Source: Candidatus Enterococcus myersii
GTDB lineage: Bacteria > Bacillota > Bacilli > Lactobacillales > Enterococcaceae
DNA length: 64,000 nucleotides
NCBI RefSeq assembly: GCF_017316025.1
Contig: NZ_JAFLVT010000001.1
Location: 138,875-202,874, forward strand
Direction: 5' to 3'
The notes beneath the pieces were generated by a model. The model was not told where the DNA came from and did no database searches. It saw only the letters and a list, made by a program, of their open reading frames with translations. Positions 1 to 64,000 of the stretch are shown in pieces; within the stretch, counting starts at the first letter, position 1; the number at the start of each line of letters is the position of its first letter. The position numbers and the translations under genes are program-made.

Positions 1-1022
1 GAACCAGGGTACATAATTTTCATGCGCGGTAACAAGCGCAACTTAATCGCTTCTGAAACAAGGGTAAAAGAACCTGAAAGTAAAGCCTGTGAAGCAATGA
101 CAGCAGCGATCGTAGCAAAGACGACACCGAAGATCATCCAGCTTGCCGGTAAAATTTGGAAAAATGGATTTAACTGTTCAATTGCTTGTGTTTTAGGATC
201 TTGGTAAACACTTAAAAGCCAAGCTGCTTGCCCAAGATAGTTTAGCAATAAACAAATTTTGACATAAGGCCAGCTGACCCGAATATTTTTCTTTCCTACA
301 TGTCCCATATCCGAGTAGAGAGCCTCTGCCCCGGTAGTCGCTAGAAAAATATTTCCTAAAATTAAAATTCCTAACTTATTATCTGGACTAAACAAAAGTT
401 TAATGGCATACAGCGGGTTTAGAGCGCGAATAACCGATAGATCTTGACCAAAATGGAAAAGTCCCATCCCACCTAAAAAAGTGAACCATAAAAACATTAC
501 CGGTCCAAATGCTTTACCGACAACATCTGTCCCAAAACGTTGCACCGTAAATAAAATCAATAAAATAATTAAGGTGATAATGACAATGATATTTTGATTC
601 ATCCCAAAGTGTTCATAAAAAGCAGGAATGCCGCGAAGCCCTTCGATGGCTGTTGTCACGGTTACAGCAGGCGTTAAGACGCCATCGGCTAGTAAAGCTG
701 CACCGCCAATCATGGCTGGAATAATGAGATATTTACTTTTTTTACGGACCAAAGTATATAAAGAAAAAATCCCACCTTCACCGTGGTTATCGGCATTTAA
801 AGCAATCACTACATATTTGATGGTCGTTAAAAAAGTTAACGTCCAAAAAATTAAAGAAACTGCGCCCAAAATAAAATCGGGATTTAAACTTTTTAGGCCA
901 CCGTTTTCTTCTACAATCGCCTTCATAACGTAAAGAGGGCTTGTCCCGATATCTCCGTAAACAACCCCCATGGCGACTAGCAGACCAGCTGCTGTTACTT
1001 TTGACATTTTTTGCTGACTCAT
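1..1022 (-). CDS. kup: KUP family potassium uptake permease (3' end cut by window)
   Basis: Membrane K+ uptake permease, probably K+/H+ symport. About 340 N-terminal residues are visible and the C-terminus lies outside the window. The protein opens [15 protein letters not shown] and then carries the family signature [14 protein letters not shown] near residues 18-31. Further family segments are [14 protein letters not shown] and [17 protein letters not shown], and hydrophobic helices run throughout. The ATG at 1022 follows an AGGAGG ribosome site. The gene is transcribed leftwards from its own promoter through a manganese-type riboswitch at 1081-1178, which is not the usual setting for a potassium transporter. 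It is divergent from the DUF3290/DUF421 pair. Family assignment is secure; ion specificity is by family only. Confidence 0.93.
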
Positions 1023-1080
1023 TTTTTCCTCCTAAGTTTGCTTAAATTAACCAAAATTTTTTTATTAGTGAATTTTTGGT

Positions 1081-1178
1081 TTAACTTAGGTCTGGCAATT
1101 ATGTTTTAGACCAGCGATTTACGCGAGTTGTTGATCTAAAACCATAGCTCATCTATGTGCTACTCCCCTAATTAAGCT
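1081..1178 (-). ncRNA. yybP-ykoY type manganese riboswitch upstream of kup
   Basis: Read on the minus strand, the leader begins with a P1 arm (TTAGG) running into GGGGAGTAGC, the hallmark of this aptamer. A P2 hairpin (CATAG/CTATG) follows. A long arm closed by GTTTTAGA/TCTAAAAC contains TCAACAAC and a GCG/CGC tip. The element ends GCCAGACCTAA, closing P1. This order matches the Lactococcus yoaB aptamer as I remember it. The P1 3' strand CCTAAGTT can alternatively pair with AACTTAGG at 1030-1037, which touches the AGGAGG ribosome site. An inner AACCAAAA/TTTTGGTT hairpin supports that fold. Metal binding would therefore free the ribosome site: a translational ON switch. The aptamer is seen directly; the switching logic is inferred. 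Confidence 0.85.
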
Positions 1179-1180
1179 AC

Positions 1181-1209
1181 ATTATCAAGACTTTTTAGGG
1201 CAATGTCAA
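1181..1209 (-). promoter_or_regulatory. Promoter of kup and its riboswitch
   Basis: On the minus strand there is TTGACA (1204-1209), a 17-base spacer, and GATAAT (1181-1186). Transcription would begin near 1174, immediately before the aptamer. Confidence 0.85.
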
Positions 1210-1298
1210 ACAATAGCTGTAAAAAAATCAAATATATCAAGAATAATTCGTCTTCATGCTAAAATAAGGATAAGTATATGAAGAAATGAGGAGTTAAA

Positions 1299-1748
1299 AT
1301 GACTTTTTACGGCATAAGCTATTTGCAAAATAATGCTGGCGTAAACGACTATATCAAATATGGGCTGATTTTTGCCGCCTTGCTTTTTTTGATTTTTGTA
1401 TTTAGCGCTTATTTACGGCATCGGTTAGATACCAAATATCGAGATTTAACGATTATTATGCTGTTGTTGCTGCTTTTTTTATTAGGGGTGCAATATTCTG
1501 ATTACAAACAAGATCAAACCAATCATTCTCAATCATCTCAGATGGTGCATTTTGTTAAAAGAGTGGCACAAGATGAAGTTGTCACACCCGAAGAAGTATA
1601 TGTAAACAGCACGACTTTGTCTGATCAAATGCTCGTGTTGATTGGTGATGATTGTTACCGGGTAACATTAAGTCAAGATGGTACGAATTTCAAATTGGAT
1701 TCGGTTGCTTTGTTGACATCAAAAGACCAAATTGTGAAACAAAAATAG
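1299..1748 (+). CDS. DUF3290 family membrane protein
   Basis: A 149-residue protein with two hydrophobic helices (about residues 20-42 and 50-64), then a soluble domain of about 85 residues with the pattern seen in DUF3290 proteins. Such proteins are usually encoded directly before a DUF421/YetF protein, as here, with an 11-base gap and an obvious shared mRNA. Function unknown. The ATG at 1299 follows GAGGAG, and an extended -10 (TGC-TAAAAT, 1257-1265) lies about 35 bases upstream. Nothing unusual in composition. Confidence 0.8.
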   Translation: MTFYGISYLQNNAGVNDYIKYGLIFAALLFLIFVFSAYLRHRLDTKYRDLTIIMLLLLLFLLGVQYSDYKQDQTNHSQSSQMVHFVKRVAQDEVVTPEEVYVNSTTLSDQMLVLIGDDCYRVTLSQDGTNFKLDSVALLTSKDQIVKQK

Positions 1749-1759
1749 GGGGAAATAAA

Positions 1760-2398
1760 ATGAGTTACTATTTACCAATTTTGGCTAAGTTTGCTTTAGG
1801 CCTAATTTGTTTAATCTTACAAATTACGATTATGGGTAAAGGCAATTTGGCTCCAACTTCACCCATGGATCAAGTACAAAATTTCGTTTTAGGGGGCATT
1901 ATTGGCGGTGTGATTTATAATGAAGCCATTACTGTCTTGCAGTTTGTATTGGTCTTAATTATTTGGACGCTGCTAGTTTTGGTTTTGAAATTTGCAAAAG
2001 AACACAATCGTTGGGTCAAACGCGTTATAGACGGCGCACCGGTCACGTTAATTCGCAATGGGGCTGTTAATGTGCAAGATTGCCTACGTATTGGTATTTC
2101 TGCAAATGATTTGATGTTTAAGCTACGTTCTAATGGTATTTTTGAAGTGGAGAAAGTGAAGCTGGCTGTGATGGAACAAAATGGCCAGTTAAATGTGATT
2201 GAATATGGTGCAGAAATGATCCGCTATCCTATTATAGTAGATGGGCAAGCTAACTTTGATTTATTAGAAATCATTGAAAAAGACAGCGATTGGCTAGAAG
2301 CTGAGGTAAAAAAACAAGGCCATGAGCGGATTGGCGAAATCTATTTAGGTGAATATTTAAATGGCAACGTTATATTAACTGCCTATGATGCACAATAA
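1760..2398 (+). CDS. DUF421/YetF-type membrane protein
   Basis: A 212-residue protein with N-terminal membrane helices (about residues 5-25, 38-50 and 58-78) and a cytoplasmic beta-rich domain characteristic of the DUF421/YetF (YrbG) family. It includes the family-typical segment RVIDGAPVTLIRNG. Relatives in Bacillus are linked to spore or envelope traits, but a general function is not established. The ATG at 1760 follows GGGGGAA, 11 bases after the DUF3290 gene. A longer in-frame reading starting inside the previous gene lacks a ribosome site and was discarded. Confidence 0.82.
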   Translation: MSYYLPILAKFALGLICLILQITIMGKGNLAPTSPMDQVQNFVLGGIIGGVIYNEAITVLQFVLVLIIWTLLVLVLKFAKEHNRWVKRVIDGAPVTLIRNGAVNVQDCLRIGISANDLMFKLRSNGIFEVEKVKLAVMEQNGQLNVIEYGAEMIRYPIIVDGQANFDLLEIIEKDSDWLEAEVKKQGHERIGEIYLGEYLNGNVILTAYDAQ

Positions 2399-2500
2399 AT
2401 AAAAAGACCGATGCTAATCAAATGCAAAAGATAGTATAACGATACAGTGTGTTCTTATTCTGAGTAATCATCTGATAAAAAAATGAGAAATTAAAAAAGA

Positions 2501-2557
2501 AAATGTTGTTTCAAAGTTGTTTTACTGCGTGTAAAAGACTTTGAAACAACATTTTTT
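2501..2557 (+). terminator. Terminator after the DUF3290/DUF421 operon
   Basis: A 17-base inverted repeat (AAATGTTGTTTCAAAGT with its complement) is followed by TTTTTT. An A-rich stretch on the left side could make it work in both directions. Confidence 0.85.
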
Positions 2558-2768
2558 GTCGCGTGATTTATCGAGGGGAAATGAATTTTTAATACATAAC
2601 ATCGTTATTTATAAGTTTTTAGCTGTGTTTTTTAATAAATCTTTTTTTAGGTGGGAAGGATATAAAAAAAGTGGGTTAAAGCACTAAAATATCTCACATT
2701 TTTTCAAGAATTGGCTTCGTACATGCTAGTATAAATATGCAAGTAGAACATTTTAAGGAGGGCTGTCA

Positions 2769-2888
2769 ATGCGAAGTCGAGGTCGGTTTTTAGTTGGGTT
2801 GATATTATTTATGATTTTATCTGTTATTATATTGGCAGGTGTGTTGTTAGGAGTTTTGAAATATTTGGGATTGGATTTACTGGTATAG
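2769..2888 (+). CDS. Small single-pass membrane protein, 39 aa
   Basis: A 39-residue ORF starting MRSRGRFLVG with one long hydrophobic helix (residues 8-30) and a basic N-terminus. The ATG follows a strong AAGGAGG with 7-base spacing, and the ORF is closed by a strong hairpin terminator at 2919-2993. It therefore looks like an independent small transcription unit. An extended -10-like TGC-TAGTAT lies at about 2723-2731. I do not recognise a family. It could be a small membrane regulator or toxin-like peptide, but nothing in the sequence decides that. Confidence 0.55.
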   Translation: MRSRGRFLVGLILFMILSVIILAGVLLGVLKYLGLDLLV

Positions 2889-2918
2889 TACATATTTTTT
2901 CAAGCTTTAAAATTACAT

Positions 2919-2993
2919 AAAAAAAGCGTCTTTTAGCTAATCAATCGAAAAGTTAACCCGTTACGATTGATACATGCTAAAAGACGTTTTTTT
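2919..2993. terminator. Long hairpin terminator, probably bidirectional
   Basis: Arms AAAAAGCGTCTTTTAGC (2921-2937) and GCTAAAAGACGTTTTTTT (2976-2993) enclose a second pairing, AATCAATCG/CGATTGAT. Runs of A before and T after suit termination on both strands. Confidence 0.8.
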
Positions 2994-2997
2994 CATC

Positions 2998-3190
2998 TAT
3001 GGAAGGAGTATAAATTTTTGGCAAAACAACATTGCTTTGAATGTTTTAGCGCTGTCCATTCTTTTGAATTGCCTAGTTTCACGAATAAATCCTGCGATCA
3101 AAGTCGAAATTTGCTAAAAAGAAAAAGCCGTTTTCGTAAATCTTGGTCTTATAGCTCAACCCTGGACAATTTCCTGCCGCTTTTTTTATC
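2998..3190. repeat. Copy of a degenerate intergenic repeat family
   Basis: This stretch shares ordered blocks with other non-coding stretches of the window at 33545-33880, 56270-56345 and 63050-63235. Shared blocks include a TTGCTTTGAATGTTTTAGC-like segment and CTAG(T/C)TTCACGAAT(A/C)AA. An AGCTCAACCCTGG-like end is shared with 33545-33880 in inverted form. Open frames across it look incidental. Confidence 0.45.
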
Positions 3191-3192
3191 GA

Positions 3193-3363
3193 TTAAAAGG
3201 CAATTAAGTGAAAAACCCCTAAACAGACTGCTTTTATTTTGCGAACTTTTTTGTTTTTGTCATCTAATTGTTCATAAACTTCGCGAATTGAATCTTTTGT
3301 TAATAAATAAAATAAATAGCCGGCACCACCGGCAATTAGGGTGAAGATAAATAAGAATAACAT
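3193..3363 (-). CDS. Small membrane protein downstream of prdX, 56 aa
   Basis: A 56-residue ORF on the minus strand, 26 bases after the prdX stop. It has an N-terminal hydrophobic helix (residues 1-22, MLFLFIFTLIAGGAGYLFYL), a charged middle (DSIREVYEQLDDKNKK) and a second hydrophobic stretch at the end. A GAGGTG ribosome site lies upstream of the ATG at 3363, although the spacing is long (about 13 bases). Co-transcription with prdX is likely. Family not recognised. Confidence 0.5.
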   Translation of the reverse strand: MLFLFIFTLIAGGAGYLFYLLTKDSIREVYEQLDDKNKKVRKIKAVCLGVFHLIAF

Positions 3364-3389
3364 AAGAGCAAATACACCTCGTAATTTTA

Positions 3390-3872
3390 TTAAATTGCTA
3401 AATAAAGCGGCTTGTAGCCAAGATGATCTAATAGTTTGGCAAAGTCAGCAAATTGCATGATTAACGTCGTTGAATTGATGTTTGGGTGAAAACCAACGGT
3501 ATCATTTTGATCAATGGCTTTGTCTATGACCACTGTGATTTTGTGATCATGATCATTTGGTAAAGCTAAAGGTGTGACTGAACCTGCAGGCACATTGAGT
3601 AATTCTAACAAATTTTTTTCAGAAACAAAAGAAAGACGCTTTTCCGCTAAAATTTCGGCTAAATGTGTCAAATCTGCTTGCTTTTCATCAGGTAAAATGA
3701 CTAAAAAACGATGTTCGCCTTTGCGAGGCTTTAAAACTAAATTTTTTACTTGTGGTCCAGGTAATGAGAAGGGCACGTTTTTAACAGAAGTAATGGGCTC
3801 GTGATCCACTCGTTGATAAGAAATATTTAAATCAGCTAACAGGCGGTACGCTTCTTGTTGTGTTGCAGTCAT
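3390..3872 (-). CDS. prdX: PrdX/YbaK-type aminoacyl-tRNA(Pro) deacylase
   Basis: A 160-residue single-domain protein of the YbaK/ProX editing family, which hydrolyses mischarged alanyl-tRNA(Pro) in trans. Seen in the sequence: the substrate-pocket region VKNLVLKPRKGEHRFLVIL (residues about 43-61) with the conserved lysine, the GSVTPLAL loop (about 104-111), and the C-terminal GFHPNINSTTLIM segment. The start chosen is the ATG at 3872, preceded by AAGGGAG. An upstream TTG at 3890 overlaps that ribosome site and is less likely. Transcription diverges from the T-box leader. Confidence 0.85.
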   Translation of the reverse strand: MTATQQEAYRLLADLNISYQRVDHEPITSVKNVPFSLPGPQVKNLVLKPRKGEHRFLVILPDEKQADLTHLAEILAEKRLSFVSEKNLLELLNVPAGSVTPLALPNDHDHKITVVIDKAIDQNDTVGFHPNINSTTLIMQFADFAKLLDHLGYKPLYLAI

Positions 3873-3899
3873 GAAAAAAACTCCCTTCAAAGAAAATAG

Positions 3900-3928
3900 T
3901 TGACAAAATGCATTTGACCTTTTAAAGT
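3900..3928 (+). promoter_or_regulatory. Promoter of the tandem T-box leader
   Basis: TTGACA (3900-3905), a 17-base spacer, and TAAAGT (3923-3928), just upstream of the first T-box stem. Confidence 0.6.
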
Positions 3929-3934
3929 TAAAGA

Positions 3935-4201
3935 CAACCTAATAATACGACATCGATAAGAAGAGTAGCAAGTTTGTTTATCCAAAGAGAGTCTCTGGTT
4001 GGTGAAAAGAGACGATGGCAATTTGTGAACCACATCTTGGAGTTGTTTTTCTGAAATAAAAGTAAGAAAATCCGGGTATGCCCGTTACAGCAGCAGTCAT
4101 TGATAGATGACTTATGGAGGCTCTCGTTGTAAAACAAGAGTAAAAAAAGGTGGAACCACGTAATTTACGTCCTTTAGCGCATGCGCTAAAGGACTTTTTT
4201 T
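3935..4201 (+). ncRNA. T-box riboswitch, specifier CAC (histidine)
   Basis: A canonical tRNA-sensing leader. Stem I carries AGTA on its 5' side (GAAGAGTAG), an AGAGAG bulge, and a GGTTGGTG distal loop. The 3' side reads GAA-C-CAC-A (4027-4034), which places histidine codon CAC in the specifier position. The Tyr and Met leaders in this window follow the same GAA-N-codon layout. The T-box core GGTGGAACCACG is at 4148-4159. It competes with an intrinsic terminator at 4168-4201 (GTCCTTTAGCGC palindrome plus T-run). Uncharged tRNA-His should allow read-through towards the ABC transporter genes. Confidence 0.88.
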
Positions 4202-4204
4202 ATA

Positions 4205-4459
4205 GTCGGATTACGAATTTCTCGTAAATTCCTTTGTTACCATAGTCAAACTTCACAAACTAGTGCTAAAAAACGAAGGCGGAATTTACGGTTGGGTATA
4301 ATTTTTCTTAAATTTCCCATTTGTTTTTTAGTACAAGGAAGTTTTTAAGCTTTGCTATTTTGATTTGACTGCTTAAGTTTACTTTTGTGAAAAAGTAAAA
4401 AATAAGAGGTGGCACCGCGTTGTTACGCCCTCTGATGTAAAAGTCAGAGGGCTTTTTTT
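4205..4459 (+). ncRNA. Second, degenerate T-box expression platform in tandem
   Basis: A second perfect T-box core GGTGGCACCGCG (4408-4419) precedes a strong terminator (GCCCTCTGA...TCAGAGGGC, 4427-4452, then seven T). The upstream arm folds as one long hairpin, with GTGCTAAAAAAC pairing with GTTTTTTAGTAC and an inner GGAATTTA/TAAATTTCC stem. I cannot find the AGAGAG bulge or a readable GAA-N-codon-A specifier in it. It may be a diverged Stem I, a remnant of tandem duplication, or an unusual T-box class. It still adds a second termination point before the transporter. Confidence 0.65.
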
Positions 4460-4617
4460 ATCTGGAAGTAAAAATTTTCACACGAAAATTTTTCGTTTAT
4501 CAAAAGATAGACCGTGAGGGATTCATACACTTGCTTTTTAATTTGTCAGGTTAAAAAGTTGCGTCTGACCCAGTGTCTTCCACTTTTTTGAATTAGAAAA
4601 ATAAAGGAGAGAAACAA

Positions 4618-5265
4618 ATGAATTATTTAATTTCTGTTTTACCACAATTGTTGTCTGGTGCAGGCATCACATTAAAATTATTTGGTTTAACGCTATTGGG
4701 ATCGATTCCGCTAGGGATTATTTTAGCTTTTGTTCTAGCGAGTCACCTGCAACCTTTCAAACTATTGGTGCAAGTCTATGTTTGGGTAATGCGGGGGACA
4801 CCCTTACTACTACAGTTAATTTTTATCTTTTATGGGTTGCCTTTATTGCTACCAGCTTTGGTTTTAGATCGCTTTGATGCAGCGCTATTGGCTTTTGTGA
4901 TTAATTATGCTGCCTATTTTGCTGAAATTTTTCGTGGCGGGATTCAATCCATCCCCCAAGGACAATATGAAGCGTCCCAAGTATTACGCCTAAGTAAAAT
5001 GCAGACAATCAAAAAAATTATTATTCCGCAAGTTGTAAAAATTACTCTTCCCTCCGTGGGAAATGAAGTTGTTAATTTAGTAAAAGATACTTCATTGGTT
5101 TACATTTTAGGCCTTTCAGATATGATGCGTATCGGCAAAATTGCGATGGAACGGGATACAACATTACTACCGTTAGTTGGTGTTGGTTTGATATACTTAG
5201 TAATGACTGGTTTATTTACGTTAATTATGAAACTTTTAGAAAATAAATTAAATTATTACCGTTAG
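4618..5265 (+). CDS. Amino-acid ABC transporter permease (probably histidine)
   Basis: A 215-residue HisM/GlnP-type permease that forms the membrane channel of a polar amino-acid importer. It has about five hydrophobic helices. It carries the permease coupling loop EIFRGGIQSIPQGQYEAS (about residues 102-119) and the family segment YVWVMRGTPLLLQLIF. It is first in an operon with the ATPase (15-base gap) and the binding protein. Substrate is not readable from the protein. The upstream His-specific T-box makes histidine the best guess, fitting the predicted histidine transporters under His T-boxes in Firmicutes. The ATG follows AAGGAGAG. Confidence 0.85.
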   Translation: MNYLISVLPQLLSGAGITLKLFGLTLLGSIPLGIILAFVLASHLQPFKLLVQVYVWVMRGTPLLLQLIFIFYGLPLLLPALVLDRFDAALLAFVINYAAYFAEIFRGGIQSIPQGQYEASQVLRLSKMQTIKKIIIPQVVKITLPSVGNEVVNLVKDTSLVYILGLSDMMRIGKIAMERDTTLLPLVGVGLIYLVMTGLFTLIMKLLENKLNYYR

Positions 5266-5280
5266 GCAGGTGAAGTAGAA

Positions 5281-5913
5281 ATGTTGGAATTAAGAAAAAT
5301 TAACAAGGCTTTTGGTAAAAAAAATATTTTTGAAAATTTGGATTTAAATATTCCAGACGGCGAGATTTTAGCTATTGTGGGTCCTTCTGGTGGAGGAAAA
5401 ACAACGCTACTACGGATGTTGGCAGGTTTGGAAAAAGCAGATAGCGGGACGTTTTTATTAGACGGTAAAGCCTTTAATCCCACTGCCTTAAATGAACAAG
5501 AACAAGTTGTTGGTGTGGTGTTTCAAGACTTTCAATTATTTCCTCACCTGAGCGTTTTTGAAAATATAACTTTGGCGCCAAAGTTAGTCTTAAAAGAAAC
5601 ACAAGCTGTCTATACTAAAAAAGCCGAAAAATTAGCAGCTCAACTAGGCTTAGAAGATTTATTACAAAGTTATCCTTACCAATTGTCTGGTGGTCAAAAA
5701 CAAAGGGTGGCGATTGCTCGGGCGATGGCAATGGACCCGCAAGTTCTAGCTTATGATGAACCAACGAGTGCTCTAGATCCAGCCTTAAGAGAACAAGTGG
5801 AAAAACTAATTTTATCTTTGAAAAAAGAAGGCGTCACTCAAATTGTGGTTACCCATGATTGGGCCTTTGCCGAACATATTGCTGATCAAACGTTAAAAGT
5901 ATCACCAAAATAA
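5281..5913 (+). CDS. Amino-acid ABC transporter ATP-binding protein
   Basis: A 210-residue ATPase that powers the importer encoded on either side. Walker A is GPSGGGKTT (about residues 35-43), the Q-loop lies in VVFQDFQLFPH, the signature is LSGGQKQR (about 138-145), Walker B is VLAYDEPTSALD, and the H-loop is in VTHDW. It is somewhat shorter than typical GlnQ proteins (about 240) because it ends soon after the H-loop. The ATG at 5281 follows AGGTGAAG. The genes are tightly spaced, so all three should follow the T-box decision. Confidence 0.9.
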   Translation: MLELRKINKAFGKKNIFENLDLNIPDGEILAIVGPSGGGKTTLLRMLAGLEKADSGTFLLDGKAFNPTALNEQEQVVGVVFQDFQLFPHLSVFENITLAPKLVLKETQAVYTKKAEKLAAQLGLEDLLQSYPYQLSGGQKQRVAIARAMAMDPQVLAYDEPTSALDPALREQVEKLILSLKKEGVTQIVVTHDWAFAEHIADQTLKVSPK

Positions 5914-5938
5914 ATGGGAAAAAATGGAGGTTTGGAAA

Positions 5939-6754
5939 ATGAAATTAAAAAAATGGAGCGCATTATTAACAGTAGTGGCAAGTCTGGGTTTACTGGCGGC
6001 TTGTGCAAGCAAAGAGGAAAATCCTAAAACGAAAGCAAACGAAGTACCAAAAGAAGTTGTTATGGGTTTAGACGATACTTTTGTGCCGATGGGGTTTAAA
6101 GACAAGAAGGGAAATTTAGTTGGTTTTGATATTGATTTAGCCAAAGCAGTATTTAAAGAAACAGGACAAAAGGTCAAATTTCAATCCATTGATTGGTCTA
6201 TGAAAGAGACAGAACTAGATAACGGGACCATTGATGTCATTTGGAATGGCTACTCCAAAACGGCAGAACGGGAGAAAAAAGTTCTTTTTTCAGATACGTA
6301 TATGGAAAATGACCAAGTGTTAGTAACACCAAAGAAAAGTAAATTAACTGCTTTTAAGGATATGAAGGGAAAAATTTTAGGCGCGCAAGAAGGTTCTTCT
6401 GGGTATGACTTGTTTACAAAGCAACCAGAAGTATTAAAAGATATTGTGGCCGATAATGATGCGGTCTTATACGCTAGCTTTAACGAAGCCTTTATTGATT
6501 TAGAAAATGGGCGAATCGATGGCTTATTAATCGATAAAGTCTACGCTGATTATTATTTAACGCAGAAAAAGCAAATGGATGATTACAATATCATCAAAGG
6601 TCCTTTTGAAAATGAAGACTACGCAATTGGCGTAAGAAAAAATGATCAGGCTTTAGTAGAAAAAATTAATACAGCACTTAAAACATTAAAAGACAACGGT
6701 GAATTTAAAAAGATTTCTGAAAAATGGTTTGGTGAAGATGTCGCCCCAAAATAA
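5939..6754 (+). CDS. Extracellular amino-acid-binding lipoprotein (probably histidine)
   Basis: A 271-residue solute-binding protein of the bacterial SBP family 3. An N-terminal lipoprotein signal ends in lipobox LLAAC (about residues 18-22), so the mature protein is lipid-anchored outside the membrane. The binding-domain motif GFDIDLAKAVFKETG follows about 40 residues later, and DVIWNGYSKTAER is typical of the fold. The ATG at 5939 is preferred because it sits 8 bases after ATGGAGG; an in-frame ATG at 5924 overlaps the ribosome site. It is the last gene of the T-box operon. Confidence 0.87.
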   Translation: MKLKKWSALLTVVASLGLLAACASKEENPKTKANEVPKEVVMGLDDTFVPMGFKDKKGNLVGFDIDLAKAVFKETGQKVKFQSIDWSMKETELDNGTIDVIWNGYSKTAEREKKVLFSDTYMENDQVLVTPKKSKLTAFKDMKGKILGAQEGSSGYDLFTKQPEVLKDIVADNDAVLYASFNEAFIDLENGRIDGLLIDKVYADYYLTQKKQMDDYNIIKGPFENEDYAIGVRKNDQALVEKINTALKTLKDNGEFKKISEKWFGEDVAPK

Positions 6755-6773
6755 TTGCGAAAAGATAACTTTT

Positions 6774-6811
6774 AACAGGCTGAACAAAACTTTTGTTCGC
6801 CTGTTTTTTTT
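6774..6811 (+). terminator. Terminator of the amino-acid transporter operon
   Basis: AACAGGC and GAACAAAA pair with TTTTGTTC and GCCTGTT, followed by a run of T. It lies immediately before the -10 element of the next gene. Confidence 0.88.
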
Positions 6812-6845
6812 TGTATAATGGAGAAGATGAAATGAGGGATTGAAA

Positions 6846-9272
6846 ATGGCACAACCAAAACGCCAGAAGAAAAAGAAACGCGTGACTAAAAAACAACAAC
6901 AGCAACAAGAAAAAATGATGTTGGCGGCAATCGGCGCCGCATTTATTATATTTGCCGGATTGGGTTTATTTAAGTTAGGCTTTTTAGGCACCTTAATTGC
7001 AAATTGCTTGCGAATTATCGGTGGAAATACGTATCCTATCTTGGCTGTGGCTTTAGCTTTGTATGGCTTGTGGTTAATGGTTAAAACGACAGCAGCAAAG
7101 TTTGAAAGTTTTCGCCGCTTTTTTGGTGGCTTGCTGATTTATGCGGCATTGTTATTATTTTTGCATGCTCTATTATTCCGCAATGTGATTAGCGGCACAC
7201 CCAATATTATCACTACGACTTGGGGAACATTATTAGGAGACATTCGCTCTAATCAAGTTAGTCAAAATGTCGGCGGCGGTATGTTGGGGGCAATTTTGTA
7301 TCAGGGAAGTTACTTTCTTGTTTCCCAAGTGGGGAGCTATTTTTTGGCCTTCTTACTTGCAATAGTAGGGTTGTTTTTAGTCAGCATGATGAGTGGCGGT
7401 GAATTAGTAGAACACTTGCAAAATATAGGGGATAATTTACAAGAATTTTTAGCTGGTGATCCTGCGAAAAAAGCTGCGCGACAAGCGGCGAAAAAAGCGC
7501 GACAAGAAGAAAAAGCGGCGAGAAAGGCCGAAAAAATTGCAGAAGAAAAAGCAGCGGCTAAAGAAGAGTTGGCCCGCAATGAAAAAAATCAAGTGCGTCC
7601 CATGACTGCTGGAGAAAAATTGGCAGCGACAGAAAAAGTTGACGCGGCAGTCGAAGCTGAACAATTGAGTTTTGTGCCGATTGATCACTTCCAAGAAAAA
7701 GTGGCAGCAAAACCCAAAATGGATTCTAAAATGCAAAATACACCAGATCTTTCAGAAACTACGGCAGAAATGCCAGATGACGGTGAAGATTTAGACTTTG
7801 AAATTCCTGCAGAAGCAGAAGATCGTGATTATCAATTGCCAGATGTTGCATTATTAGATTCACTACCACCGACTGATCAAAGTGATGAGTATCAAAAAAT
7901 TGAACACAATATTGGAGTCTTAGAAAAAACCTTCCAAAGTTTTGGCGTCGATGCCAAAGTTGTGAAGGCTAGTTTAGGACCAGCAGTAACAAAATTTGAA
8001 GTGCAACCGGCTGTTGGTGTTAAAGTTAGCAAAATTGTTAGCTTGACCGATGATATTGCATTGGCACTAGCGGCAAAAGATGTGCGGATGGAAGCACCAA
8101 TTCCCGGAAAATCTTTAATTGGGATTGAAGTTCCCAATAGCAGTATCAGTACAGTTTCCTTTAGAGAAGTCATTGAGGCACAGCCAGATCATCCTGATAA
8201 ATTATTAGAAGTACCACTTGGCCGCGATATTTCCGGGCGGGTACAAACGGCTGATTTAACTAAAATGCCGCATTTATTAATTGCTGGTTCCACTGGTAGC
8301 GGGAAATCAGTAGCCATCAATGGGATTATCACCAGCATTTTGATGCGAGCAAAACCTCATGAAGTCAAATTAATGATGATTGATCCAAAGATGGTGGAAT
8401 TAAATGTCTATAATGGTATTCCTCACCTCTTAACTCCGGTTGTAACAAATCCTAGAAAAGCCGCGCAAGCATTGCAAAAAGTAGTTAAAGAGATGGAAGA
8501 ACGTTACGAGAAATTTGCCGCAGCTGGTGTTAGAAATATTACCGGCTACAATGAAATGATTTTAGCCCGTAATTTAAGTCATGGGGAAAACAATCCGATT
8601 TTGCCATTTATTGTTGTTATTGTCGATGAATTGGCGGATTTAATGATGGTTGCTTCAAACGAAGTGGAAGATGCGATTATTCGCCTAGCACAAATGGCAC
8701 GAGCAGCGGGTATTCATATGATTTTGGCTACACAACGGCCAAGTGTCGATGTTATTACCGGGATTATTAAAGCAAACGTTCCTTCACGTATGGCCTTTGC
8801 TGTTTCTAGCGGTACAGATTCTCGTACCATTTTAGATAGCAATGGCGCAGAAAAACTACTTGGTCGTGGCGATATGCTCTTTTTACCAATGGGCGAAAAT
8901 AAACCGATTCGTGTTCAAGGCGCATTTATTTCCGATCATGAAGTGGAACGTGTCGTGGAATTCATCACAGAACAACAAGGTGCTGAGTATGAAGAGAAAA
9001 TGATGGTAACCGAAGAAGACGAAACAAACAGTGGCGCCAATGCACAACCAGAAGATGAGTTGTATGAACAGGCAAAAGATTTAGTCATTGAAATGCAAAC
9101 TGCCAGTGTTTCTTTACTGCAACGCCGTTTTCGTATTGGCTACAACCGAGCAGCACGCCTAGTCGATGAATTAGAAATGCATGGTGTTGTGGGGCCTTCA
9201 GAAGGTAGTAAACCCCGTAAAGTTTTAATTGAACCAAGTGAACCAGAAGAACTTCCGCAAGATTTTGAATAA
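6846..9272 (+). CDS. ftsK: DNA translocase FtsK/SpoIIIE
   Basis: An 808-residue septal DNA pump that clears chromosome DNA from the closing division site. A basic N-terminus ([10 protein letters not shown]) precedes about four membrane helices (residues about 25-175). A charged Ala/Lys/Glu-rich linker follows (about 200-300). The RecA-like motor has Walker A GSTGSGKS (about 480-487) and Walker [14 protein letters not shown]. The C-terminus is a winged-helix gamma domain (about 735-800, [19 protein letters not shown]) of the kind that reads polarity sequences. Length is normal for the family. The ATG at 6846 follows GAGGGA; the TTG six bases upstream is poorer. A TATAAT at 6814-6819, just past the previous terminator, suggests its own promoter. 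Confidence 0.96.
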
Positions 9273-9365
9273 ATAGTTTCATTTTCAACGCTAAAAATAT
9301 ATTGTTCCCTTTTGGCTATGCTTTGTGGTAAACATATTCAGATCAAGTTGTGTAAACGCTAATGT

Positions 9366-9485
9366 TTACAATAAGGCGAAATTTTTTTAAATTCCAACAG
9401 TAATTCCAATTTCGTAATATTTTACCCGGATCACGTAAGGATTAAGGGAGTTATAGTAGCTTTTCTTAACAATAAAGAAGATATA
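9366..9485. repeat. Intergenic repeat copy between ftsK and a small ORF
   Basis: The 280-base gap after ftsK holds a block beginning ACAATAAGGCGAAATTT, then CCGGATCAC, then AGCTTTTCTTA. The same blocks in the same order occur at 63110-63225. No strong terminator directly after ftsK is visible. Confidence 0.5.
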
Positions 9486-9552
9486 AATTGGGAGGATAGC
9501 ATAGGGGTGAAGGATTGCTTTAGCTTTGCTATTTGCCAAAAGTAGGTGAAGC

Positions 9553-9696
9553 ATGAAAGAACTCTTGCTAAATTTATTGCGTAAAATCGCCCGTCTATCA
9601 CGTAATAGTGGAGCCGCAAGCGGGAATACCTTTGCTCGTAACGCATACGGTGAACTGGAACAAAAAGAACAAAAGCAAAAAGAACAGGGAAAATAA
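9553..9696 (+). CDS. Small charged peptide of unknown function, 47 aa
   Basis: A 47-residue ORF beginning MKELLLNLLRKIARLSRNSG. It has an amphipathic basic N-terminal helix, a Gly/Ala/Ser/Asn middle, and a Gln/Lys/Glu-rich tail. The ATG follows GTAGGTGAAGC, an acceptable ribosome site, and a strong terminator lies 40 bases downstream. The layout faintly recalls AgrD-type precursors (amphipathic leader, short core, acidic tail), but there is no cysteine and no AgrB partner, so I make no functional call. It may be missed by gene finders. Confidence 0.45.
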   Translation: MKELLLNLLRKIARLSRNSGAASGNTFARNAYGELEQKEQKQKEQGK

Positions 9697-9735
9697 AGTC
9701 AAAAAATTTCTAAGCGTTCAAAAAGTTCAAAAATA

Positions 9736-9806
9736 AAACCTGAAAATTAACTTTTCTTACGAAGCTTATGGCGGGATAAGAAAAGTTAGTTATTCAGGTT
9801 TTTTTG
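9736..9806. terminator. Long hairpin terminator before the bceAB-like genes
   Basis: AAAACCTGAA and TTAACTTTTCTTA pair with TAAGAAAAGTTA and TTCAGGTTTTTTT. A and T runs on both flanks suggest bidirectional use. Confidence 0.8.
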
Positions 9807-9839
9807 TACCAATCAAATTTATTTATTACATGAAGACAC

Positions 9840-9886
9840 CTAACAAAAGTGTTAGGCCCTTGTTAGCCCTATCTATTTTGTGTTAG
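9840..9886 (+). promoter_or_regulatory. Candidate operator for a BceR-like response regulator
   Basis: A perfect inverted repeat CTAACA-AAAG-TGTTAG (9840-9855) resembles the TnACA-N4-TGTnA sites bound by BceR-type regulators. Two further TGTTAG copies follow at 9861 and 9881, spaced 11 and 20 bases, about one and two helical turns. They lie 100-150 bases before the Bce-type ATPase gene. The match to the consensus is from memory and binding is inferred. Confidence 0.5.
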
Positions 9887-9989
9887 CTGAAAGTTTCGTA
9901 AACTAAAAGAGTAAACAGGAGGTCTGATTGTAACAGGTAAATCAGACAAATTATTTTTATCAAATACGAATGACTAAGGAAGTGCGAAG

Positions 9990-10739
9990 ATGTTACAAGT
10001 TGAAAATTTACGTAAAGTTTATGGGGACACCATGAAATATGAAGCACTAAAAGGAATTGACTTAACAGTCGACGATGGTGAATTCATCGGTATTATGGGA
10101 CCTTCAGGAAGTGGGAAATCAACATTTCTAAATTTATTGGCCACAATTGATGAACCAACTAGTGGCAAGATTTTGCTAAATGGCAAAGACCCTCATGCGT
10201 TAAATCAAGAAGAGATTGCTGCTTTTCGTCGCAATCAACTGGGTTTTGTTTTTCAAAGCTTTAATTTATTACCAACATTAACAGTGGAAGAAAATATCGT
10301 TTTACCGCTAACCTTAGATGGTGAAAAAGTAGCGATCATGAAACGTCAGGTTAAAGAAGTCGCAAGTCGCTTAGGGATCGGGGATTTATTGAAAAAGCGG
10401 ATTGCTGAAATATCCGGCGGACAAGCGCAACGTGTGGCAGTTGCAAGAGCGATGATTCATCAACCAGAATTGGTTTTGGCCGATGAACCAACCGGAAATT
10501 TAGATACCAAGTCATCAAAAGACGTGATGGGTTTATTGCAACAATTAAATGAAGCAGAAAAAGCTACAATTTTAATGGTAACCCATGACCCATTGGCAGC
10601 CAGCTACTGTGAACGAATCGTATTTATTAAAGACGGAGAATTGGTTCATGAAATCAGACGCCAAAATGGTCAGCAAGCCTTTTATAACCAAATCATGGAG
10701 GAATTAGCCGCAATTGAGGGGGTTGACAATGAATTTTAG
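9990..10739 (+). CDS. Bce-type antimicrobial peptide ABC transporter, ATPase
   Basis: A 249-residue MacB/BceA-class ATPase. Walker A is GPSGSGKST (about residues 36-44), Q-loop VFQSFNLLP, signature SGGQAQR (about 145-151), Walker B LVLADEPTGNLDT, and H-loop VTHDP. With the following large permease it forms the module that removes cell-wall-targeting peptides such as bacitracin or nisin from their lipid targets. The ATG follows AAGGAAGTG. A strong AGGAGG at 9917-9922 lies upstream with no normal ORF behind it. No sensor kinase or response regulator is encoded nearby, so control would be from a distant locus. Confidence 0.88.
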   Translation: MLQVENLRKVYGDTMKYEALKGIDLTVDDGEFIGIMGPSGSGKSTFLNLLATIDEPTSGKILLNGKDPHALNQEEIAAFRRNQLGFVFQSFNLLPTLTVEENIVLPLTLDGEKVAIMKRQVKEVASRLGIGDLLKKRIAEISGGQAQRVAVARAMIHQPELVLADEPTGNLDTKSSKDVMGLLQQLNEAEKATILMVTHDPLAASYCERIVFIKDGELVHEIRRQNGQQAFYNQIMEELAAIEGVDNEF

Positions 10740-12540
10740 ACAATTCGTTGTGCGTAATACGATGCGCAACAAACACCTATACCTTGCTTATTTTTTAAGT
10801 ACTTTATTTGCGGTGATGGTTTTTTTCACCTTTAGCGTTTTTGCTTTTCATCCCAAACTTGTTGGGGATGCCTTAAATTCAAAAGCCCAAGTGGGGATGC
10901 TAGGAGCCGCAATCATTATTTACGGTTTTGCTTTTTTCTTTGTTCTTTATTCCATGGATGTTTTTTTACAATCCCGAAAAAAAGAATTCGGACTATTAAT
11001 GATTCAAGGGATGAGCCCTAAACAGTTACGAAAGATGGTTTTTATTGAAAATATTGTCATTGGTTTTTTTGCGACAATTAGTGGTAGTCTAGTAGGTGTT
11101 TTATTTTCACAGCTTATTTTATGGCTATCAAAATTTTTAATGCGAATTGATTTAGGCTTTTATTTTCCGGTTAAAGCATTAGCGTTAACTGTTGTGGCCT
11201 TTATGGCACTGTTTTTTGTCATTTCCTTTGTCATTCAATTTAGATTACCTAAACTAAACGTGCAAACGTTATTAAAAGCCGGTGAATTAGGTAAGGGCTC
11301 CTTTAAAGTTTCTCGTTGGAAAAGTATTTTAGCTGTAGTTTTGATTGCAGCAGGTTACGCTACTGCCTTACTAGCACCAGAAACTGCGGTCATTATCGTT
11401 TTTCTACCAGTTGTTTTTGTAGTTATTGTGGGCACGAAATTTTTGTTTGATCAATTAAGTGTTTGGATTATTGAAAAATTACGGAAAAACGAAAAAGTCT
11501 TTTGGAAGAAAACCAATATGGTCGTCTTTTCAGATCTTGCTTTTCGGATGAAAGATAATGCGCGCTCCTTCTTTTTAGTTGCGATTATTTCTACCGTAGC
11601 TTTTTCAGCAATTGGTTCTTTATATGGGTTCCGTCAATTGTTGGTAGGTAATATGGATGCTACGTCATATGCCTTTCAAGCACTTGATGCTAAAGAAACT
11701 TCGGTGCAGGCTGTAAATAGCGCGCTTGAAAAATATGATATTAAAGCTGATGAAGTACCCGTGAGTGTTTATACTGGTGAAGGTATTCAAGTTATTAGCC
11801 AAAGTGAATACAATAAATTAGCCAAGGCTACTAAAACGGAAGCCTTAGCGCTAAAAGAGGGGACTGCGATTCAATTAAAAGACACAAGTGGGATGGAAAA
11901 TGCAGCAACAACAAAAAATGTGACAGTGGCAGGTAGTAATTTAGAAGTCACAAAAGAAGAAGATACTTCCATTTTGAGTACATTTATACCAACTTATGTC
12001 GTTAGTGATCAAGTTGCAATGAAAGATTATCAACCAAATCACTATGTTTATTGGTTTACCCCGAATGCAAGTGTAGAAGATCAGATTAAAGCCGGTAAAG
12101 CGGTCGAAAAAAATACTGATATCGTTTCAGTCGAATTTATGAAAGATATGGTTATCCAAAGTTATGCACCTGTTTTATTTGTCGGAATTTTCATTGGTAT
12201 TGTCTTCTTCGTATCTGCCGGTAGTTTCTTATATTTCCGTTTATATAGTGATATGGATGTTGATATTGAAAAATTCAAGATGATTTATAAAATGGGCTTG
12301 GCCAAAAAAGAGCTGAAAAAGATGATTTATCAACAAATCGGTATTTTATTCTTTACCCCAATTATTGTGTCGGTTATTCATGGCGCAGTGGCACTAACTG
12401 CCATGTATCATATGTTTAAAATGGGGATGCAGCTAGCTGGTTGGGAAGTTCTTGGCGTTTTTGTAGTCATCCAAATTATTTATTACTTGGTTGCGCGCAT
12501 CTTTTACTTCCGAAAAGTCTATCAAGCTGTAACGGCGTAA
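10729..12540 (+). CDS. Bce-type ABC transporter permease (FtsX-like)
   Basis: A 603-residue permease with the BceB layout. There are several membrane helices in the N-terminal half, and a large extracellular domain (about residues 310-480) rich in Lys/Asp/Thr sits between helices. A final set of helices closes the FtsX domain (about 480-600). The start chosen is the ATG at 10729, which overlaps the ATPase end by 11 bases and follows GAGGGGG; the reading 15 bases upstream has no better ribosome site. The overlap indicates translational coupling. Family is clear; the peptide substrate is not. Confidence 0.87.
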   Translation: MNFRQFVVRNTMRNKHLYLAYFLSTLFAVMVFFTFSVFAFHPKLVGDALNSKAQVGMLGAAIIIYGFAFFFVLYSMDVFLQSRKKEFGLLMIQGMSPKQLRKMVFIENIVIGFFATISGSLVGVLFSQLILWLSKFLMRIDLGFYFPVKALALTVVAFMALFFVISFVIQFRLPKLNVQTLLKAGELGKGSFKVSRWKSILAVVLIAAGYATALLAPETAVIIVFLPVVFVVIVGTKFLFDQLSVWIIEKLRKNEKVFWKKTNMVVFSDLAFRMKDNARSFFLVAIISTVAFSAIGSLYGFRQLLVGNMDATSYAFQALDAKETSVQAVNSALEKYDIKADEVPVSVYTGEGIQVISQSEYNKLAKATKTEALALKEGTAIQLKDTSGMENAATTKNVTVAGSNLEVTKEEDTSILSTFIPTYVVSDQVAMKDYQPNHYVYWFTPNASVEDQIKAGKAVEKNTDIVSVEFMKDMVIQSYAPVLFVGIFIGIVFFVSAGSFLYFRLYSDMDVDIEKFKMIYKMGLAKKELKKMIYQQIGILFFTPIIVSVIHGAVALTAMYHMFKMGMQLAGWEVLGVFVVIQIIYYLVARIFYFRKVYQAVTA

Positions 12541-12556
12541 TTTAGCCGCACCTGAG

Positions 12557-12642
12557 AAAATAACCACTATTTATTTGCAGTTTCCCTTCTTGCTTTTGAA
12601 AAAGTAAAATAGGGAACAAGTCAGATAAAGTGGTTATTTTTT
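12557..12642. terminator. Terminator after the Bce-type transporter
   Basis: AAAATAACCACT and an inner TTTCCCT pair with AGTGGTTATTTTTT and AGGGAA, around a long loop. Confidence 0.78.
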
Positions 12643-12821
12643 ATGATAAAAATACCAATATGTCGCAATTTTTTAGATACTTCGTTAAAAAGTTAGCATA
12701 CTTTTTAGCCACACTTGAATTTTAAATTTTTCTTATTCTATAAAAAAATCCTGCCCTTATTGAAATAAGGACAATAAATCTGTTATAGTATGGAGCAAAT
12801 CTGTCAAAAAGGGGAAAAATT

Positions 12822-13922
12822 GTGAGAAAACCTACAATGAAACCATCGATATATGGTTTAAATAAAGAAGAATTAATTCATTGGTTTATTGAAAATGGCG
12901 AAAAGAAATTTAGAGCGACCCAAGTTTGGGAATGGCTTTATGAAAAACGGGTTACAGCCTTCAGCCAAATGACCAACTTATCTAAAGATTTAATCGCAAA
13001 GTTAGAAGAGCATTTCATCGTTAATCCATTAAAACAACTGGTTGTGCAAGAAGCGAGTGATGGAACGGTCAAATACTTGTTTGAGTTGCCCGATAAATTA
13101 ATGATCGAAACTGTTTTGATGCGACAAGAATATGGAATGTCTGTATGTGTCACGACCCAAGTTGGCTGTAATATTGGGTGTACTTTTTGTGCCAGTGGGC
13201 TTTTGCGCAAACAACGGGATTTAACTACCGGAGAAATCGTTGCGCAGATTATGTTGGTTCAACATTACTTTGATGAACGCGGTGAAGATGAACGTGTTTC
13301 CCATGTTGTGGTAATGGGAATTGGTGAACCATTTGATAATTATGATAACGTGATGAACTTTATTCAAGTCATTAATGATGCCAAAGGTTTAGCCATTGGT
13401 GCTCGCCATATCACTGTTTCAACTAGTGGCTTGGCGCGTAAAATTAAAGAATTTGCAAACAATGGGTTACAGGTTAACTTGGCGATTTCATTGCATGCAC
13501 CTAATAATGAAGTGAGAAGTTCCATGATGCGCATCAATAAAAGCTATCCAATTGAAGTGTTAATGGAAGCAATCGACGAATATATTGAAAAGACAAATCG
13601 ACGGGTGACTTTTGAATATATTATGTTAAATAATGTAAATGATCGCCCACATCATGCGCAAGAGTTGGCAGATCTATTAAAAGATAAGAAAAAATTAGCT
13701 TACGTGAACTTGATTCCTTATAACCCAGTTAGTGAGCACGATCAATACTCCCGCAGTGATAAAGCGGATGTTTTACGTTTTTACGATATTTTAAAACGCA
13801 ATGGGATTAATTGTGTTATTCGCAAAGAACACGGAACAGATATCGATGCGGCTTGCGGGCAATTACGTAGTAAAAAAATGCAAGAACAAAAGCAAAAACA
13901 AAAGCAAAAACAGCAAGCTTAA
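12822..13922 (+). CDS. rlmN: Dual-specificity RNA methyltransferase RlmN
   Basis: A 366-residue radical-SAM enzyme that methylates C2 of A2503 in 23S rRNA and A37 of some tRNAs. The cluster motif CNIGCTFC lies near residues 113-120. The glycine-rich [15 protein letters not shown] segment and the C-terminal [19 protein letters not shown], with the catalytic cysteine, are present. The C-terminus is a short Gln/Lys tail. The GTG start at 12822 follows AAAGGGG; an ATG 15 bases later lacks its own site. Its promoter is probably TTGAAA (12760-12765), 18 bases, then TATAGT (12784-12789). Confidence 0.96.
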
Positions 13923-14058
13923 GATCGGTTGGAACAAGCGCTACCTCTTCAAGAATTGCACTTATCGCAAAAGAAGCTCCTTTTGTCACACTGTTTATTT
14001 GCAAATAGGAGTTGAGATGAATTAACGTCCACTCAGATATCCGAAAGAAAAATTTTTG

Positions 14059-14102
14059 AAGTTGAGATGAAAGTCAGCCTGGCTTTTATCTCAACTTTTT
14101 TA
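14059..14102 (+). terminator. Terminator of rlmN
   Basis: AAGTTGAGAT and AAAG pair with CTTT and ATCTCAACTT, followed by T residues. Confidence 0.82.
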
Positions 14103-14238
14103 TCATCGGTCAGCCTTTTTGCCCTGGTTTTGGCTTATTACTTAAACAGCGTGCTTTTTTTCCAAAAGCTAAAAATGACGTTGCGTTTTTCATTGAAAAG
14201 AAGTAAAAAGCATTTTATTTCCGACATTTTCTAATTAT

Positions 14239-14247
14239 TGATAAACT
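14239..14247 (+). promoter_or_regulatory. Extended -10 of aac(6')-I, overlapping a guide-like sequence
   Basis: TGA-TAAACT (14239-14247) fits an extended -10, with a weak TTCCGA -35 at 14219-14224. It would start RNA about 8 bases before the AGGAGG at 14262. The stretch CTAATTATTGATAAAC (14231-14246) nearly repeats the sequence after the putative guide-RNA scaffold of the next gene (16147-16161), differing by one inserted T. Confidence 0.5.
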
Positions 14248-14276
14248 ACCCATAATACTACAGGAGGCGCATGCCA

Positions 14277-14831
14277 ATGTTAATTACAGAATTTGAACGA
14301 GATAATCGGATTTTAAGAGACCAGTTGGCGGATCTTTTAGCGAAAACTTGGCCGAAAGATTATGGACAAACAGCAAAAGCAGAAGTTGAAAAATTGTTAG
14401 CACCAGAGCGTATTGCCGTAGCCGCATTGGTGGAAGATGACTTAGTCGGCTTTGTTGGGGCAATTCCACAATATGGTCAAACCGGCTGGGAAATGCATCC
14501 ATTAGTTGTCGTTTCTGATTTTAGACGTCAAAAAATCGGGGCTCGCTTAGTATCTTTTTTAGAATCTGAAATTGCATCTCGCGGTGGCATTACTATTTAT
14601 TTAGGTACCGATGACGAAAATGATGAAACAACGTTAAGTCAAGTGGATTTGTATCACGATCTTTTTGGCACGATTGCGCAAATAAAAAATCTAAAGAATC
14701 ACCCCTACAGTTTTTATCAAAAAATGAGCTATCAAATTACCGGCGTGATTCCAGACGCAAACGGCTGGTTTAAACCAGATATTATTATGGCAAAGCGAAT
14801 TGGTGATTTTGAAGAACTAACAGAAGAATAA
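14277..14831 (+). CDS. aac(6')-I: Aminoglycoside 6'-N-acetyltransferase, AAC(6')-Ii family
   Basis: A 184-residue GNAT enzyme that transfers acetyl from acetyl-CoA to the 6' amine of aminoglycosides. It closely follows the enterococcal chromosomal AAC(6')-Ii/-Id/-Ih group along its whole length. Telling segments are PERIAVAAL, GAIPQYGQTGWEMHPLVV (about residues 61-78), the acetyl-CoA loop RRQKIGARLV, ASRGGITIYLGTDD and the C-terminal PDANGWFKPDI. The ATG at 14277 is 9 bases from AGGAGG; the ATG at 14271 is only 3 bases away and unlikely. The gene is monocistronic with a terminator at 14843-14902. In E. faecium this enzyme gives intrinsic low-level resistance to tobramycin, kanamycin and amikacin; here activity is inferred. 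Confidence 0.87.
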   Translation: MLITEFERDNRILRDQLADLLAKTWPKDYGQTAKAEVEKLLAPERIAVAALVEDDLVGFVGAIPQYGQTGWEMHPLVVVSDFRRQKIGARLVSFLESEIASRGGITIYLGTDDENDETTLSQVDLYHDLFGTIAQIKNLKNHPYSFYQKMSYQITGVIPDANGWFKPDIIMAKRIGDFEELTEE

Positions 14832-14842
14832 ATAAGCACAAC

Positions 14843-14902
14843 AAATACTCGAATAACCTTAAAGTTGGTCTGCTAGCTAACTAAAGGTGTTCGAGTATTT
14901 TT
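14843..14902 (+). terminator. Terminator of aac(6')-I
   Basis: AAATACTCGAA and ACCTT pair with AAGGT and TTCGAGTATTT, followed by T residues. Confidence 0.82.
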
Positions 14903-14917
14903 AATTGGAATGTATAA

Positions 14918-15062
14918 ATTTTTCAGAAGTAAAAACGGACTTGCAATTTTTCAGAAGATTCTTTAAAATTGTTTACAAAGATAAAAGATGCAATATTCAG
15001 AAAATTCAAGTGTTGCATTTTATATTGAAGAAAAAGTAATTGCTAGTTACCAGCAATTGCCG
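14918..15062 (+). promoter_or_regulatory. Promoter region of the TnpB-like gene
   Basis: TTGCAA (14941-14946), 17 bases, then TAAAAT (14964-14969) make a plausible promoter. The repeat AATTTTTCAGAAG occurs twice (14918 and 14945), the second copy lying in the spacer. A hairpin AATTGCT-AGTTACC-AGCAATT lies at about 15038-15058. It could be a relic of an IS200/IS605 left-end hairpin, which I cannot prove. Confidence 0.5.
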
Positions 15063-15104
15063 GCTTGTTGTTTTGTTGGGGAGTATGCTTTTTAAGGGGA
15101 AATT

Positions 15105-16070
15105 ATGGGGAAAAACCAAAGGAAAGTGCTAAAGGCTTACAAGTTTCGCATTTATCCAACCAAAGCACAGCAAAAATTTTTAATTCAAACTTTTGGTTGC
15201 GTTCGCTTTACGTACAATACGCTTTTAAAACAGCGTCAGTTCAATACGATTGAAGCAAGTAAAAAGCTGACACCTGCTGCCTTAAAAAAGGAATTTCCTT
15301 TTTTAAAATTAACCGATAGCTTGGCATTAGCAAATGCACAACGAAATTTAGCGCGCGCATTTCAAAATTATTATCAAGGTAGAAGTGGGCATCCAAAAAT
15401 GAAGATCAAAAAAAGTACGTGGCAGTCTTACACCACGAATAATCAGCAACAGACAATCTGGTTAAAGGATAACTTATTGAAGGTACCTAAATTAAAACAG
15501 CCCATTGCCGTTGTTTGTCATCGAAAAGTGGTAGGCAAAATTAAATCTGCAACAATTACTGCAAAGAATTTGCAACAGTTTTATGTTTCATTATTATGTG
15601 AAGAAGAAGTTTGTCATTTGCCTAAGACTAAAACTGAAATTGAATTACGTTTTGCTCCAAATCAGCTTGTTGTAGGCAATCAATTAAAATTTTGTCGTCA
15701 ACTTTGTGTAAATGACCTTGAAACCAAGTTAAAAAAAGCCAAACGAAAATTGGAAATAAAAGCCAAAAGTGCACAGCAACGCAAAGTGAGATTGGCAGAG
15801 GCCAAAAACTATCAAAAACAAAAATTAAAGGTACAAAAATTGTACCATCATAAGCAACAGCAAAAAAAAGCGTGGATTGACGAACTAACAATGCATCTGA
15901 TTAAAAACTATGATTTTTTATATGTTGAAGTCCCAAAAAATGGGATAGAGGGATCTTTTACGTTGGCGGACTGGCAAAGTTTTTTAGTTAAGTTGCAGTA
16001 TAAAGCCAATTGGTACGGGAAAAAAGTGATTTTTTTAACAGCCGCTAAAACGGTGCGAAAAATCAGTTAA
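15105..16070 (+). CDS. Nuclease-dead TnpB-like protein, candidate TldR RNA-guided repressor
   Basis: A 321-residue relative of TnpB from IS200/IS605 elements. The N-terminal wedge/REC part is well preserved (KAYKFRIYPTKAQQKF, QTFGCVRFTYNTLL, DSLALANAQRNLARAF, SYTTNNQ, KLPKL-like KVPKLK, GKIKSATI). At the RuvC-I site the usual GIDLGL is replaced by ELRFAP, so arginine 182 stands where the catalytic Asp should be. RuvC-II keeps Glu275 (YVEVP), but the next Asp is Val. The protein ends at AAKTVRKIS, before the zinc finger and RuvC-III Asp; active relatives run to about 370-410 residues. The frame is otherwise intact, starts with AAGGGG-ATG, and has a promoter. No TnpA is nearby. Loss of cleavage with retained RNA/DNA-binding parts is what TldR proteins show. 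A decaying transposon gene is the alternative. Confidence 0.75.
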   Translation: MGKNQRKVLKAYKFRIYPTKAQQKFLIQTFGCVRFTYNTLLKQRQFNTIEASKKLTPAALKKEFPFLKLTDSLALANAQRNLARAFQNYYQGRSGHPKMKIKKSTWQSYTTNNQQQTIWLKDNLLKVPKLKQPIAVVCHRKVVGKIKSATITAKNLQQFYVSLLCEEEVCHLPKTKTEIELRFAPNQLVVGNQLKFCRQLCVNDLETKLKKAKRKLEIKAKSAQQRKVRLAEAKNYQKQKLKVQKLYHHKQQQKKAWIDELTMHLIKNYDFLYVEVPKNGIEGSFTLADWQSFLVKLQYKANWYGKKVIFLTAAKTVRKIS

Positions 16071-16165
16071 ACAGTTTAACTGGAAGGGACTCCAGGGCTC
16101 GCCTAGGGGATAAAAAAGCTTGGCTTTGTTTCTAGGAATCCGTTCACTAATTATGATAAACCAAA
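16060..16165 (+). ncRNA. Putative omega/guide RNA of the TnpB-like protein
   Basis: The region overlaps and follows the stop codon. It contains a perfect hairpin CAGTTAAAC-A-GTTTAACTG (16064-16082). Then comes the GGGACTCCAGGGCTCGCC segment that resembles the tail of active tnpB genes. A CCTAG...CTAGG arm (16102-16136) with an inner AAAGC/GCTTT follows, ending AGGAATCC (16134-16141). The sequence after it, GTTCAC then TAATTATGATAAAC (16142-16161), would be the end of the scaffold and the guide. The exact guide start is uncertain. A terminator follows at once. The coding region of the zinc finger is deleted but this RNA part is kept. Confidence 0.55.
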
Positions 16166-16168
16166 TAA

Positions 16169-16224
16169 AAAAACGTCATTAAAGGCTGACAGTTAAATGT
16201 CATTGGCCTTAATGACGTTTTTTT
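16169..16224 (+). terminator. Terminator after the TnpB-like locus
   Basis: AAAACGTCATTAA and TGACA pair with TGTCA and TTAATGACGTTTTTTT. It would end a transcript just after the putative guide. Confidence 0.85.
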
Positions 16225-16321
16225 AGCTGATTTTGTAAACCAGCCAGCTAAAAAATAAGCTGAAGTCTTCTAAAAAATTGATTGATTATTCGGTCTAAAT
16301 GAGTACCGAGAGCTTTTTTGA

Positions 16322-17155
16322 TCAAAATTTTGCCAACAGGACATCATCTTTTAAACGATAAATTTTTGAAGGACGACCAATTCCCAATGGTTTTTCTCCG
16401 ATTTCAACAAAGTATTGCAACATAGCTTTTTTGAAGTTGGAATGATCAATACTTTTAAAATCCATGCCCCAAAATTTCGCAAAAACTTTACGAGCTTCGG
16501 TAATCGTGAAAGTTGGTCCTAAGACTTGTAAGACGCGCGGTTCATGCTCCATTTTTTCTGCTACCCGGTTGAATGCTTTTAAGACAATTTGACTATGGTC
16601 AAAAGCCAAAGAGTCACTGCCAGAAGAAGCGCCGGTTTTTAAATTCAAAATGATTTCAACATCGTGACCACTGGTTAAATAAAGCTCACTACCTTTTCTT
16701 TCCATCGTAAACCAGCGAACGTCATCGGCGTCATCACCGGCACTTAGTGGTTCTTCACCAATAAAAGTTAAATAGCTGACGGTGACGACCCAACCCCGAG
16801 GATCGCGATTAGGCGTACTAAAAGTATGGAGCTGCTCAATATTTGATTTAGAAATTTCGACGCTAGTTTCTTCTTGCGTTTCTCGTAAGACAGAGTCATC
16901 CGTTGATTCATTGGGCATAACAAAACCACCTGGAAGAGCCCAAGAATTACGGTAAGGATGGCTTTTTCGTTTGATTAAAAGCATTTTTAATTGATCTTCT
17001 TCTTTGTTGTAACACATTAAAACCATGTCTACAGTTAAAGATGGCTTTTCGTATTCTGGGTGATCTTGTTTTTTATACCACTGGAGAAATTCTTCTTCGG
17101 TGGCGACTTGTTCATAGTATTGTTTTTCTTCAGCTAATGTTGCAAATTCTGGCAT
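16322..17155 (-). CDS. Nudix-domain protein with winged helix (NrtR-like)
   Basis: A 277-residue protein with an N-terminal extension, a Nudix domain (about residues 40-175) and a C-terminal winged-helix region (about 200-277, ending GRPSKIYRLKDD). The Nudix box GFVMPNESTDDSVLRETQEE is nearly intact; only the glycine after EE-X is Ser. The architecture matches NrtR, a repressor that senses ADP-ribose products in NAD metabolism, though many relatives are annotated simply as Nudix hydrolases. No NAD gene is adjacent. The start at 17155 follows AGAGGTGA; an upstream in-frame start overlaps the preceding gene. It is encoded 19 bases after a small membrane protein and is likely co-transcribed. Confidence 0.78.
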   Translation of the reverse strand: MPEFATLAEEKQYYEQVATEEEFLQWYKKQDHPEYEKPSLTVDMVLMCYNKEEDQLKMLLIKRKSHPYRNSWALPGGFVMPNESTDDSVLRETQEETSVEISKSNIEQLHTFSTPNRDPRGWVVTVSYLTFIGEEPLSAGDDADDVRWFTMERKGSELYLTSGHDVEIILNLKTGASSGSDSLAFDHSQIVLKAFNRVAEKMEHEPRVLQVLGPTFTITEARKVFAKFWGMDFKSIDHSNFKKAMLQYFVEIGEKPLGIGRPSKIYRLKDDVLLAKF

Positions 17156-17174
17156 AAACGGCTCACCTCTACTT

Positions 17175-17450
17175 TTAATTAAAAACAAATGGAATAATCA
17201 AATTAAACAAAAAGAAAATCAAATAAAAGGGCGTTACTTTACTAGCTTTGTCATTTAGGCTAATAAAGCCTGAAATCGCAATAACAGCCAAGAAAATCCC
17301 GCGAAATATTAATGTTGCTAAAAGAAATAGTCGTAAGTTATCTTGTAAATTAAAATAGCCGTACAAGCGGCTGTAAAAGGCGCAAAATACCATGTGCAAG
17401 AGCGTTAAAATGGCAATTGCCGCTATTAAAAGACGATGTTTTTTAGTCAT
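17175..17450 (-). CDS. Small membrane protein, 91 aa
   Basis: A 91-residue protein with three hydrophobic segments (about residues 7-28, 40-62 and 72-90) and short polar loops. It has a good ribosome site (GAGGG) and an extended -10 promoter on the minus strand (TGG-TATAAT, 17482-17490). It is the first gene of a two-gene unit with the Nudix protein. Family not recognised. Confidence 0.65.
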   Translation of the reverse strand: MTKKHRLLIAAIAILTLLHMVFCAFYSRLYGYFNLQDNLRLFLLATLIFRGIFLAVIAISGFISLNDKASKVTPFYLIFFLFNLIIPFVFN

Positions 17451-17728
17451 ATTATTTCCCTCAATTTCGTTAATCTCTTTTATTATACCAAAAAAACTTT
17501 TTTTAAGGCGACGAAATAGAGGGAAAATGAATTTGCCGATGTTTTTTACAAGGAAAAGGACTTAAAGAAAGTTGGAATTGTGGTATACTAGCTAAGAATC
17601 ATTTACGTGATGTGTACTTGAAAATTAGTTTGACTACCTTGGTTAAAGTACGGTTAGCAGCCTATTTTGGTGTTTATTTTATTTTTTTGACTGTATTTTT
17701 AAGGTAAGTCATTTAACTTTTTTATTAA

Positions 17729-19753
<2,025 letters not shown>

Positions 19754-19758
19754 TGAAA

Positions 19759-19806
19759 CGAGTCATATTACTTACGTTTTCACGTAAGTAATATGGCTTA
19801 TTTTAT
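19759..19806 (+). terminator. Terminator of metG
   Basis: AGTCATATTACTTACGT pairs with ACGTAAGTAATATGGCT; the T-rich tail is interrupted by A. Confidence 0.75.
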
Positions 19807-20001
19807 TATTTTATTTAAACTGTAAGTAAAGTATAGAATTTTCAAAAATTTGTGCAACAATTTTCGAAAATTTTCTTCTAACTTTTAAAGAGTTGAAAGC
19901 TAGTGGCAAAGATTATTTAATCAGCGTTTTTTTTAGGAAAAAGAAGCGCGAAAAAAAGCTAACCTTAATTTGTTTCTACCATGGATTTTTGCGAAAAGTA
20001 T

Positions 20002-20030
20002 TTGCCCATGGCTGCAATCTACTATATAAT
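20002..20030 (+). promoter_or_regulatory. Promoter of the riboswitch-controlled P-type ATPase
   Basis: TTGCCC (20002-20007), a 17-base spacer, and TATAAT (20025-20030). Confidence 0.8.
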
Positions 20031-20052
20031 GTTTCTTGTATTTATATGTTTT

Positions 20053-20171
20053 CATGAGGGAGTAACTAGCAGCATAAGCTGTGGCAACATCACCAACCGA
20101 AATTAACTTTCTGGTGTTGCCTTAATTAGTGAGACTTATGTATGTTATGCACATACACAAGTCTATTTTTT
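20053..20171 (+). ncRNA. yybP-ykoY manganese riboswitch with terminator platform
   Basis: The aptamer reads CATGAG-GGAGTAACTAGC, then a P2 hairpin (CAGC/GCTG), then a long arm GGCAACATCACCAAC...CTGGTGTTGCC. It ends GTGAGACTTATG, whose CTTATG closes P1 with CATGAG. The same AGACTTATGTATG strand is the 5' half of an intrinsic terminator (20132-20171, AGACTT...AAGTCT then eight T). P1 and the terminator are therefore mutually exclusive, which predicts that Mn2+ turns the downstream pump on. The preceding 19.81-20.0 kb is AT-rich without a gene. Confidence 0.88.
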
Positions 20172-20212
20172 TTAGCTGACTTGTGGATGATAATTTCAAA
20201 GGAGGAACAAAA

Positions 20213-22885
20213 TTGTCAGAAGAAAACAAAAAACAGCAGTTGAGCCAAGCGTTTTATTCCCAAACGCCAGATGAGGTTCTAAAAGAGTTAGATGCAACTG
20301 CTGACGGTCTAAGTGCCGCAGAAGCCAAAAAGCGTCTAAGTGAATACGGTGAAAACGAGCTGGAAGAAGGCAAGAAAAAATCAATGGTCCAAAAGTTCTT
20401 TGAACAGTTCAAAGACTTGATGATTTTAGTTTTATTGGTTGCCGCAATTATTTCTGCGCCTCACGAGCCGGTTGATTCCATCATTATTTTGCTAGTTGTC
20501 ATTATTAACGCAGTGATGGGTGTTGTCCAAGAGTCAAAAGCAGAAGCTGCGATTGAAGCTTTAAAAGACATGTCCACACCAAATGCCAATGTTGTAAGAG
20601 ACGGTCATGCGTTATCAATTAAGAGTACAGATCTTGTGCCTGGGGATATCGTATTGTTAGAAGCCGGCGATGTTGTTCCAGCTGATATGCGTCTGATTGA
20701 GTCTAGTTCTTTAAAAATTGAAGAAGCGGCTTTGACTGGAGAATCTGTACCAGTAGAAAAAGAATTGGTTGTTTTAGAAGGTACTGAAATTGGTATTGGC
20801 GACCGTATTAATATGGCTTATTCCAACAGTAATGTTACCTATGGTCGTGGTAAAGGTGTAGTTGTAAATACAGGGATGAATACCGAAGTTGGTAAGATTG
20901 CAGGTATGTTGGCAGCTGCGGATGAAACCGAAACACCACTGAAAAATAACTTGAATCACTTAGGTAAATTCTTAACAGCTGCAATTTTAGTTATTGCTGT
21001 GATCATGTTCCTGTTTGGAACTTTAGTTAACGGTACACCTTGGATGGATATGCTATTGACCTCTGTATCTCTAGCCGTTGCTGCAATTCCAGAAGGTTTG
21101 CCAGCAATCGTTACAATTATTTTAGCTTTAGGTACGCAAGTATTAGCAAAACGTAATTCGATTATCCGTAAATTACCAGCGGTAGAAACATTAGGTTCAA
21201 CAGATATCATCGCCTCAGATAAAACAGGGACGTTAACGCTGAACCAAATGACAGTTGAAAAACTTTATACCAATGATCGTCAATATCCATCGTCTGAACA
21301 TATTCCAGATAACAATATGGCCCTTAAAATTATGAACTACGCCAATGACACAAAATTCAGTCAAGAAGGCGAATTAATTGGGGACCCAACAGAAACTGCA
21401 CTTGTGAAATTTGGACAAGAACAAGGCTTTGATGTTACTGAAAAAGTAGCAGCAGAACCACGGGTTGCAGAATTACCTTTTGATTCAGATCGTAAATTAA
21501 TGTCAACCATTCACCAAGAAGCAGATGGTCGCTATTTAGTTGCTGTTAAAGGCGCACCAGATGTTTTACTAGGTCGTTGCACACAGTATCAAGTATTCGA
21601 TGAAGTAAAACCAATGACAAACGCTGAAGAACAAAAAATCTTGAGCAATAACAAAGATATGGCCAAACAAGCATTGCGTGTTTTAGGTATGGCGTATAAA
21701 TATGTGGACGCTATTCCAACTGATTTAGAAACAGAAGTAGTCGAAAATGATTTAATCTTTGCGGGTTTAGTCGGCATGATTGACCCAGAACGTTCTGAAG
21801 CTGCAGATGCTGTTAAGGTAGCCAAAGAAGCCGGTATTCGTCCGATTATGATTACTGGTGACCACAAAGATACCGCAGAAGCAATTGCGGCACGTCTTGG
21901 GATTATTAAAGCCGGGGATGATGCTGCCGTTTTAACAGGTGCTGAATTAAATCAAATGTCTGACGATGAGTTTGCGCAAAAAGTTGCAAACTATTCTGTT
22001 TATGCCCGTGTGTCTCCAGAACACAAAGTGCGTATCGTTAAAGCGTGGCAAAAAGAAGGCAAAGTTGTTGCGATGACAGGCGATGGTGTTAATGATGCTC
22101 CGGCTTTAAAACAAGCAGATATCGGTGTTGGTATGGGTATTACCGGTACAGAAGTTTCTAAAGGGGCTTCTGATATGGTCTTAGCTGATGATAACTTTGC
22201 AACAATTGTTGTGGCTGTAGAAGAAGGTCGTAAAGTTTTCTCTAATATTCAAAAAGCTGTTCAATATTTATTGGCAGCTAACTTGGGTGAAGTTTTGACG
22301 TTGTTTATTGCAACGATGTTAAATTGGGATACTTTATTGCCAATTCATTTATTGTGGATTAACCTAGTAACGGATACTTTCCCAGCAATTGCTTTGGGAA
22401 TGGAACCGGCTGAAAAAGATTTAATGAGTCATAAACCACGAGGACGCAACTCCAACTTGTTTTCTGGCGGTGTCTTCTCAAGTATCATTTATCAAGGTAT
22501 TTTAGAAGCGGCTACGGTTTTATTTGTTTATTGGTCTGCTATCCAGTGGCCAGTACACGCAACTTATGAAGCAATTCATAGTGATGCTTTAACCATGGCA
22601 TTTGCAACCCTAGGCTTGATGCAGTTATTCCACGCATTTAACGTGAAATCTGTTCACCAATCCTTATTTAAAGTTGGGCCATTCCGCAACAAATCATTCA
22701 ACTGGGCAATTTTACTTTCATTCTTCTTGATGATGGTAATCATTGTTGTACCAGGATTAAATGATATCTTCCGCGTTGCACATCTTGATTTATATCAATG
22801 GGGAATTGTTGTTGGTTCATCCTTTGCGATTATTCCAGTCGTGGAAATTGTGAAAGCTTTCCAAAGAGCGATGGGTAAAGAATAA
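20213..22885 (+). CDS. P-type cation ATPase, probable Mn2+/Ca2+ exporter (YoaB/MgtA type)
   Basis: An 890-residue P-type ATPase with TGES (actuator domain, near residue 175), phosphorylation motif SDKTGT (near 335), TGDGVNDAPALK hinge, and transport-site segments PEGLPA in helix M4 and NLVTDTFPA in M6. This matches PacL/PMR1-like pumps. Relatives under Mn2+ riboswitches (YoaB in Lactococcus, MgtA in S. pneumoniae) export excess manganese or calcium. The TTG start at 20213 lies 7 bases after AAGGAGG. A GTG upstream would place the ribosome site inside the gene. The terminator follows at 22893. Confidence 0.9.
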   Translation: MSEENKKQQLSQAFYSQTPDEVLKELDATADGLSAAEAKKRLSEYGENELEEGKKKSMVQKFFEQFKDLMILVLLVAAIISAPHEPVDSIIILLVVIINAVMGVVQESKAEAAIEALKDMSTPNANVVRDGHALSIKSTDLVPGDIVLLEAGDVVPADMRLIESSSLKIEEAALTGESVPVEKELVVLEGTEIGIGDRINMAYSNSNVTYGRGKGVVVNTGMNTEVGKIAGMLAAADETETPLKNNLNHLGKFLTAAILVIAVIMFLFGTLVNGTPWMDMLLTSVSLAVAAIPEGLPAIVTIILALGTQVLAKRNSIIRKLPAVETLGSTDIIASDKTGTLTLNQMTVEKLYTNDRQYPSSEHIPDNNMALKIMNYANDTKFSQEGELIGDPTETALVKFGQEQGFDVTEKVAAEPRVAELPFDSDRKLMSTIHQEADGRYLVAVKGAPDVLLGRCTQYQVFDEVKPMTNAEEQKILSNNKDMAKQALRVLGMAYKYVDAIPTDLETEVVENDLIFAGLVGMIDPERSEAADAVKVAKEAGIRPIMITGDHKDTAEAIAARLGIIKAGDDAAVLTGAELNQMSDDEFAQKVANYSVYARVSPEHKVRIVKAWQKEGKVVAMTGDGVNDAPALKQADIGVGMGITGTEVSKGASDMVLADDNFATIVVAVEEGRKVFSNIQKAVQYLLAANLGEVLTLFIATMLNWDTLLPIHLLWINLVTDTFPAIALGMEPAEKDLMSHKPRGRNSNLFSGGVFSSIIYQGILEAATVLFVYWSAIQWPVHATYEAIHSDALTMAFATLGLMQLFHAFNVKSVHQSLFKVGPFRNKSFNWAILLSFFLMMVIIVVPGLNDIFRVAHLDLYQWGIVVGSSFAIIPVVEIVKAFQRAMGKE

Positions 22886-22892
22886 ATAAAGT

Positions 22893-22933
22893 GAAAGAGG
22901 CTGGGATTATCCTATTATCCCAGCCTTTTTTTT
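22893..22933 (+). terminator. Terminator of the Mn-riboswitch ATPase
   Basis: AGGCTGGGAT pairs with ATCCCAGCCT, followed by eight T. Confidence 0.9.
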
Positions 22934-23125
22934 GTTATTTTATAGTAAGGTGTTTGTCGGTGACACCTGCAATTTTTATACCGATGGAAAAAGCTTGTCA
23001 AAGTGATGTACCATAGCTTATTCACTATGAATAATTATGCTGTGACAGCTAATTTTTTTGGGGAAAATAGCGCTGTAATTTTTATTTCAAAAAATGTTAT
23101 TCTGAAAAAAATAACGTCTTTCTTG

Positions 23126-23154
23126 TTGACAAACCGATTGTACAGTTTTATGAT
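23126..23154 (+). promoter_or_regulatory. Promoter of the tyrS T-box leader
   Basis: TTGACA (23126-23131), a 17-base spacer, and TATGAT (23149-23154). Confidence 0.85.
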
Positions 23155-23159
23155 GTAGA

Positions 23160-23397
23160 CACATTAATAAATGATGACTGTGATGGAAACACAGTAGGAC
23201 AATAGCCGCTGTTAAAGAGAGCTGGTGGAGCTGCAAACCAGTACATGCTAATTGTGTGAATTACACTTCCGGAGTCTTGGCGTAAAGCCGCGCGACAGCG
23301 TTAAATGTTTGAGTGATATGCTAGCTTTTATAGCATATAATTTGGGTGGTACCGCGAATTTTCGTCCCTTGGCAATTTTGCCAAGGGATTTTTTTTA
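23160..23397 (+). ncRNA. T-box riboswitch, specifier TAC (tyrosine)
   Basis: Stem I has AGAGAG and the GGTGGAG distal loop. The specifier region is GAA-T-TAC-A (23258-23265), giving tyrosine codon TAC. The core GGTGGTACCGCG is at about 23345-23356 and the terminator TCCCTTGGCAA/TTGCCAAGGGA plus T-run at 23365-23397. It senses uncharged tRNA-Tyr and controls tyrS. Confidence 0.95.
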
Positions 23398-23522
23398 TAT
23401 CCTAAATTAAAAATTACTTACATTTGAACGTCGTGTAATAAAAAACATTTTTTAATAACAAAATAAAATTTTGCTATGCCAGCAGTTTACTGCTTTCATA
23501 AATATAGACGGAGGTCAATAAG

Positions 23523-24779
23523 ATGAATATTATTGATGAATTAACGTGGCGGGATGCCATCAACCAACAAACCAATGAAGAAGGTCTACGTAAACTCGTA
23601 GATGAAAAGAGCATTGCGCTTTATTGTGGTGTCGACCCAACAGGTGATTCCATGCACATTGGACATTTAATTCCTTTCATGATGATGAAAAGATTTCAAT
23701 TGGCGGGCCACCGTCCTTATATTTTAATCGGTGGTGGAACAGGAACAATTGGGGATCCTAGTGGTCGTACAACAGAAAGAACTTTGCAAACAATGGAAAC
23801 AGTGCAACATAATGTGGATGCATTATCCAATCAAATGCGCAAGTTATTTGGTAAAGATGCTAACATCAGTTTTGTAAATAACTTTGACTGGTTATCAAAA
23901 ATTTCATTATTGGAATTTCTAAGAGACTACGGTAAAAACTTCAACATTAACACAATGTTGGCAAAAGATATTGTTTCAAGTCGTTTGGAAGTGGGGATTT
24001 CCTTTACCGAATTCACATACCAAATTTTACAATCCATCGACTTTTTACACCTATTCAAAACTTTTGGTGTACAACTTCAAATCGGTGGTGCCGATCAATG
24101 GGGAAACATTACAGCTGGTCTTGATTTGATCAGAAAATTAGAAGGACCAGAAGCAGAAGCCTTTGGTTTAACAATTCCTTTAATGCTAAAAGCAGATGGA
24201 ACGAAATTTGGCAAAACTGCCGGAGGCGCTGTTTGGTTAGATCCTAAGAAAACCTCCCCATTTGAATTCTACCAATTTTGGTTGAACCAAGATGATCGGG
24301 ATGTCATTAAATACTTGAAATTCTTTACTTTCTTAGATAAAGAAGAAATCGATACATTAGCGCAAAAAGTTGCGACTGAACCGGAAAAACGGGAAGCACA
24401 ACGCCGCTTAGCTGAAGAAGTGACCCGCTTTGTTCACAGCCAAGAAGATTTAGACGAAGCGCAAAAAATTACCGAAGCGTTATTCTCTGGTAATATCAAA
24501 GATTTAAATGCTACTGAAATTGAACAAGGTTTTGGCAAAATGCCAACAGTTGAAATTTCCAACGACCCTGAAAATATCGTGGAATTATTAGTAGCAACAA
24601 AAATTGAACCATCAAAACGTCAAGCACGAGAAGATGTTTCAAACGGAGCTATAAGTATTAACGGTGATCGTATCACTGATTTAAATTTTGTCGTAACACC
24701 ATCTGATCATTTCGAAGGAAGATTCGTTGTTATCAGAAAAGGTAAGAAAAAATACTTTTTGGCCAAAGTATTAAATTAG
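23523..24779 (+). CDS. tyrS: Tyrosyl-tRNA synthetase of the tyramine cluster
   Basis: A 418-residue TyrRS. The HIGH motif is in MHIGHLIPF (about residues 40-48), the KMSKS-equivalent KFGKT at about 226-230, and a C-terminal S4 RNA-binding domain at about 350-418. The ATG follows GGAGGT. In enterococci and Lactobacillus brevis this extra TyrRS gene stands directly before the tyrosine decarboxylase gene and acts as a tyrosine sensor with its T-box. The same arrangement is seen here, though a terminator (24881-24917) separates it from tdc. Confidence 0.95.
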   Translation: MNIIDELTWRDAINQQTNEEGLRKLVDEKSIALYCGVDPTGDSMHIGHLIPFMMMKRFQLAGHRPYILIGGGTGTIGDPSGRTTERTLQTMETVQHNVDALSNQMRKLFGKDANISFVNNFDWLSKISLLEFLRDYGKNFNINTMLAKDIVSSRLEVGISFTEFTYQILQSIDFLHLFKTFGVQLQIGGADQWGNITAGLDLIRKLEGPEAEAFGLTIPLMLKADGTKFGKTAGGAVWLDPKKTSPFEFYQFWLNQDDRDVIKYLKFFTFLDKEEIDTLAQKVATEPEKREAQRRLAEEVTRFVHSQEDLDEAQKITEALFSGNIKDLNATEIEQGFGKMPTVEISNDPENIVELLVATKIEPSKRQAREDVSNGAISINGDRITDLNFVVTPSDHFEGRFVVIRKGKKKYFLAKVLN

Positions 24780-24880
24780 AATTCAATAATTTTTTACCTT
24801 GAAAAACAATGATTTTCATTTTCCATTTCAAATGATGAACTGGTCTTAAAAAAGTAAAGATCACTGTTAATACGTTACGA

Positions 24881-24917
24881 AAAAGAGCATTCTGTCTTGA
24901 CAGAGTGCTCTTTTTTT
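24881..24917 (+). terminator. Terminator of tyrS
   Basis: AAAGAGCA and TCTGTC pair with GACAGA and TGCTCTTT, followed by T residues. Confidence 0.88.
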
Positions 24918-25076
24918 ATCGTATGTAAAATAAAATGACTTCACAAAGATAATGACTATCAGATTGAGGTTAACCTAAAAATAATTCACGAATAAAAAAA
25001 TTGACTAAAATTCCGCCACTTAAAATAACGATTGTTTTTACATCTGTTTAGAATTTTCAGATAAAAAGTATCATGC

Positions 25077-25156
25077 GGACTGGTTTATTAAATTTTCACA
25101 ATTGACTTGAACTTTAAAACAATTTAACAATTAAGAATTTGATTAAAAAACAGTCC
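25077..25156 (+). promoter_or_regulatory. Inverted repeat and promoter-like region before tdc
   Basis: GGACTG (25077-25082) and CAGTCC (25151-25156), with partly complementary T/A-rich inner arms, bracket a TTGACT (25102-25107) and a weak TTAACA -10 region. The dyad could be an operator or a leader structure. The rest of the 460-base gap before tdc shows no gene. Confidence 0.35.
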
Positions 25157-25240
25157 AGATATGATTTTCCTTTTAAAAAGAACAGGTGTAACCTACAGAC
25201 GACAAAATTTTTATCAATACTTTTTTAGGAGGAGTTCATC

Positions 25241-27112
25241 ATGAGTGAACAAGGAAACGATTTGAATCTAAATGCCCTATTTATTGGGGACAAAGCTGAA
25301 AATGGCCAAATTTACAAAGCTTTGTTAAACGAATTAGTAGACGAGCATTTAGGCTGGCGCCAAAATTACATGCCACAAGACATGCCAATTATTACGCCTG
25401 AAGAAAAAAGCAGTGAAAGTTTTAAAAACACTGTCAACAAAATGGAAGATGTTTTATCTGAAATTTCATCACGGATGCGCAGTCATTCTGTCCCATGGCA
25501 TACTGCCGGACGTTACTGGGGACATATGAACTCAGAAACGTTAATGCCATCATTGTTAGCCTATAACTTTGCTATGCTTTGGAACGGCAATAACGTAGCC
25601 TATGAATCATCTCCTGCTACAAGCCAAATGGAAGAAGAAGTAGGGCGTGAATTTGCGCAATTAATGAGCTATAGCGATGGTTGGGGACATATTGTTGCTG
25701 ACGGTTCTTTAGCAAACTTAGAAGGCTTATGGTATGCCCGCAACATTAAATCATTACCGCTTGCCATGAAAGAAGTTACACCAGAATTGGTTAGTGGTAA
25801 GTCAGAATGGGAACTTTTGAATTTGTCTACGAAAGAAATTATGGACTTACTTGCAACAGTGCCCGAAAAAATTGATGATATTAAAGCTGCTTCTGCCCGT
25901 AGTGGTAAAAACCTAGAAAAATTAGGAAAATGGTTAGTTCCACAAACAAAACACTACTCATGGTTGAAAGCTGCTGACATTATTGGGATTGGCTTGGATC
26001 AAGTTATTCCAGTACCAGTGGATCACAATTACCGGATGGATGTTAATGAACTTGAAAAAATCGTGCGCAATTTAGCCGCTGATAAAACACCAATCTTAGG
26101 TGTTGTGGGTGTTGTTGGTTCAACAGAAGAAGGCGCAATCGACCCAATCGATAAAATTGCTGCCCTACGCGACGTTTTAGCAAAAGACGGTATTTATTTC
26201 TACTTGCACGTAGACGCTGCTTATGGTGGTTATGGTCGTGCCATTTTCTTAGACGAAGATAATAACTTTATCCCATTTGAAGAATTAAAAGATGTTCATT
26301 TTGAAAATGGGGTCTTCACTGAAAATAAAAATTATATTTTAGAAGAAGTGTACAATGCTTATCGTGCCATAAAAGAAGCTGAATCTGTTACAATTGACCC
26401 GCATAAAATGGGTTATGTTCCTTATTCTGCTGGTGGGATTGTTATCCAAGATATTCGGATGCGGGACGTAATTTCTTATTTTGCAACTTACGTTTTTGAA
26501 AAAGGCGCTGATATTCCTGCCTTACTAGGCGCTTATATCTTAGAAGGTTCCAAAGCCGGTGCAACAGCTGCCAGTGTTTGGGCTGCACATCATGTTTTAC
26601 CATTGAATGTTGCCGGGTATGGTAAATTAATGGGGGCATCTATTGAAGGTTCACACCGTTTCTTTAACTTCTTAAATAACTTGTCCTTTAAAGTTGGCGA
26701 TAAAGAAATTGAAGTACACCCATTAACTTATCCTGATTTCAACATGGTAGACTATGTCTTCAAAGAAAAAGGTAATGATGATTTAGAAGCAATGAATAAA
26801 TTAAATCATGATGTTTATGACTACTCTTCATATGTCAAGGGAAGCATTTATGGTAATGAATTCTTAACTTCACATACTGACTTTGCTGTGCCTGATTATG
26901 GTGATAGCCCATTACAATTTGTTAACCAACTTGGTTTTTCAGATGCTGAATGGCGTCGGGTGGAAAAAATTACCGTATTGCGTGCCAGCGTAATGACACC
27001 ATATATGAATAAAGAAGAAAACTTTGAACAATATGCTGAAAAAATCAAAGTTGCGCTTCAAGAAAAATTGGAAAAAATCTATGCAGAAAAATTAGTACAT
27101 TCAGCACACTAA
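25241..27112 (+). CDS. tdc: Tyrosine decarboxylase
   Basis: A 623-residue PLP-dependent group II decarboxylase converting tyrosine to tyramine and CO2 and consuming a cytoplasmic proton. The PLP lysine is Lys389 in [16 protein letters not shown]. The upstream aspartate pocket [12 protein letters not shown] (about residues 323-334) and the substrate-region [13 protein letters not shown] (about 86-98) are present. Length matches enterococcal TDC (about 620-625). The ATG follows AGGAGG. With TyrP it generates proton motive force and acid resistance, and produces the biogenic amine tyramine; many enzymes of this type also decarboxylate L-DOPA. Confidence 0.95.
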
Positions 27113-27189
27113 TCAGTCAGTAGACGGCAGGGTCAGTTGCCGTCAGGTAACTGATCGACTGCGGTCCAATTTTAAGGAGCGTGTCAAAA

Positions 27190-28626
27190 GTGAGTAAGTC
27201 AGATATTAATAAAATTAGTTTGGGGACTTTTATTGGTCTAACAATGGCTTTGTGTGCCACCGTTCGGAGTATCCCAACTTTAGCAGCAGTTGGATGGACA
27301 TTAATTTTCTATTCAATTTTTGCAGTTGTCTTTTTTGCCGGCCCAATCTCAATGATTTCCGGTGAACTTTCTACCATGTTGCCAGAAGAAGGCGGCCCAC
27401 AATTATGGGTAAAAACTGCCTTAGGTAGCAAATGGGGTTTTGTAGTTGCGTGGTTACTATGGGTGCAAATGTTCCCAGGAATGGTAATGGTAGCCTCAAC
27501 TTTAGGCCCACTTTTAGGAAATACATTTGGTAATGTCGCATTAGGCAATAATCACTGGTTTGTTTTAGCTTGTATTTTAATTATTTACTGGATTATTACC
27601 ATTTTGAATTTAAAATTTGATATGGCCAAAGTCGGTGGTAACATCGGCGTTTGGTTAGGCGTATATATCCCCGTTGTTGTAATGTTTGTACTTGGCTTAT
27701 TTGCCTTTTTCAAGGTTGGCTTAGTATCAAATGGATATTTGGGTGCTTTTTCTTGGTCAAAGGTTTTACCAGACTTGCAACATATTGAAACATTAAAATA
27801 TTTAGCAGGTATTAGCTTTATTTTCGTTGGGATTGAAATGAGTTCAGTTTATATGCCTCGTTTGAAAGATTCTACGAAAAATTATACCAAGGGAGTTTTC
27901 ATCGCTTTAATTGGTTTAGTTTTACTAAACGTTATTAATGCAATGCTTGTTGCCAATGTAGTCCCAGCGGGCAAAATGGAATTGGCCAATATTACCCAAC
28001 CAATCATCATTTATTGCGAAATTTTGGGTCTGCCAAAAATTATTGGTAATATTTTCAGTTTCATGGTGTTTATTGGTGTCTTGTTACAACTTTCTGCTTG
28101 GGTAACTGGTCCTTCAAAAACTATTATTCAAGTTGCAAGAGAAGGTTTCTTACCACCTAAGTTTGGCTTCCAAAAAGAAAATAAATATGGCGTTTCTAAA
28201 AATGTTGTCTTGACGCAATCGATCGTTATTTCACTATTTGCGTTATTGTATGGGGTTATGGATGATGTCAGCACTGTTTTCTTAACTTTAACGAACGCTA
28301 CGACAATCGTTTATTGTATCGTATATGTTCTAATTGCAATTTCCGTTTTAGAATTACGGAAACATCATCCTGAAATGGCTCGTCCTTACCGAATTGGTAA
28401 AAAAGGGAATGCTTTTGTATGGGTTGTTAGCATCATGTTGCTATTTTCAATCGTTGTCGTTACGTATGCGACATTACGGACATCTACTTTAGCGAATGCG
28501 TTGTTAGTTGCAGCTATTGCAGTTGTGATGTTTGTTATTCCTTTGGTCATTAATCACTTTAAGAAAAATGACTGGAAAGTTGCTGTTACTGACTCTTCTG
28601 CAGACCACTTGCACCATAGTCATTAA
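27190..28626 (+). CDS. tyrP: Tyrosine/tyramine antiporter
   Basis: A 478-residue APC-family exchanger with about 12 hydrophobic helices and a His-rich C-terminus (DHLHHSH). It imports tyrosine and exports tyramine, completing the electrogenic decarboxylation cycle. The GTG at 27190 is 10 bases from AAGGAG; the GTG at 27181 is only one base away and unlikely. A short hairpin lies in the 77-base gap after tdc, and co-transcription is expected. Confidence 0.9.
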   Translation: MSKSDINKISLGTFIGLTMALCATVRSIPTLAAVGWTLIFYSIFAVVFFAGPISMISGELSTMLPEEGGPQLWVKTALGSKWGFVVAWLLWVQMFPGMVMVASTLGPLLGNTFGNVALGNNHWFVLACILIIYWIITILNLKFDMAKVGGNIGVWLGVYIPVVVMFVLGLFAFFKVGLVSNGYLGAFSWSKVLPDLQHIETLKYLAGISFIFVGIEMSSVYMPRLKDSTKNYTKGVFIALIGLVLLNVINAMLVANVVPAGKMELANITQPIIIYCEILGLPKIIGNIFSFMVFIGVLLQLSAWVTGPSKTIIQVAREGFLPPKFGFQKENKYGVSKNVVLTQSIVISLFALLYGVMDDVSTVFLTLTNATTIVYCIVYVLIAISVLELRKHHPEMARPYRIGKKGNAFVWVVSIMLLFSIVVVTYATLRTSTLANALLVAAIAVVMFVIPLVINHFKKNDWKVAVTDSSADHLHHSH

Positions 28627-28635
28627 CAATTTACT

Positions 28636-28676
28636 AAGCGTTCTGTCGTAAGTCCTTGCGGCAGGGCGTTTTTACT
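28636..28676 (+). terminator. Hairpin between tyrP and nhaC
   Basis: AGCGTTCTGTCG pairs, with G-T pairs, with GCGGCAGGGCGTTTTT. It may act as a partial terminator that lowers nhaC expression. Confidence 0.55.
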
Positions 28677-28701
28677 TTGAAAAAATAAAGAAGGTATTTA
28701 C

Positions 28702-30081
28702 ATGAAAAAAATTTCAACCAAAGAAAGTGCTGCGGTTTTGGCAGCCATGTTAGCAATTTTGGGAATATTAATTATCGGCTTTCAGCTAAGTCCTCATGTT
28801 CCGATTTTATTTGTTTTCATGCTGCTATTATTATATGGTCGCATGAAAAAATTTTCGTGGGATGATATTCATGGAGGGATTATCAGTGGCATTACCCCAG
28901 GTATTATTCCCATCATTATTTTCTTATTAATTGGCGTGTTAGTGGCCGCTTGGATTTTAGCAGGAACAATTCCGACGATCATGGTTTATGGGTTTAAAAT
29001 TATCTCGGTACGTTTTTTCTTACCAACAGTTTTTGTCGTTTGTTCGATTGTCGGGTTAACCGTAGGAAGTTCATTTACAACAATTTCCACGATCGGAATT
29101 GCTTTTTTAGGGATTGGCCATATTTTAGGCTTTCACGATGCGTATACAGCAGGAGCAGTTGTTTCGGGGGCTTTTTTAGGCAATAATATTTCACCGCTAT
29201 CAGATACGACCAATCTGGCAGCTGGAATTGGCGAAATTGATTTGTTTCAACATATTGCCAATATGCGTTTCACCGATTTACCTGCTTTTGTGATTAGTTT
29301 TATTTTATACGTCTTTTTAGGTCATACAAGTAAAACAGCTAATTTGACGAGTGTGAATGAAATGATTGCCAATATGGAAAATAATTTTTGGATTTCACCT
29401 TGGACGTTAATTCCTTTGATTATATTATTTATTATGGCAGTCAAGAAGATTCCAGCGATTGCGACACTATTAACAGGCGCCAGCGTTGCGATTGGACTTA
29501 GTTTTATTCATGATCATACTTTAACGGTGCAAAAAGTTGCCACTATTTTAATGAATGGTTTTACGGCCAAAACAGCTAGTGAGAAGTTGAATACACTTTT
29601 ATCCCGTGGTGGTATTATGAGTATGTTGGGTTCGGCCAGTCTCATTATTTTAGCGTTGGCTTTAGGCGGCTTATTATTGAAATATCAAATTGTGGAAAAT
29701 ATTGTTGAAGCACTAAAAAGTAAAATGGATCGTCCGTCTCGTTTGATCGGTTTGACCGCTCTTAGCAGTATCGGGGTAAACATTATTGTGGGGGAACAGT
29801 ACTTATCGATTATTTTACCGGGAGAAACATTCAAAAAATCTTTTGAAACAGCGAAATTAGACAATCGCTATTTAACTAGAACTTTAGCCGATGCAGGTGC
29901 TAGTGTGAATGCGTTGATTCCTTGGGGGGTTAGCGGTACATTTATCGCGGGTACTTTAAAAGTGAGTGCTATGGCGTATGTCCCTTTTGCCTTTTTTCCT
30001 TTGTTGGCACCGGTCATTACCATTGTAGTAGGCTTTATTTTAAATCATCGCCAAACACATGCAGCTCATCCTGTTCATTAA
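28702..30081 (+). CDS. nhaC: Na+/H+ antiporter NhaC
   Basis: A 459-residue NhaC-family antiporter with about 11-12 helices and the conserved GAFLGNNISPLSDTTNLAA segment (about residues 153-171). In enterococcal tyramine clusters nhaC follows tyrP, and it is thought to help pH and sodium homeostasis while tyrosine is decarboxylated. The ATG follows AGAAGG. It ends at a bidirectional terminator shared with the convergent ATPase gene. Confidence 0.92.
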   Translation: MKKISTKESAAVLAAMLAILGILIIGFQLSPHVPILFVFMLLLLYGRMKKFSWDDIHGGIISGITPGIIPIIIFLLIGVLVAAWILAGTIPTIMVYGFKIISVRFFLPTVFVVCSIVGLTVGSSFTTISTIGIAFLGIGHILGFHDAYTAGAVVSGAFLGNNISPLSDTTNLAAGIGEIDLFQHIANMRFTDLPAFVISFILYVFLGHTSKTANLTSVNEMIANMENNFWISPWTLIPLIILFIMAVKKIPAIATLLTGASVAIGLSFIHDHTLTVQKVATILMNGFTAKTASEKLNTLLSRGGIMSMLGSASLIILALALGGLLLKYQIVENIVEALKSKMDRPSRLIGLTALSSIGVNIIVGEQYLSIILPGETFKKSFETAKLDNRYLTRTLADAGASVNALIPWGVSGTFIAGTLKVSAMAYVPFAFFPLLAPVITIVVGFILNHRQTHAAHPVH

Positions 30082-30091
30082 AAATAAGCTA

Positions 30092-30126
30092 AAAAAACCA
30101 TCAAGGTCTGCCTTGATGGTTTTTTT
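30092..30126. terminator. Bidirectional terminator between nhaC and the convergent ATPase
   Basis: AAAAAAACCATCAAGG pairs with CCTTGATGGTTTTTTT, with T runs on both strands. Confidence 0.92.
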
Positions 30127-30133
30127 GCTAAAT

Positions 30134-32881
30134 TTAAGCTTTGCGAATCATTTTCTTGCGGATTTCCTCAATTATAATCAGAGGTAGAGGAATACAAATT
30201 AGAAATAGCCAATCTTGTAGTTGAATGCCGGTGGTGCCAAATAATTTTTGTAAAAACGGGACATACATCAAACATGCAATTAAAATCACTTCAAAACAAA
30301 TACCGCCTAAGATTCGTTTGTTTGAGAAAAAACCAATTTTAAAAAGTGATTGTTCTGCGGTGCGACAGTTAAAAACAGCGCCAATTTGGCAAAAGACAAT
30401 TGCAGCTAAGGTCATAGTTGTGGCCATGGCATAAACGGTGCCGTCAGTAGCTAAGGCAGTCGTGGGCCAGCCGTTTAAATGGTTGACAAAGAAATAGGCG
30501 CCGATTGAAATAATGGAGGCTAAAAGACCATACCAAGCAAAGGCCTTTAAAATAATTTGCTTGGTTAATAAATGTTCTGTCCGCTTACGGGGCGGTTTTT
30601 TCATAGTACCGGGTTCAGTTTGTTCAGTTGCTAACCCTAAAGCAGGTAACATATCAGTACCCAAATCGATTGTTAAAATCTGCATAACAGTTAAAGGTAA
30701 GGGAATCATACCTTTTGATAATAAAAACAATAAAGAAGGGACTGCTTCTGGCATATTGCTGTTTAGGATATACAATAAAAATTTGCGAATATTGTTGTAA
30801 ACCGTCCGCCCTTCTTCAATTGCATTTACAATAGATGTGAAATTATCATCGGTTAAAATCATATCGGCTGCTTCTTTGGCGACATCGGTTCCGGTGATTC
30901 CCATCGCAACACCGATATCCGCTTTTTTCAAGGCCGGTGCATCGTTGACCCCATCACCTGTGGAAGCAACGATTTCACCTAAACTTTGCAATAGAGAGAC
31001 TACGCGGTATTTTTGTTCAGGAGCAACGCGAGCAAAAATAATTTCATGTGTTAAATTTTCTTTTAATTTTGAATCAGACATATTAGCTAAGTCATCGCCG
31101 GTAATTACCCGGACGTCAGCGCCTTTGACGATGCCGATTTTGCGGGCAATACTTTTGGCAGTTAGACCGTAATCACCAGTTACCATGATGATTCGAATGG
31201 AGGCATCATGACATCTTTGAATTGCCTCCATGACATTTTCCCGCGGTGGATCCTGACTGGCGGTGATACCGACAAAAGTCAAATTTTGTTCGCAATTTTC
31301 AATGGTTAAATTTGTTGTTGTCTGTAAAATACGATCAGCAAATGCTAAAGTACGTAAGCCTTCTTTTGCCAAATCATCATTTTTAGCTAAAATTTCTTTT
31401 TTTACAGCTTCAGTTAAGGGGATGACTTGCCCATTTTTTAAATAACTTTGACAACAGCTTAAAACTTCGGTAATGCCACCTTTGGTAAAGACGTAGTTTT
31501 GCCCATTATTTTGGTGGATAGTTGACATGCGTTTGCGTTTTGAGTCAAAGGGAAGTTCGTTGTAACGGGGATAATTTTTCCTTTCATCCCTTAGATCGTA
31601 GTCAGCCTTAGCAGCCAAAATCAAAAGACTGCCCTCATCGGGACTACCCACTAATTGGTAGTGATTTTCTTTTTCTTCAATGGCTGAGTCATTACATAGA
31701 CTGGCAATCCGAATCAGTTGTAATAAGTCATGCTCTTGCGCTAAATCTATTTTTTTACCAGCTTTTGTCACGATGCCGTTAGGTTCATAACCAGTACCAG
31801 AAACTGTGTAATCATCTGTTGGAAGCCAAACTTTTTCGATGGTCATCTCATTTTTGGTTAAAGTACCTGTTTTATCAGAACAGATGACCGTAGTTTCGCC
31901 TAAAGTTTCTACACTATTCAAATGTTTTACTAACGCATTTTTTTTGGCCATTTTTTGGACAGCCATTGCAAGAGATAAGGTAACGGTTGGTAATAAGCCT
32001 TCAGGAATAAAGGCAACAATCATTCCCAACGCAAAAATGAAAGCTTTAGGCCAGGGATATCCGACAAAAAAGACAGCGGCGACAAAAAACAATGCCCCAA
32101 TAACAATAGCAATTAAAGAAAGCTGCCGTGTTAATATATCCAATTCTTTTTGCAGCGGACTTTTAACAGCTGCAACAGAAGTAGTCAAACTGGCAATTTG
32201 GCCAAATTCAGTGTGCATTCCAGTAGCTAAAACGACAAAGGAGCCACTGCCATTGACCACCGATGTACCTTCATAAACCAAATTTGCTTCGGCGTACTTA
32301 CCAGCGTTTTTTAAGGCTGCGTCGGTTTGTGGATCGGTTTCTTTATTGACAGTAATAGATTCACCAGTTAATGAAGATTGGTTTACTTCCAGACTATCGG
32401 CAGAAAGTAAGCGACCGTCGGCGGGAATATTATCACCACTATTTAATAAAACAATATCTCCGGGTACCAAGTCGGCGGCTAAAATTTTATTTGTTTGTCC
32501 TGCTCGCATGACTTTAACGTAACTAGGCAGCATTTTTTGTAAAGCACTGGTAGCCTGTTGGGCGCGATATTGTTGCCAAAAACTAAAAACGCCATTAATC
32601 AAATTGACAAGCCAAATCGCAATTCCTAATTCTGGCGTACCAGTCATTAAGGCGATGAGGCCAGCTACCCACAATAAAATTGCCATCATACTTGTAAAGT
32701 TAGTTAAAAACACTTTTAATAGTGATTGCTTTTTTGTGGCAGCAATCACATTCTTTCCGTATTTCGCCAACCTGCTTTTTACTTCCGCCTCAGTTAGTCC
32801 GGCTTTTGTGCTGTTCATATTTGTGAGCGTGTCAGCACTACTTAATTTGGCATATGCTTGAAGTGATTTTGCTTGTGCCAT
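30134..32881 (-). CDS. P-type ATPase resembling Na,K-ATPase (type IIC-like)
   Basis: A 915-residue P2-type ATPase. It has SLTGES, SDKTGT (near residue 334), TGDGVNDAPALKKADIG, M4 segment PEGLLPTVTLSLA, the stretch NALVKHLNSVETLG, and M6 segment IDLGTDMLPALGLA. These M4 and M6 segments resemble the animal Na,K-/H,K-ATPase group (PEGLLATVT, IDLGTDMVPA) more than SERCA or PMR1 pumps, so Na+ or K+ transport is possible. That is inference. The start at 32881 is 9 bases from AAAGGTGG; the ATG at 32887 is only 3 bases away. No beta-subunit-like gene is adjacent. It is distinct in type from the pump at 20213. Confidence 0.86.
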   Translation of the reverse strand: MAQAKSLQAYAKLSSADTLTNMNSTKAGLTEAEVKSRLAKYGKNVIAATKKQSLLKVFLTNFTSMMAILLWVAGLIALMTGTPELGIAIWLVNLINGVFSFWQQYRAQQATSALQKMLPSYVKVMRAGQTNKILAADLVPGDIVLLNSGDNIPADGRLLSADSLEVNQSSLTGESITVNKETDPQTDAALKNAGKYAEANLVYEGTSVVNGSGSFVVLATGMHTEFGQIASLTTSVAAVKSPLQKELDILTRQLSLIAIVIGALFFVAAVFFVGYPWPKAFIFALGMIVAFIPEGLLPTVTLSLAMAVQKMAKKNALVKHLNSVETLGETTVICSDKTGTLTKNEMTIEKVWLPTDDYTVSGTGYEPNGIVTKAGKKIDLAQEHDLLQLIRIASLCNDSAIEEKENHYQLVGSPDEGSLLILAAKADYDLRDERKNYPRYNELPFDSKRKRMSTIHQNNGQNYVFTKGGITEVLSCCQSYLKNGQVIPLTEAVKKEILAKNDDLAKEGLRTLAFADRILQTTTNLTIENCEQNLTFVGITASQDPPRENVMEAIQRCHDASIRIIMVTGDYGLTAKSIARKIGIVKGADVRVITGDDLANMSDSKLKENLTHEIIFARVAPEQKYRVVSLLQSLGEIVASTGDGVNDAPALKKADIGVAMGITGTDVAKEAADMILTDDNFTSIVNAIEEGRTVYNNIRKFLLYILNSNMPEAVPSLLFLLSKGMIPLPLTVMQILTIDLGTDMLPALGLATEQTEPGTMKKPPRKRTEHLLTKQIILKAFAWYGLLASIISIGAYFFVNHLNGWPTTALATDGTVYAMATTMTLAAIVFCQIGAVFNCRTAEQSLFKIGFFSNKRILGGICFEVILIACLMYVPFLQKLFGTTGIQLQDWLFLICIPLPLIIIEEIRKKMIRKA

Positions 32882-33022
32882 CTTCATTCACCACCTTTAT
32901 CTATATTTTCCAAGACTCTTAGAAAAAATGCAAAAAATAACCCTTTTTTTAGAGAATACTTTCTTATTAGTAGAAAAACCGCTAAAATGAAATTATCACA
33001 AAAAAAGAAAGTAGGAATAACT

Positions 33023-33460
33023 GTGAGACCAAATCTTGGTTATTATGTCCAAAATATTAATGATATCGTACAAGATACAGAAAAAATCGGGGAAGAAATG
33101 AACCCGCATTATGAAATTATTCGCACTGCTATTGATACAAATGAACTAGCAAATTTGACGCCAGAAAAGATTGTGGAAGTCGTAGATGTATTTGCTGCCG
33201 GCACAAAAAAATACAAAGCAATGTTAGCGCAAATTGAAAAACTGCGTCCACCTGCAAAAGTAATGGGAATTCATAAAAAATTTCAACGTTCTTATGAAAA
33301 ATATGTTGCTGGCTGTGATGAAATGATTGCCAGTTTACAAACAGAAAATGGGATTGATACGAAGGCTTTTGATGCTTCTGAAACAAAACAAGACGAAGCA
33401 ACCGACGAAATCTCATTTTCTATTCAACGAATGACAAACTTATTATTAGGCAAAAAATAA
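33023..33460 (+). CDS. Uncharacterised alpha-helical protein, 145 aa
   Basis: A soluble, predicted all-helical protein with no membrane segment or recognised motif. It contains repeated Lys/Glu helices and a distinctive HKKFQRSYEKYVAGCDEMI segment. The GTG start at 33023 has a TAGGA ribosome site; an ATG at 32987 has none. It is divergent from the P-type ATPase and ends before a strong terminator. Function unknown. Confidence 0.65.
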   Translation: MRPNLGYYVQNINDIVQDTEKIGEEMNPHYEIIRTAIDTNELANLTPEKIVEVVDVFAAGTKKYKAMLAQIEKLRPPAKVMGIHKKFQRSYEKYVAGCDEMIASLQTENGIDTKAFDASETKQDEATDEISFSIQRMTNLLLGKK

Positions 33461-33490
33461 AAAGTTTATTGTCGTTTCATTCTTAAACTA

Positions 33491-33538
33491 AAAAAAGAAC
33501 CTTGAAAATTTTTGTTAATTTTTTCAAGGTTCTTTTTG
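33491..33538. terminator. Terminator after the 145-aa protein gene
   Basis: AAAAAGAACCTTGAAAA pairs with TTTTCAAGGTTCTTTTT; bidirectional in composition. Confidence 0.88.
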
Positions 33539-33544
33539 TAAGCT

Positions 33545-33880
33545 ATCAAGGCAGTATAAAATTGTCACAAAAAATATTGCTTTGACTGCTTTTTTCACTA
33601 TCTAGCCTTTTTTATGCCTAGCTTTATGGACTAACTCTCGGCGACAATAGAACACAATTGCAAGAAATTAAAAAAAGCAATTTATTGCAATTGTGCCTTA
33701 ATGCTTAAAAGCTAAGCGAGTCCGAAAAGCTTTTCTGACTGTCTAGCTTCACGAATCAACCCTTCGGCCAAAAAAACTAAATTTGCGAAAATGAAGCATC
33801 CATTTTAGCAAATTTTTTTTTTAGCTCAGGGTTGACCGATTCCTTCAGCTTTTCTTATTAGGTGAAAATGAAGGGAGAAA
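33545..33880. repeat. Largest copy of the degenerate intergenic repeat
   Basis: It contains TTGCTTTGACTG, CTAGCTTCACGAATCAACCC and CAGCTTTTCTTATT blocks shared with other gaps. Nested inverted repeats TCAACCC/GGGTTGA and AAATTTGC/GCAAATTT predict a large hairpin. The 1.2 kb gap from 33461 to 34671 otherwise holds a possible small RNA and the Lsa-type leader. Confidence 0.5.
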
Positions 33881-33984
33881 TGAATTTTATTCACCTAAAG
33901 TGAGCAAATAAATCCTGGGGAAATGGGATAATTAGCAAAACGAGAGTTATCTAATTTAACTGTAACGTTATTTTTATGACAAAA

Positions 33985-34105
33985 AAGCACTTGTCGTTTA
34001 TATTAAATACATAACCAACAACAACCTTTTTATTTTTCATTTTACTCCATTTGAGAGTAATTACTCCTTTTTCCATTGGGCCTAACCAACCCAATGGTTT
34101 TTTTT
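33985..34105 (+). ncRNA. Possible small RNA ending in an orphan terminator
   Basis: A strong intrinsic terminator CCATTGGG/CCCAATGG plus eight T (34073-34105) is not preceded by any gene on the plus strand. An AT-rich promoter-like stretch (TTATATT near 33997) and an inner GAGTAATTACTC dyad lie upstream. No ORF with a ribosome site is seen. The 5' end is a guess. Confidence 0.4.
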
Positions 34106-34305
34106 ATGCCTAAAAATAAGAAAAACGAGCGTCATATTTCTTTTTTTAGATGAAAAGTTACGAAATGAATTTTCTTGTTTTTAACTTATAAAAGAAATTA
34201 AAAATCAAAAAAATGATAAAAAATAAAGTATATGTTTTTTTATTGTAAGGTGGCGCAATTTTTTTGAATAGGTTTGTTCCAATTTTTAATTTCACTTCAG
34301 AAAAA

Positions 34306-34334
34306 TTGCCAAGAATTGAAAATCATGCTAATCT
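34306..34334 (+). promoter_or_regulatory. Promoter of the lsa leader
   Basis: TTGCCA (34306-34311), a 17-base spacer, and TAATCT (34329-34334), with an extended TGC before the -10. Confidence 0.7.
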
Positions 34335-34340
34335 TAAATT

Positions 34341-34548
34341 ACTAAAAACGAAATGAGGGATCCTGCATTGATTATTTAACCAATTTATTGAAGCTGCATT
34401 TAGACGAAAAACTTGGAACGACCAAGGTATTCGTGTGCAGATTTTCAGGATTGGTTCAATGACTTTGTAGGGTCTTTTTATCTGCCTTATTTGTCAATAA
34501 CCCAAAGTGGGGACCGTTCCTGAAAATAGGACGGTCCTTTTTTATATT
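34341..34548 (+). promoter_or_regulatory. Antibiotic-responsive attenuator of the Lsa-type gene
   Basis: The leader contains a tiny uORF (34368-34379) and a long hairpin (CTGCA...TGCAG, about 34394-34440). ATTTTCAGGA follows (34441-34450), then an intrinsic terminator GGACCGT...ACGGTCC plus T-run (34511-34543). ATTTTCAGGA is perfectly complementary to TCCTGAAAAT (34518-34527), which includes the last base of the terminator's 5' arm and most of its loop. An antiterminated fold is therefore available. A ribosome stalled on the uORF by a drug would be expected to release ATTTTCAGGA and allow read-through, as described for ABC-F genes of Listeria and Bacillus. The parts are seen; the mechanism is inferred. 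Confidence 0.7.
34368..34379 (+). CDS. Three-codon upstream ORF in the lsa leader
   Basis: TTG-ATT-ATT-TAA sits 7 bases after GAGGGA, encoding Met-Ile-Ile. A longer frame from ATG at 34353 ends at the same stop but lacks a ribosome site. It is probably a regulatory stalling peptide. Confidence 0.5.
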   Translation: MII

Positions 34549-34671
34549 GTTGTAAAAGATAAAAATGGGACCAGTATTTATGTGTAGCAATGTCTGACTT
34601 GGAAATATACTTTCGCTAGTTAGCACGAATTAAATAAGTACATTTCCACAGTTTTTATATGAGGTGATAAG

Positions 34672-36177
34672 ATGACCGTAATAAAAATACACGATTTGAC
34701 GTTTGGTTTTGACAACCAGGGTGTTTTACTTTTTGATCATAGTAATTTGGTAATTGATGAAAGTTGGAAACTAGGGCTGATTGGTCGTAATGGGCGGGGA
34801 AAAACGACGCTTTTAAATCTACTACAGGGTAAATTTCCCTATGAAGGCCAGATTACGCATCAAATGTCGTTTACCTATTTCCCTCAGCAATTGCAAGACA
34901 AAGGGCAGCTAACCTTTTATGCGTTACAAGAAGTAGTAAATTTTGAACAATGGCAACTAGAACGTGAACTAAATTTACTCGGCGTAGATCCTGAAATTTT
35001 GTGGCGCCCCTTTGTCAGTCTTTCCGGTGGGGAACAGACGAAGGTTTTACTAGCGTTATTGTTTGTGGATGAATTAAACTTCCCGTTAATTGATGAGCCG
35101 ACCAATCACTTAGATGTCATGGGGCGAAGGCAAGTTGCAAAGTATTTAAAACGAAAAAAACAAGGCTTTATTGTGGTAAGCCATGATCGTCATTTTGTGG
35201 ATGAAGTGGTAGATCATATTTTATCGATTGAAAAAAGTCAATTGGTTTTATATCAAGGTAATTTTTCTGTTTATGAAGAACAAAAGCAATTGCGGGATAA
35301 ATATGAGTTGGAACAAAATGCTAAATTGAAAAAAGAAATTGGGCGCCTGCAACAAACCGCAGCTGAAAAAGCGGAGTGGGCCCGCTCTCGCGAAGGGGAT
35401 AAGACGAAAAAATCAAAAGGATTTATTGATACAGAAAAGCGCCGCGTGAATAAAGGGGCAGTGGGAGCGGATGCGGCCCGCACTATGAAACGTTCCAAAG
35501 CAATTGTGAATCGACTAGAAGATCAAGCTGCGCAAAAAGCAGAGCTATTAAAAGACATTGAAACAGTCGATAGGCTGCAAATGAATTTTGCTCCTACGCA
35601 TCATAAGTTATTGTTACAAGCAGAAGAGTTAACGTTAGTCTATGGCGAAAATGCCCCACTATTTCAACCCGTTTCATTTGAATTACGTCAAGGGGAACGC
35701 CTGGCAATAAAAGGGATCAACGGTGCTGGTAAATCGTCTTTAATCCATTATTTAATGGAACATTTTACCGGTAATAGCCAAGGGATTTTGAATCGCCCGC
35801 AAAATCTTACTATTAGCTATCTGCGTCAAAATTACGAAGATAATACCGGGACTTTAACAGAATTTGCGGAAAGTCACCACCTGAATTACGAAGACTTGTT
35901 AAATAATTTACGTAAACTGGGTGTTGAGCGAGAAGTTTTCTATAATAAAATTGAAGATATGAGCATGGGACAGCGTAAGCGAGTAGAATTGGCGAAGTCT
36001 TTGGCAAGTCCGGCAGAATTGTTTATTTGGGATGAACCGCTAAATTATTTGGATGTCTTTAATCAAGAACAACTTGAAGCCGTTATAAAAGCCGTCCAGC
36101 CTACTATGGTGATCATTGAGCACGATGAAACATTTTTAAATAACGTCGCGACAAAATTTTTGGAATTAAAAAAGTAA
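34672..36177 (+). CDS. lsa: Lsa-family ABC-F ribosome protection protein
   Basis: A 501-residue ABC-F ATPase with two nucleotide-binding domains and no membrane part. First domain: GRNGRGKTT (about residues 38-46), LSGGEQTK and LIDEPTNHLD. The linker (about 200-300) is rich in Lys/Glu. Second domain: GINGAGKSS (about 348-356), MSMGQRKR and IWDEPLNYLD. Similarity to E. faecalis Lsa(A) is visible along the whole length. Lsa proteins displace lincosamides, streptogramin A and pleuromutilins from the peptidyl-transferase centre. The ATG follows GAGGTGATAAG. The leader attenuator supports drug-induced expression. Resistance itself is not shown by sequence. Confidence 0.88.
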   Translation: MTVIKIHDLTFGFDNQGVLLFDHSNLVIDESWKLGLIGRNGRGKTTLLNLLQGKFPYEGQITHQMSFTYFPQQLQDKGQLTFYALQEVVNFEQWQLERELNLLGVDPEILWRPFVSLSGGEQTKVLLALLFVDELNFPLIDEPTNHLDVMGRRQVAKYLKRKKQGFIVVSHDRHFVDEVVDHILSIEKSQLVLYQGNFSVYEEQKQLRDKYELEQNAKLKKEIGRLQQTAAEKAEWARSREGDKTKKSKGFIDTEKRRVNKGAVGADAARTMKRSKAIVNRLEDQAAQKAELLKDIETVDRLQMNFAPTHHKLLLQAEELTLVYGENAPLFQPVSFELRQGERLAIKGINGAGKSSLIHYLMEHFTGNSQGILNRPQNLTISYLRQNYEDNTGTLTEFAESHHLNYEDLLNNLRKLGVEREVFYNKIEDMSMGQRKRVELAKSLASPAELFIWDEPLNYLDVFNQEQLEAVIKAVQPTMVIIEHDETFLNNVATKFLELKK

Positions 36178-36198
36178 CTAGGAAAATTCACTAAAAAT

Positions 36199-36300
36199 AA
36201 AAACAGCCGGTGTTTTGAAGTTCCCAGCAAAAGTTAGAGAAAAATTCTGACTTTTGAGGTACTAAACCTACCCAAAAAAGGTAGTCCGGCTGTTTTTTAG
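36199..36300. terminator. Terminator between lsa and the convergent gene cluster
   Basis: AAAACAGCCGG pairs with CCGGCTGTTTTTT, with an inner ACCTACC/GGTAG arm. It lies between convergent genes. Confidence 0.75.
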
Positions 36301-36371
36301 TTTGATTTAACTGAATTAAACTAAAGAAGGCGTTAAAATCGCACTACTTATCAAAAATAGAATAGATGGAT

Positions 36372-36533
36372 TTAATTTTCCACATTACGAACATAGTCGT
36401 CAAAGTATTTAATCAAATCATTTTTCATTTTTTGATACTCTTCTTCGCTATATTCTTTTTCTTCAATTTTGCCATTAAAAAAGGGCAGGTTTAATTCTTC
36501 TTTTAAGCGATCCAAAGCTTCTTGTTGATTCAT
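36372..36533 (-). CDS. Small acidic protein, 53 aa
   Basis: A 53-residue ORF (MNQQEALDRLKEELNLPFF start), charged and helical, with a clear AGGAGA ribosome site 7 bases before the ATG. It lies 11 bases after the stop of the next upstream gene (36545-36895) and belongs to the same minus-strand unit as the lactonase. Family not recognised. Confidence 0.6.
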   Translation of the reverse strand: MNQQEALDRLKEELNLPFFNGKIEEKEYSEEEYQKMKNDLIKYFDDYVRNVEN

Positions 36534-36544
36534 TGTATAATCTC

Positions 36545-36895
36545 CTATAACAAATTAAATGATTGTGTTAACAATTCATATTGTTCTTGCATTGTAGTTA
36601 GACGTTTCTTAAAACTTGGAATATCATCGTCGTCGTGGAATAAAACTTGCTTTAGCTCAAAATAAAAATCGTCAAAAGCGTTAACGAAAGCTTCAACTTC
36701 TTTAGTTTGTAATTGGACATTTTGATCACAACGGACATACGCCTTTTCAGCAATAGCGTAGGCTTCAGCCGTAGTTAAAATCGCTAAATTTACGTTATAA
36801 CGACGACTGATCACTAAATCAAAAACGGATTGACATTTGTTTAATAAGTTTGAAAAGTCTTTTAATAATAATTCAACAGGGGTTTTAGTAAACAT
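36545..36895 (-). CDS. Uncharacterised helical protein, 116 aa
   Basis: A soluble alpha-helical protein (MFTKTPVELLLKDFSNLLNK start), with an acidic HDDDDIP stretch near residue 88. The ATG at 36895 follows GGAGGAA; an in-frame ATG at 36910 overlaps that site. It is placed between the lactonase and the 53-aa gene with gaps of 27 and 11 bases, so an operon is likely. Function unknown. Confidence 0.65.
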   Translation of the reverse strand: MFTKTPVELLLKDFSNLLNKCQSVFDLVISRRYNVNLAILTTAEAYAIAEKAYVRCDQNVQLQTKEVEAFVNAFDDFYFELKQVLFHDDDDIPSFKKRLTTMQEQYELLTQSFNLL

Positions 36896-36922
36896 GGGGG
36901 ATTCCTCCAATTTTCTCGACTG

Positions 36923-37945
36923 TTAGTCTTCAAATAAAATACAGACACATTCAGGGGCATAAACGTCTTTTTGAATTAATGTTAAGTGACCATCTTCTTG
37001 ATTGCGCGTATAAAGTGTCAAATTGTCACTGTTTTGGTTGGCACAAACGACATATTTATCGCTTGGGTCAAGTGCAAAGTCCCGTGGAAATTCACCTTCA
37101 GTACTAATCGTTTGAACTTTTTCAATGGTCAAACCATCTTCTGAAATTGCAAAAACAGCAATTGAATTATGCCCACGATTGGATGCGTATAAGAAGCGAC
37201 CATCTTGACTAATGCGAATTGCAGCACCACCGTTAGCACCAGTGAAATCTTTTGGTATTAAGGAGTCTTGCATAATTTCTGTAAAGCTACCATCTTGTGG
37301 ATTATAGCTTAAAACAGTCATGGTACTATTTAACTCACCTAATAAATACGCGATATTTTTTGTTGGATGAAAAACTAAATGACGTGGTCCTGCGCCATCT
37401 TCGGTTTGGTAAATCGCCACTTCATCTAATTCACCTGTTTCACTGACATTATAAGTGTAAACGCGATCGGTACCAAGGTCGCAAACAACAAGGCGTTTGT
37501 CAGGGGTTAAATCTGTATAATGAACATGAGGATTATCTTGGTTTTCATTACTACCCGTTGGTTCATCGTGCTTAATAATGACACCTGGTTTTAAGCTGCC
37601 ATCTTGTTCTACGCCATAGACGCTGATTTCACCCAAATGGTAATTTGCACCATAAACTAACTGACGCTCTTCATCCACTGCCACATAGCATAATGGTGCG
37701 CCTTCTTTTGTCACGGCATTTAAAAAGTTGAAATCTTTATCGTATGCACCACAACCACCTTTGCCATCAACGGCTGTTACAGTGTATAAATTTTTTGCCT
37801 TACTTTGAGCCAAATAAGTTGGACTATTTTCTTTGGTCGCCAATTCCAAGTCTACCAATTGCTCATTTGCAGTATCTAAAGTAATGCGATAAATTCCTTG
37901 GCTGACACGTCTGGTATAAGTACCTAGTAATAAGTGATGTAACAT
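36923..37945 (-). CDS. pgl: Lactonase family beta-propeller (6-phosphogluconolactonase type)
   Basis: A 340-residue seven-bladed propeller of the YbhE/Pgl family, which can hydrolyse 6-phosphogluconolactone in the pentose phosphate pathway. Family segments include LLGTYTRR at the N-terminus, NPHVHYTDLTPD (about residues 137-148), GAGPRHLVFHPT (about 184-195), and SNRGHNSIAVF with FPRDFALDPS near the C-terminus. The ATG at 37945 has AGGAGG. It is first in a three-gene minus-strand unit. Substrate assignment is by family only. Confidence 0.85.
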   Translation of the reverse strand: MLHHLLLGTYTRRVSQGIYRITLDTANEQLVDLELATKENSPTYLAQSKAKNLYTVTAVDGKGGCGAYDKDFNFLNAVTKEGAPLCYVAVDEERQLVYGANYHLGEISVYGVEQDGSLKPGVIIKHDEPTGSNENQDNPHVHYTDLTPDKRLVVCDLGTDRVYTYNVSETGELDEVAIYQTEDGAGPRHLVFHPTKNIAYLLGELNSTMTVLSYNPQDGSFTEIMQDSLIPKDFTGANGGAAIRISQDGRFLYASNRGHNSIAVFAISEDGLTIEKVQTISTEGEFPRDFALDPSDKYVVCANQNSDNLTLYTRNQEDGHLTLIQKDVYAPECVCILFED

Positions 37946-38072
37946 GTTTTTCCTCCTAAATAATTATTTGCAAACTTTTTCTAAGAAAAAATTTTTCATT
38001 CAATAAGTCGTACTCTTTTCTATTCTACCACAAAGAATCCGCTTTAGAAGTCAGAGAAAAGTTTAGTTATGT

Positions 38073-38208
38073 TATAATGAAGGCTGTTAAAACAGTTGGA
38101 TTATTTGCATGGCGTCTCTTTCATAGGACTTAAAGCCAGGCTATAACTTCGATAAACTGTTGGAAAATTTGAAAGAAGAACCAATTTAAAATTAGGAGGC
38201 AACTACAA
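38073..38208 (+). promoter_or_regulatory. Promoter and leader of the PTS IIA gene
   Basis: An extended -10 (TGT-TATAAT, 38070-38078) and a leader of about 125 bases without a recognised riboswitch. AGGAGG precedes the start. Confidence 0.55.
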
Positions 38209-38562
38209 ATGATAGAAGGAAAAATTACGGCAATTGGCGAACAGGCAATTGATCCAAAAGAGAAACTTTTAATCTTTTTTGATGAAAGCGCCACAGCTGG
38301 GCTAAAACCTTATGCTATTATTCAAGATGTGCCAGCAGCTTCTGAAATTACGCTAAAAGTTGGAGATGAAATCAGTTTTGGCAGCGCCAAATATACAGTC
38401 ACCCATCTAGGGAATACGGCATTAAAAGGCCTGCATGAAATTCAACATGCATCTTTTGTATTTGATCAAATACCAGCAGCTGACAGCATCGTAAATGGGA
38501 TATACTTAACACCTTTTGAAGTTCCCCATTTAGAAGTAGGCATGATGATTACGTATCCTTAA
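38209..38562 (+). CDS. Orphan PTS glucitol/sorbitol-type EIIA
   Basis: A 117-residue single-domain protein of the GutA family. The likely phosphorylated histidine is in GLHEIQHASFVF (about residues 76-87), comparable to the NLRELGH site of E. coli GutA. No IIB/IIC genes or sorbitol dehydrogenase are nearby, so it stands alone. Stand-alone copies occur in several Firmicutes with unclear roles, possibly regulatory. The ATG follows TTAGGAGG. Confidence 0.75.
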   Translation: MIEGKITAIGEQAIDPKEKLLIFFDESATAGLKPYAIIQDVPAASEITLKVGDEISFGSAKYTVTHLGNTALKGLHEIQHASFVFDQIPAADSIVNGIYLTPFEVPHLEVGMMITYP

Positions 38563-38699
38563 ATGTTAGAGGTAAATTTTTTTTAACAAAAAATGGAAAA
38601 TAACCTAAAATCGCATAAAATCAAAATTTGGTGTAATGTGCTTAGGAACGTATCGCCATTAAAAAAAACACTAATGACAACTAATTAAGGAGGTTACTG

Positions 38700-39854
38700 A
38701 TGGAAAAAGAGAAGAAACGGCTGTCGTGGTTTTGGAAATGGTTTTTGAATAATCAGTTTGTGACAGCGTTGTTAATTATTTTATTAATTTTATTGATTTT
38801 AAATGCTTTTACGAAGGTTTCGTATTTATTTGAGCCAGTGGCCCAATTTGTCGGTGTCGTGGGCTTACCCATTGTTTTAGCTGGGGTCTTTTATTATTTG
38901 ATGAACCCCGCGGTGGATTACTTGGAAAAAAAGGGGCTAAAACGAATTTATAGTATCATCTTATTGTTTTTATTAGTAATTGGTTTAATCACTTGGGGTG
39001 TGGTGGTTATCGTGCCAAAAATTCGCGAACAAACTGCCAGTTTTATTGATAATTTTCCCAATTATTTGGATGTTATCGACCAAAAGGCCAATGAAATTTT
39101 AAACGACCCAATGTTTGGTACCTTTAAAGATCAGTTTGATAGTTATGGTGACAAAATCACAACCTGGCTGACAGATTTCATTCGTAATATTTCTAGCTCA
39201 ACTATTTCTAGCATTGGCAAAATAGTCGGGGCAGTGGCATCAACTTTGGTAGCGATTTTTACGATGCCATTTATTTTATTTTATCTTTTAAAAGATGGCC
39301 GTAATTTAGCACCTTATTTTGTTAAATTCTTGCCAAATAAAGTTCGCAAACCGACGTTAAAAGTATTAAGAGAAATGAATGACCAGGTTTCATCTTATAT
39401 CAGAGGCCAATTAACAGTGGCCTTTGCGGTTTCGATTATGTTTATTATTGGCTTTTCTATTATTGGTTTGGATTATTCGGTCACATTAGGTGTCGCAGCT
39501 GGCTTTTTAAATCTGATTCCTTATTTGGGTTCGTTTTTAGCAATGGTCCCGGCAGTGTTTTTAGGAATTGTTGCGGGTCCGATTATGCTGGTAAAAGTTT
39601 TGGTAGTTTTTGTTATCGAACAAACTATTGAAGGGCGTTTGATCTCGCCATTAGTATTAGGCAATGAGCTTTCGGTCCATCCGGTTACTATTTTGCTGGT
39701 ATTATTAACTTCTGGTAAATTATTTGGGGTCGTGGGGGTTATTCTGGGGATTCCTGTTTACGCGGCGGCCAAAGTTTTAATAACACACCTTTTTGAGTGG
39801 TATAAAGATGTCTCCCAATATTATCACGAAGAAGACGTAGAAGAAGAGCAATAA
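38700..39854 (+). CDS. AI-2E family transporter
   Basis: A 384-residue membrane protein of the AI-2 exporter-like superfamily (PF01594). It has about seven to eight helices, a periplasm-facing helical segment at about 100-160, and the family signature GLLNLIPYLGS-like AGFLNLIPYLGSFLA (about residues 263-277). The C-terminus is acidic (EEDVEEEQ). Members include exporters of small molecules and Na+/H+ antiporters; AI-2 export should not be assumed. The ATG follows AAGGAGG. Confidence 0.85.
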   Translation: MEKEKKRLSWFWKWFLNNQFVTALLIILLILLILNAFTKVSYLFEPVAQFVGVVGLPIVLAGVFYYLMNPAVDYLEKKGLKRIYSIILLFLLVIGLITWGVVVIVPKIREQTASFIDNFPNYLDVIDQKANEILNDPMFGTFKDQFDSYGDKITTWLTDFIRNISSSTISSIGKIVGAVASTLVAIFTMPFILFYLLKDGRNLAPYFVKFLPNKVRKPTLKVLREMNDQVSSYIRGQLTVAFAVSIMFIIGFSIIGLDYSVTLGVAAGFLNLIPYLGSFLAMVPAVFLGIVAGPIMLVKVLVVFVIEQTIEGRLISPLVLGNELSVHPVTILLVLLTSGKLFGVVGVILGIPVYAAAKVLITHLFEWYKDVSQYYHEEDVEEEQ

Positions 39855-39898
39855 AAAAAGGCGCTATGACAAATAACTTGTCACAGCGCTTTTTTTAA
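39853..39898. terminator. Bidirectional terminator between AI-2E gene and rhodanese
   Basis: AAAAAAAGGCGCT and TGACAA pair with TTGTCA and AGCGCTTTTTTT between convergent genes. Confidence 0.9.
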
Positions 39899-40188
39899 GC
39901 TGCTAATTCTTTTAGATCACGCATACCGCCAATAACATGAATGGCGTGAAAGCCATGATTTTCTAAGAAACTCGCGATGATTTCTGAGCGACGTCCGGAA
40001 TAGCTAATCACATAGTAAGTCGCATTTTTATCTAAATTATTTAATTCATTAAGAAGACTAGTCGCTGGTACTGAAACAGCGTTTTGCAAATGGCTCATTT
40101 CAAAGTCTTGTAAATCGCGAATATCTAAGATGTTCAGCGCTTCGTTTTGTCGTAGCAAGTTAAAATCTTGTACGGAAATTGAAGTCAT
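39895..40188 (-). CDS. Rhodanese-like domain protein, catalytic Cys replaced
   Basis: A 97-residue single rhodanese domain. DIRDLQDFEMSHLQNAVSVP (residues 22-41) is the standard first half. The active-site loop reads ISYSGRRS where active members have C-x-x-G-x-R-S, so the sulfur-carrying cysteine is Ser. Sulfurtransferase activity is therefore unlikely, and a binding or signalling role is more plausible. The ATG follows GAAGGATG. The gene shares a terminator with its convergent neighbour. Confidence 0.83.
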   Translation of the reverse strand: MTSISVQDFNLLRQNEALNILDIRDLQDFEMSHLQNAVSVPATSLLNELNNLDKNATYYVISYSGRRSEIIASFLENHGFHAIHVIGGMRDLKELAA

Positions 40189-40351
40189 CTTTCATCCTTC
40201 TTTCTTTTTGTAAGATGTTTGTATCTTAGGATATTTCGCCATAAAATTCAACATTTTTCGCTCAAACTGATAAAATAATGAAAAGAAAATGAATGTAAAC
40301 GATTTTCATACTGTTTTATTAAGGTTATATATGAATAAAAGAATCGCTAAA

Positions 40352-40386
40352 ACAAAAAAAACAGGAAATAAAATTCCTGTTTTAGC
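40352..40386 (-). terminator. Terminator of fbp
   Basis: On the minus strand, AAAACAGGAA pairs with TTCCTGTTTT, followed by T residues. Confidence 0.82.
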
Positions 40387-40418
40387 AATAACAATTGTTT
40401 TGTTTTGGCGTTTTTTGC

Positions 40419-42341
40419 TTAAATTTTGTCGAAATTTTGATAGAGATAACTTAAATCCGCCATTTCGTGACAGATTTTAACGCCAGTATTGGTCGTTTTT
40501 ACTTTCGTACGGTGGATAACTTCATCCACTAGGCGTTTAACCGAAATAATATCGGTCCCGTTTTTCACAGCATCTGCAACCGAGGTGAAGGGTTGATGAG
40601 CGGCTAGTTGCATACCATAGCTATTGGATAATAACGTATAACCAGCAATACCGGTCGTTTTTTGATAACTTTTGGCGTAACCGCCATCGATAACAATCAA
40701 TTTACTATTGGCCTTGATTGGATCTTCTCCTTTTTTTTCTTTAACAGGTGTATGCCCGTTAATAATATGGCCATGATGAGGCAAGTCGAATTCGGCTAAC
40801 AGTTCTTGGCAAATTGTTTCATCATTACGTAAGCGATAGTAAGGATTTTTCTTTTCAATATGCGTTTTTTTGTCAGCAATGTAGTAGCGTTCAAAAGTTG
40901 TCATGGCTTCTTTACCAAAAAGTGAAGAACTTTCCCCGGTCCATAAATACCACAGCATATCTGTGGCAAAATCATCATGGCAACTAGGGTCTAAATAGCT
41001 TTTACGGACTTGTTCTTCGTAAAAATCGAGTAATGCTTTGCCGGCGTAATTGTGGCCATTAATTCGTAGCGATTTTAAATCGCCATTTTCATGCAACGGA
41101 ATACACCCGTGGAATAGTAAATTATCGTTATAACACAAATACATAGATCCTGAAGCCAACATAAAATCCATATGGCGTTTTAGTTTTTCAGATTCTTGAA
41201 TGGAAGAAAGGAGACGGGCAATTAAGGTTTCTTCTTCTTTTGTTAAGGTTAGTGGTTGTTTTTCATCCACAGTAGGGCCATTGAAATCAACCAGTGGATA
41301 CACGACGTCATCAAGCGTGATGGTTTGACTGGAATAATCGATAAACGTTAGCACATTGCGTTTGTCTAATAAGAATTCCGGACGGCGCAAGATTAATTGG
41401 CCCTCCAATTTAAATTGCAAAATAGCAGTTGCTTGCTGAATTTGATTGAATAAAATTTGTTCAGCTTCAGAAAATGTGTGCATGTCTTCGGCTTTTAAAT
41501 TAAAAGCCGGCGTTGGTTCGTAGTATTTTTGAGCATAGGTCGCTAAAGGGCGTAAATTGATACCGTAACGCTCTTCTAAAATATCTAAGTTTCCGTAGCG
41601 AGAAGAAATCCGTAATAAATTCATCGCGGCTACTGGAGAACCCGCAACAGCTGCTAACCAGACGATATCGTGATTACCCCATTGAATATCGACAGAAGGC
41701 AAATTGCTTAAGCGTTCCATTATTTGATCAGGTTTAGGTCCCCGATCATAAATATCGCCTACTACATGAAGATGATCAACTACAAGGCGTTGTATCGTCT
41801 TACATAAGGCAGTAATCAAGGCTGGTGCTTGGTTTAATTCAATAATACGATTCACAATCGTAGTAAAATAATCGATTTTGTCTTTTTTTGTATCTACTTC
41901 AGTTAGTAATTCTTCAATAATATAGGCAAATTGCGGTGGGAGTGCTTTTCGAACCTTTGAGCGGGTATATTTGCGTCCAGCATAATTGGTAACTTGCAGA
42001 AGATAAGGAATATTTTCTTTATAATAGGCGATTAATGCTTGTGGCTTTAAAGAAGCTTTTTGTAACGCCAATTTTTCTTCTGGGTAATAAATAAGGGTGC
42101 ATAAATCGGTAATCGGGACTTTGGGCATAGCTTGGAAACACTCTTTAACTTTTTCTTTGACACTACCTGAACCATTACGCAAAACATGATCAAAAGCATC
42201 AAATTCTCCGTGAAGATCGCTAACAAAGTGTTCAGTTCCCTTGGGCAATTGCACAATAGCCTCTAAATTTATCAGTTCGGTTAAGACTTGTTCTTTTTTT
42301 GGAAATTTTTCTTTAAGTAATTGGTAATACTTCTTTTCCAA
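40419..42341 (-). CDS. fbp: Class III fructose-1,6-bisphosphatase
   Basis: A 640-residue Firmicutes-type FBPase (FBPase III), a gluconeogenic enzyme releasing phosphate from fructose-1,6-bisphosphate. Metallophosphatase motifs are visible: VSDLHGEFDAF, GDIYDRGPKPD, WGNHDI and NGHTPVKEKKGEDP. Length is close to B. subtilis Fbp (about 670). The start taken is TTG at 42341, 7 bases after GGAGG; the upstream in-frame ATG at 42374 lacks a ribosome site. The extended -10 TGC-TATATT at 42365-42373 would allow only a short leader, which also supports the TTG. Confidence 0.95.
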   Translation of the reverse strand: MEKKYYQLLKEKFPKKEQVLTELINLEAIVQLPKGTEHFVSDLHGEFDAFDHVLRNGSGSVKEKVKECFQAMPKVPITDLCTLIYYPEEKLALQKASLKPQALIAYYKENIPYLLQVTNYAGRKYTRSKVRKALPPQFAYIIEELLTEVDTKKDKIDYFTTIVNRIIELNQAPALITALCKTIQRLVVDHLHVVGDIYDRGPKPDQIMERLSNLPSVDIQWGNHDIVWLAAVAGSPVAAMNLLRISSRYGNLDILEERYGINLRPLATYAQKYYEPTPAFNLKAEDMHTFSEAEQILFNQIQQATAILQFKLEGQLILRRPEFLLDKRNVLTFIDYSSQTITLDDVVYPLVDFNGPTVDEKQPLTLTKEEETLIARLLSSIQESEKLKRHMDFMLASGSMYLCYNDNLLFHGCIPLHENGDLKSLRINGHNYAGKALLDFYEEQVRKSYLDPSCHDDFATDMLWYLWTGESSSLFGKEAMTTFERYYIADKKTHIEKKNPYYRLRNDETICQELLAEFDLPHHGHIINGHTPVKEKKGEDPIKANSKLIVIDGGYAKSYQKTTGIAGYTLLSNSYGMQLAAHQPFTSVADAVKNGTDIISVKRLVDEVIHRTKVKTTNTGVKICHEMADLSYLYQNFDKI

Positions 42342-42652
42342 ATTATCACCTCCGCTATTGTAATAATATAGCAAATGATTCTTTTTATGTATAGGTGATA
42401 AATTGCTTTTAAATAAGTAATTAATACATAAAATAATTTATTGGTATAGTTGTATATACAAAAACTTAAAGTTATCAAAGAAAATATAAAAAGCAAAATG
42501 CGTGATGTAGATATAAAAAAGTGGTGCTTACTGAAAAGTTAAGATAAGGAATCATTTTTAAATAAAGAACTTTTAAAGAACAAAGTAGACCCCCAATTAC
42601 AGTTGTTTTTCCAGTATAATAAAATAAAATTGTAAAATAAAGGAGACGATTG
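42342..42652. other. Divergent promoter region between fbp and the FUSC-type gene
   Basis: A very AT-rich gap of about 310 bases. It holds the minus-strand extended -10 of fbp (42365-42373) and, on the plus strand, TATAAT at 42615-42620 before AAGGAGA. I see no RNA element or ORF worth calling. Confidence 0.5.
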
Positions 42653-43684
42653 ATGAATTTATTAACGAAAAATACGTGGCAACAACATTTAGGCTATGCT
42701 TTAAAAATTGGGATCGGCAGTGCCCTGGCCATTTTACTGGCAGAATTATTAGGATTGAACTTCGCCGCTTCAGCGGGGATTATCACGCTATTGACGATTT
42801 CAACTACTAAAGTGCAAACGTGGCGTCTGTGTTTACAACGAATAGGCACTTTTTTGGTAACGGTTTTGTTAGCTTTTTTTATCCAACCCATTCACCAGTT
42901 AGAATGGATAAGTTATGGTGTCATTCTCGTACTTTTGACATTTGGTTTAAGTGCGCGTAATCTATTGCCCACATTATCGGTCAATGCTGTTGTGCTTACC
43001 CATTTACTAGCAGGAAAAGCTCTTACGTTAGCAGCGATAATCAATGAATTTTGGCTTTTGGTGATTGGTCTTTTTATTGCGATTGTCGTAAATCACTTTC
43101 AGCATTATGAAAGCCAAAAAAAATATTTGAATTACTGCCGGACAATCAGCGAAAAGAAGTTTAAAATCGTTTTTGAAAAACTAGCTGCCTATTTGGCCGA
43201 CAGCGAGGTTAACAATCACGTGTGGGATGATATTATCGGCTTGGAAAAAGAGTTGCACAACTATACTCAAGTAGCTTTTGCCTACCAGCAAAATCGCTTA
43301 CCGCTAACCGATGATTTTTATTTAGATTATTTTGAAATGCGGACACAGCAGTGCAATGTCTTGCATAATTTGCATTATGAAATAAAAAAATTACGCCGTA
43401 TTAAGAGCGATTCTGCCGTTATTGTTGCTTTTTTAAATGAAATTGCGGCCCATTTTGGGGAGATGAATCAACCAATTCATCAACTGCACATGATGGACCA
43501 ATTGGTGCAAAAGATTGAAGATGCCAGTTTGCCGCAAACCAAAGAAGAATTTTTACGCAAAGCGCGCCTGTACCATATTTTGATGGACTTAGAAGAGTTT
43601 CTAATTTTTAAAAAGCGTTTTTTGCAAAAGCATCATCCAGAAAAAGTTGCTGCTTATGAAGCACAACTGGCAACAGACGAATAA
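42653..43684 (+). CDS. Aromatic acid exporter (ArAE/FUSC) family protein
   Basis: A 343-residue protein. Residues about 10-150 form six hydrophobic helices of the FUSC/ArAE_1 type (GYALKIGIGSALAILLAE start). Residues about 160-340 form a long cytoplasmic helical domain as in the putative aromatic acid exporter C-terminal family (DUF939 type). A role in efflux of organic acids is suggested by family only. The ATG at 42653 follows AAGGAGA. It ends at a strong terminator and stands alone. Confidence 0.8.
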   Translation: MNLLTKNTWQQHLGYALKIGIGSALAILLAELLGLNFAASAGIITLLTISTTKVQTWRLCLQRIGTFLVTVLLAFFIQPIHQLEWISYGVILVLLTFGLSARNLLPTLSVNAVVLTHLLAGKALTLAAIINEFWLLVIGLFIAIVVNHFQHYESQKKYLNYCRTISEKKFKIVFEKLAAYLADSEVNNHVWDDIIGLEKELHNYTQVAFAYQQNRLPLTDDFYLDYFEMRTQQCNVLHNLHYEIKKLRRIKSDSAVIVAFLNEIAAHFGEMNQPIHQLHMMDQLVQKIEDASLPQTKEEFLRKARLYHILMDLEEFLIFKKRFLQKHHPEKVAAYEAQLATDE

Positions 43685-43689
43685 GTGAC

Positions 43690-43744
43690 ATAGACTTGGC
43701 AGACGGCAAAATATTTTTGGCGCTTGCCAAGTCTATTTTATTTT
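43690..43744 (+). terminator. Terminator of the ArAE-type gene
   Basis: ATAGACTTGGCA pairs with TGCCAAGTCTAT, followed by TTTATTTTT. Confidence 0.82.
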
Positions 43745-43839
43745 TAGAAAAACAGTATTTTAATCACATTATTCCAATATAAAAATGACGTAATCAGTTT
43801 TTTTATTGACAGAAATATCAGAAAATTATAATTTTTAGG

Positions 43840-43868
43840 TTGACGAGAACCATATAATCCTTTATCAT
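43840..43868 (+). promoter_or_regulatory. Promoter of the methionine T-box leader
   Basis: TTGACG (43840-43845), a 17-base spacer, and TATCAT (43863-43868). A second set further upstream (TTGACA 43806, TATAAT 43827) has only 15 bases between boxes. Confidence 0.7.
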
Positions 43869-43874
43869 TGCTAG

Positions 43875-44157
43875 CAATAACACAAATGCGACGATAAGAT
43901 AAGTACAGATGATGCGTTTTAAAGAGAGCTTCGGTGGGTGAAAAGAAGTAAACAAGGGCATATGGAAAATGGTCTTTGAGCAGGAAACTGTGAGTTTTGA
44001 ACAAGCAGTTGACGGGAGTGCCCGTTATAGCACAGTAGTATGAATACGTACTATGATGAGGTCGGACGAATTATTCGATGAATAAAGGTGGTAACACGAA
44101 AAGCTTACGCTCTCGTCCTTATTTTGTTTAGGCAAAATAAGGACGAGAGCTTTTTTA
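43875..44157 (+). ncRNA. T-box riboswitch, specifier ATG (methionine)
   Basis: Stem I has AGAGAG and GGTGGGTG. The specifier region is GAA-A-ATG-G (43965-43972), giving methionine. The T-box core is the variant GGTGGTAACACG (about 44087-44098). The terminator is a long perfect stem GCTCTCGTCCTTATTTTG with its complement plus T-run (44108-44157). It controls the metQ-metN-metP genes directly downstream, so the reading is self-consistent. Confidence 0.92.
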
Positions 44158-44207
44158 TTTATAAGCTTTCAAAGTAAAAGCAGAAAATTAAAAAAGGAGG
44201 AAAAAAG

Positions 44208-45050
44208 ATGAAATTGAAAAAAATAGTAACAGGGATTGTGACACTCGGGGCAGTAATAACGCTGGCAGCTTGCGGTGGTGAAAATAAAAAAGCGGCACAA
44301 AAATCTTCTGATAGTGCTACAAAAGAGGTTGTCGTTGGCGTAGCACCAGGACCTTATGGGGATATGGTGACAGATGTCATTTCACCGTTAGTTGAAAAAG
44401 ATGGTTTTAAATTGACTACCAAATTATTTAATGATTATGTTCAGCCCAATAAAGCATTAGATGCGAAACAAATTGATGCAAATTTGTTCCAACACACCGC
44501 CTATTTAGAAAAATTTTCTGCTGATAATAATTTGGATCTAACTGCGATTGGGACTGTTCCCACGTTAGGGATGGGGATTTATTCTAAAAAATTAAAAAAC
44601 TTAGCTGCAATCAAAGAAGGTGTCACTGTAGCGATTGCGAGTGATGCTTCTAACTTGGCCCGGACCTTACAATTACTTTCAGCTAATAATTTAGTCACAA
44701 TTAAAGGGGATGTGGATGAAACAAAAGCAACAGTAGACGATATTGATAAGAATCCTAAAAATTTGAAATTTAAGACACTTGATGCAGCACAATTGGCGCG
44801 GTCAATTGATACTGTTGATTTAGCATTAGTACCTGGCAACTTCGCCTGGGCAGCAAAACTAGATCCGGCCGATGCCTTGGCTTTGGAAAAATTAAAAGAA
44901 GAATATAAAAATGTATTTGTGGTACGCACCGCAGATAAAGATACTAAGTTAGCCAAGGCCATTCAAGCAGCCCTTGTTAGTCAAGACTTTAAAGATGCCA
45001 TTGCAAAATCAGATTTTAAAGACTTTGATAAACCGGCTGATTGGCAATAA
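44208..45050 (+). CDS. metQ: Methionine-binding lipoprotein
   Basis: A 280-residue NlpA/MetQ-family substrate-binding lipoprotein. The signal peptide ends in lipobox LAAC (about residues 19-22), followed by a Lys/Ser linker. The core has PGPYGDMV and the family segments DANLFQHTAYLEKF (about 85-98) and DLALVPGNFAW. It binds methionine outside the membrane and feeds MetP/MetN. The ATG follows AAGGAGG. The Met T-box supports the substrate. Confidence 0.93.
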   Translation: MKLKKIVTGIVTLGAVITLAACGGENKKAAQKSSDSATKEVVVGVAPGPYGDMVTDVISPLVEKDGFKLTTKLFNDYVQPNKALDAKQIDANLFQHTAYLEKFSADNNLDLTAIGTVPTLGMGIYSKKLKNLAAIKEGVTVAIASDASNLARTLQLLSANNLVTIKGDVDETKATVDDIDKNPKNLKFKTLDAAQLARSIDTVDLALVPGNFAWAAKLDPADALALEKLKEEYKNVFVVRTADKDTKLAKAIQAALVSQDFKDAIAKSDFKDFDKPADWQ

Positions 45051-45078
45051 ATCGGTTTTTAGAAAGGACAGTTTTGGG

Positions 45079-46116
45079 ATGGATAAAATCGTTTTAGAAC
45101 ATGTGACAGTCAATTTTACCCAGAAAAAAAAGACTTTTGCTGCTGTCAAAGATGTTAGTTTAACAATCAAGCAAGGTGAGATTTTTGGGGTCGTAGGACT
45201 TAGTGGTGCAGGGAAAAGTACGTTAATCCGCACGCTAAACCTCTTACAAAGACCTAGTTTAGGCAGTATTAAAATTGATGGGACAGAAATTACGCAATTG
45301 CCGACAGATCAAATACGCAAGCTCCGTCAAAAAATCGGGATGATCTTTCAACATTTCAATTTGATTAATAATAAAACCGTGGCAGAAAATATTGCTTTTG
45401 CACTAAAAGCAGGTAATTGTGATAAGGCTCTTTTGCCGATACGGGTAAAAGAATTGCTGGCTTTAGTTGATTTAAGCGATAAAATGGATAGCTACCCCAA
45501 TCAATTGTCTGGTGGTCAAAAGCAACGAATTGGTATCGCCCGAGCACTAGCGAATAATCCAGAAATTTTATTATGTGATGAGGCAACGAGTGCGTTAGAT
45601 GTAGAGACAACAGAGGAAATTTTGCGAATTTTAGCTGAAATCAATCAGAAATTAGGAATTACCATTGTTTTTATTACCCACGAATTGGAAGTGGCTAAAA
45701 AACTCTTTCATCGCATGGCAGTGATGGAAGCAGGAAAAGTGGTGGAGATGGCTTCCACCTACGATATCTTTGCAAATCCCAAGGCGCTTATTACGCAAAA
45801 ATTAGTGGGGCGTTATTTGAACCTACATTTACCTCAAGAGCTGCTACCGGATTTAGCCCAAGGACGCTTAATTGAATTAAGGTATCAAGGGGATAATACG
45901 CTGGCTCCTTTAATTACAGATGTTGCCAAACAATTTGATGTAGCTATTTCAATTATCCATGGAAAAATTGAATACATTCAAAATGATGTAATTGGTATTT
46001 TGCTGGTCTATTTAACCGGAGAAAAAGAAAATGTGGAAAAGGCAGTCTTGCAATTAGCAGAAAAAGTATTTGCCACAAAAGAAATTAAGGAGGAAAGCAA
46101 ATGGCAGAAACCGTAG
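45079..46116 (+). CDS. metN: Methionine ABC transporter ATP-binding protein
   Basis: A 345-residue ATPase: Walker A GLSGAGKST (about residues 40-48), Q-loop MIFQHFNLI, signature LSGGQKQR, Walker B ILLCDEATSALD, H-loop FITHEL. A C-terminal NIL/ACT-like domain (about 265-340) in MetN binds methionine and inhibits transport. The ATG at 45079 follows AAAGGA at about 10 bases; longer readings run into metQ. It overlaps metP by 16 bases. Confidence 0.93.
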   Translation: MDKIVLEHVTVNFTQKKKTFAAVKDVSLTIKQGEIFGVVGLSGAGKSTLIRTLNLLQRPSLGSIKIDGTEITQLPTDQIRKLRQKIGMIFQHFNLINNKTVAENIAFALKAGNCDKALLPIRVKELLALVDLSDKMDSYPNQLSGGQKQRIGIARALANNPEILLCDEATSALDVETTEEILRILAEINQKLGITIVFITHELEVAKKLFHRMAVMEAGKVVEMASTYDIFANPKALITQKLVGRYLNLHLPQELLPDLAQGRLIELRYQGDNTLAPLITDVAKQFDVAISIIHGKIEYIQNDVIGILLVYLTGEKENVEKAVLQLAEKVFATKEIKEESKWQKP

Positions 46117-46760
46117 AAATTTTACAACAGCATTTGCCTAAAGCTTTGGCAGACACCTTTTATATGGTGGCTGTCGCGACAATTATCGGCGTTATAGTTG
46201 GCGGATTAATTGGTTTACTGTTGTTTTTAGCTAGCAATGTTTTATTTCATCAAAATATCCTCCTCCACAAGACAGTAGGTTTTATCGTTAATGCAATTCG
46301 ATCATTACCGTTTCTCATTTTACTGGTAACCCTGATTCCTTTTTTGTCTGCCATTTTAGGAGACCCTTATACGCCGACAGGAGCCGCAATTTCGCTATCT
46401 GTTGCAGCGATTCCTTTTTTTGCTCGAGTGGCAGAAGGGGCCTTTGCAGAAGTTGATCCGGGAATTTTAGAAGCCAGTGTTGCCCAGGGTGCAACAACCA
46501 AACAGATTATTTTAGGTGTGATTATTCCTGAGAGCTTACCGGGCTTAATTCGCGGCCTTGTATTAACAGTTATTAGCTTGTTGGGATACTCTGCGATGGT
46601 GGGAACAATTGGTGCTGGTGGAATTGGCGATTTGGCAATTCAATATGGGTATTATCGTTATGAAACATTGGTTTTAGTGGTGATTATTTTACTATTAGTG
46701 GTAGTGGTGCAACTTATTCAGTGGGGTGGCGACCGATTGGCGCAACATTTTACCCGTTAA
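46101..46760 (+). CDS. metP: Methionine ABC transporter permease
   Basis: A 219-residue MetI-type permease with five hydrophobic helices and the coupling loop EGAFAEVDPGILEASVAQGA (about residues 114-133). It forms the membrane channel of the importer. The ATG follows AAGGAGG inside the end of metN, indicating translational coupling. It is also called metI in other species. Confidence 0.92.
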   Translation: MAETVEILQQHLPKALADTFYMVAVATIIGVIVGGLIGLLLFLASNVLFHQNILLHKTVGFIVNAIRSLPFLILLVTLIPFLSAILGDPYTPTGAAISLSVAAIPFFARVAEGAFAEVDPGILEASVAQGATTKQIILGVIIPESLPGLIRGLVLTVISLLGYSAMVGTIGAGGIGDLAIQYGYYRYETLVLVVIILLLVVVVQLIQWGGDRLAQHFTR

Positions 46761-46795
46761 GATTTAAGGAGTGATAAAGTTAGGGAGTGAGGCAA

Positions 46796-48112
46796 GTGTA
46801 CAAAAAAGTACCAGCAGCATATTTACAAAATAAGGTGACTGGTGAAATAGGAAATGCAGCTGGAATCTTTTATCCAACCAATACAGCAGAAGTTGTAGCT
46901 TGTATAAAAGACGCAGCGAGTAAACAGCAAAAAATTATTACGGTCGGGGGCTATACCGGACTCACGGGTGCAACTTTTGCCAAGCAAGAGGAATTTTTGC
47001 TGTGTTTAAAAGAGATGCAGCAAATTATAAAACTAGATAAACAAACATTAACTTTAACCGTCGAGGCGGGAGTAACGCTACAGGCAATTCAAGATTATTT
47101 AGCACCTACACCGTATTTTTACGCGCCAGATCCTGGTTCTAAAGCGGCTACAATTGGTGGCACGGCAGCCACAAATGCTGGTGGAATGCGCGCACTTAAG
47201 TATGGGGTAACAAGAGATAATATCCGGGGGATGGAAGTGGTATTAGCCGATGGCAGTATTGTCTTTGTTGGTGGTTTAAATAATAAAGATAGTTCAGGTT
47301 ATGATTTAAAAGACTTATTTATCGGTTCAGAAGGAACACTAGGTGTCATCACCCAATTACAGCTGAAGTTGCGCGTAAAGCCTGCAACTTCCCGTAGTTT
47401 ATTAATTGGATTTAATAATTTAACAGACTTGGCGCCAGTTGTTTATCAAATTTTAGCTTCAACAATTACTCCGGCTGCGTTGGAATTTTTTGAAAAAAGT
47501 GGCTTAAAATACGCTGCTGATTTTTTGAAAATTCCGATGCCAACTATGACCGGTACAGCTTTTTTATTATTAACAGTAGATGGCAGCAACGCAGAATGTC
47601 TAAATCAAATTGAAAGCTTAAAAAAATTGCTAGAAGAAGCTGATATTACGACTTTTAAAATTTTTACAACTCAAGAAGCTAATCTGATTTGGCAACTGCG
47701 AGGCGCAATTGTTTCTGGGGTAGAAGCAAGTAGCCAACAAGAACCATTAGACATTGTAGTACCGATTAATCAGATTACCGATACGATTGTCTATATGAAA
47801 AAATTGACAGAGACATTGGGGCTAGACGGTGTGTTTTTTGGCCATGCTGGTGATGGGAATATACACGCATGTATTATGCGACAAAATTTGGCAGATACAC
47901 TTTGGCAAGAGCAGTTAGCAACTTTTTTGAATCAGCTTTATGAAAAGATTGCTGCTATAGGTGGCTTACCTTCTGCTGAGCACGGGATTGGTTTGTTAAA
48001 GAAAAAATACTTTATGAAAAATCTCCCGTCTGAAAAATTAGGCTTAATGCGACAGCTTAAAACCGCTCTAGATCCCAATGCTATACTAAACCCCAATAAG
48101 ATATTTGACTAA
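46796..48112 (+). CDS. FAD-linked 2-hydroxyacid oxidase/dehydrogenase (GlcD type)
   Basis: A 438-residue flavoprotein with an N-terminal PCMH FAD-binding domain (TVGGYTGLTGATFA about residues 44-57; DPGSKAATIGGTAATNAGG about 110-128; GSEGTLGVIT) and a C-terminal FAD-oxidase domain (FGHAGDGNIHACI, SAEHGIG). Relatives oxidise glycolate, D-lactate or other 2-hydroxyacids. It begins 36 bases after metP with no terminator, so it probably shares the Met T-box. A role on a methionine-related hydroxy acid is possible but unproven. The GTG at 46796 has AGGGAG 8 bases before it. Confidence 0.83.
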   Translation: MYKKVPAAYLQNKVTGEIGNAAGIFYPTNTAEVVACIKDAASKQQKIITVGGYTGLTGATFAKQEEFLLCLKEMQQIIKLDKQTLTLTVEAGVTLQAIQDYLAPTPYFYAPDPGSKAATIGGTAATNAGGMRALKYGVTRDNIRGMEVVLADGSIVFVGGLNNKDSSGYDLKDLFIGSEGTLGVITQLQLKLRVKPATSRSLLIGFNNLTDLAPVVYQILASTITPAALEFFEKSGLKYAADFLKIPMPTMTGTAFLLLTVDGSNAECLNQIESLKKLLEEADITTFKIFTTQEANLIWQLRGAIVSGVEASSQQEPLDIVVPINQITDTIVYMKKLTETLGLDGVFFGHAGDGNIHACIMRQNLADTLWQEQLATFLNQLYEKIAAIGGLPSAEHGIGLLKKKYFMKNLPSEKLGLMRQLKTALDPNAILNPNKIFD

Positions 48113-48141
48113 AATAAAAAGCATAGTTTAATTCATAAGTC

Positions 48142-48197
48142 TAAATTTATTAAAAGTTATTTTCTAAACTTTTGGTAAATTTAGACTTTTTAGCTTT
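48142..48197 (+). terminator. Terminator of the methionine operon
   Basis: AAGTCTAAATTTA pairs with TAAATTTAGACTT, with an inner AAAAGTT/AACTTTT stem and a following T-run. Confidence 0.85.
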
Positions 48198-48322
48198 GTC
48201 GCAAGTATATCCATCTCCGGCTTCACAATCTAGCTCGTAATACCAAATTTAGGCTGTTTTTGTTTGTTTTATACAAAATGCGAATATTTTTTGTGTTTTT
48301 TAAGCAAAAATAAAAATAATCC

Positions 48323-48359
48323 TTGTGATTAATTGCGTATTTATGTATATTAATACATA
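48323..48359 (+). promoter_or_regulatory. argD promoter overlapped by a perfect ARG box
   Basis: TTGTGA (48323-48328), 17 bases, and TATATT (48346-48351) form the promoter. TATGTATATTAATACATA (48342-48359) is a perfect fit to the 18-base ArgR/AhrC operator pattern WNTGNATWWWWATNCANW and covers the -10, so arginine-dependent repression is expected. Confidence 0.85.
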
Positions 48360-48380
48360 AAACTTAAAGTTGGTGGTTGG

Positions 48381-49532
48381 ATGTCGTATCTTTTTTCAAA
48401 TTATCAAAGAAAACCGTATGAAATTATGTCGGGAAATGGCTGCTACTTAACAGACCATACGGGGAAAGAATATTTGGATTTTACTAGCGGTATTGGTGTT
48501 TGTAATTTGGGGTATGGGAATAAAAAATTAAATAGTGCATTAAAGAAGCAAGCAGAAAAGTTGTGGCATACGCCTAATCTCTATCAAAATTCTTTGCAAG
48601 AAGAAGTTGCGGAAAAATTGTGCCAGCGCTTTGATTATTTAGCTTATTTTTGTAATAGTGGCGCAGAAGCCAACGAAGCGGCAATTAAATTAGCCCGAAA
48701 AAAAACGGGAAAAACGCAGATTATAACTTTTTGGCAGTCTTTTCACGGACGAACATATGGTGCGCTGTCTGCCACCGGTCAAAAAAGCATTCAGGCAGGT
48801 TTTCACCCGTTAGTACCAGATTTTGTACATCTTCCCTTTAACGAACTGGCGCCTTTACAAAAGGCGATAACAAAAAAGACCGCAGCAGTAATGCTAGAAG
48901 TAGTTCAAGGAGAAGGCGGTGTACTTCCGGCAGATAAAGAGTGGTTACAAGCAGTAGCCAAGTTATGTCGTGAGAATGATTGTCTTTTAATTGTCGATGA
49001 AGTTCAAACCGGAATTGGTCGCTGTGGTAGCTTATTTGCTTTTGAAGACTATGCCATTTATCCAGATATTGTAACCTTAGCAAAAGGCTTAGGAAATGGA
49101 TTTCCAGTTGGAGCGATGTTAGCAAAAAAGGAACTAGGTGCATCTTTTCTTCCGGGTAGTCACGGATCGACGTTTGGTGGCAATAAAATGGCGATGGTAG
49201 CCGCAAAGACGGTATTAACTGAATTAGATGATCAAAATATTTATGAGAATGTAAAAATGCGTAGTGAAGAATTGGTGACAGGATTAAAAAAACTCAATGC
49301 GCCTTTCATTACGTCGATTCGTGGCAAAGGTTTAATGATTGGCATTGTTTTACAGGAAGAAACAAATGTAACAAACCTTATGCTAGCGCTAGAGACAGCA
49401 GGAATGTTGACTTTACGGGCGGGGGAAAATATTTTACGCCTTTTGCCACCACTGATTATTACGAGCACAGAAATCATCCACGGGTTGCATATTTTTGAGA
49501 AAGCTTTTTCAAAACTTAGTTTACAAGAATAG
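48381..49532 (+). CDS. argD: Acetylornithine aminotransferase
   Basis: A 383-residue class III PLP aminotransferase converting N-acetylglutamate semialdehyde to N-acetylornithine. Visible motifs are FCNSGAEANEAAIKLAR (about residues 92-108), FHGRTYGALSATGQ (about 121-134), DEVQTGIGRCG (about 203-213) and the PLP lysine in TLAKGLGNGFPVGAM. The ATG at 48381 has only a weak GGTGG ribosome site. It is separated from argCJB by a 184-base gap with its own promoter, and is preceded by a perfect ARG box. Confidence 0.93.
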   Translation: MSYLFSNYQRKPYEIMSGNGCYLTDHTGKEYLDFTSGIGVCNLGYGNKKLNSALKKQAEKLWHTPNLYQNSLQEEVAEKLCQRFDYLAYFCNSGAEANEAAIKLARKKTGKTQIITFWQSFHGRTYGALSATGQKSIQAGFHPLVPDFVHLPFNELAPLQKAITKKTAAVMLEVVQGEGGVLPADKEWLQAVAKLCRENDCLLIVDEVQTGIGRCGSLFAFEDYAIYPDIVTLAKGLGNGFPVGAMLAKKELGASFLPGSHGSTFGGNKMAMVAAKTVLTELDDQNIYENVKMRSEELVTGLKKLNAPFITSIRGKGLMIGIVLQEETNVTNLMLALETAGMLTLRAGENILRLLPPLIITSTEIIHGLHIFEKAFSKLSLQE

Positions 49533-49583
49533 ATGATTAATCAGCGCATTCGATGTTTTAGGACAAGAAAACAATTGCAACGT

Positions 49584-49658
49584 TTTGTATAAAAATATAA
49601 AAAATATCAAAAAAATTAATAAAAAATCATTGACGTGAAAAAAGCTTATGTTTATAAT
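49584..49658 (+). promoter_or_regulatory. argCJB promoter with upstream ARG-box-like site
   Basis: TTGACG (49630-49635), 17 bases, and TATAAT (49653-49658). TTTGTATAAAAATATAAA (49584-49601) fits the ARG box with one mismatch (T for the conserved C). Confidence 0.7.
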
Positions 49659-49716
49659 CAGATTAATTTAATAACTTGTGTTTTATTGCTTATAAATTAG
49701 AAGGTGAGGTGACAAA

Positions 49717-50751
49717 ATGATGAAAGCTGCAATAATCGGGGTAACTGGCTATACTGGGCTTGAATTAGTACGATTGATTTGCAAGCATCCCGTTTTGGAG
49801 CTGGGGACTTTACACAGCCACGGGCAACATACAAAAAATAGTGCCGAACTTTATCCCCATCTAAACGATTTAGTAGAAAAGACAATTATTGGGTACACAC
49901 CAGAACAGGTGATGGCAGAAAATGACATTGTTTTTTTTGCAACACCGGCTGGCGTAACCAAAGAAGAAGCGGCGCCTTTTGTAGCTGCCAATTTTCCAGT
50001 GATTGATCTATCTGGGGACTTGCGATTAAAAGATGGCGCTACTTATCAAAAATGGTATAAAAAAACGCCAGCTGATGCCAAACTATTAAAAAAAGCACAG
50101 TACTGCTTACCAGAGTTAATGGATAAAAAACCGGGAAATTTAATCTCCAACCCTGGCTGTTATGCAACGGCGGCCATTTTAACTGCGATGCCATTAGTAA
50201 AAGCAAATCTTATTGAAGCTACTCCGCTAATTTTTGACGGGAAATCCGGCTTAACAGGAGCTGGTAAAACGTTGTCTGACAGTAGTCATTTTGTTACATG
50301 CGCCGAAAATATGACGATGTATAAATTAAATGAGCATCAGCATATTCCAGAGATTATTAGCGTGCTCCAACAATTTGATAAATCTTTAACCAATATTCAC
50401 TTTACGACGAGTCTCATCCCAGTTAAACGGGGGATTATGATGACCCTTTATGCCCAAATAAAAAAAGGTGTGACGGAAAATGAAATTTATGCTGCCTATA
50501 CTGCAAGTTATAACCACCGTGCTTTCGTCCGAATGCAGCCACTTGGCCAGCTACCACAGCTGCGCCAAGTGGTGGGCACCAATTTTTGTGATATCGGGTT
50601 GGGTTTGAATGTACAGACCGGTATTTTGACCGTGGTGGGTGTCATTGACAATTTAGTCAAAGGAGCCAGTGGTCAAGCGTTGCAAAACTTCAATTTGTGG
50701 GCGCAATTAGACGAAGACACGGGGCTTAGGGATGTGCCCATGTTTCCTTAA
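49717..50751 (+). CDS. argC: N-acetyl-gamma-glutamyl-phosphate reductase
   Basis: A 344-residue NADPH-dependent reductase, third step of ornithine synthesis. The N-terminal GVTGYTGLELVRL (about residues 8-20) is the nucleotide-binding loop. The catalytic cysteine is in SNPGCYATA (about 144-152), and HQHIPEI with the catalytic histidine is near 207. A double ATG follows GAGGTGA. It is the first gene of argCJB with gaps of 14 and 53 bases. Confidence 0.95.
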   Translation: MMKAAIIGVTGYTGLELVRLICKHPVLELGTLHSHGQHTKNSAELYPHLNDLVEKTIIGYTPEQVMAENDIVFFATPAGVTKEEAAPFVAANFPVIDLSGDLRLKDGATYQKWYKKTPADAKLLKKAQYCLPELMDKKPGNLISNPGCYATAAILTAMPLVKANLIEATPLIFDGKSGLTGAGKTLSDSSHFVTCAENMTMYKLNEHQHIPEIISVLQQFDKSLTNIHFTTSLIPVKRGIMMTLYAQIKKGVTENEIYAAYTASYNHRAFVRMQPLGQLPQLRQVVGTNFCDIGLGLNVQTGILTVVGVIDNLVKGASGQALQNFNLWAQLDEDTGLRDVPMFP

Positions 50752-50765
50752 AGGAGAAAAAAGAT

Positions 50766-51956
50766 ATGCAAAAAATTAATGGAACAATCGCCACACCCAA
50801 AGGTTTTGCAGCAGATGGGAATCACTGTGGCCTAAAATATAAAAATCATGATATTGCTTGGCTATACTCGATGACACCAGCACAAGCGGCTGGCGTTTTT
50901 ACTACGAATCAGGTTAAAGCAGCTAGCGTTACTTATACCAAAGAAATTTTACTAGCTGGAAAATTGCAGGCTGTTGTAGTAAATTCAGGCAATGCAAATG
51001 CTTGTACCGGCGATGAAGGATTAAAAAATACGAAAGCAATGGCTGAGGTAACGGCAAAAAAATTACAGATTGCACCAGATTTGGTCGCCGTCGCCTCAAC
51101 GGGAATAATCGGAAAACCCCTACCAATGGAAAAAGTAACTGCAGGTATTGAAAGTCTACAAAAACAGGGAATAGCTGATAATTTCGCCAAAGCAATTTTA
51201 ACCACAGATACCTTTACAAAAAATGTGGTTTATCAAACTGAAATAGATGGTCATTGCATTACCATGGCTGCCTGTGGCAAGGGCTCAGGAATGATTCATC
51301 CGAATATGGCCACAATGTTAGGCTTTATAACTTGTGATGCCAATATTTCGAGCTTGACGCTACAGCAATTACTTTCAGAATTAACGGAGGTAACTTTTAA
51401 TCAGATTACAGTCGATGGCGATACGTCAACAAATGATATGGTATTACTACTGGCAAACGGCGCTGCTGGTGGCCACGAAATTAAAACCAAAACGTTAGCC
51501 TATCAAAAGCTAAAAGAACTTTTAAAAACAGTGATGGAAGATTTGGCAAAAATGATTGCCAAAGATGGCGAAGGAGCAACGAAGTTAATTGAAGTAACTA
51601 CAAGTGGAGCCTGCGATGATTTGATAGCTCGCATGATTAGTAAATCAGTAGTTGGTTCTCCATTAGTTAAAACAGCAATTTTTGGTAAAGATCCTAATTG
51701 GGGCCGCATTTTATGTGCTATTGGGTATAGCGGAAGTCCAGTTAATCCTGAGGAGGTTACAATTACTTTAGGGGATCAAATAGTTTATGCCAATGGACTG
51801 CCGACGGTTTTTGATATGCAAAAAATGACAGCAGCACTGGCTGAAGATGTCATTAAAATTTTTGTTACTTTACAACAAGGCAATGGTCAAGGAAAAGCCT
51901 GGGGATGCGATTTGACCTACGATTATGTCAAAATTAACGCATTGTATCACACCTGA
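50766..51956 (+). CDS. argJ: Ornithine acetyltransferase / N-acetylglutamate synthase
   Basis: A 396-residue ArgJ that self-cleaves into two chains at the threonine in HPNMATMLGF (about residues 178-187). GKGSGMIHPNMATML and the C-terminal GKDPNWGRILCA are diagnostic. It recycles the acetyl group from acetylornithine to glutamate and so removes the need for ArgE; whether it also makes acetylglutamate from acetyl-CoA cannot be told from sequence. The ATG follows AAAGGAG. Confidence 0.95.
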   Translation: MQKINGTIATPKGFAADGNHCGLKYKNHDIAWLYSMTPAQAAGVFTTNQVKAASVTYTKEILLAGKLQAVVVNSGNANACTGDEGLKNTKAMAEVTAKKLQIAPDLVAVASTGIIGKPLPMEKVTAGIESLQKQGIADNFAKAILTTDTFTKNVVYQTEIDGHCITMAACGKGSGMIHPNMATMLGFITCDANISSLTLQQLLSELTEVTFNQITVDGDTSTNDMVLLLANGAAGGHEIKTKTLAYQKLKELLKTVMEDLAKMIAKDGEGATKLIEVTTSGACDDLIARMISKSVVGSPLVKTAIFGKDPNWGRILCAIGYSGSPVNPEEVTITLGDQIVYANGLPTVFDMQKMTAALAEDVIKIFVTLQQGNGQGKAWGCDLTYDYVKINALYHT

Positions 51957-52009
51957 TGATTTTAAAATCAAGTTTTCGGTAGATTTCAAAATTTAAGGAG
52001 TGAGAAAAG

Positions 52010-52777
52010 ATGGAAAATAATGACGTGATCGTAGTAAAGATGGGCGGTATCGCCTCTGACAATTTGGATAAAGCTTTTTTTAGTCAACTAAAACAATGGC
52101 AGGCAGAAAATAAAAAGATTGTCATTGTTCATGGTGGCGGTCACTATATTTCTAAAATGATGACATTAATGAATTTAAAAGTTGAGGTCAAAGAGGGCTT
52201 GCGTATTACCAGTAAAAAAACACTAGAAATTACCCGGATGGTGCTGTTGGGTCAAGTCCAACCGTTGATTACCACTTCATTACAAAAGGCTGGTTTACAA
52301 CCAGTCGGGTTAAATGCCGGTTGTAATCAATTGATTCAAGGCGATTTTATTAATCGCAAAAAATTGGGTTACGTTGGTGAAGTAACCCAAATTTCAAATG
52401 CATTATTGGAAACCTTGTTTCATACGGATCAAATCCCTGTTATTGCGCCATTAGGCATCACGCCACAAGGACAGTGGCTTAATATTAATGCCGATGAAGT
52501 AGCTTGTCAGGTTGCAGTAAGTTTGCAGGCAAAAAAATTGTTTTTACTAACCGATGTACCAGGAATTAAAAAAGATGATGTGTGGTTAGATGAAGTTTGT
52601 TTTGAGCAATTGGAACAATTTGTGACACAAAAAATTGTTACTGGAGGAATGGTCCCCAAAATCACTAGTGCTAAAAAGGCACTAGTAGCCGGCGTGCAAT
52701 CGGTATGCATTAATAACACCATTACAAATTCTGGGACTACTATTTTAGCAAAAGTACCGGTACTGGCGACAAATTAA
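52010..52777 (+). CDS. argB: N-acetylglutamate kinase
   Basis: A 255-residue amino-acid kinase phosphorylating N-acetylglutamate. VVKMGG (about residues 8-13), HGGGHYISKMM (about 43-53) and the C-terminal GGMVPKITSAKKAL are family landmarks. The short N-terminus suggests an arginine-insensitive form. The ATG follows AAGGAGTGAG. It is last in argCJB and ends at a terminator. With argC, argJ and argD the window encodes the route from acetylglutamate to ornithine; argF, argG and argH are not here. Confidence 0.94.
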   Translation: MENNDVIVVKMGGIASDNLDKAFFSQLKQWQAENKKIVIVHGGGHYISKMMTLMNLKVEVKEGLRITSKKTLEITRMVLLGQVQPLITTSLQKAGLQPVGLNAGCNQLIQGDFINRKKLGYVGEVTQISNALLETLFHTDQIPVIAPLGITPQGQWLNINADEVACQVAVSLQAKKLFLLTDVPGIKKDDVWLDEVCFEQLEQFVTQKIVTGGMVPKITSAKKALVAGVQSVCINNTITNSGTTILAKVPVLATN

Positions 52778-52796
52778 AATACTAGCTTCAAAAAAA

Positions 52797-52828
52797 TCTG
52801 CCGCAAAAAAGCGGGCAGGTTTTTTCTT
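52797..52828 (+). terminator. Terminator of argCJB
   Basis: TCTGCCGC pairs with GCGGGCAG, followed by a T-run. Confidence 0.82.
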
Positions 52829-52983
52829 TTTAAAAGTTTAAATCCAAGTTGCGGTATATTTTTTGTCAGACCATCACTTAGAATGATTAGAAAAAATGAT
52901 TTTTTTTGATTATTTTGAAAAAATGGTATTTAGTCAGGTAATTGAGCCAATTTTTCTTAAAAAAGTGATAAAATACAATTTGA

Positions 52984-53088
52984 TATAATGTTTAGAGATG
53001 AATTCTCTTTAGATAACGTTTTTACTACAAAGTAGCTAAGGGATATCATTTGCGACAAGACTGATTTCTAAGTACAATAATCTTGTCG
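52984..53088 (+). promoter_or_regulatory. Promoter and leader hairpin of the VOC gene
   Basis: TATAAT at 52984-52989 starts a leader of about 110 bases. CGACAAGA (53053-53060) and TCTTGTCG (53081-53088) form a hairpin directly before the GAAGGGGAG ribosome site. No known riboswitch is recognised. Confidence 0.4.
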
Positions 53089-53105
53089 GAAGGGGAGTAA
53101 AGAAA

Positions 53106-53942
53106 ATGGCTGAATTTGCACTAGCGGCGGCAGGGCTTGAGACCGTGGCATTACGCGTTAAAAATCGAAACTTAATGATTGAATTTTATCGCGATATTAT
53201 TGGTTTTAATTTGAAAAGAGAAGAAAATGAATTAGCAATTTTTGGCAACGCCAAAAGTAAAAGCGAATTGTTGTGGTTGGAAGAAAGTCCTTATGCACAA
53301 GACCACACTGGTGAAATTAAGAAATTACAACGGTTGTGTTTGGTGATTCCTTCTGAAAAGGAGTTGGCCGATGTGGCACAACGTCTAATTAAAGCAGACT
53401 ATCCAATTAAAGATGCATTAGCAGACAACGATGCAACGGGAATTTTAGTTGAAGATCCTGAGGGCAATCAGTTGGAAATTTATTTTGGCACAAAAAGCGA
53501 ACATCAAAATCCAACAGCGTTTAATCTTGCTGATTTAGCGCAAAAAGCCACAGGAGAATTTCCCCGTTTATCAGATGACGTTCATTTTGATAAACTTCAT
53601 CTAAATACAAGTCGCTTAAAAGAGCAGCAAGATTTTTTAGAAAATGTTATTGGTCTAAAAGTTCAAGATGAAACGAGTGGTATTTTGGCTTTAAATGGCG
53701 GAAACTTCCATGTGGGACTAACAGCTGGTCAAGGAGGAACATTAGATCTTTCAACAGATGATGTTTTAGGGCTTGATTTCTTACAGTTTCGCGTTTTACC
53801 TACAGATATCTTAGCTTTAGCAGATCACTTAGCAAGTTTAAACGTTGCGTTTTTCATCGATCAGAAAAAACAAATTATTACAATTTATGATCCAACCGGA
53901 ATTGAATGGTGGTTCATTAGTAAAGATAAAAAACGGCATTAA
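53106..53942 (+). CDS. VOC family protein (CatE-like, two modules)
   Basis: A 278-residue protein with two vicinal-oxygen-chelate modules. The first covers about residues 10-130 (TVALRVKNRNLMIEFYRDIIGF; LVEDPEGNQLEIYF) and the second about 160-275 (DKLHLNTSRLKEQQDFLENVIG; IYDPTGIEWWFI). This is the layout of Firmicutes CatE-like proteins, often annotated as ring-cleavage dioxygenases. The first-position metal ligand of module one appears as Ala-Leu rather than His, so catalysis is uncertain. The ATG follows GGAAGGGGAG. Monocistronic. Confidence 0.8.
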   Translation: MAEFALAAAGLETVALRVKNRNLMIEFYRDIIGFNLKREENELAIFGNAKSKSELLWLEESPYAQDHTGEIKKLQRLCLVIPSEKELADVAQRLIKADYPIKDALADNDATGILVEDPEGNQLEIYFGTKSEHQNPTAFNLADLAQKATGEFPRLSDDVHFDKLHLNTSRLKEQQDFLENVIGLKVQDETSGILALNGGNFHVGLTAGQGGTLDLSTDDVLGLDFLQFRVLPTDILALADHLASLNVAFFIDQKKQIITIYDPTGIEWWFISKDKKRH

Positions 53943-53954
53943 AAAGCAAAACGA

Positions 53955-53988
53955 TTGAATCTGGACGATTAGTCCGGATTCTTTTTTT
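53955..53988 (+). terminator. Terminator of the VOC gene
   Basis: GAATC and GGAC pair with GTCC and GATTC, followed by eight T. Confidence 0.85.
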
Positions 53989-54004
53989 TGAACGATAAAA
54001 AGAT

Positions 54005-54100
54005 AAAATCTTGAGAAATTTGCACAGAAATTTATTGAAATTCCTTTTAATACTTAAAAGCAAAACGAGTTTGTGCAGTCTTTCTTTTCTTGAATTACGT
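54005..54100. repeat. Intergenic repeat-like block
   Basis: AATTTATTG-AATT, CTTAAAAGC and ACGAGT blocks in the same order as at 33680-33720 suggest a short, diverged copy of the intergenic repeat. Confidence 0.35.
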
Positions 54101-54142
54101 GGTAAAATCAAAAAAACCAACTAAGAATTAAAGGTGAATAAG

Positions 54143-55162
54143 ATGTATGCAAAAACAAAAGCATGTATTAAAGAGCAACTGGCTGCAGGTATCTTTCCTG
54201 GTGCGGCTTTTGCCTTTATTGAAAAAGAAGCAGTGGATGAAACGATAGTAGGCGCTCAGATGATTGTACCCCATAAAGTACCTTTACAAAAAGATACGCT
54301 GTTTGATGTGGCTTCTTTAACCAAAGTAATTTGTACCACGAGCGTTGTTTTGCGTCTAAACCAACAGGGGATTATACAGTTAGATCAGCCATTACAAAAG
54401 TATCTACCCGCTTTTAGAAATCCGCAAATTACCTTACGCCACTTATTAACCCATACTTCTGATATTAAGACATGGATTGCCAATCGAGATAAGTTAAATA
54501 AAGAAGAATTAAAGGCGGCCTATTTAAAATTACAACCGGGCGAAAATTTAGGCAAAGTTGTCCAATATACAGATGCGGGGACAATTTTATTAGGTTTTAT
54601 GCTAGAAGAAATATATCAAAAGACAACTATTGAAATTTTTCGTACAGAAGTTTTGGAACCATTAAAGATGGATGATAGCTTATTTTTACCATCTGAGGCG
54701 TTAAGAAGTAAAATTGCACCAACGGAAGTCTTGCCTGACGGCACTGTTTTGCAAGGTTTAACCCACGACCCTAAGGCGCGAGTATTACAAGCTGAAGCTG
54801 GAAATGCTGGTCTATTTACTAACCTGTCAGATTTAGAAATTTTTGCCCAAATGTATTTAAATTGGGGCCAAGATTATCTACGTGAAGAAACCGTGGCAAT
54901 GCTTTTGACAGATCAAACGCCAACACATACTAACAAACGATCTTTGGGCTGGGATTTAAAATATACTGTAGATGATAAATGCCGTCCGTTGTTATTTCAC
55001 ACTGGGTATACAGGGACCTTTATGCTATTAGACCCTGAAAATAAAAGCGGTTTTATCTTTTTGAGTAACCGGGTACATCCTATAGATAATCGCCAGCTTT
55101 ATTTGAAAAAAAGAGATGAGATCCTTACGTTATATTTAAAAGAAAAGGCTCACAAATCGTGA
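54143..55162 (+). CDS. Serine hydrolase of the beta-lactamase/esterase family
   Basis: A 339-residue protein of the class C beta-lactamase/EstB superfamily. The nucleophile motif S-x-x-K is SLTK in FDVASLTKV (about residues 57-65), the Tyr motif is YTD in QYTDAG (about 137), and HTG in HTGYTGTFM (about 288-296) replaces KTG. There is no signal peptide, so it is probably a cytoplasmic esterase or peptidase rather than an antibiotic-resistance enzyme. The ATG at 54143 follows AAAGGTG; the GTG nine bases upstream overlaps the ribosome site. Confidence 0.82.
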   Translation: MYAKTKACIKEQLAAGIFPGAAFAFIEKEAVDETIVGAQMIVPHKVPLQKDTLFDVASLTKVICTTSVVLRLNQQGIIQLDQPLQKYLPAFRNPQITLRHLLTHTSDIKTWIANRDKLNKEELKAAYLKLQPGENLGKVVQYTDAGTILLGFMLEEIYQKTTIEIFRTEVLEPLKMDDSLFLPSEALRSKIAPTEVLPDGTVLQGLTHDPKARVLQAEAGNAGLFTNLSDLEIFAQMYLNWGQDYLREETVAMLLTDQTPTHTNKRSLGWDLKYTVDDKCRPLLFHTGYTGTFMLLDPENKSGFIFLSNRVHPIDNRQLYLKKRDEILTLYLKEKAHKS

Positions 55163-55255
55163 AAAGTGGTATAATACTTCAAGACAAGTTGTTATAAAAA
55201 AGAAAGTAATATTTTCCAAACGAGGCAAAACATTACAACTAGGAGGAAATTGATA

Positions 55256-56209
55256 ATGGAACCATTATTTATGAAACCTGTTTTTCAAGAAAAAATTTGG
55301 GGTGGCAATCGATTACATACAGTTTTCGGTTTTGACTTACCCAGTGATAAAATTGGAGAAGATTGGGCGATTAGTGCCCATCCCCATGGTGTAAGTGTCG
55401 TTGAGAATGGCGAATTTGCTGGACAAAAATTAGACGATTTATGGCAAAACCACAAAGAGTTGTTTGGTAATCCTACTGAACCTGTTTTTCCACTACTGAT
55501 TAAAATTTTAGACGCAGAAGATGAATTATCTGTCCAAGTACACCCAGATGATAAATATGGGATGGAACACGAAGGTGAATTAGGTAAAACCGAATGCTGG
55601 TATATCATTGATGCCGCGCCGGGTGCAGAAATTATTTATGGGCATCATGCACAAACCAGAGAAGAATTAGCTGAAATGATTCATGCTGAACGCTGGGATG
55701 ACTTATTAACTCGTGTGCCAGTGCAAAAAGGCGATTTCTATTATGTACCAAGTGGGACAATTCATGCCATTGGTAAAGGCATTATGATTTTAGAAACTCA
55801 GCAAAGTTCTGATACTACCTACCGTGTGTATGACTATGATCGTAAAGACGATAGCGGAAATACAAGGGAGTTACACATCCAACAATCTATTGATGTAACG
55901 ACCATACCAGCTTTAAAACCAGAATTAAATGTAACAGAAGTAAAAAAAGGAAATTCAAGTATTATCACCTATTTGAAAACGGATTTCTTTAACGTTTACG
56001 AGTGGCAAGTTAAAGGTGAATTGCATCTAGACGCTCATGCACCATATACGTTAATGACTGTGATTGACGGTTTCGGTGAATTAAAAGTTAACGGTAAATC
56101 TTATGAAATGCCAATGGGAACAAGTTGTATTATGCCAAACGGTATTTCTGATTGGACAGTTGAAGGTGACTGCAGCATTATCGCTTCAGAGCCTGGTGCA
56201 AAAGAATAA
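55256..56209 (+). CDS. manA: Mannose-6-phosphate isomerase, class I
   Basis: A 317-residue Zn-dependent cupin enzyme interconverting mannose-6-P and fructose-6-P. KIWGGNRL at the N-terminus, SVQVHPDD (about residues 90-97) and GKTECWYI (about 107-114) contain the metal ligands. VPSGTIHAIGKG (about 164-175) carries the conserved His. Length is typical of the short Firmicutes form. The ATG at 55256 follows AGGAGG. Monocistronic with a downstream hairpin. Confidence 0.93.
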   Translation: MEPLFMKPVFQEKIWGGNRLHTVFGFDLPSDKIGEDWAISAHPHGVSVVENGEFAGQKLDDLWQNHKELFGNPTEPVFPLLIKILDAEDELSVQVHPDDKYGMEHEGELGKTECWYIIDAAPGAEIIYGHHAQTREELAEMIHAERWDDLLTRVPVQKGDFYYVPSGTIHAIGKGIMILETQQSSDTTYRVYDYDRKDDSGNTRELHIQQSIDVTTIPALKPELNVTEVKKGNSSIITYLKTDFFNVYEWQVKGELHLDAHAPYTLMTVIDGFGELKVNGKSYEMPMGTSCIMPNGISDWTVEGDCSIIASEPGAKE

Positions 56210-56269
56210 TTTCAAAAGTAAAACCTGTGGTAAAAGTCACTTTGATTTTTGCCGCAGGTTTTTTATTTG

Positions 56270-56345
56270 TAAAGGAAGGATAAATTTTTACAAGAAAAAA
56301 TAGTGCTTTAACTGTTCTAGCTGTCTAGTTTTTCTGCCTATTGAT
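56270..56345. repeat. Intergenic repeat copy after manA
   Basis: GGAAGGATAAATTTTT, GTGCTTTAACTGTTCTAGC and TGTCTAG blocks match the copies at 2998 and 33545. Confidence 0.45.
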
Positions 56346-56398
56346 TTTTACTGCAGCATTTGAGATTTGGTACAATAGAAAAAAAGGCAAGGGATGTG

Positions 56399-56821
56399 TT
56401 GCAATTGTTTTATGCGCCGTTATTCGTAACTGTATTTGCTAATTTGTTGTATCATTTTGCTTCAAAGAGTGTGAATGAAAAGAGCAATCTGTTCTTTTCA
56501 CTTTTGATTGTTTACGGAATTGCATGGCTAATATGTCTAGTAACTTTTTTATCAGGAAGTCATAAAACTAGCCTTTTGCAAGAAGTAAAATATTTAAATT
56601 GGGGAACTGTTTTATTGGGAATTGCGATTGTTTTTGTAGAGGTGGGCTATTTGTGGATGTATCGTTCAGGCTGGCCTGTGAATATGTCAGCGATTTTAGT
56701 CACGAGTTTATTGACGTTAGCGTTAATCCCAATTGGCATTTTTATTTTTAAAGAACCCTTTAACTTAAAAGAGGCAATGGGTATTTTATTTTGCTTGTTG
56801 GGGGTCTATTTACTGCAATAG
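56399..56821 (+). CDS. EamA-like half-size transporter
   Basis: A 140-residue protein with four to five hydrophobic helices and one EamA-like module; the C-terminal FKEPFNLKEAMGILFCLLG is characteristic. It may work as a dimer like small multidrug transporters. A TTG start at 56399 is chosen because an extended -10 (TGG-TACAAT, 56368-56376) and an AAGGG ribosome site lie between it and the earlier ATG at 56360. Start uncertain by a few codons. Substrate unknown. Confidence 0.7.
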   Translation: MQLFYAPLFVTVFANLLYHFASKSVNEKSNLFFSLLIVYGIAWLICLVTFLSGSHKTSLLQEVKYLNWGTVLLGIAIVFVEVGYLWMYRSGWPVNMSAILVTSLLTLALIPIGIFIFKEPFNLKEAMGILFCLLGVYLLQ

Positions 56822-56858
56822 TTATTAAAAAATCAGCAAAGATTGATTAATGACAATA

Positions 56859-56900
56859 ATACGCCTTAAATGTTGGCGTTGAACATTTAAGGCGTATTTA
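56859..56900. terminator. Bidirectional terminator between the EamA gene and malR
   Basis: AATACGCCTTAAATGTT pairs with AACATTTAAGGCGTATT between convergent genes. Confidence 0.88.
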
Positions 56901-56917
56901 GATTGATCTGTTTTTTA

Positions 56918-57937
56918 TTAAGATAATTTTGTTAAGTCTAAAACAGTTTCTCGTTGGATTAGCTGGTGGGGAACAATGACTTTAATCCCGTCTGTGATCT
57001 GTTGATTAATTTGCTCCATCAATTTTTGTGTTGCCATTTTTCCTAAGCGAGCGACATCAATATCAAGGCTAGTGATATAAGGATGGACGAGTGTGGAGAA
57101 AATGGAATTATTAAAACTAATTAACGATAAATCGTCGGGAATTTTTTTACCATAAATTTGGGCCAGCTGCATAATACGCATCGCAAACAGATCATCAATA
57201 ACGACTAATGCAGTAGCCTGGGTATCTTTTAATATATCTTCAAAGACAACATAATCTTCGGGTGTTTCAAATTTAACTGCCGGTTGAGTCGTCAAATTTG
57301 CCATCATCAAGGCTTTTTGATAGCCAAAATAGCGCTCAAAATAAAGATTTTCCCGGGTCGTATTCGTAGCAAATAAGATATCTTTGTGCCCGCGGGCAAT
57401 TAAATATTCCGTTGCTTGTTTTCCAAGTAATTGGTTATCATTATCGACAAAAACAATTTCGCTTTCGTTTTGATAAGGCTGTCCAATTAAAGTAAAAGGT
57501 ATTTTATTGTCATATAAATAGGCAATAACTGGATCATGATTATCCGAATAAGTTAAGATAAAGCCGTCAACTTGTTTTTGTAGATGCATCCGTTTAACAT
57601 TTTCCAAAAGAGTCTCAAAATCTGGCGCAGAAGCAACGGCCACAGACATTTGATAGGTACTGGCTTCTTCGTTGACCGCTTCGATAGTTTCTAAATAAAA
57701 GGGGTTGCCTAAACGTTCTTTTGAATCTAAAGGAGGCAAGATGATGCCTATCGCACTGGCAATTTGTTTACCGAGATTGCGCGCCGTAACGTTGGGAACG
57801 TAGCCTAAGTCCTTCATAACTTTGCGGACTTTTTTCTTGGTTTCTTCAGAGATGCTAGGATGGTCATTGATGACGCGGGAAACCGTCGAAGTAGCTACGC
57901 CGGCTTTTTTGGCGACATCTTTTACAGTGATGCTCAT
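56918..57937 (-). CDS. malR: LacI-family maltose repressor MalR
   Basis: A 339-residue LacI/GalR regulator. The helix-turn-helix VKDVAKKAGVATSTVSRVIN (residues 5-24) and hinge helix YVPNVTARNL (about 46-55) are followed by a periplasmic-binding-like effector domain. Its position beside mapP and malT, and AACGCAATCGATTGCGTT operators in their promoters, identify it as MalR. The start at 57937 has GGGGGGAG. It lies 255 bases after mapP on the same strand, so it may be read from the mapP promoter as well. Confidence 0.88.
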   Translation of the reverse strand: MSITVKDVAKKAGVATSTVSRVINDHPSISEETKKKVRKVMKDLGYVPNVTARNLGKQIASAIGIILPPLDSKERLGNPFYLETIEAVNEEASTYQMSVAVASAPDFETLLENVKRMHLQKQVDGFILTYSDNHDPVIAYLYDNKIPFTLIGQPYQNESEIVFVDNDNQLLGKQATEYLIARGHKDILFATNTTRENLYFERYFGYQKALMMANLTTQPAVKFETPEDYVVFEDILKDTQATALVVIDDLFAMRIMQLAQIYGKKIPDDLSLISFNNSIFSTLVHPYITSLDIDVARLGKMATQKLMEQINQQITDGIKVIVPHQLIQRETVLDLTKLS

Positions 57938-58192
57938 GGGTCTCCCCCCTGTTTCATTTTGAAATGGATTCTTTTGCTATCATAGCAATTTTGACGTTAG
58001 AAAACTAGCGAAATTCTTTATTCTGAATTGATATTTTTTATTTTGCGTAAAAAACAAAAAACTGAGACAAGCGTTTGTAGGCTTTTGTCTCAGCTTTTTT
58101 TAGATAACGTGATAAAAACAAGTGCTGTCACAACAAGCTAAATTTTACCTAGAAATAAAATTTTATTTGTAAGTTAGCTTGGTGAAGGCAAC

Positions 58193-60460
58193 TTAATTGT
58201 TCATCGCTGCTGTGATTTCGTCTACTAAGGTATAACTTTCATCATACAAGGATACTGCAAGGGCCTCTCCCAAAACAAGTTTCAAAGTGACGGCTTCTTT
58301 TGTTACAGTCACGGCTAAAAGTCTTCCGCGGTAATTGATGTGAAAGGCATAGCTTTCCCATTTGCTTGGTAAAAACGGCGCAAAACGCAATGTTTCGTGA
58401 TCAGTTTTCATTTGGGCAAAGCCTTGAACGATTGCCAGCCAACTACCGGTCATTGAAGTAATGTGCAAACCGTCTTCGGTATCGTTGTTGTAATTATCTA
58501 AATCTAAACGGGCAGTTCGTTCATACATTTCCAACGCTTTTTCTTCCATGCCCAATTCAGCAGCTAAAATAGCGTGAATGCTAGCAGAAAGAGATGATTC
58601 ATGAACAGTCATAGGTTCATAGAAGTTGAAGTTCTTACGTTTTTCTTCCAAAGTAAATTGATCAGAAAAATAATAAATTCCCTGTAAGACATCTGCTTGT
58701 TTGATAAAACAAGAGCGCAAAATTTTATCCCAAGACCAATGTTGATTTAAAGGCAATTCAGCAGAGTCTAAGTCGGTTACAGGCATTAAATCTTTGTCTA
58801 AAAACGTATCGTGTTGCACAAAAATACCAAGCTCTTCATCTGCGGGTAAATACATATTGTCAATGATATCTTCCCATTTATCTTGTTCTGTTTTACTGAT
58901 GGTAACGGTAGTGTGATCTTTTAAGCGATGGTAGCTTGTTAAGGTGTACTTCAAGCACCAAGCTGCTAAAATATTGGTATACCAGTTGTTGTTAATATTA
59001 TTTTCGTATTCGTTAGGACCAGTTACACCGTGAATCATATATTTCTGTTGTCGTTTTGAATAATGGACACGATCTGCCCAGAAACGGGAAATAGCAGTTA
59101 AAACCTCTAATCCTTCTTTTTGTAAATAAGTTTCATCACCAGTGTAGTTCGTATAGTTGTATATCGCATAAGCGATAGAACCGTTCCGATGAATCTCTTC
59201 AAAAGTAATTTCCCATTCATTGTGACATTCAATCCCAGTAAAAGTTACCATTGGATATAAAGCGCCAGCTAATCCTTGTTTTTGGGCATTGATGTGGGCT
59301 TCTGGTAATTGGTTATGCCGATATTTTAAAAGGTTTTTGGTGACATCAGGTTTTGCTAAGGCCAAGTAAAGTGGGACAGCATAGGCTTCGGTATCCCAAT
59401 ATGTTGCACCGCCATATTTTTCACCGGTAAAACCTTTTGGTCCAATATTTAACCGCTCATCATCGCCATAATAAGTTGAAAATAGTTGGAATAAGTTGAA
59501 ACGGATGCCTTGTTGGGCTGCAGGATCACCATTAATAGCAACATCTGCTAATTCCCAACGCTTTTTCCAAGCCTCAACTTGTTCTGCTTTTAATGTAGCA
59601 AACGATTGATCGTAGGCAGTCATCAATTCAACTGCTTTTGTGACTTGATTTTCTTCTGGAATATCACGACTCGTTAAAACAACAATTCGTTTTTCAAAAG
59701 AAATTGTTTCCCCAGCTTTTGCTTCGTAATAAAAAGCATCTGAAATTGCTAACGGTGCTGGTGTTGTCGCTAATGATTTTTGATCGTGTTTCATTAACGC
59801 AGTCACACTGAAACGTTCGATTCCAAAGTTGTTGGGTACCGTTTGGACGGTCAAGTAAGTAGCATCGTTTTCTTTACCACTTGCTTTTTCTTCCCAAAAT
59901 AATTCATCGTAATTACTATCTTCGTTACGAACATTGCTATCTAAAGCAGAGTCAATGGTAATCGTTGCGCTACCTGTAATTACTTCGGCCGTAACTTTTA
60001 GAACAGCTAATTCTTTTTTTACAATCGATAAGAAGCGTTCAAAGTTGAAACGAATTGTAGCGTCGGCGACCTTGACTGTAAAGTGGCGGGTTAAAATCCC
60101 AGTTTGCATATCAAGTTCTAAATAAAAATCTTCATAGGGAATCGTTGCCAAATCAATTGTTGTATCGTTGACTTTAATCGTAAGGCTAAAAAAATTAACA
60201 GCATTGATTACTTTACCAAAGTAGTCTGGATAGCCATTTTTCCACCAGCCAACGCGCGTTTTATCTGGATACCAAACACCAGCTAAATAAGTACCTAGAT
60301 GATGGTCACCAGAATAGTGCTCCTCAAAATTTCCTCGCATCCCCATATAGCCGTTTCCGGTACTTGTTAGTGATTCTTGTAGGCGTCTGTTTTGTTTATC
60401 TAAAGTTTTCGTCGCAATTTTCCATGGGTCAATGTCAAATAGCCGCTGAATCTGATTCAT
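58193..60460 (-). CDS. mapP: GH65 maltose / maltose-6'-phosphate phosphorylase
   Basis: A 755-residue glycoside hydrolase family 65 phosphorylase. The (alpha/alpha)6 barrel region includes [16 protein letters not shown] (about residues 413-428) and the general-acid glutamate in [11 protein letters not shown] (about 482-492). Next to a maltose PTS the substrate is probably maltose-6'-phosphate, as for E. faecalis MapP, giving glucose-6-P and glucose-1-P; plain maltose phosphorylase is the alternative. No beta-phosphoglucomutase or mutarotase gene follows. The ATG has AGGGAGG. It is transcribed divergently from malT with a MalR operator inside its promoter. Confidence 0.88.
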
Positions 60461-60494
60461 TTTATAATCCTCCCTGTGTCCTTTTGTTAAGTAA

Positions 60495-60524
60495 ATAATA
60501 AACGCAATCGATTGCGTTAGTCAA
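60495..60524 (-). promoter_or_regulatory. mapP promoter with MalR operator filling the spacer
   Basis: On the minus strand, TTGACT (60519-60524) and TATTAT (60495-60500) are exactly 18 bases apart. The spacer is the perfect palindrome AACGCAATCGATTGCGTT (60501-60518), a LacI-family operator. Confidence 0.88.
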
Positions 60525-60662
60525 GAGATATATTGCAAAAATTTGCAATAAAAATATTTGGGAGCTGGAAATGAAGTATTGACCATAAGAAATATTTTAT
60601 TTTCCTATTTCAATTAAAAAAAGTGTGAAAATGTTTCAGTAAAATAAAAATTCAAGTTTACC

Positions 60663-60717
60663 TTTACAGAAAAAAAACTCTCCGCTATAATAATTTGTAA
60701 CGAAACCGATTGCGCTA
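60663..60717 (+). promoter_or_regulatory. malT promoter with downstream MalR half-operator
   Basis: TTTACA (60663-60668), 17 bases, and TATAAT (60686-60691). AACGAAACCGATTGCGCT (60699-60716) just past the start point is a weaker copy of the palindrome, or a CcpA-type cre site. Confidence 0.8.
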
Positions 60718-60787
60718 AAAGCTGCAATCAAAAGAGGCAATTATTTATTCGTAATAAAGCGAAAATGACTAAAGGAGTGGAAGGTAA

Positions 60788-62980
60788 GTGAAAGAAAATC
60801 TGAAAAAATTGATTAGTTTTGAGTTTTGGCAAAAATTCGGAAAGGCATTAATGGTTGTAATCGCCGTAATGCCAGCTGCGGGTTTAATGATTAGTATTGG
60901 AAAAACGATACCAATGATTAATCCAGATCTAGGCGCGTTAGTGACCACAGGCGGTGTCATTGAAAATATCGGCTGGGCCATTATCGGTAATTTACATCTT
61001 TTATTTGCTTTAGCTATTGGAGGTAGTTGGGCTAAAGAAAAAGCAGGCGGTGCCTTTGCTGCTGGTCTATCATTTATTTTGATTAACCGCATCACAGGTG
61101 CGATTTTTGGCGTTACAAGTGAGATGTTAGCAGATCCAGAAGCACTGACCAAAACGTTGTTTGGCACAAAAATTATGGTAAATGGTTTTTTCACTAGTGT
61201 TTTGGAAGCACCAGCATTAAATATGGGAGTTTTTGTTGGTATTATCGCAGGTTTTGTGGGAGCGACAGCTTACAATAAGTATTATAACTTCCGTAAATTA
61301 CCAGATGCCTTAGCCTTTTTCAACGGTAAACGATTTGTACCTTTTGTCGTTATTTTCCGCTCTATTTTAGTTTCATTAGTTTTAGCGATTGTTTGGCCTG
61401 TGATTCAAGCAGGAATTAATAATTTTGGTTTGTGGATCGCACAATCACAAGAGACCGCCCCAATTTTGGCACCGTTTTTATATGGGACATTGGAACGGCT
61501 GCTCTTACCTTTTGGACTACATCATATGTTGACGATTCCAATTAATTACACAGAATTAGGTGGCGCATATACAATTATGTCAGGCGCACAAGCAGGTCAA
61601 CAGGTGTTTGGACAAGATCCGTTATGGTTGGCCTGGGCAACCGACTTGGTAAATTTAAAAGGCCAAGGCGATATGTCACAATATGAATATGTTTTAAATC
61701 ATTTTACGCCAGCGCGTTTTAAAGTTGGGCAAATGATTGGAGCTTCTGGTATTTTGATGGGCTTAGCTTTTGCAATGTACCGCAATGTTGACAAAGACAA
61801 ACGCAATGCATACAAATCAATGTATCTTTCTGCAGCACTAGCTGTCTTTTTAACTGGGGTAACAGAACCGCTAGAATTTATGTTTATGTTTGCGGCAGTG
61901 CCTTTGTATGTTGTTTACGCCGTCGTTCAAGGGGCAGCCTTTGCAATGGCAGATATCGTACATTTACGCGTTCATTCATTTGGTAATATCGAATTGTTAA
62001 CGCGTACACCAATGGCGATAAAAGCTGGTTTAGGCGGCGACTTATTCAACTTTATTTGGGTAACATTAGTCTTTGGGGTTGCCATGTTCTTCATTGCCAA
62101 TTTCTTAATTAAAAAATTCAATTTTGCCACACCAGGACGTAATGGAAACTATGAAAATGACAATAAAGGAGAGGGCGACAGTGCAGCTGTTTCAGCAGAT
62201 GGCTCTCTTGACCCAAATTCTCAAATCGTAAAAGTGATTAACCTTTTAGGTGGTAAAGAAAATATCATGGATGTCGATGCTTGTATGACACGTTTGCGGG
62301 TTTCTGTTAAAGATCCAGCTAAGGTTGGAAAAGAACCAGATTGGAAAAACGCAGGTGCGATGGGACTATTGGTGAAAGATAAAGGCGTACAAGCTGTTTA
62401 TGGTCCAAAAGCCGATATTTTAAAATCTGATATTCAAGATGCCATTGATTCTGGTATGGAGATTCCACAAACAGAAGTGATTGCTGAAATTAGCACAAGC
62501 AAGGCAGCAACGAAATTTAAAGGCGTAACCGAAACTATCGTCAATGTAGCTGATGGTAAGGTTTTAGCAATTACAGAAGTAAATGATCCTGTTTTTTCAC
62601 AAAAAATGATGGGTGATGGTTTTGGCGTTGAACCTGTGAATGGCACCGTTTATGCACCAGTAGCAGGCATAGTTACCAGTGTTTTTCCAACCAAACATGC
62701 TTTAGGACTGCTGACTGATGAAGGATTAGAGGTATTGGTGCATATGGGAATTGATACGGTTGATTTAAAAGGTGCGCCATTTACTGTAAATGTTAAAGAA
62801 GGCGATAAAGTTTCAGCTGGTGATAAGATTGCCCAAATGGATTTAGCTGCGATTCAAAAAGCTGGTAAACAAACAACTATTATTGTTGCTTTTACAAATG
62901 CAGCTGAAATTGAATCGGTGACACTAGAAAAAACTGGCGAAGTTACTGGGAAATCACCAGTTGCAAAAGTAGCGTTATAA
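60788..62980 (+). CDS. malT: Maltose-specific PTS transporter EIICBA
   Basis: A 730-residue phosphotransferase permease. EIIC membrane domain (about residues 1-445, MPAAGLMISIGK; TEPLEFMFMF), then EIIB with the phosphorylated cysteine in MDVDACMTRLRV (about 495-506), then glucose-type EIIA (about 590-715) with the active-site histidine in VLVHMGIDTV. Domain order and length match enterococcal MalT, which imports maltose as maltose-6'-phosphate. The GTG start at 60788 follows AAGGAGTGG. Monocistronic; terminator at 62985-63031. Confidence 0.92.
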   Translation: MKENLKKLISFEFWQKFGKALMVVIAVMPAAGLMISIGKTIPMINPDLGALVTTGGVIENIGWAIIGNLHLLFALAIGGSWAKEKAGGAFAAGLSFILINRITGAIFGVTSEMLADPEALTKTLFGTKIMVNGFFTSVLEAPALNMGVFVGIIAGFVGATAYNKYYNFRKLPDALAFFNGKRFVPFVVIFRSILVSLVLAIVWPVIQAGINNFGLWIAQSQETAPILAPFLYGTLERLLLPFGLHHMLTIPINYTELGGAYTIMSGAQAGQQVFGQDPLWLAWATDLVNLKGQGDMSQYEYVLNHFTPARFKVGQMIGASGILMGLAFAMYRNVDKDKRNAYKSMYLSAALAVFLTGVTEPLEFMFMFAAVPLYVVYAVVQGAAFAMADIVHLRVHSFGNIELLTRTPMAIKAGLGGDLFNFIWVTLVFGVAMFFIANFLIKKFNFATPGRNGNYENDNKGEGDSAAVSADGSLDPNSQIVKVINLLGGKENIMDVDACMTRLRVSVKDPAKVGKEPDWKNAGAMGLLVKDKGVQAVYGPKADILKSDIQDAIDSGMEIPQTEVIAEISTSKAATKFKGVTETIVNVADGKVLAITEVNDPVFSQKMMGDGFGVEPVNGTVYAPVAGIVTSVFPTKHALGLLTDEGLEVLVHMGIDTVDLKGAPFTVNVKEGDKVSAGDKIAQMDLAAIQKAGKQTTIIVAFTNAAEIESVTLEKTGEVTGKSPVAKVAL

Positions 62981-62984
62981 ACAA

Positions 62985-63031
62985 GAAGATTGCGCAAAAG
63001 ACACTGCGTCTTAACGGCGCAATCTTTTTTT
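62985..63031 (+). terminator. Terminator of malT
   Basis: AAGATTGCGC pairs with GCGCAATCTT, followed by T residues. Confidence 0.88.
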
Positions 63032-63049
63032 CACCCTACAAAAAAGTAT

Positions 63050-63235
63050 AAACTTTCATAAGAAAAAACTGTGCTTTGCCTGCTTTAGCGCTGCCCAGTC
63101 TTTTAAATTAAATCGCTGGGACAATAAGGCGAAATTTAAAGAAATTTGGGAAACAATTTATTGAAGTCTCGCCGGATCACTAGCAAGTTGAAGGAGTTTA
63201 TCCAGCTTTTCTTATTGTCTGATGTGGTCTGCAAC
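63050..63235. repeat. Intergenic repeat copy before the last gene
   Basis: GTGCTTTGCCTGCTTTAGCGCTGCC, then GACAATAAGGCG...CTTATTGTC as inverted ends (63119-63226), then shared CCGGATCAC and CAGCTTTTCTTA blocks. It is the best-preserved right half of the repeat. Confidence 0.5.
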
Positions 63236-63293
63236 TTTTTTTGAAGGAAAAGTATGTTATTCTTGGAACAAGTAGCAAGATAGGAGTATTAAA

Positions 63294-64000
63294 ATGAAAT
63301 TTTTAACTTTAAATTGTCATAGTTGGTTGGAAGAAAATCAAACCGAAAAATTGGCCCACCTCGCTGAAAATATTGCTACAAATGACTACGATGTTATTTG
63401 TTTGCAAGAGGTCAATCAGTTGATGACAAGTGAGAAGGCTTTTTTAGATGATTGGTTTATTCCTAGTAACACAGACGTCATTATTCGTGAAGATAATTTT
63501 GCTTTGCGTCTGCAAGAACAATTGCAATGTTTGGATAAGGAGTATTATTGGTCTTGGTGTTATAACCATATCGGCTATGACCGTTTTGATGAAGGGGTGG
63601 CAATTTTAGCCAAAGAACCTTTTATCGCCCAAGATACATTGGTATCTCAAACAAAAGATGTGACAGATTACCACACGCGCAGGATTTTGACTGCCTTAAC
63701 TGCAGTGGAAGGTAAATTAGTACAAGTGCTCAGTGGTCATTTTTCATGGTGGCAAGAAGGATTTTCCTTTGAATGGGAGCAAGTCCAAGCTTTTTTAGCA
63801 GATCATTCTCATCCGCTCGTTTTAATGGGAGATTTTAATAACCCGGCTAATACAAAAGGGTATAAGCAAATCATGGAAAGTAATTGGCAGCTACAAGATA
63901 GTTTTTATGCCGCCAAAAAAAAGAGTGGTCAAGAAACGACCCTAGCCCAGATTGCCGGTTGGGAAAAAAGTAATGGGGAAAGAATTGATTATATCTTTTT
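63294..64000 (+). CDS. Endonuclease/exonuclease/phosphatase family protein (3' end cut)
   Basis: The first 235 residues of a DNase I-like hydrolase. MKFLTLNCHSWLEEN at the N-terminus, DVICLQEVNQLM (about residues 34-45) with the metal-binding Glu, VLSGHFSWW, LVLMGDFNNPAN (about 175-186) and GERIDYIF at the cut edge are the superfamily motifs. There is no signal peptide, so this is not a secreted sphingomyelinase-type toxin. It follows malT and is a usual neighbour of maltose loci in enterococci as far as I recall. The ATG follows TAGGAG. Confidence 0.85.
   Translation, partial: MKFLTLNCHSWLEENQTEKLAHLAENIATNDYDVICLQEVNQLMTSEKAFLDDWFIPSNTDVIIREDNFALRLQEQLQCLDKEYYWSWCYNHIGYDRFDEGVAILAKEPFIAQDTLVSQTKDVTDYHTRRILTALTAVEGKLVQVLSGHFSWWQEGFSFEWEQVQAFLADHSHPLVLMGDFNNPANTKGYKQIMESNWQLQDSFYAAKKKSGQETTLAQIAGWEKSNGERIDYIF

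Follow-up and report, generated by a model that had tools for sequence, protein, structure and literature searches.

An orphan TldR-type RNA-guided repressor candidate in Candidatus Enterococcus myersii with a proposed trans action on oligopeptide uptake

Introduction

TldR proteins associated with oppF have reportedly been described in enterococci, by Wiegand and co-workers in 2024, and all the TldRs of which we know are coupled to an adjoining gene. The protein studied here resembles the oppF-associated kind in being TnpB-derived and RuvC-dead, in having its guide RNA (gRNA) encoded downstream, and in a guide start that fits the oppA promoter region. The oppF neighbourhood itself is found in a second copy in the same genome (contig C25), in E. 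casseliflavus, in E. mundtii and in others, whereas the copy in our window (the whole 64,000-nt stretch of DNA that was analysed) has no opp gene beside it, no target in its promoter, and its predicted target on another contig.

A second kind, the FliC-associated TldR of Enterobacter prophages, is treated in a report (PMC13418256) that describes a 6-nt seed, guides that act down to a length of 6 nt, and a reduction of motility by the flagellin TldR for which 6-nt guides sufficed. If a fit of 6-7 bases is enough, as it may be, several promoters could come under the control of a single guide RNA. The FliC-associated system is like ours in combining a nuclease-dead TnpB with a gRNA, and differs from it in being prophage-borne, flagellin-coupled and directed at another target (PMC13418256). 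The active-type IS200/IS605 TnpB proteins of E. cecorum and E. columbae (L139, L140 and their copies) share with the window locus 42-44% identity, the right-end boundary GTTCAC| and the left flank TTTAA but, unlike it, they have their own catalytic residues and zinc finger, and they occur in multiple copies with variable guides.

In this work, we propose that the window encodes an orphan TldR-type RNA-guided repressor, which probably acts in trans on oligopeptide uptake. As far as the literature searched shows, where we found no paper on an enterococcal TldR, the orphan state, a promoter without self-target and the possible regulon are new.

Results

The candidate gene and its two neighbours are arranged as follows.

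14271..14831, + strand: AAC(6')-Ii-type acetyltransferase gene (NF000165, 312 bits, cut-off 300), a conserved neighbour in the slot
15105..16070, + strand: orphan tldR, a nuclease-dead TnpB homologue of 321 aa (homology, alignment, selection)
16322..17158, - strand: gene for a Nudix and NrtR winged-helix protein, on the far side of the slot

The preliminary description had seen here a full-length-looking frame of 321 codons with a ribosome site, a homologue of TnpB with Arg at RuvC-I and an end before the zinc finger and RuvC-III, and no TnpA partner, and our analyses bear out each of these points. The frame of 321 codons runs from the ATG at 15105 to a stop codon that ends at 16070, behind an AAGGGG ribosome site at 15094-15099. 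Homology to TnpB extends across the protein: NCBIfam IS200_TnpB matches it with an E value of 2e-60, which is under that model's own cut-off, guided_TnpB with 117 bits (cut-off 100) and Pfam HTH_OrfB_IS605 with 5.9e-16, and solved TnpB structures match at about 3e-22. In a residue alignment with nine full-length Bacillota TnpB proteins, whose motifs are IGIDLGI, IEDLN, CxxC...CxxC and HDRDINAS (in most), the position of the RuvC-I Asp is taken by Arg182, the RuvC-II Glu is kept as Glu275, and the C-terminus precedes the zinc finger and RuvC-III, both of which are absent. The RuvC active site is in this way lost, with Glu275 remaining, and the protein lacks the full set of Asp-Glu-Asp RuvC residues and zinc finger that marks an active TnpB nuclease. 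Read by eye, the frames listed for 8-24 kb include none that is TnpA-like; no transposase partner or mobile element lies nearby, the neighbours being chromosomal genes in a conserved slot.

A relative of tldR is present in all ten genus genomes searched. The first set that we compared consists of 14 loci (the window and L020-L032), whose proteins are 305-366 aa long and share roughly the same end point; the protein starts of L029 and L030 are arbitrary, since no ATG, GTG or TTG precedes the match in L029 and the only one in L030 is internal. The tldR copies that follow oppF in the window's genome and its near kin (L028-L032) seemingly use a rare ATT start with a GGGGAGG ribosome site, just before the tldR match (for example, at L029 7812 and L030 7395), and in L029 and L030 none of ATG, GTG and TTG is present there. 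A wider scan of genome contigs yielded at least 549 stretches that encode a relative, from which the best 80 loci were kept and the frames of 35 examined. Among these best 80, TldR-like proteins are found in E. dispar, E. canintestini, E. asini, E. casseliflavus, E. gallinarum, E. florum, E. canis, E. columbae, E. aquimarinus, E. mundtii, E. alcedinis and Tetragenococcus halophilus, and full-length TnpB genes in E. cecorum, E. columbae, E. lemanii, E. raffinosus and others. The loss of nuclease residues runs throughout the TldR family. An alignment and tree of 33 proteins, a comparison already suggested in the preliminary description, separated the 24 TldR rows from the 9 TnpB rows with a support of 100/100, and by descent, as judged from these sequences, the window protein is of the oppF-associated kind of TldR. 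The orphan state appears in two well-supported groups of this tree (the window with E. dispar; E. asini with G005 and G003), and also in E. alcedinis. An origin from a plasmid or phage was considered and rejected: plasmids gave no near DNA match, and at the protein level no match in phages (105 records) or in plasmids (1256 records) reached 60% identity, the annotated ones among the matches listed being mainly transposases or TnpB. The genome G006 carries a second tldR-like gene (L027, contig C2, 8820-9719, - strand) near an OppD-like gene; its protein forms a long branch of the tree, and no scaffold was found downstream of it.

Could the gene be a dying remnant, which has lost its nuclease domain and then opp and whose frame is open merely because too little time has passed? 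The absence of a partner gene alongside and of the C-terminal domain would fit such a remnant, as does E. innesii (L138), whose tldR frame (8989-9675) is broken, possibly by a recent loss of the protein, while its opp operon, gRNA and oppA target are retained. Decayed copies in sister strains or a neutral dN/dS had been named beforehand as signs of a dying transposon gene, yet the frame is open at all six orphan loci of the genus search, even though their proteins differ by up to 47%. In Nei-Gojobori counts on 14 pairs, in most of which synonymous sites are near saturation, pN/pS in the seven orphan pairs was 0.17 (window/L020, with 5 differences only), 0.23 (L022/L024), 0.24 (window/L021), 0.27 (L022/L023), 0.28 (L023/L024), 0.35 (window/L022) and 0.39 (L021/L024); six opp-linked pairs gave 0.18-0.29, and the window gene compared with the C25 copy 0.42. 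The counts indicate that the orphan tldR frame is under purifying selection. With this range of 0.17-0.39, and with the compensatory changes in the RNA and the invariant guide seed described below, we regard a dying remnant as most improbable.

The slot itself gives an indication of where the orphan gene comes from. Synteny was assessed by tblastn of the window and opp proteins on the loci, and the identity thresholds for reading the result were chosen manually. In Enterococcus and Tetragenococcus, most relatives lie directly after oppABCDF, often in the chromosomal slot of the window: the order oppABCDF-tldR followed by Nudix/NrtR and metG occurs in L025, L026, L124-L126, L128, L131-L134, L136, L138 and L149, and the upstream side of L025, L026, L126, L132, L133, L136 and L149 also shows rlmN and/or aac(6'). 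In L127 and L129 opp is present, with none of the slot genes within the stretch compared; L135 and L027 have a different OppD-like gene nearby and are not included among the opp-linked loci. The position beside aac(6'), initially taken for a setting different from that of opp, has to be corrected on this point, because the same slot holds oppABCDF-tldR in E. mundtii, G006, G009 and others, and here the operon is gone. The slot is likewise without opp in G007, G004/E. dispar, G001/E. asini, G003 and G005, the aac(6')-tldR pair being inverted in the last two, and in E. alcedinis (L180). With no opp gene at its locus, the window gene is not an oppF-associated TldR by neighbourhood, that is, a tldR directly after oppF. 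A second tldR follows oppF elsewhere in the window's genome, G007, G004, G008 and G002, and the genomes G001, G003 and G005 have the orphan copy only.

Three features were found 3' of the gene.

16078..16147, + strand: guide-RNA scaffold AACTGGAAGGGACTCC...GTTTCTAGGAATCCGTTCAC (covariation in 22 sequences), with its 5' end unmapped
16148..16163, + strand: guide TAATTATGATAAACCA, with a boundary derived from active elements; bases 1-7 (16148-16154) are the invariant seed
16166..16225, + strand: Rho-independent terminator directly after the guide (fold)

A conserved RNA stretch lies beside the gene, on its 3' side, at 13 of the 14 first-set loci (all except L027) and at 18 of the 19 TldR loci of a second set (all except L180). 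The fold of the window scaffold region taken as a single sequence is no better than shuffles (z -0.81). In an alignment of 22 sequences, from which near-identical and duplicate loci were omitted, the cells of three helices are paired in 98.7% of cases and 32 cells are changed on both sides, compared with a shuffle mean of 8.0 and with none of 500 shuffles as high; the signal is destroyed when the partners are slid. Ten bases, CACTAATTAT, are invariant in all 22 RNAs. The terminator, also noticed from the start as a strong one, folds at -28.4 kcal/mol (z -8.45), and none of 200 shuffles was as good.

The boundary between scaffold and guide could be placed with the help of the active TnpB copies of E. 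cecorum, E. columbae and others. All 12 copies compared are alike through GTTCAC and divergent after it, and their left flank is TTTAA in 10 of the 11 that could be aligned and ATTAA in one (L153 was unalignable), which suggests that TTTAA is the target-adjacent motif (TAM). Because the active copies are alike up to GTTCAC and then diverge, the guide of the window is TAATTATGATAAACCA from 16148, and TTTAA is expected beside its target. The RNA tail of the first reading is real and conserved, but its scaffold ends not in AGGAATCC, as had been thought, but in the CAC at 16147. A guide start before this CAC was rejected, as the active copies diverge only past GTTCAC and, within the scaffold, GYYC has GRRC as its pairing partner. 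All 22 aligned guides start with TAATTAT, and bases 9 and 12-16 (A, AACCA; within 16155-16163 of the window) are nearly invariant in the 22 gRNAs.

The strong conservation of this RNA, together with a guide core identical to that of the C25 copy, would also be explained if the RNA alone were functional, as a small regulatory RNA or as a guide for the C25 TldR, and the orphan protein were dispensable. The protein is, however, under purifying selection, G001, G003 and G005 possess the orphan copy only, and E. alcedinis shows the reverse, a protein that is kept with no RNA found 3' of its gene, so that we consider a function of the RNA alone quite unlikely. In this last species (L180) tldR occupies 9025-9954 in a slot without opp and no recognisable gRNA stands directly past its stop; it may be either a protein-only case or one with the RNA located elsewhere.

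Where would the guide act? At all 15 opp-linked loci scanned in the second set, TTTAATAATTA is found 65-88 bp upstream of the oppA start, between TTGC-type and TAAAAT-type hexamers that, read by consensus, would be the -35 and -10 elements, and in 11 of the 15 the seventh guide base is matched as well. In L132 it precedes the first of two oppA copies only, and in L133 both. The 12-mer TTTAATAATTAT stands before oppA in all seven opp-bearing genus genomes; the sites after the oppA stop (5 loci), which lie between converging genes, were not counted as promoters. There is no exact TTTAATAATTAT within the 64-kb window, and four occurrences were found in its genome (G000).

C25:113015: before oppA of the second opp operon
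C25:114888: after oppA
C1:48742: between LacI-type and acetyltransferase genes
C5:25938: in what reads like coding sequence, although tallied as intergenic

At C25:113015 the guide matches a host promoter beside the TAM through TTTAA and 7 guide bases, a match that covers 7 nt only of the 16-nt guide. Longer targets were sought in G000 as guide stretches with up to 2 mismatches and as TTTAA followed by 15 guide bases with no more than 3; nothing convincing appeared beyond the two gRNA genes, so that no matching target explains why guide bases 9 and 12-16 are conserved. The dipeptide transporter DtpT was dropped as a candidate target in this species, as judged from one same-species copy (L326), whose promoter has a CodY-like box and no TTTAA-flanked seed. 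Taken together, the joint conservation of gene and guide RNA, the selection on the frame, the family-wide loss of nuclease residues and the fit of TTTAA plus guide start to the oppA promoter support the TldR assignment that the preliminary description had put forward.

The second TldR of the genome, beside oppF at C25, has the same 15-nt guide core, and with an identical core the orphan could be redundant. It might then be an ordinary oppF-type TldR that duplicates the C25 copy and shares its guide and oppA target, the sites at other transporter genes being due to chance in AT-rich promoters. In ten genus genomes TTTAATAATTAT has 42 sites, its reversal 46, and three controls made of TTTAA and a permuted seed 19, 10 and 33. 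Motif abundance was rejected as evidence on the strength of the 42 sites against 46, and since the count is not above the reversed control, the case rests on position. Thirty-seven of the 42 real sites are intergenic, compared with 22 of 61 control sites (p = 8.6e-8; one control at a contig end was left unclassified). The start of a peptide or amino-acid transporter gene lies within 350 bp of 19 of the 42 real sites and of 3 of the 61 permuted-seed sites (p = 1.1e-6), and these three fall within a single GlnPH-type coding region next to glnQ; if two control sites are added that lie close to an ABC ATPase whose substrate is unknown, the control count is 5 of 61 (p = 2.6e-5). Pfam searches covered one or more members of every orthologue group and most, not all, of the control neighbours. 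Collapsed by hand, the 19 real sites represent about nine orthologue groups: oppA, two GlnPH-type loci, two other OppA-type proteins, a POT-family dipeptide transporter, two amino-acid permeases and an OppD-type operon.

In the three genomes that have the orphan only, 8 of 12 sites satisfied the transporter criterion, against 0 of 5 control sites (p = 0.029), and one further site lies before a purine permease. With the criterion fixed beforehand, eight further genomes were held out, with 26 real and 20 control sites; after removal of six known oppA sites, 5 of 20 real and 0 of 20 control sites satisfied it, a marginal difference (p = 0.047), and the five amount to four places, to which three genomes contribute POT-family transporters and one an amino-acid permease. 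One held-out control site is inside a gene beside a DcuC-type carrier. Left out of the held-out count were three sites, in three species (L277, L284, L292; near 1501), where TTTAATAATTAT falls within a gene for a branched-chain amino-acid permease, with the next permease gene 56 bp downstream; these may reflect codon constraint or be real sites. These results are suggestive of a regulon, without settling it. The site count and the marginal held-out result speak for a plain duplicate of the C25 TldR, whereas the transporter-linked sites, the persistence of the orphan where no orthologue of the linked oppA was found, and a promoter of its own without target argue against it, and we consider such a duplicate rather unlikely. 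Two individual sites deserve mention: in G001 a gene that by eye is transposase-like (L103, 13169-14488) stands between a predicted TldR site and a GlnPH-type transporter gene, and in G006 a predicted site (C1:861654, L056) lies between genes for a subtilase and a PrsA-like foldase, a position that would fit protein digestion together with peptide uptake.

Upstream of the orphan frame, three sites were recognised.

14941..14969, + strand: promoter-like site TTGCAA-17-TAAAAT (consensus match), read as a possible oppA-promoter relic from which the target TTTAATAATTA has gone
14946-14960: second CodY-like match, with 2 mismatches
14992..15006, + strand: CodY-box-like AATATTCAGAAAATT, with 1 mismatch to the consensus

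For the promoter that had been noticed before the frame there is this promoter-like match; such matches in the region number 8, about twice the 4.1 of shuffles. In comparisons of the promoters of five orphan tldR genes with those of eight oppA genes, with 100 shuffles each, 14 of the 40 scored above all shuffles (seven from L022, three each from L023 and L024, one from L021), the best being L022 against L026 with 65 (shuffle maximum 32). None of the eight comparisons of the window promoter did so; its best score, 33 with L028, was reached by 1 of 100 shuffles. Read by eye, none of the five orphan promoters contains TTTAATAATTA. The orphan promoters thus look like relics of oppA promoters that may have lost the target, with a likeness that is modest for the window and strong for the locus of G005.

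For CodY boxes we scored against AATTTTCWGAAAATT, which we take to be the consensus. In the 64-kb window AATATTCAGAAAATT is the only match with at most 1 mismatch, and matches with up to 3 mismatches (20, with 19.1 expected) are at chance level. Within 250 bp upstream of tldR, such a box with up to 3 mismatches occurs at all six orphan loci, where 0.04-0.16 would be expected for each, and at three of eight other loci, which points to possible CodY control of the orphan tldR. CodY boxes as a hallmark of the target sites were rejected, as control sites are similar: among intergenic sites, a box lies near 16 of the 37 real ones and 2 of the 7 controls (p = 0.68).

Discussion

We propose that the ancestor of the window gene was the final gene in an oppABCDF-tldR-gRNA operon of the same slot, and that it would have been both driven and self-repressed from the oppA promoter, with its target TTTAA|TAATTA(T) filling the spacer between the -35 and -10 elements. 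In the lineage of the window oppABCDF would then have been lost, and tldR may now be transcribed from the apparent remains of the oppA promoter, where a CodY-like box is kept and the target is absent; with the target absent from its own promoter, tldR would have escaped self-repression. The orphan protein and its guide RNA may cover the oppA promoter of the second operon (C25:113015) in trans and, in the species that have the orphan only, further promoters of peptide and amino-acid transporters. A cleavage-dead complex seated in the -35/-10 spacer would exclude RNA polymerase. In opp-linked species tldR would thus lie inside the operon that it represses, whereas in the window it is separate from its presumed target operon. 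Transcription of the orphan gene, formation of the complex, DNA binding and repression are all predicted here from sequence comparison.

More tentatively, and with somewhat less than even confidence, we suggest that in several enterococcal lineages, after loss of the operon and with tldR taking over a promoter cleared of the self-target, a once self-repressing operon member has turned into a free trans-acting regulator, whose 6-7-base seed and TTTAA may define a regulon for the uptake of oligopeptides, dipeptides and amino acids beside CodY control. Should this be true, we would be dealing with a bacterial RNA-guided regulon rather than with a single-target switch. Whether bacteria possess such regulons is directly testable in enterococci, for whose nutrition the uptake of peptides and amino acids, the predicted target here, is of central importance. 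An orphan that has outlived its operon and lost its self-target would, if our reading is right, illustrate how an RNA-guided transcription factor leaves its birthplace.

Other RNA features are also present in the window. Rfam matches comprise the Enterococcus sRNA Ref84 at 34013-34105 and three T-box leaders at 3944-4177, 23171-23372 and 43882-44123.
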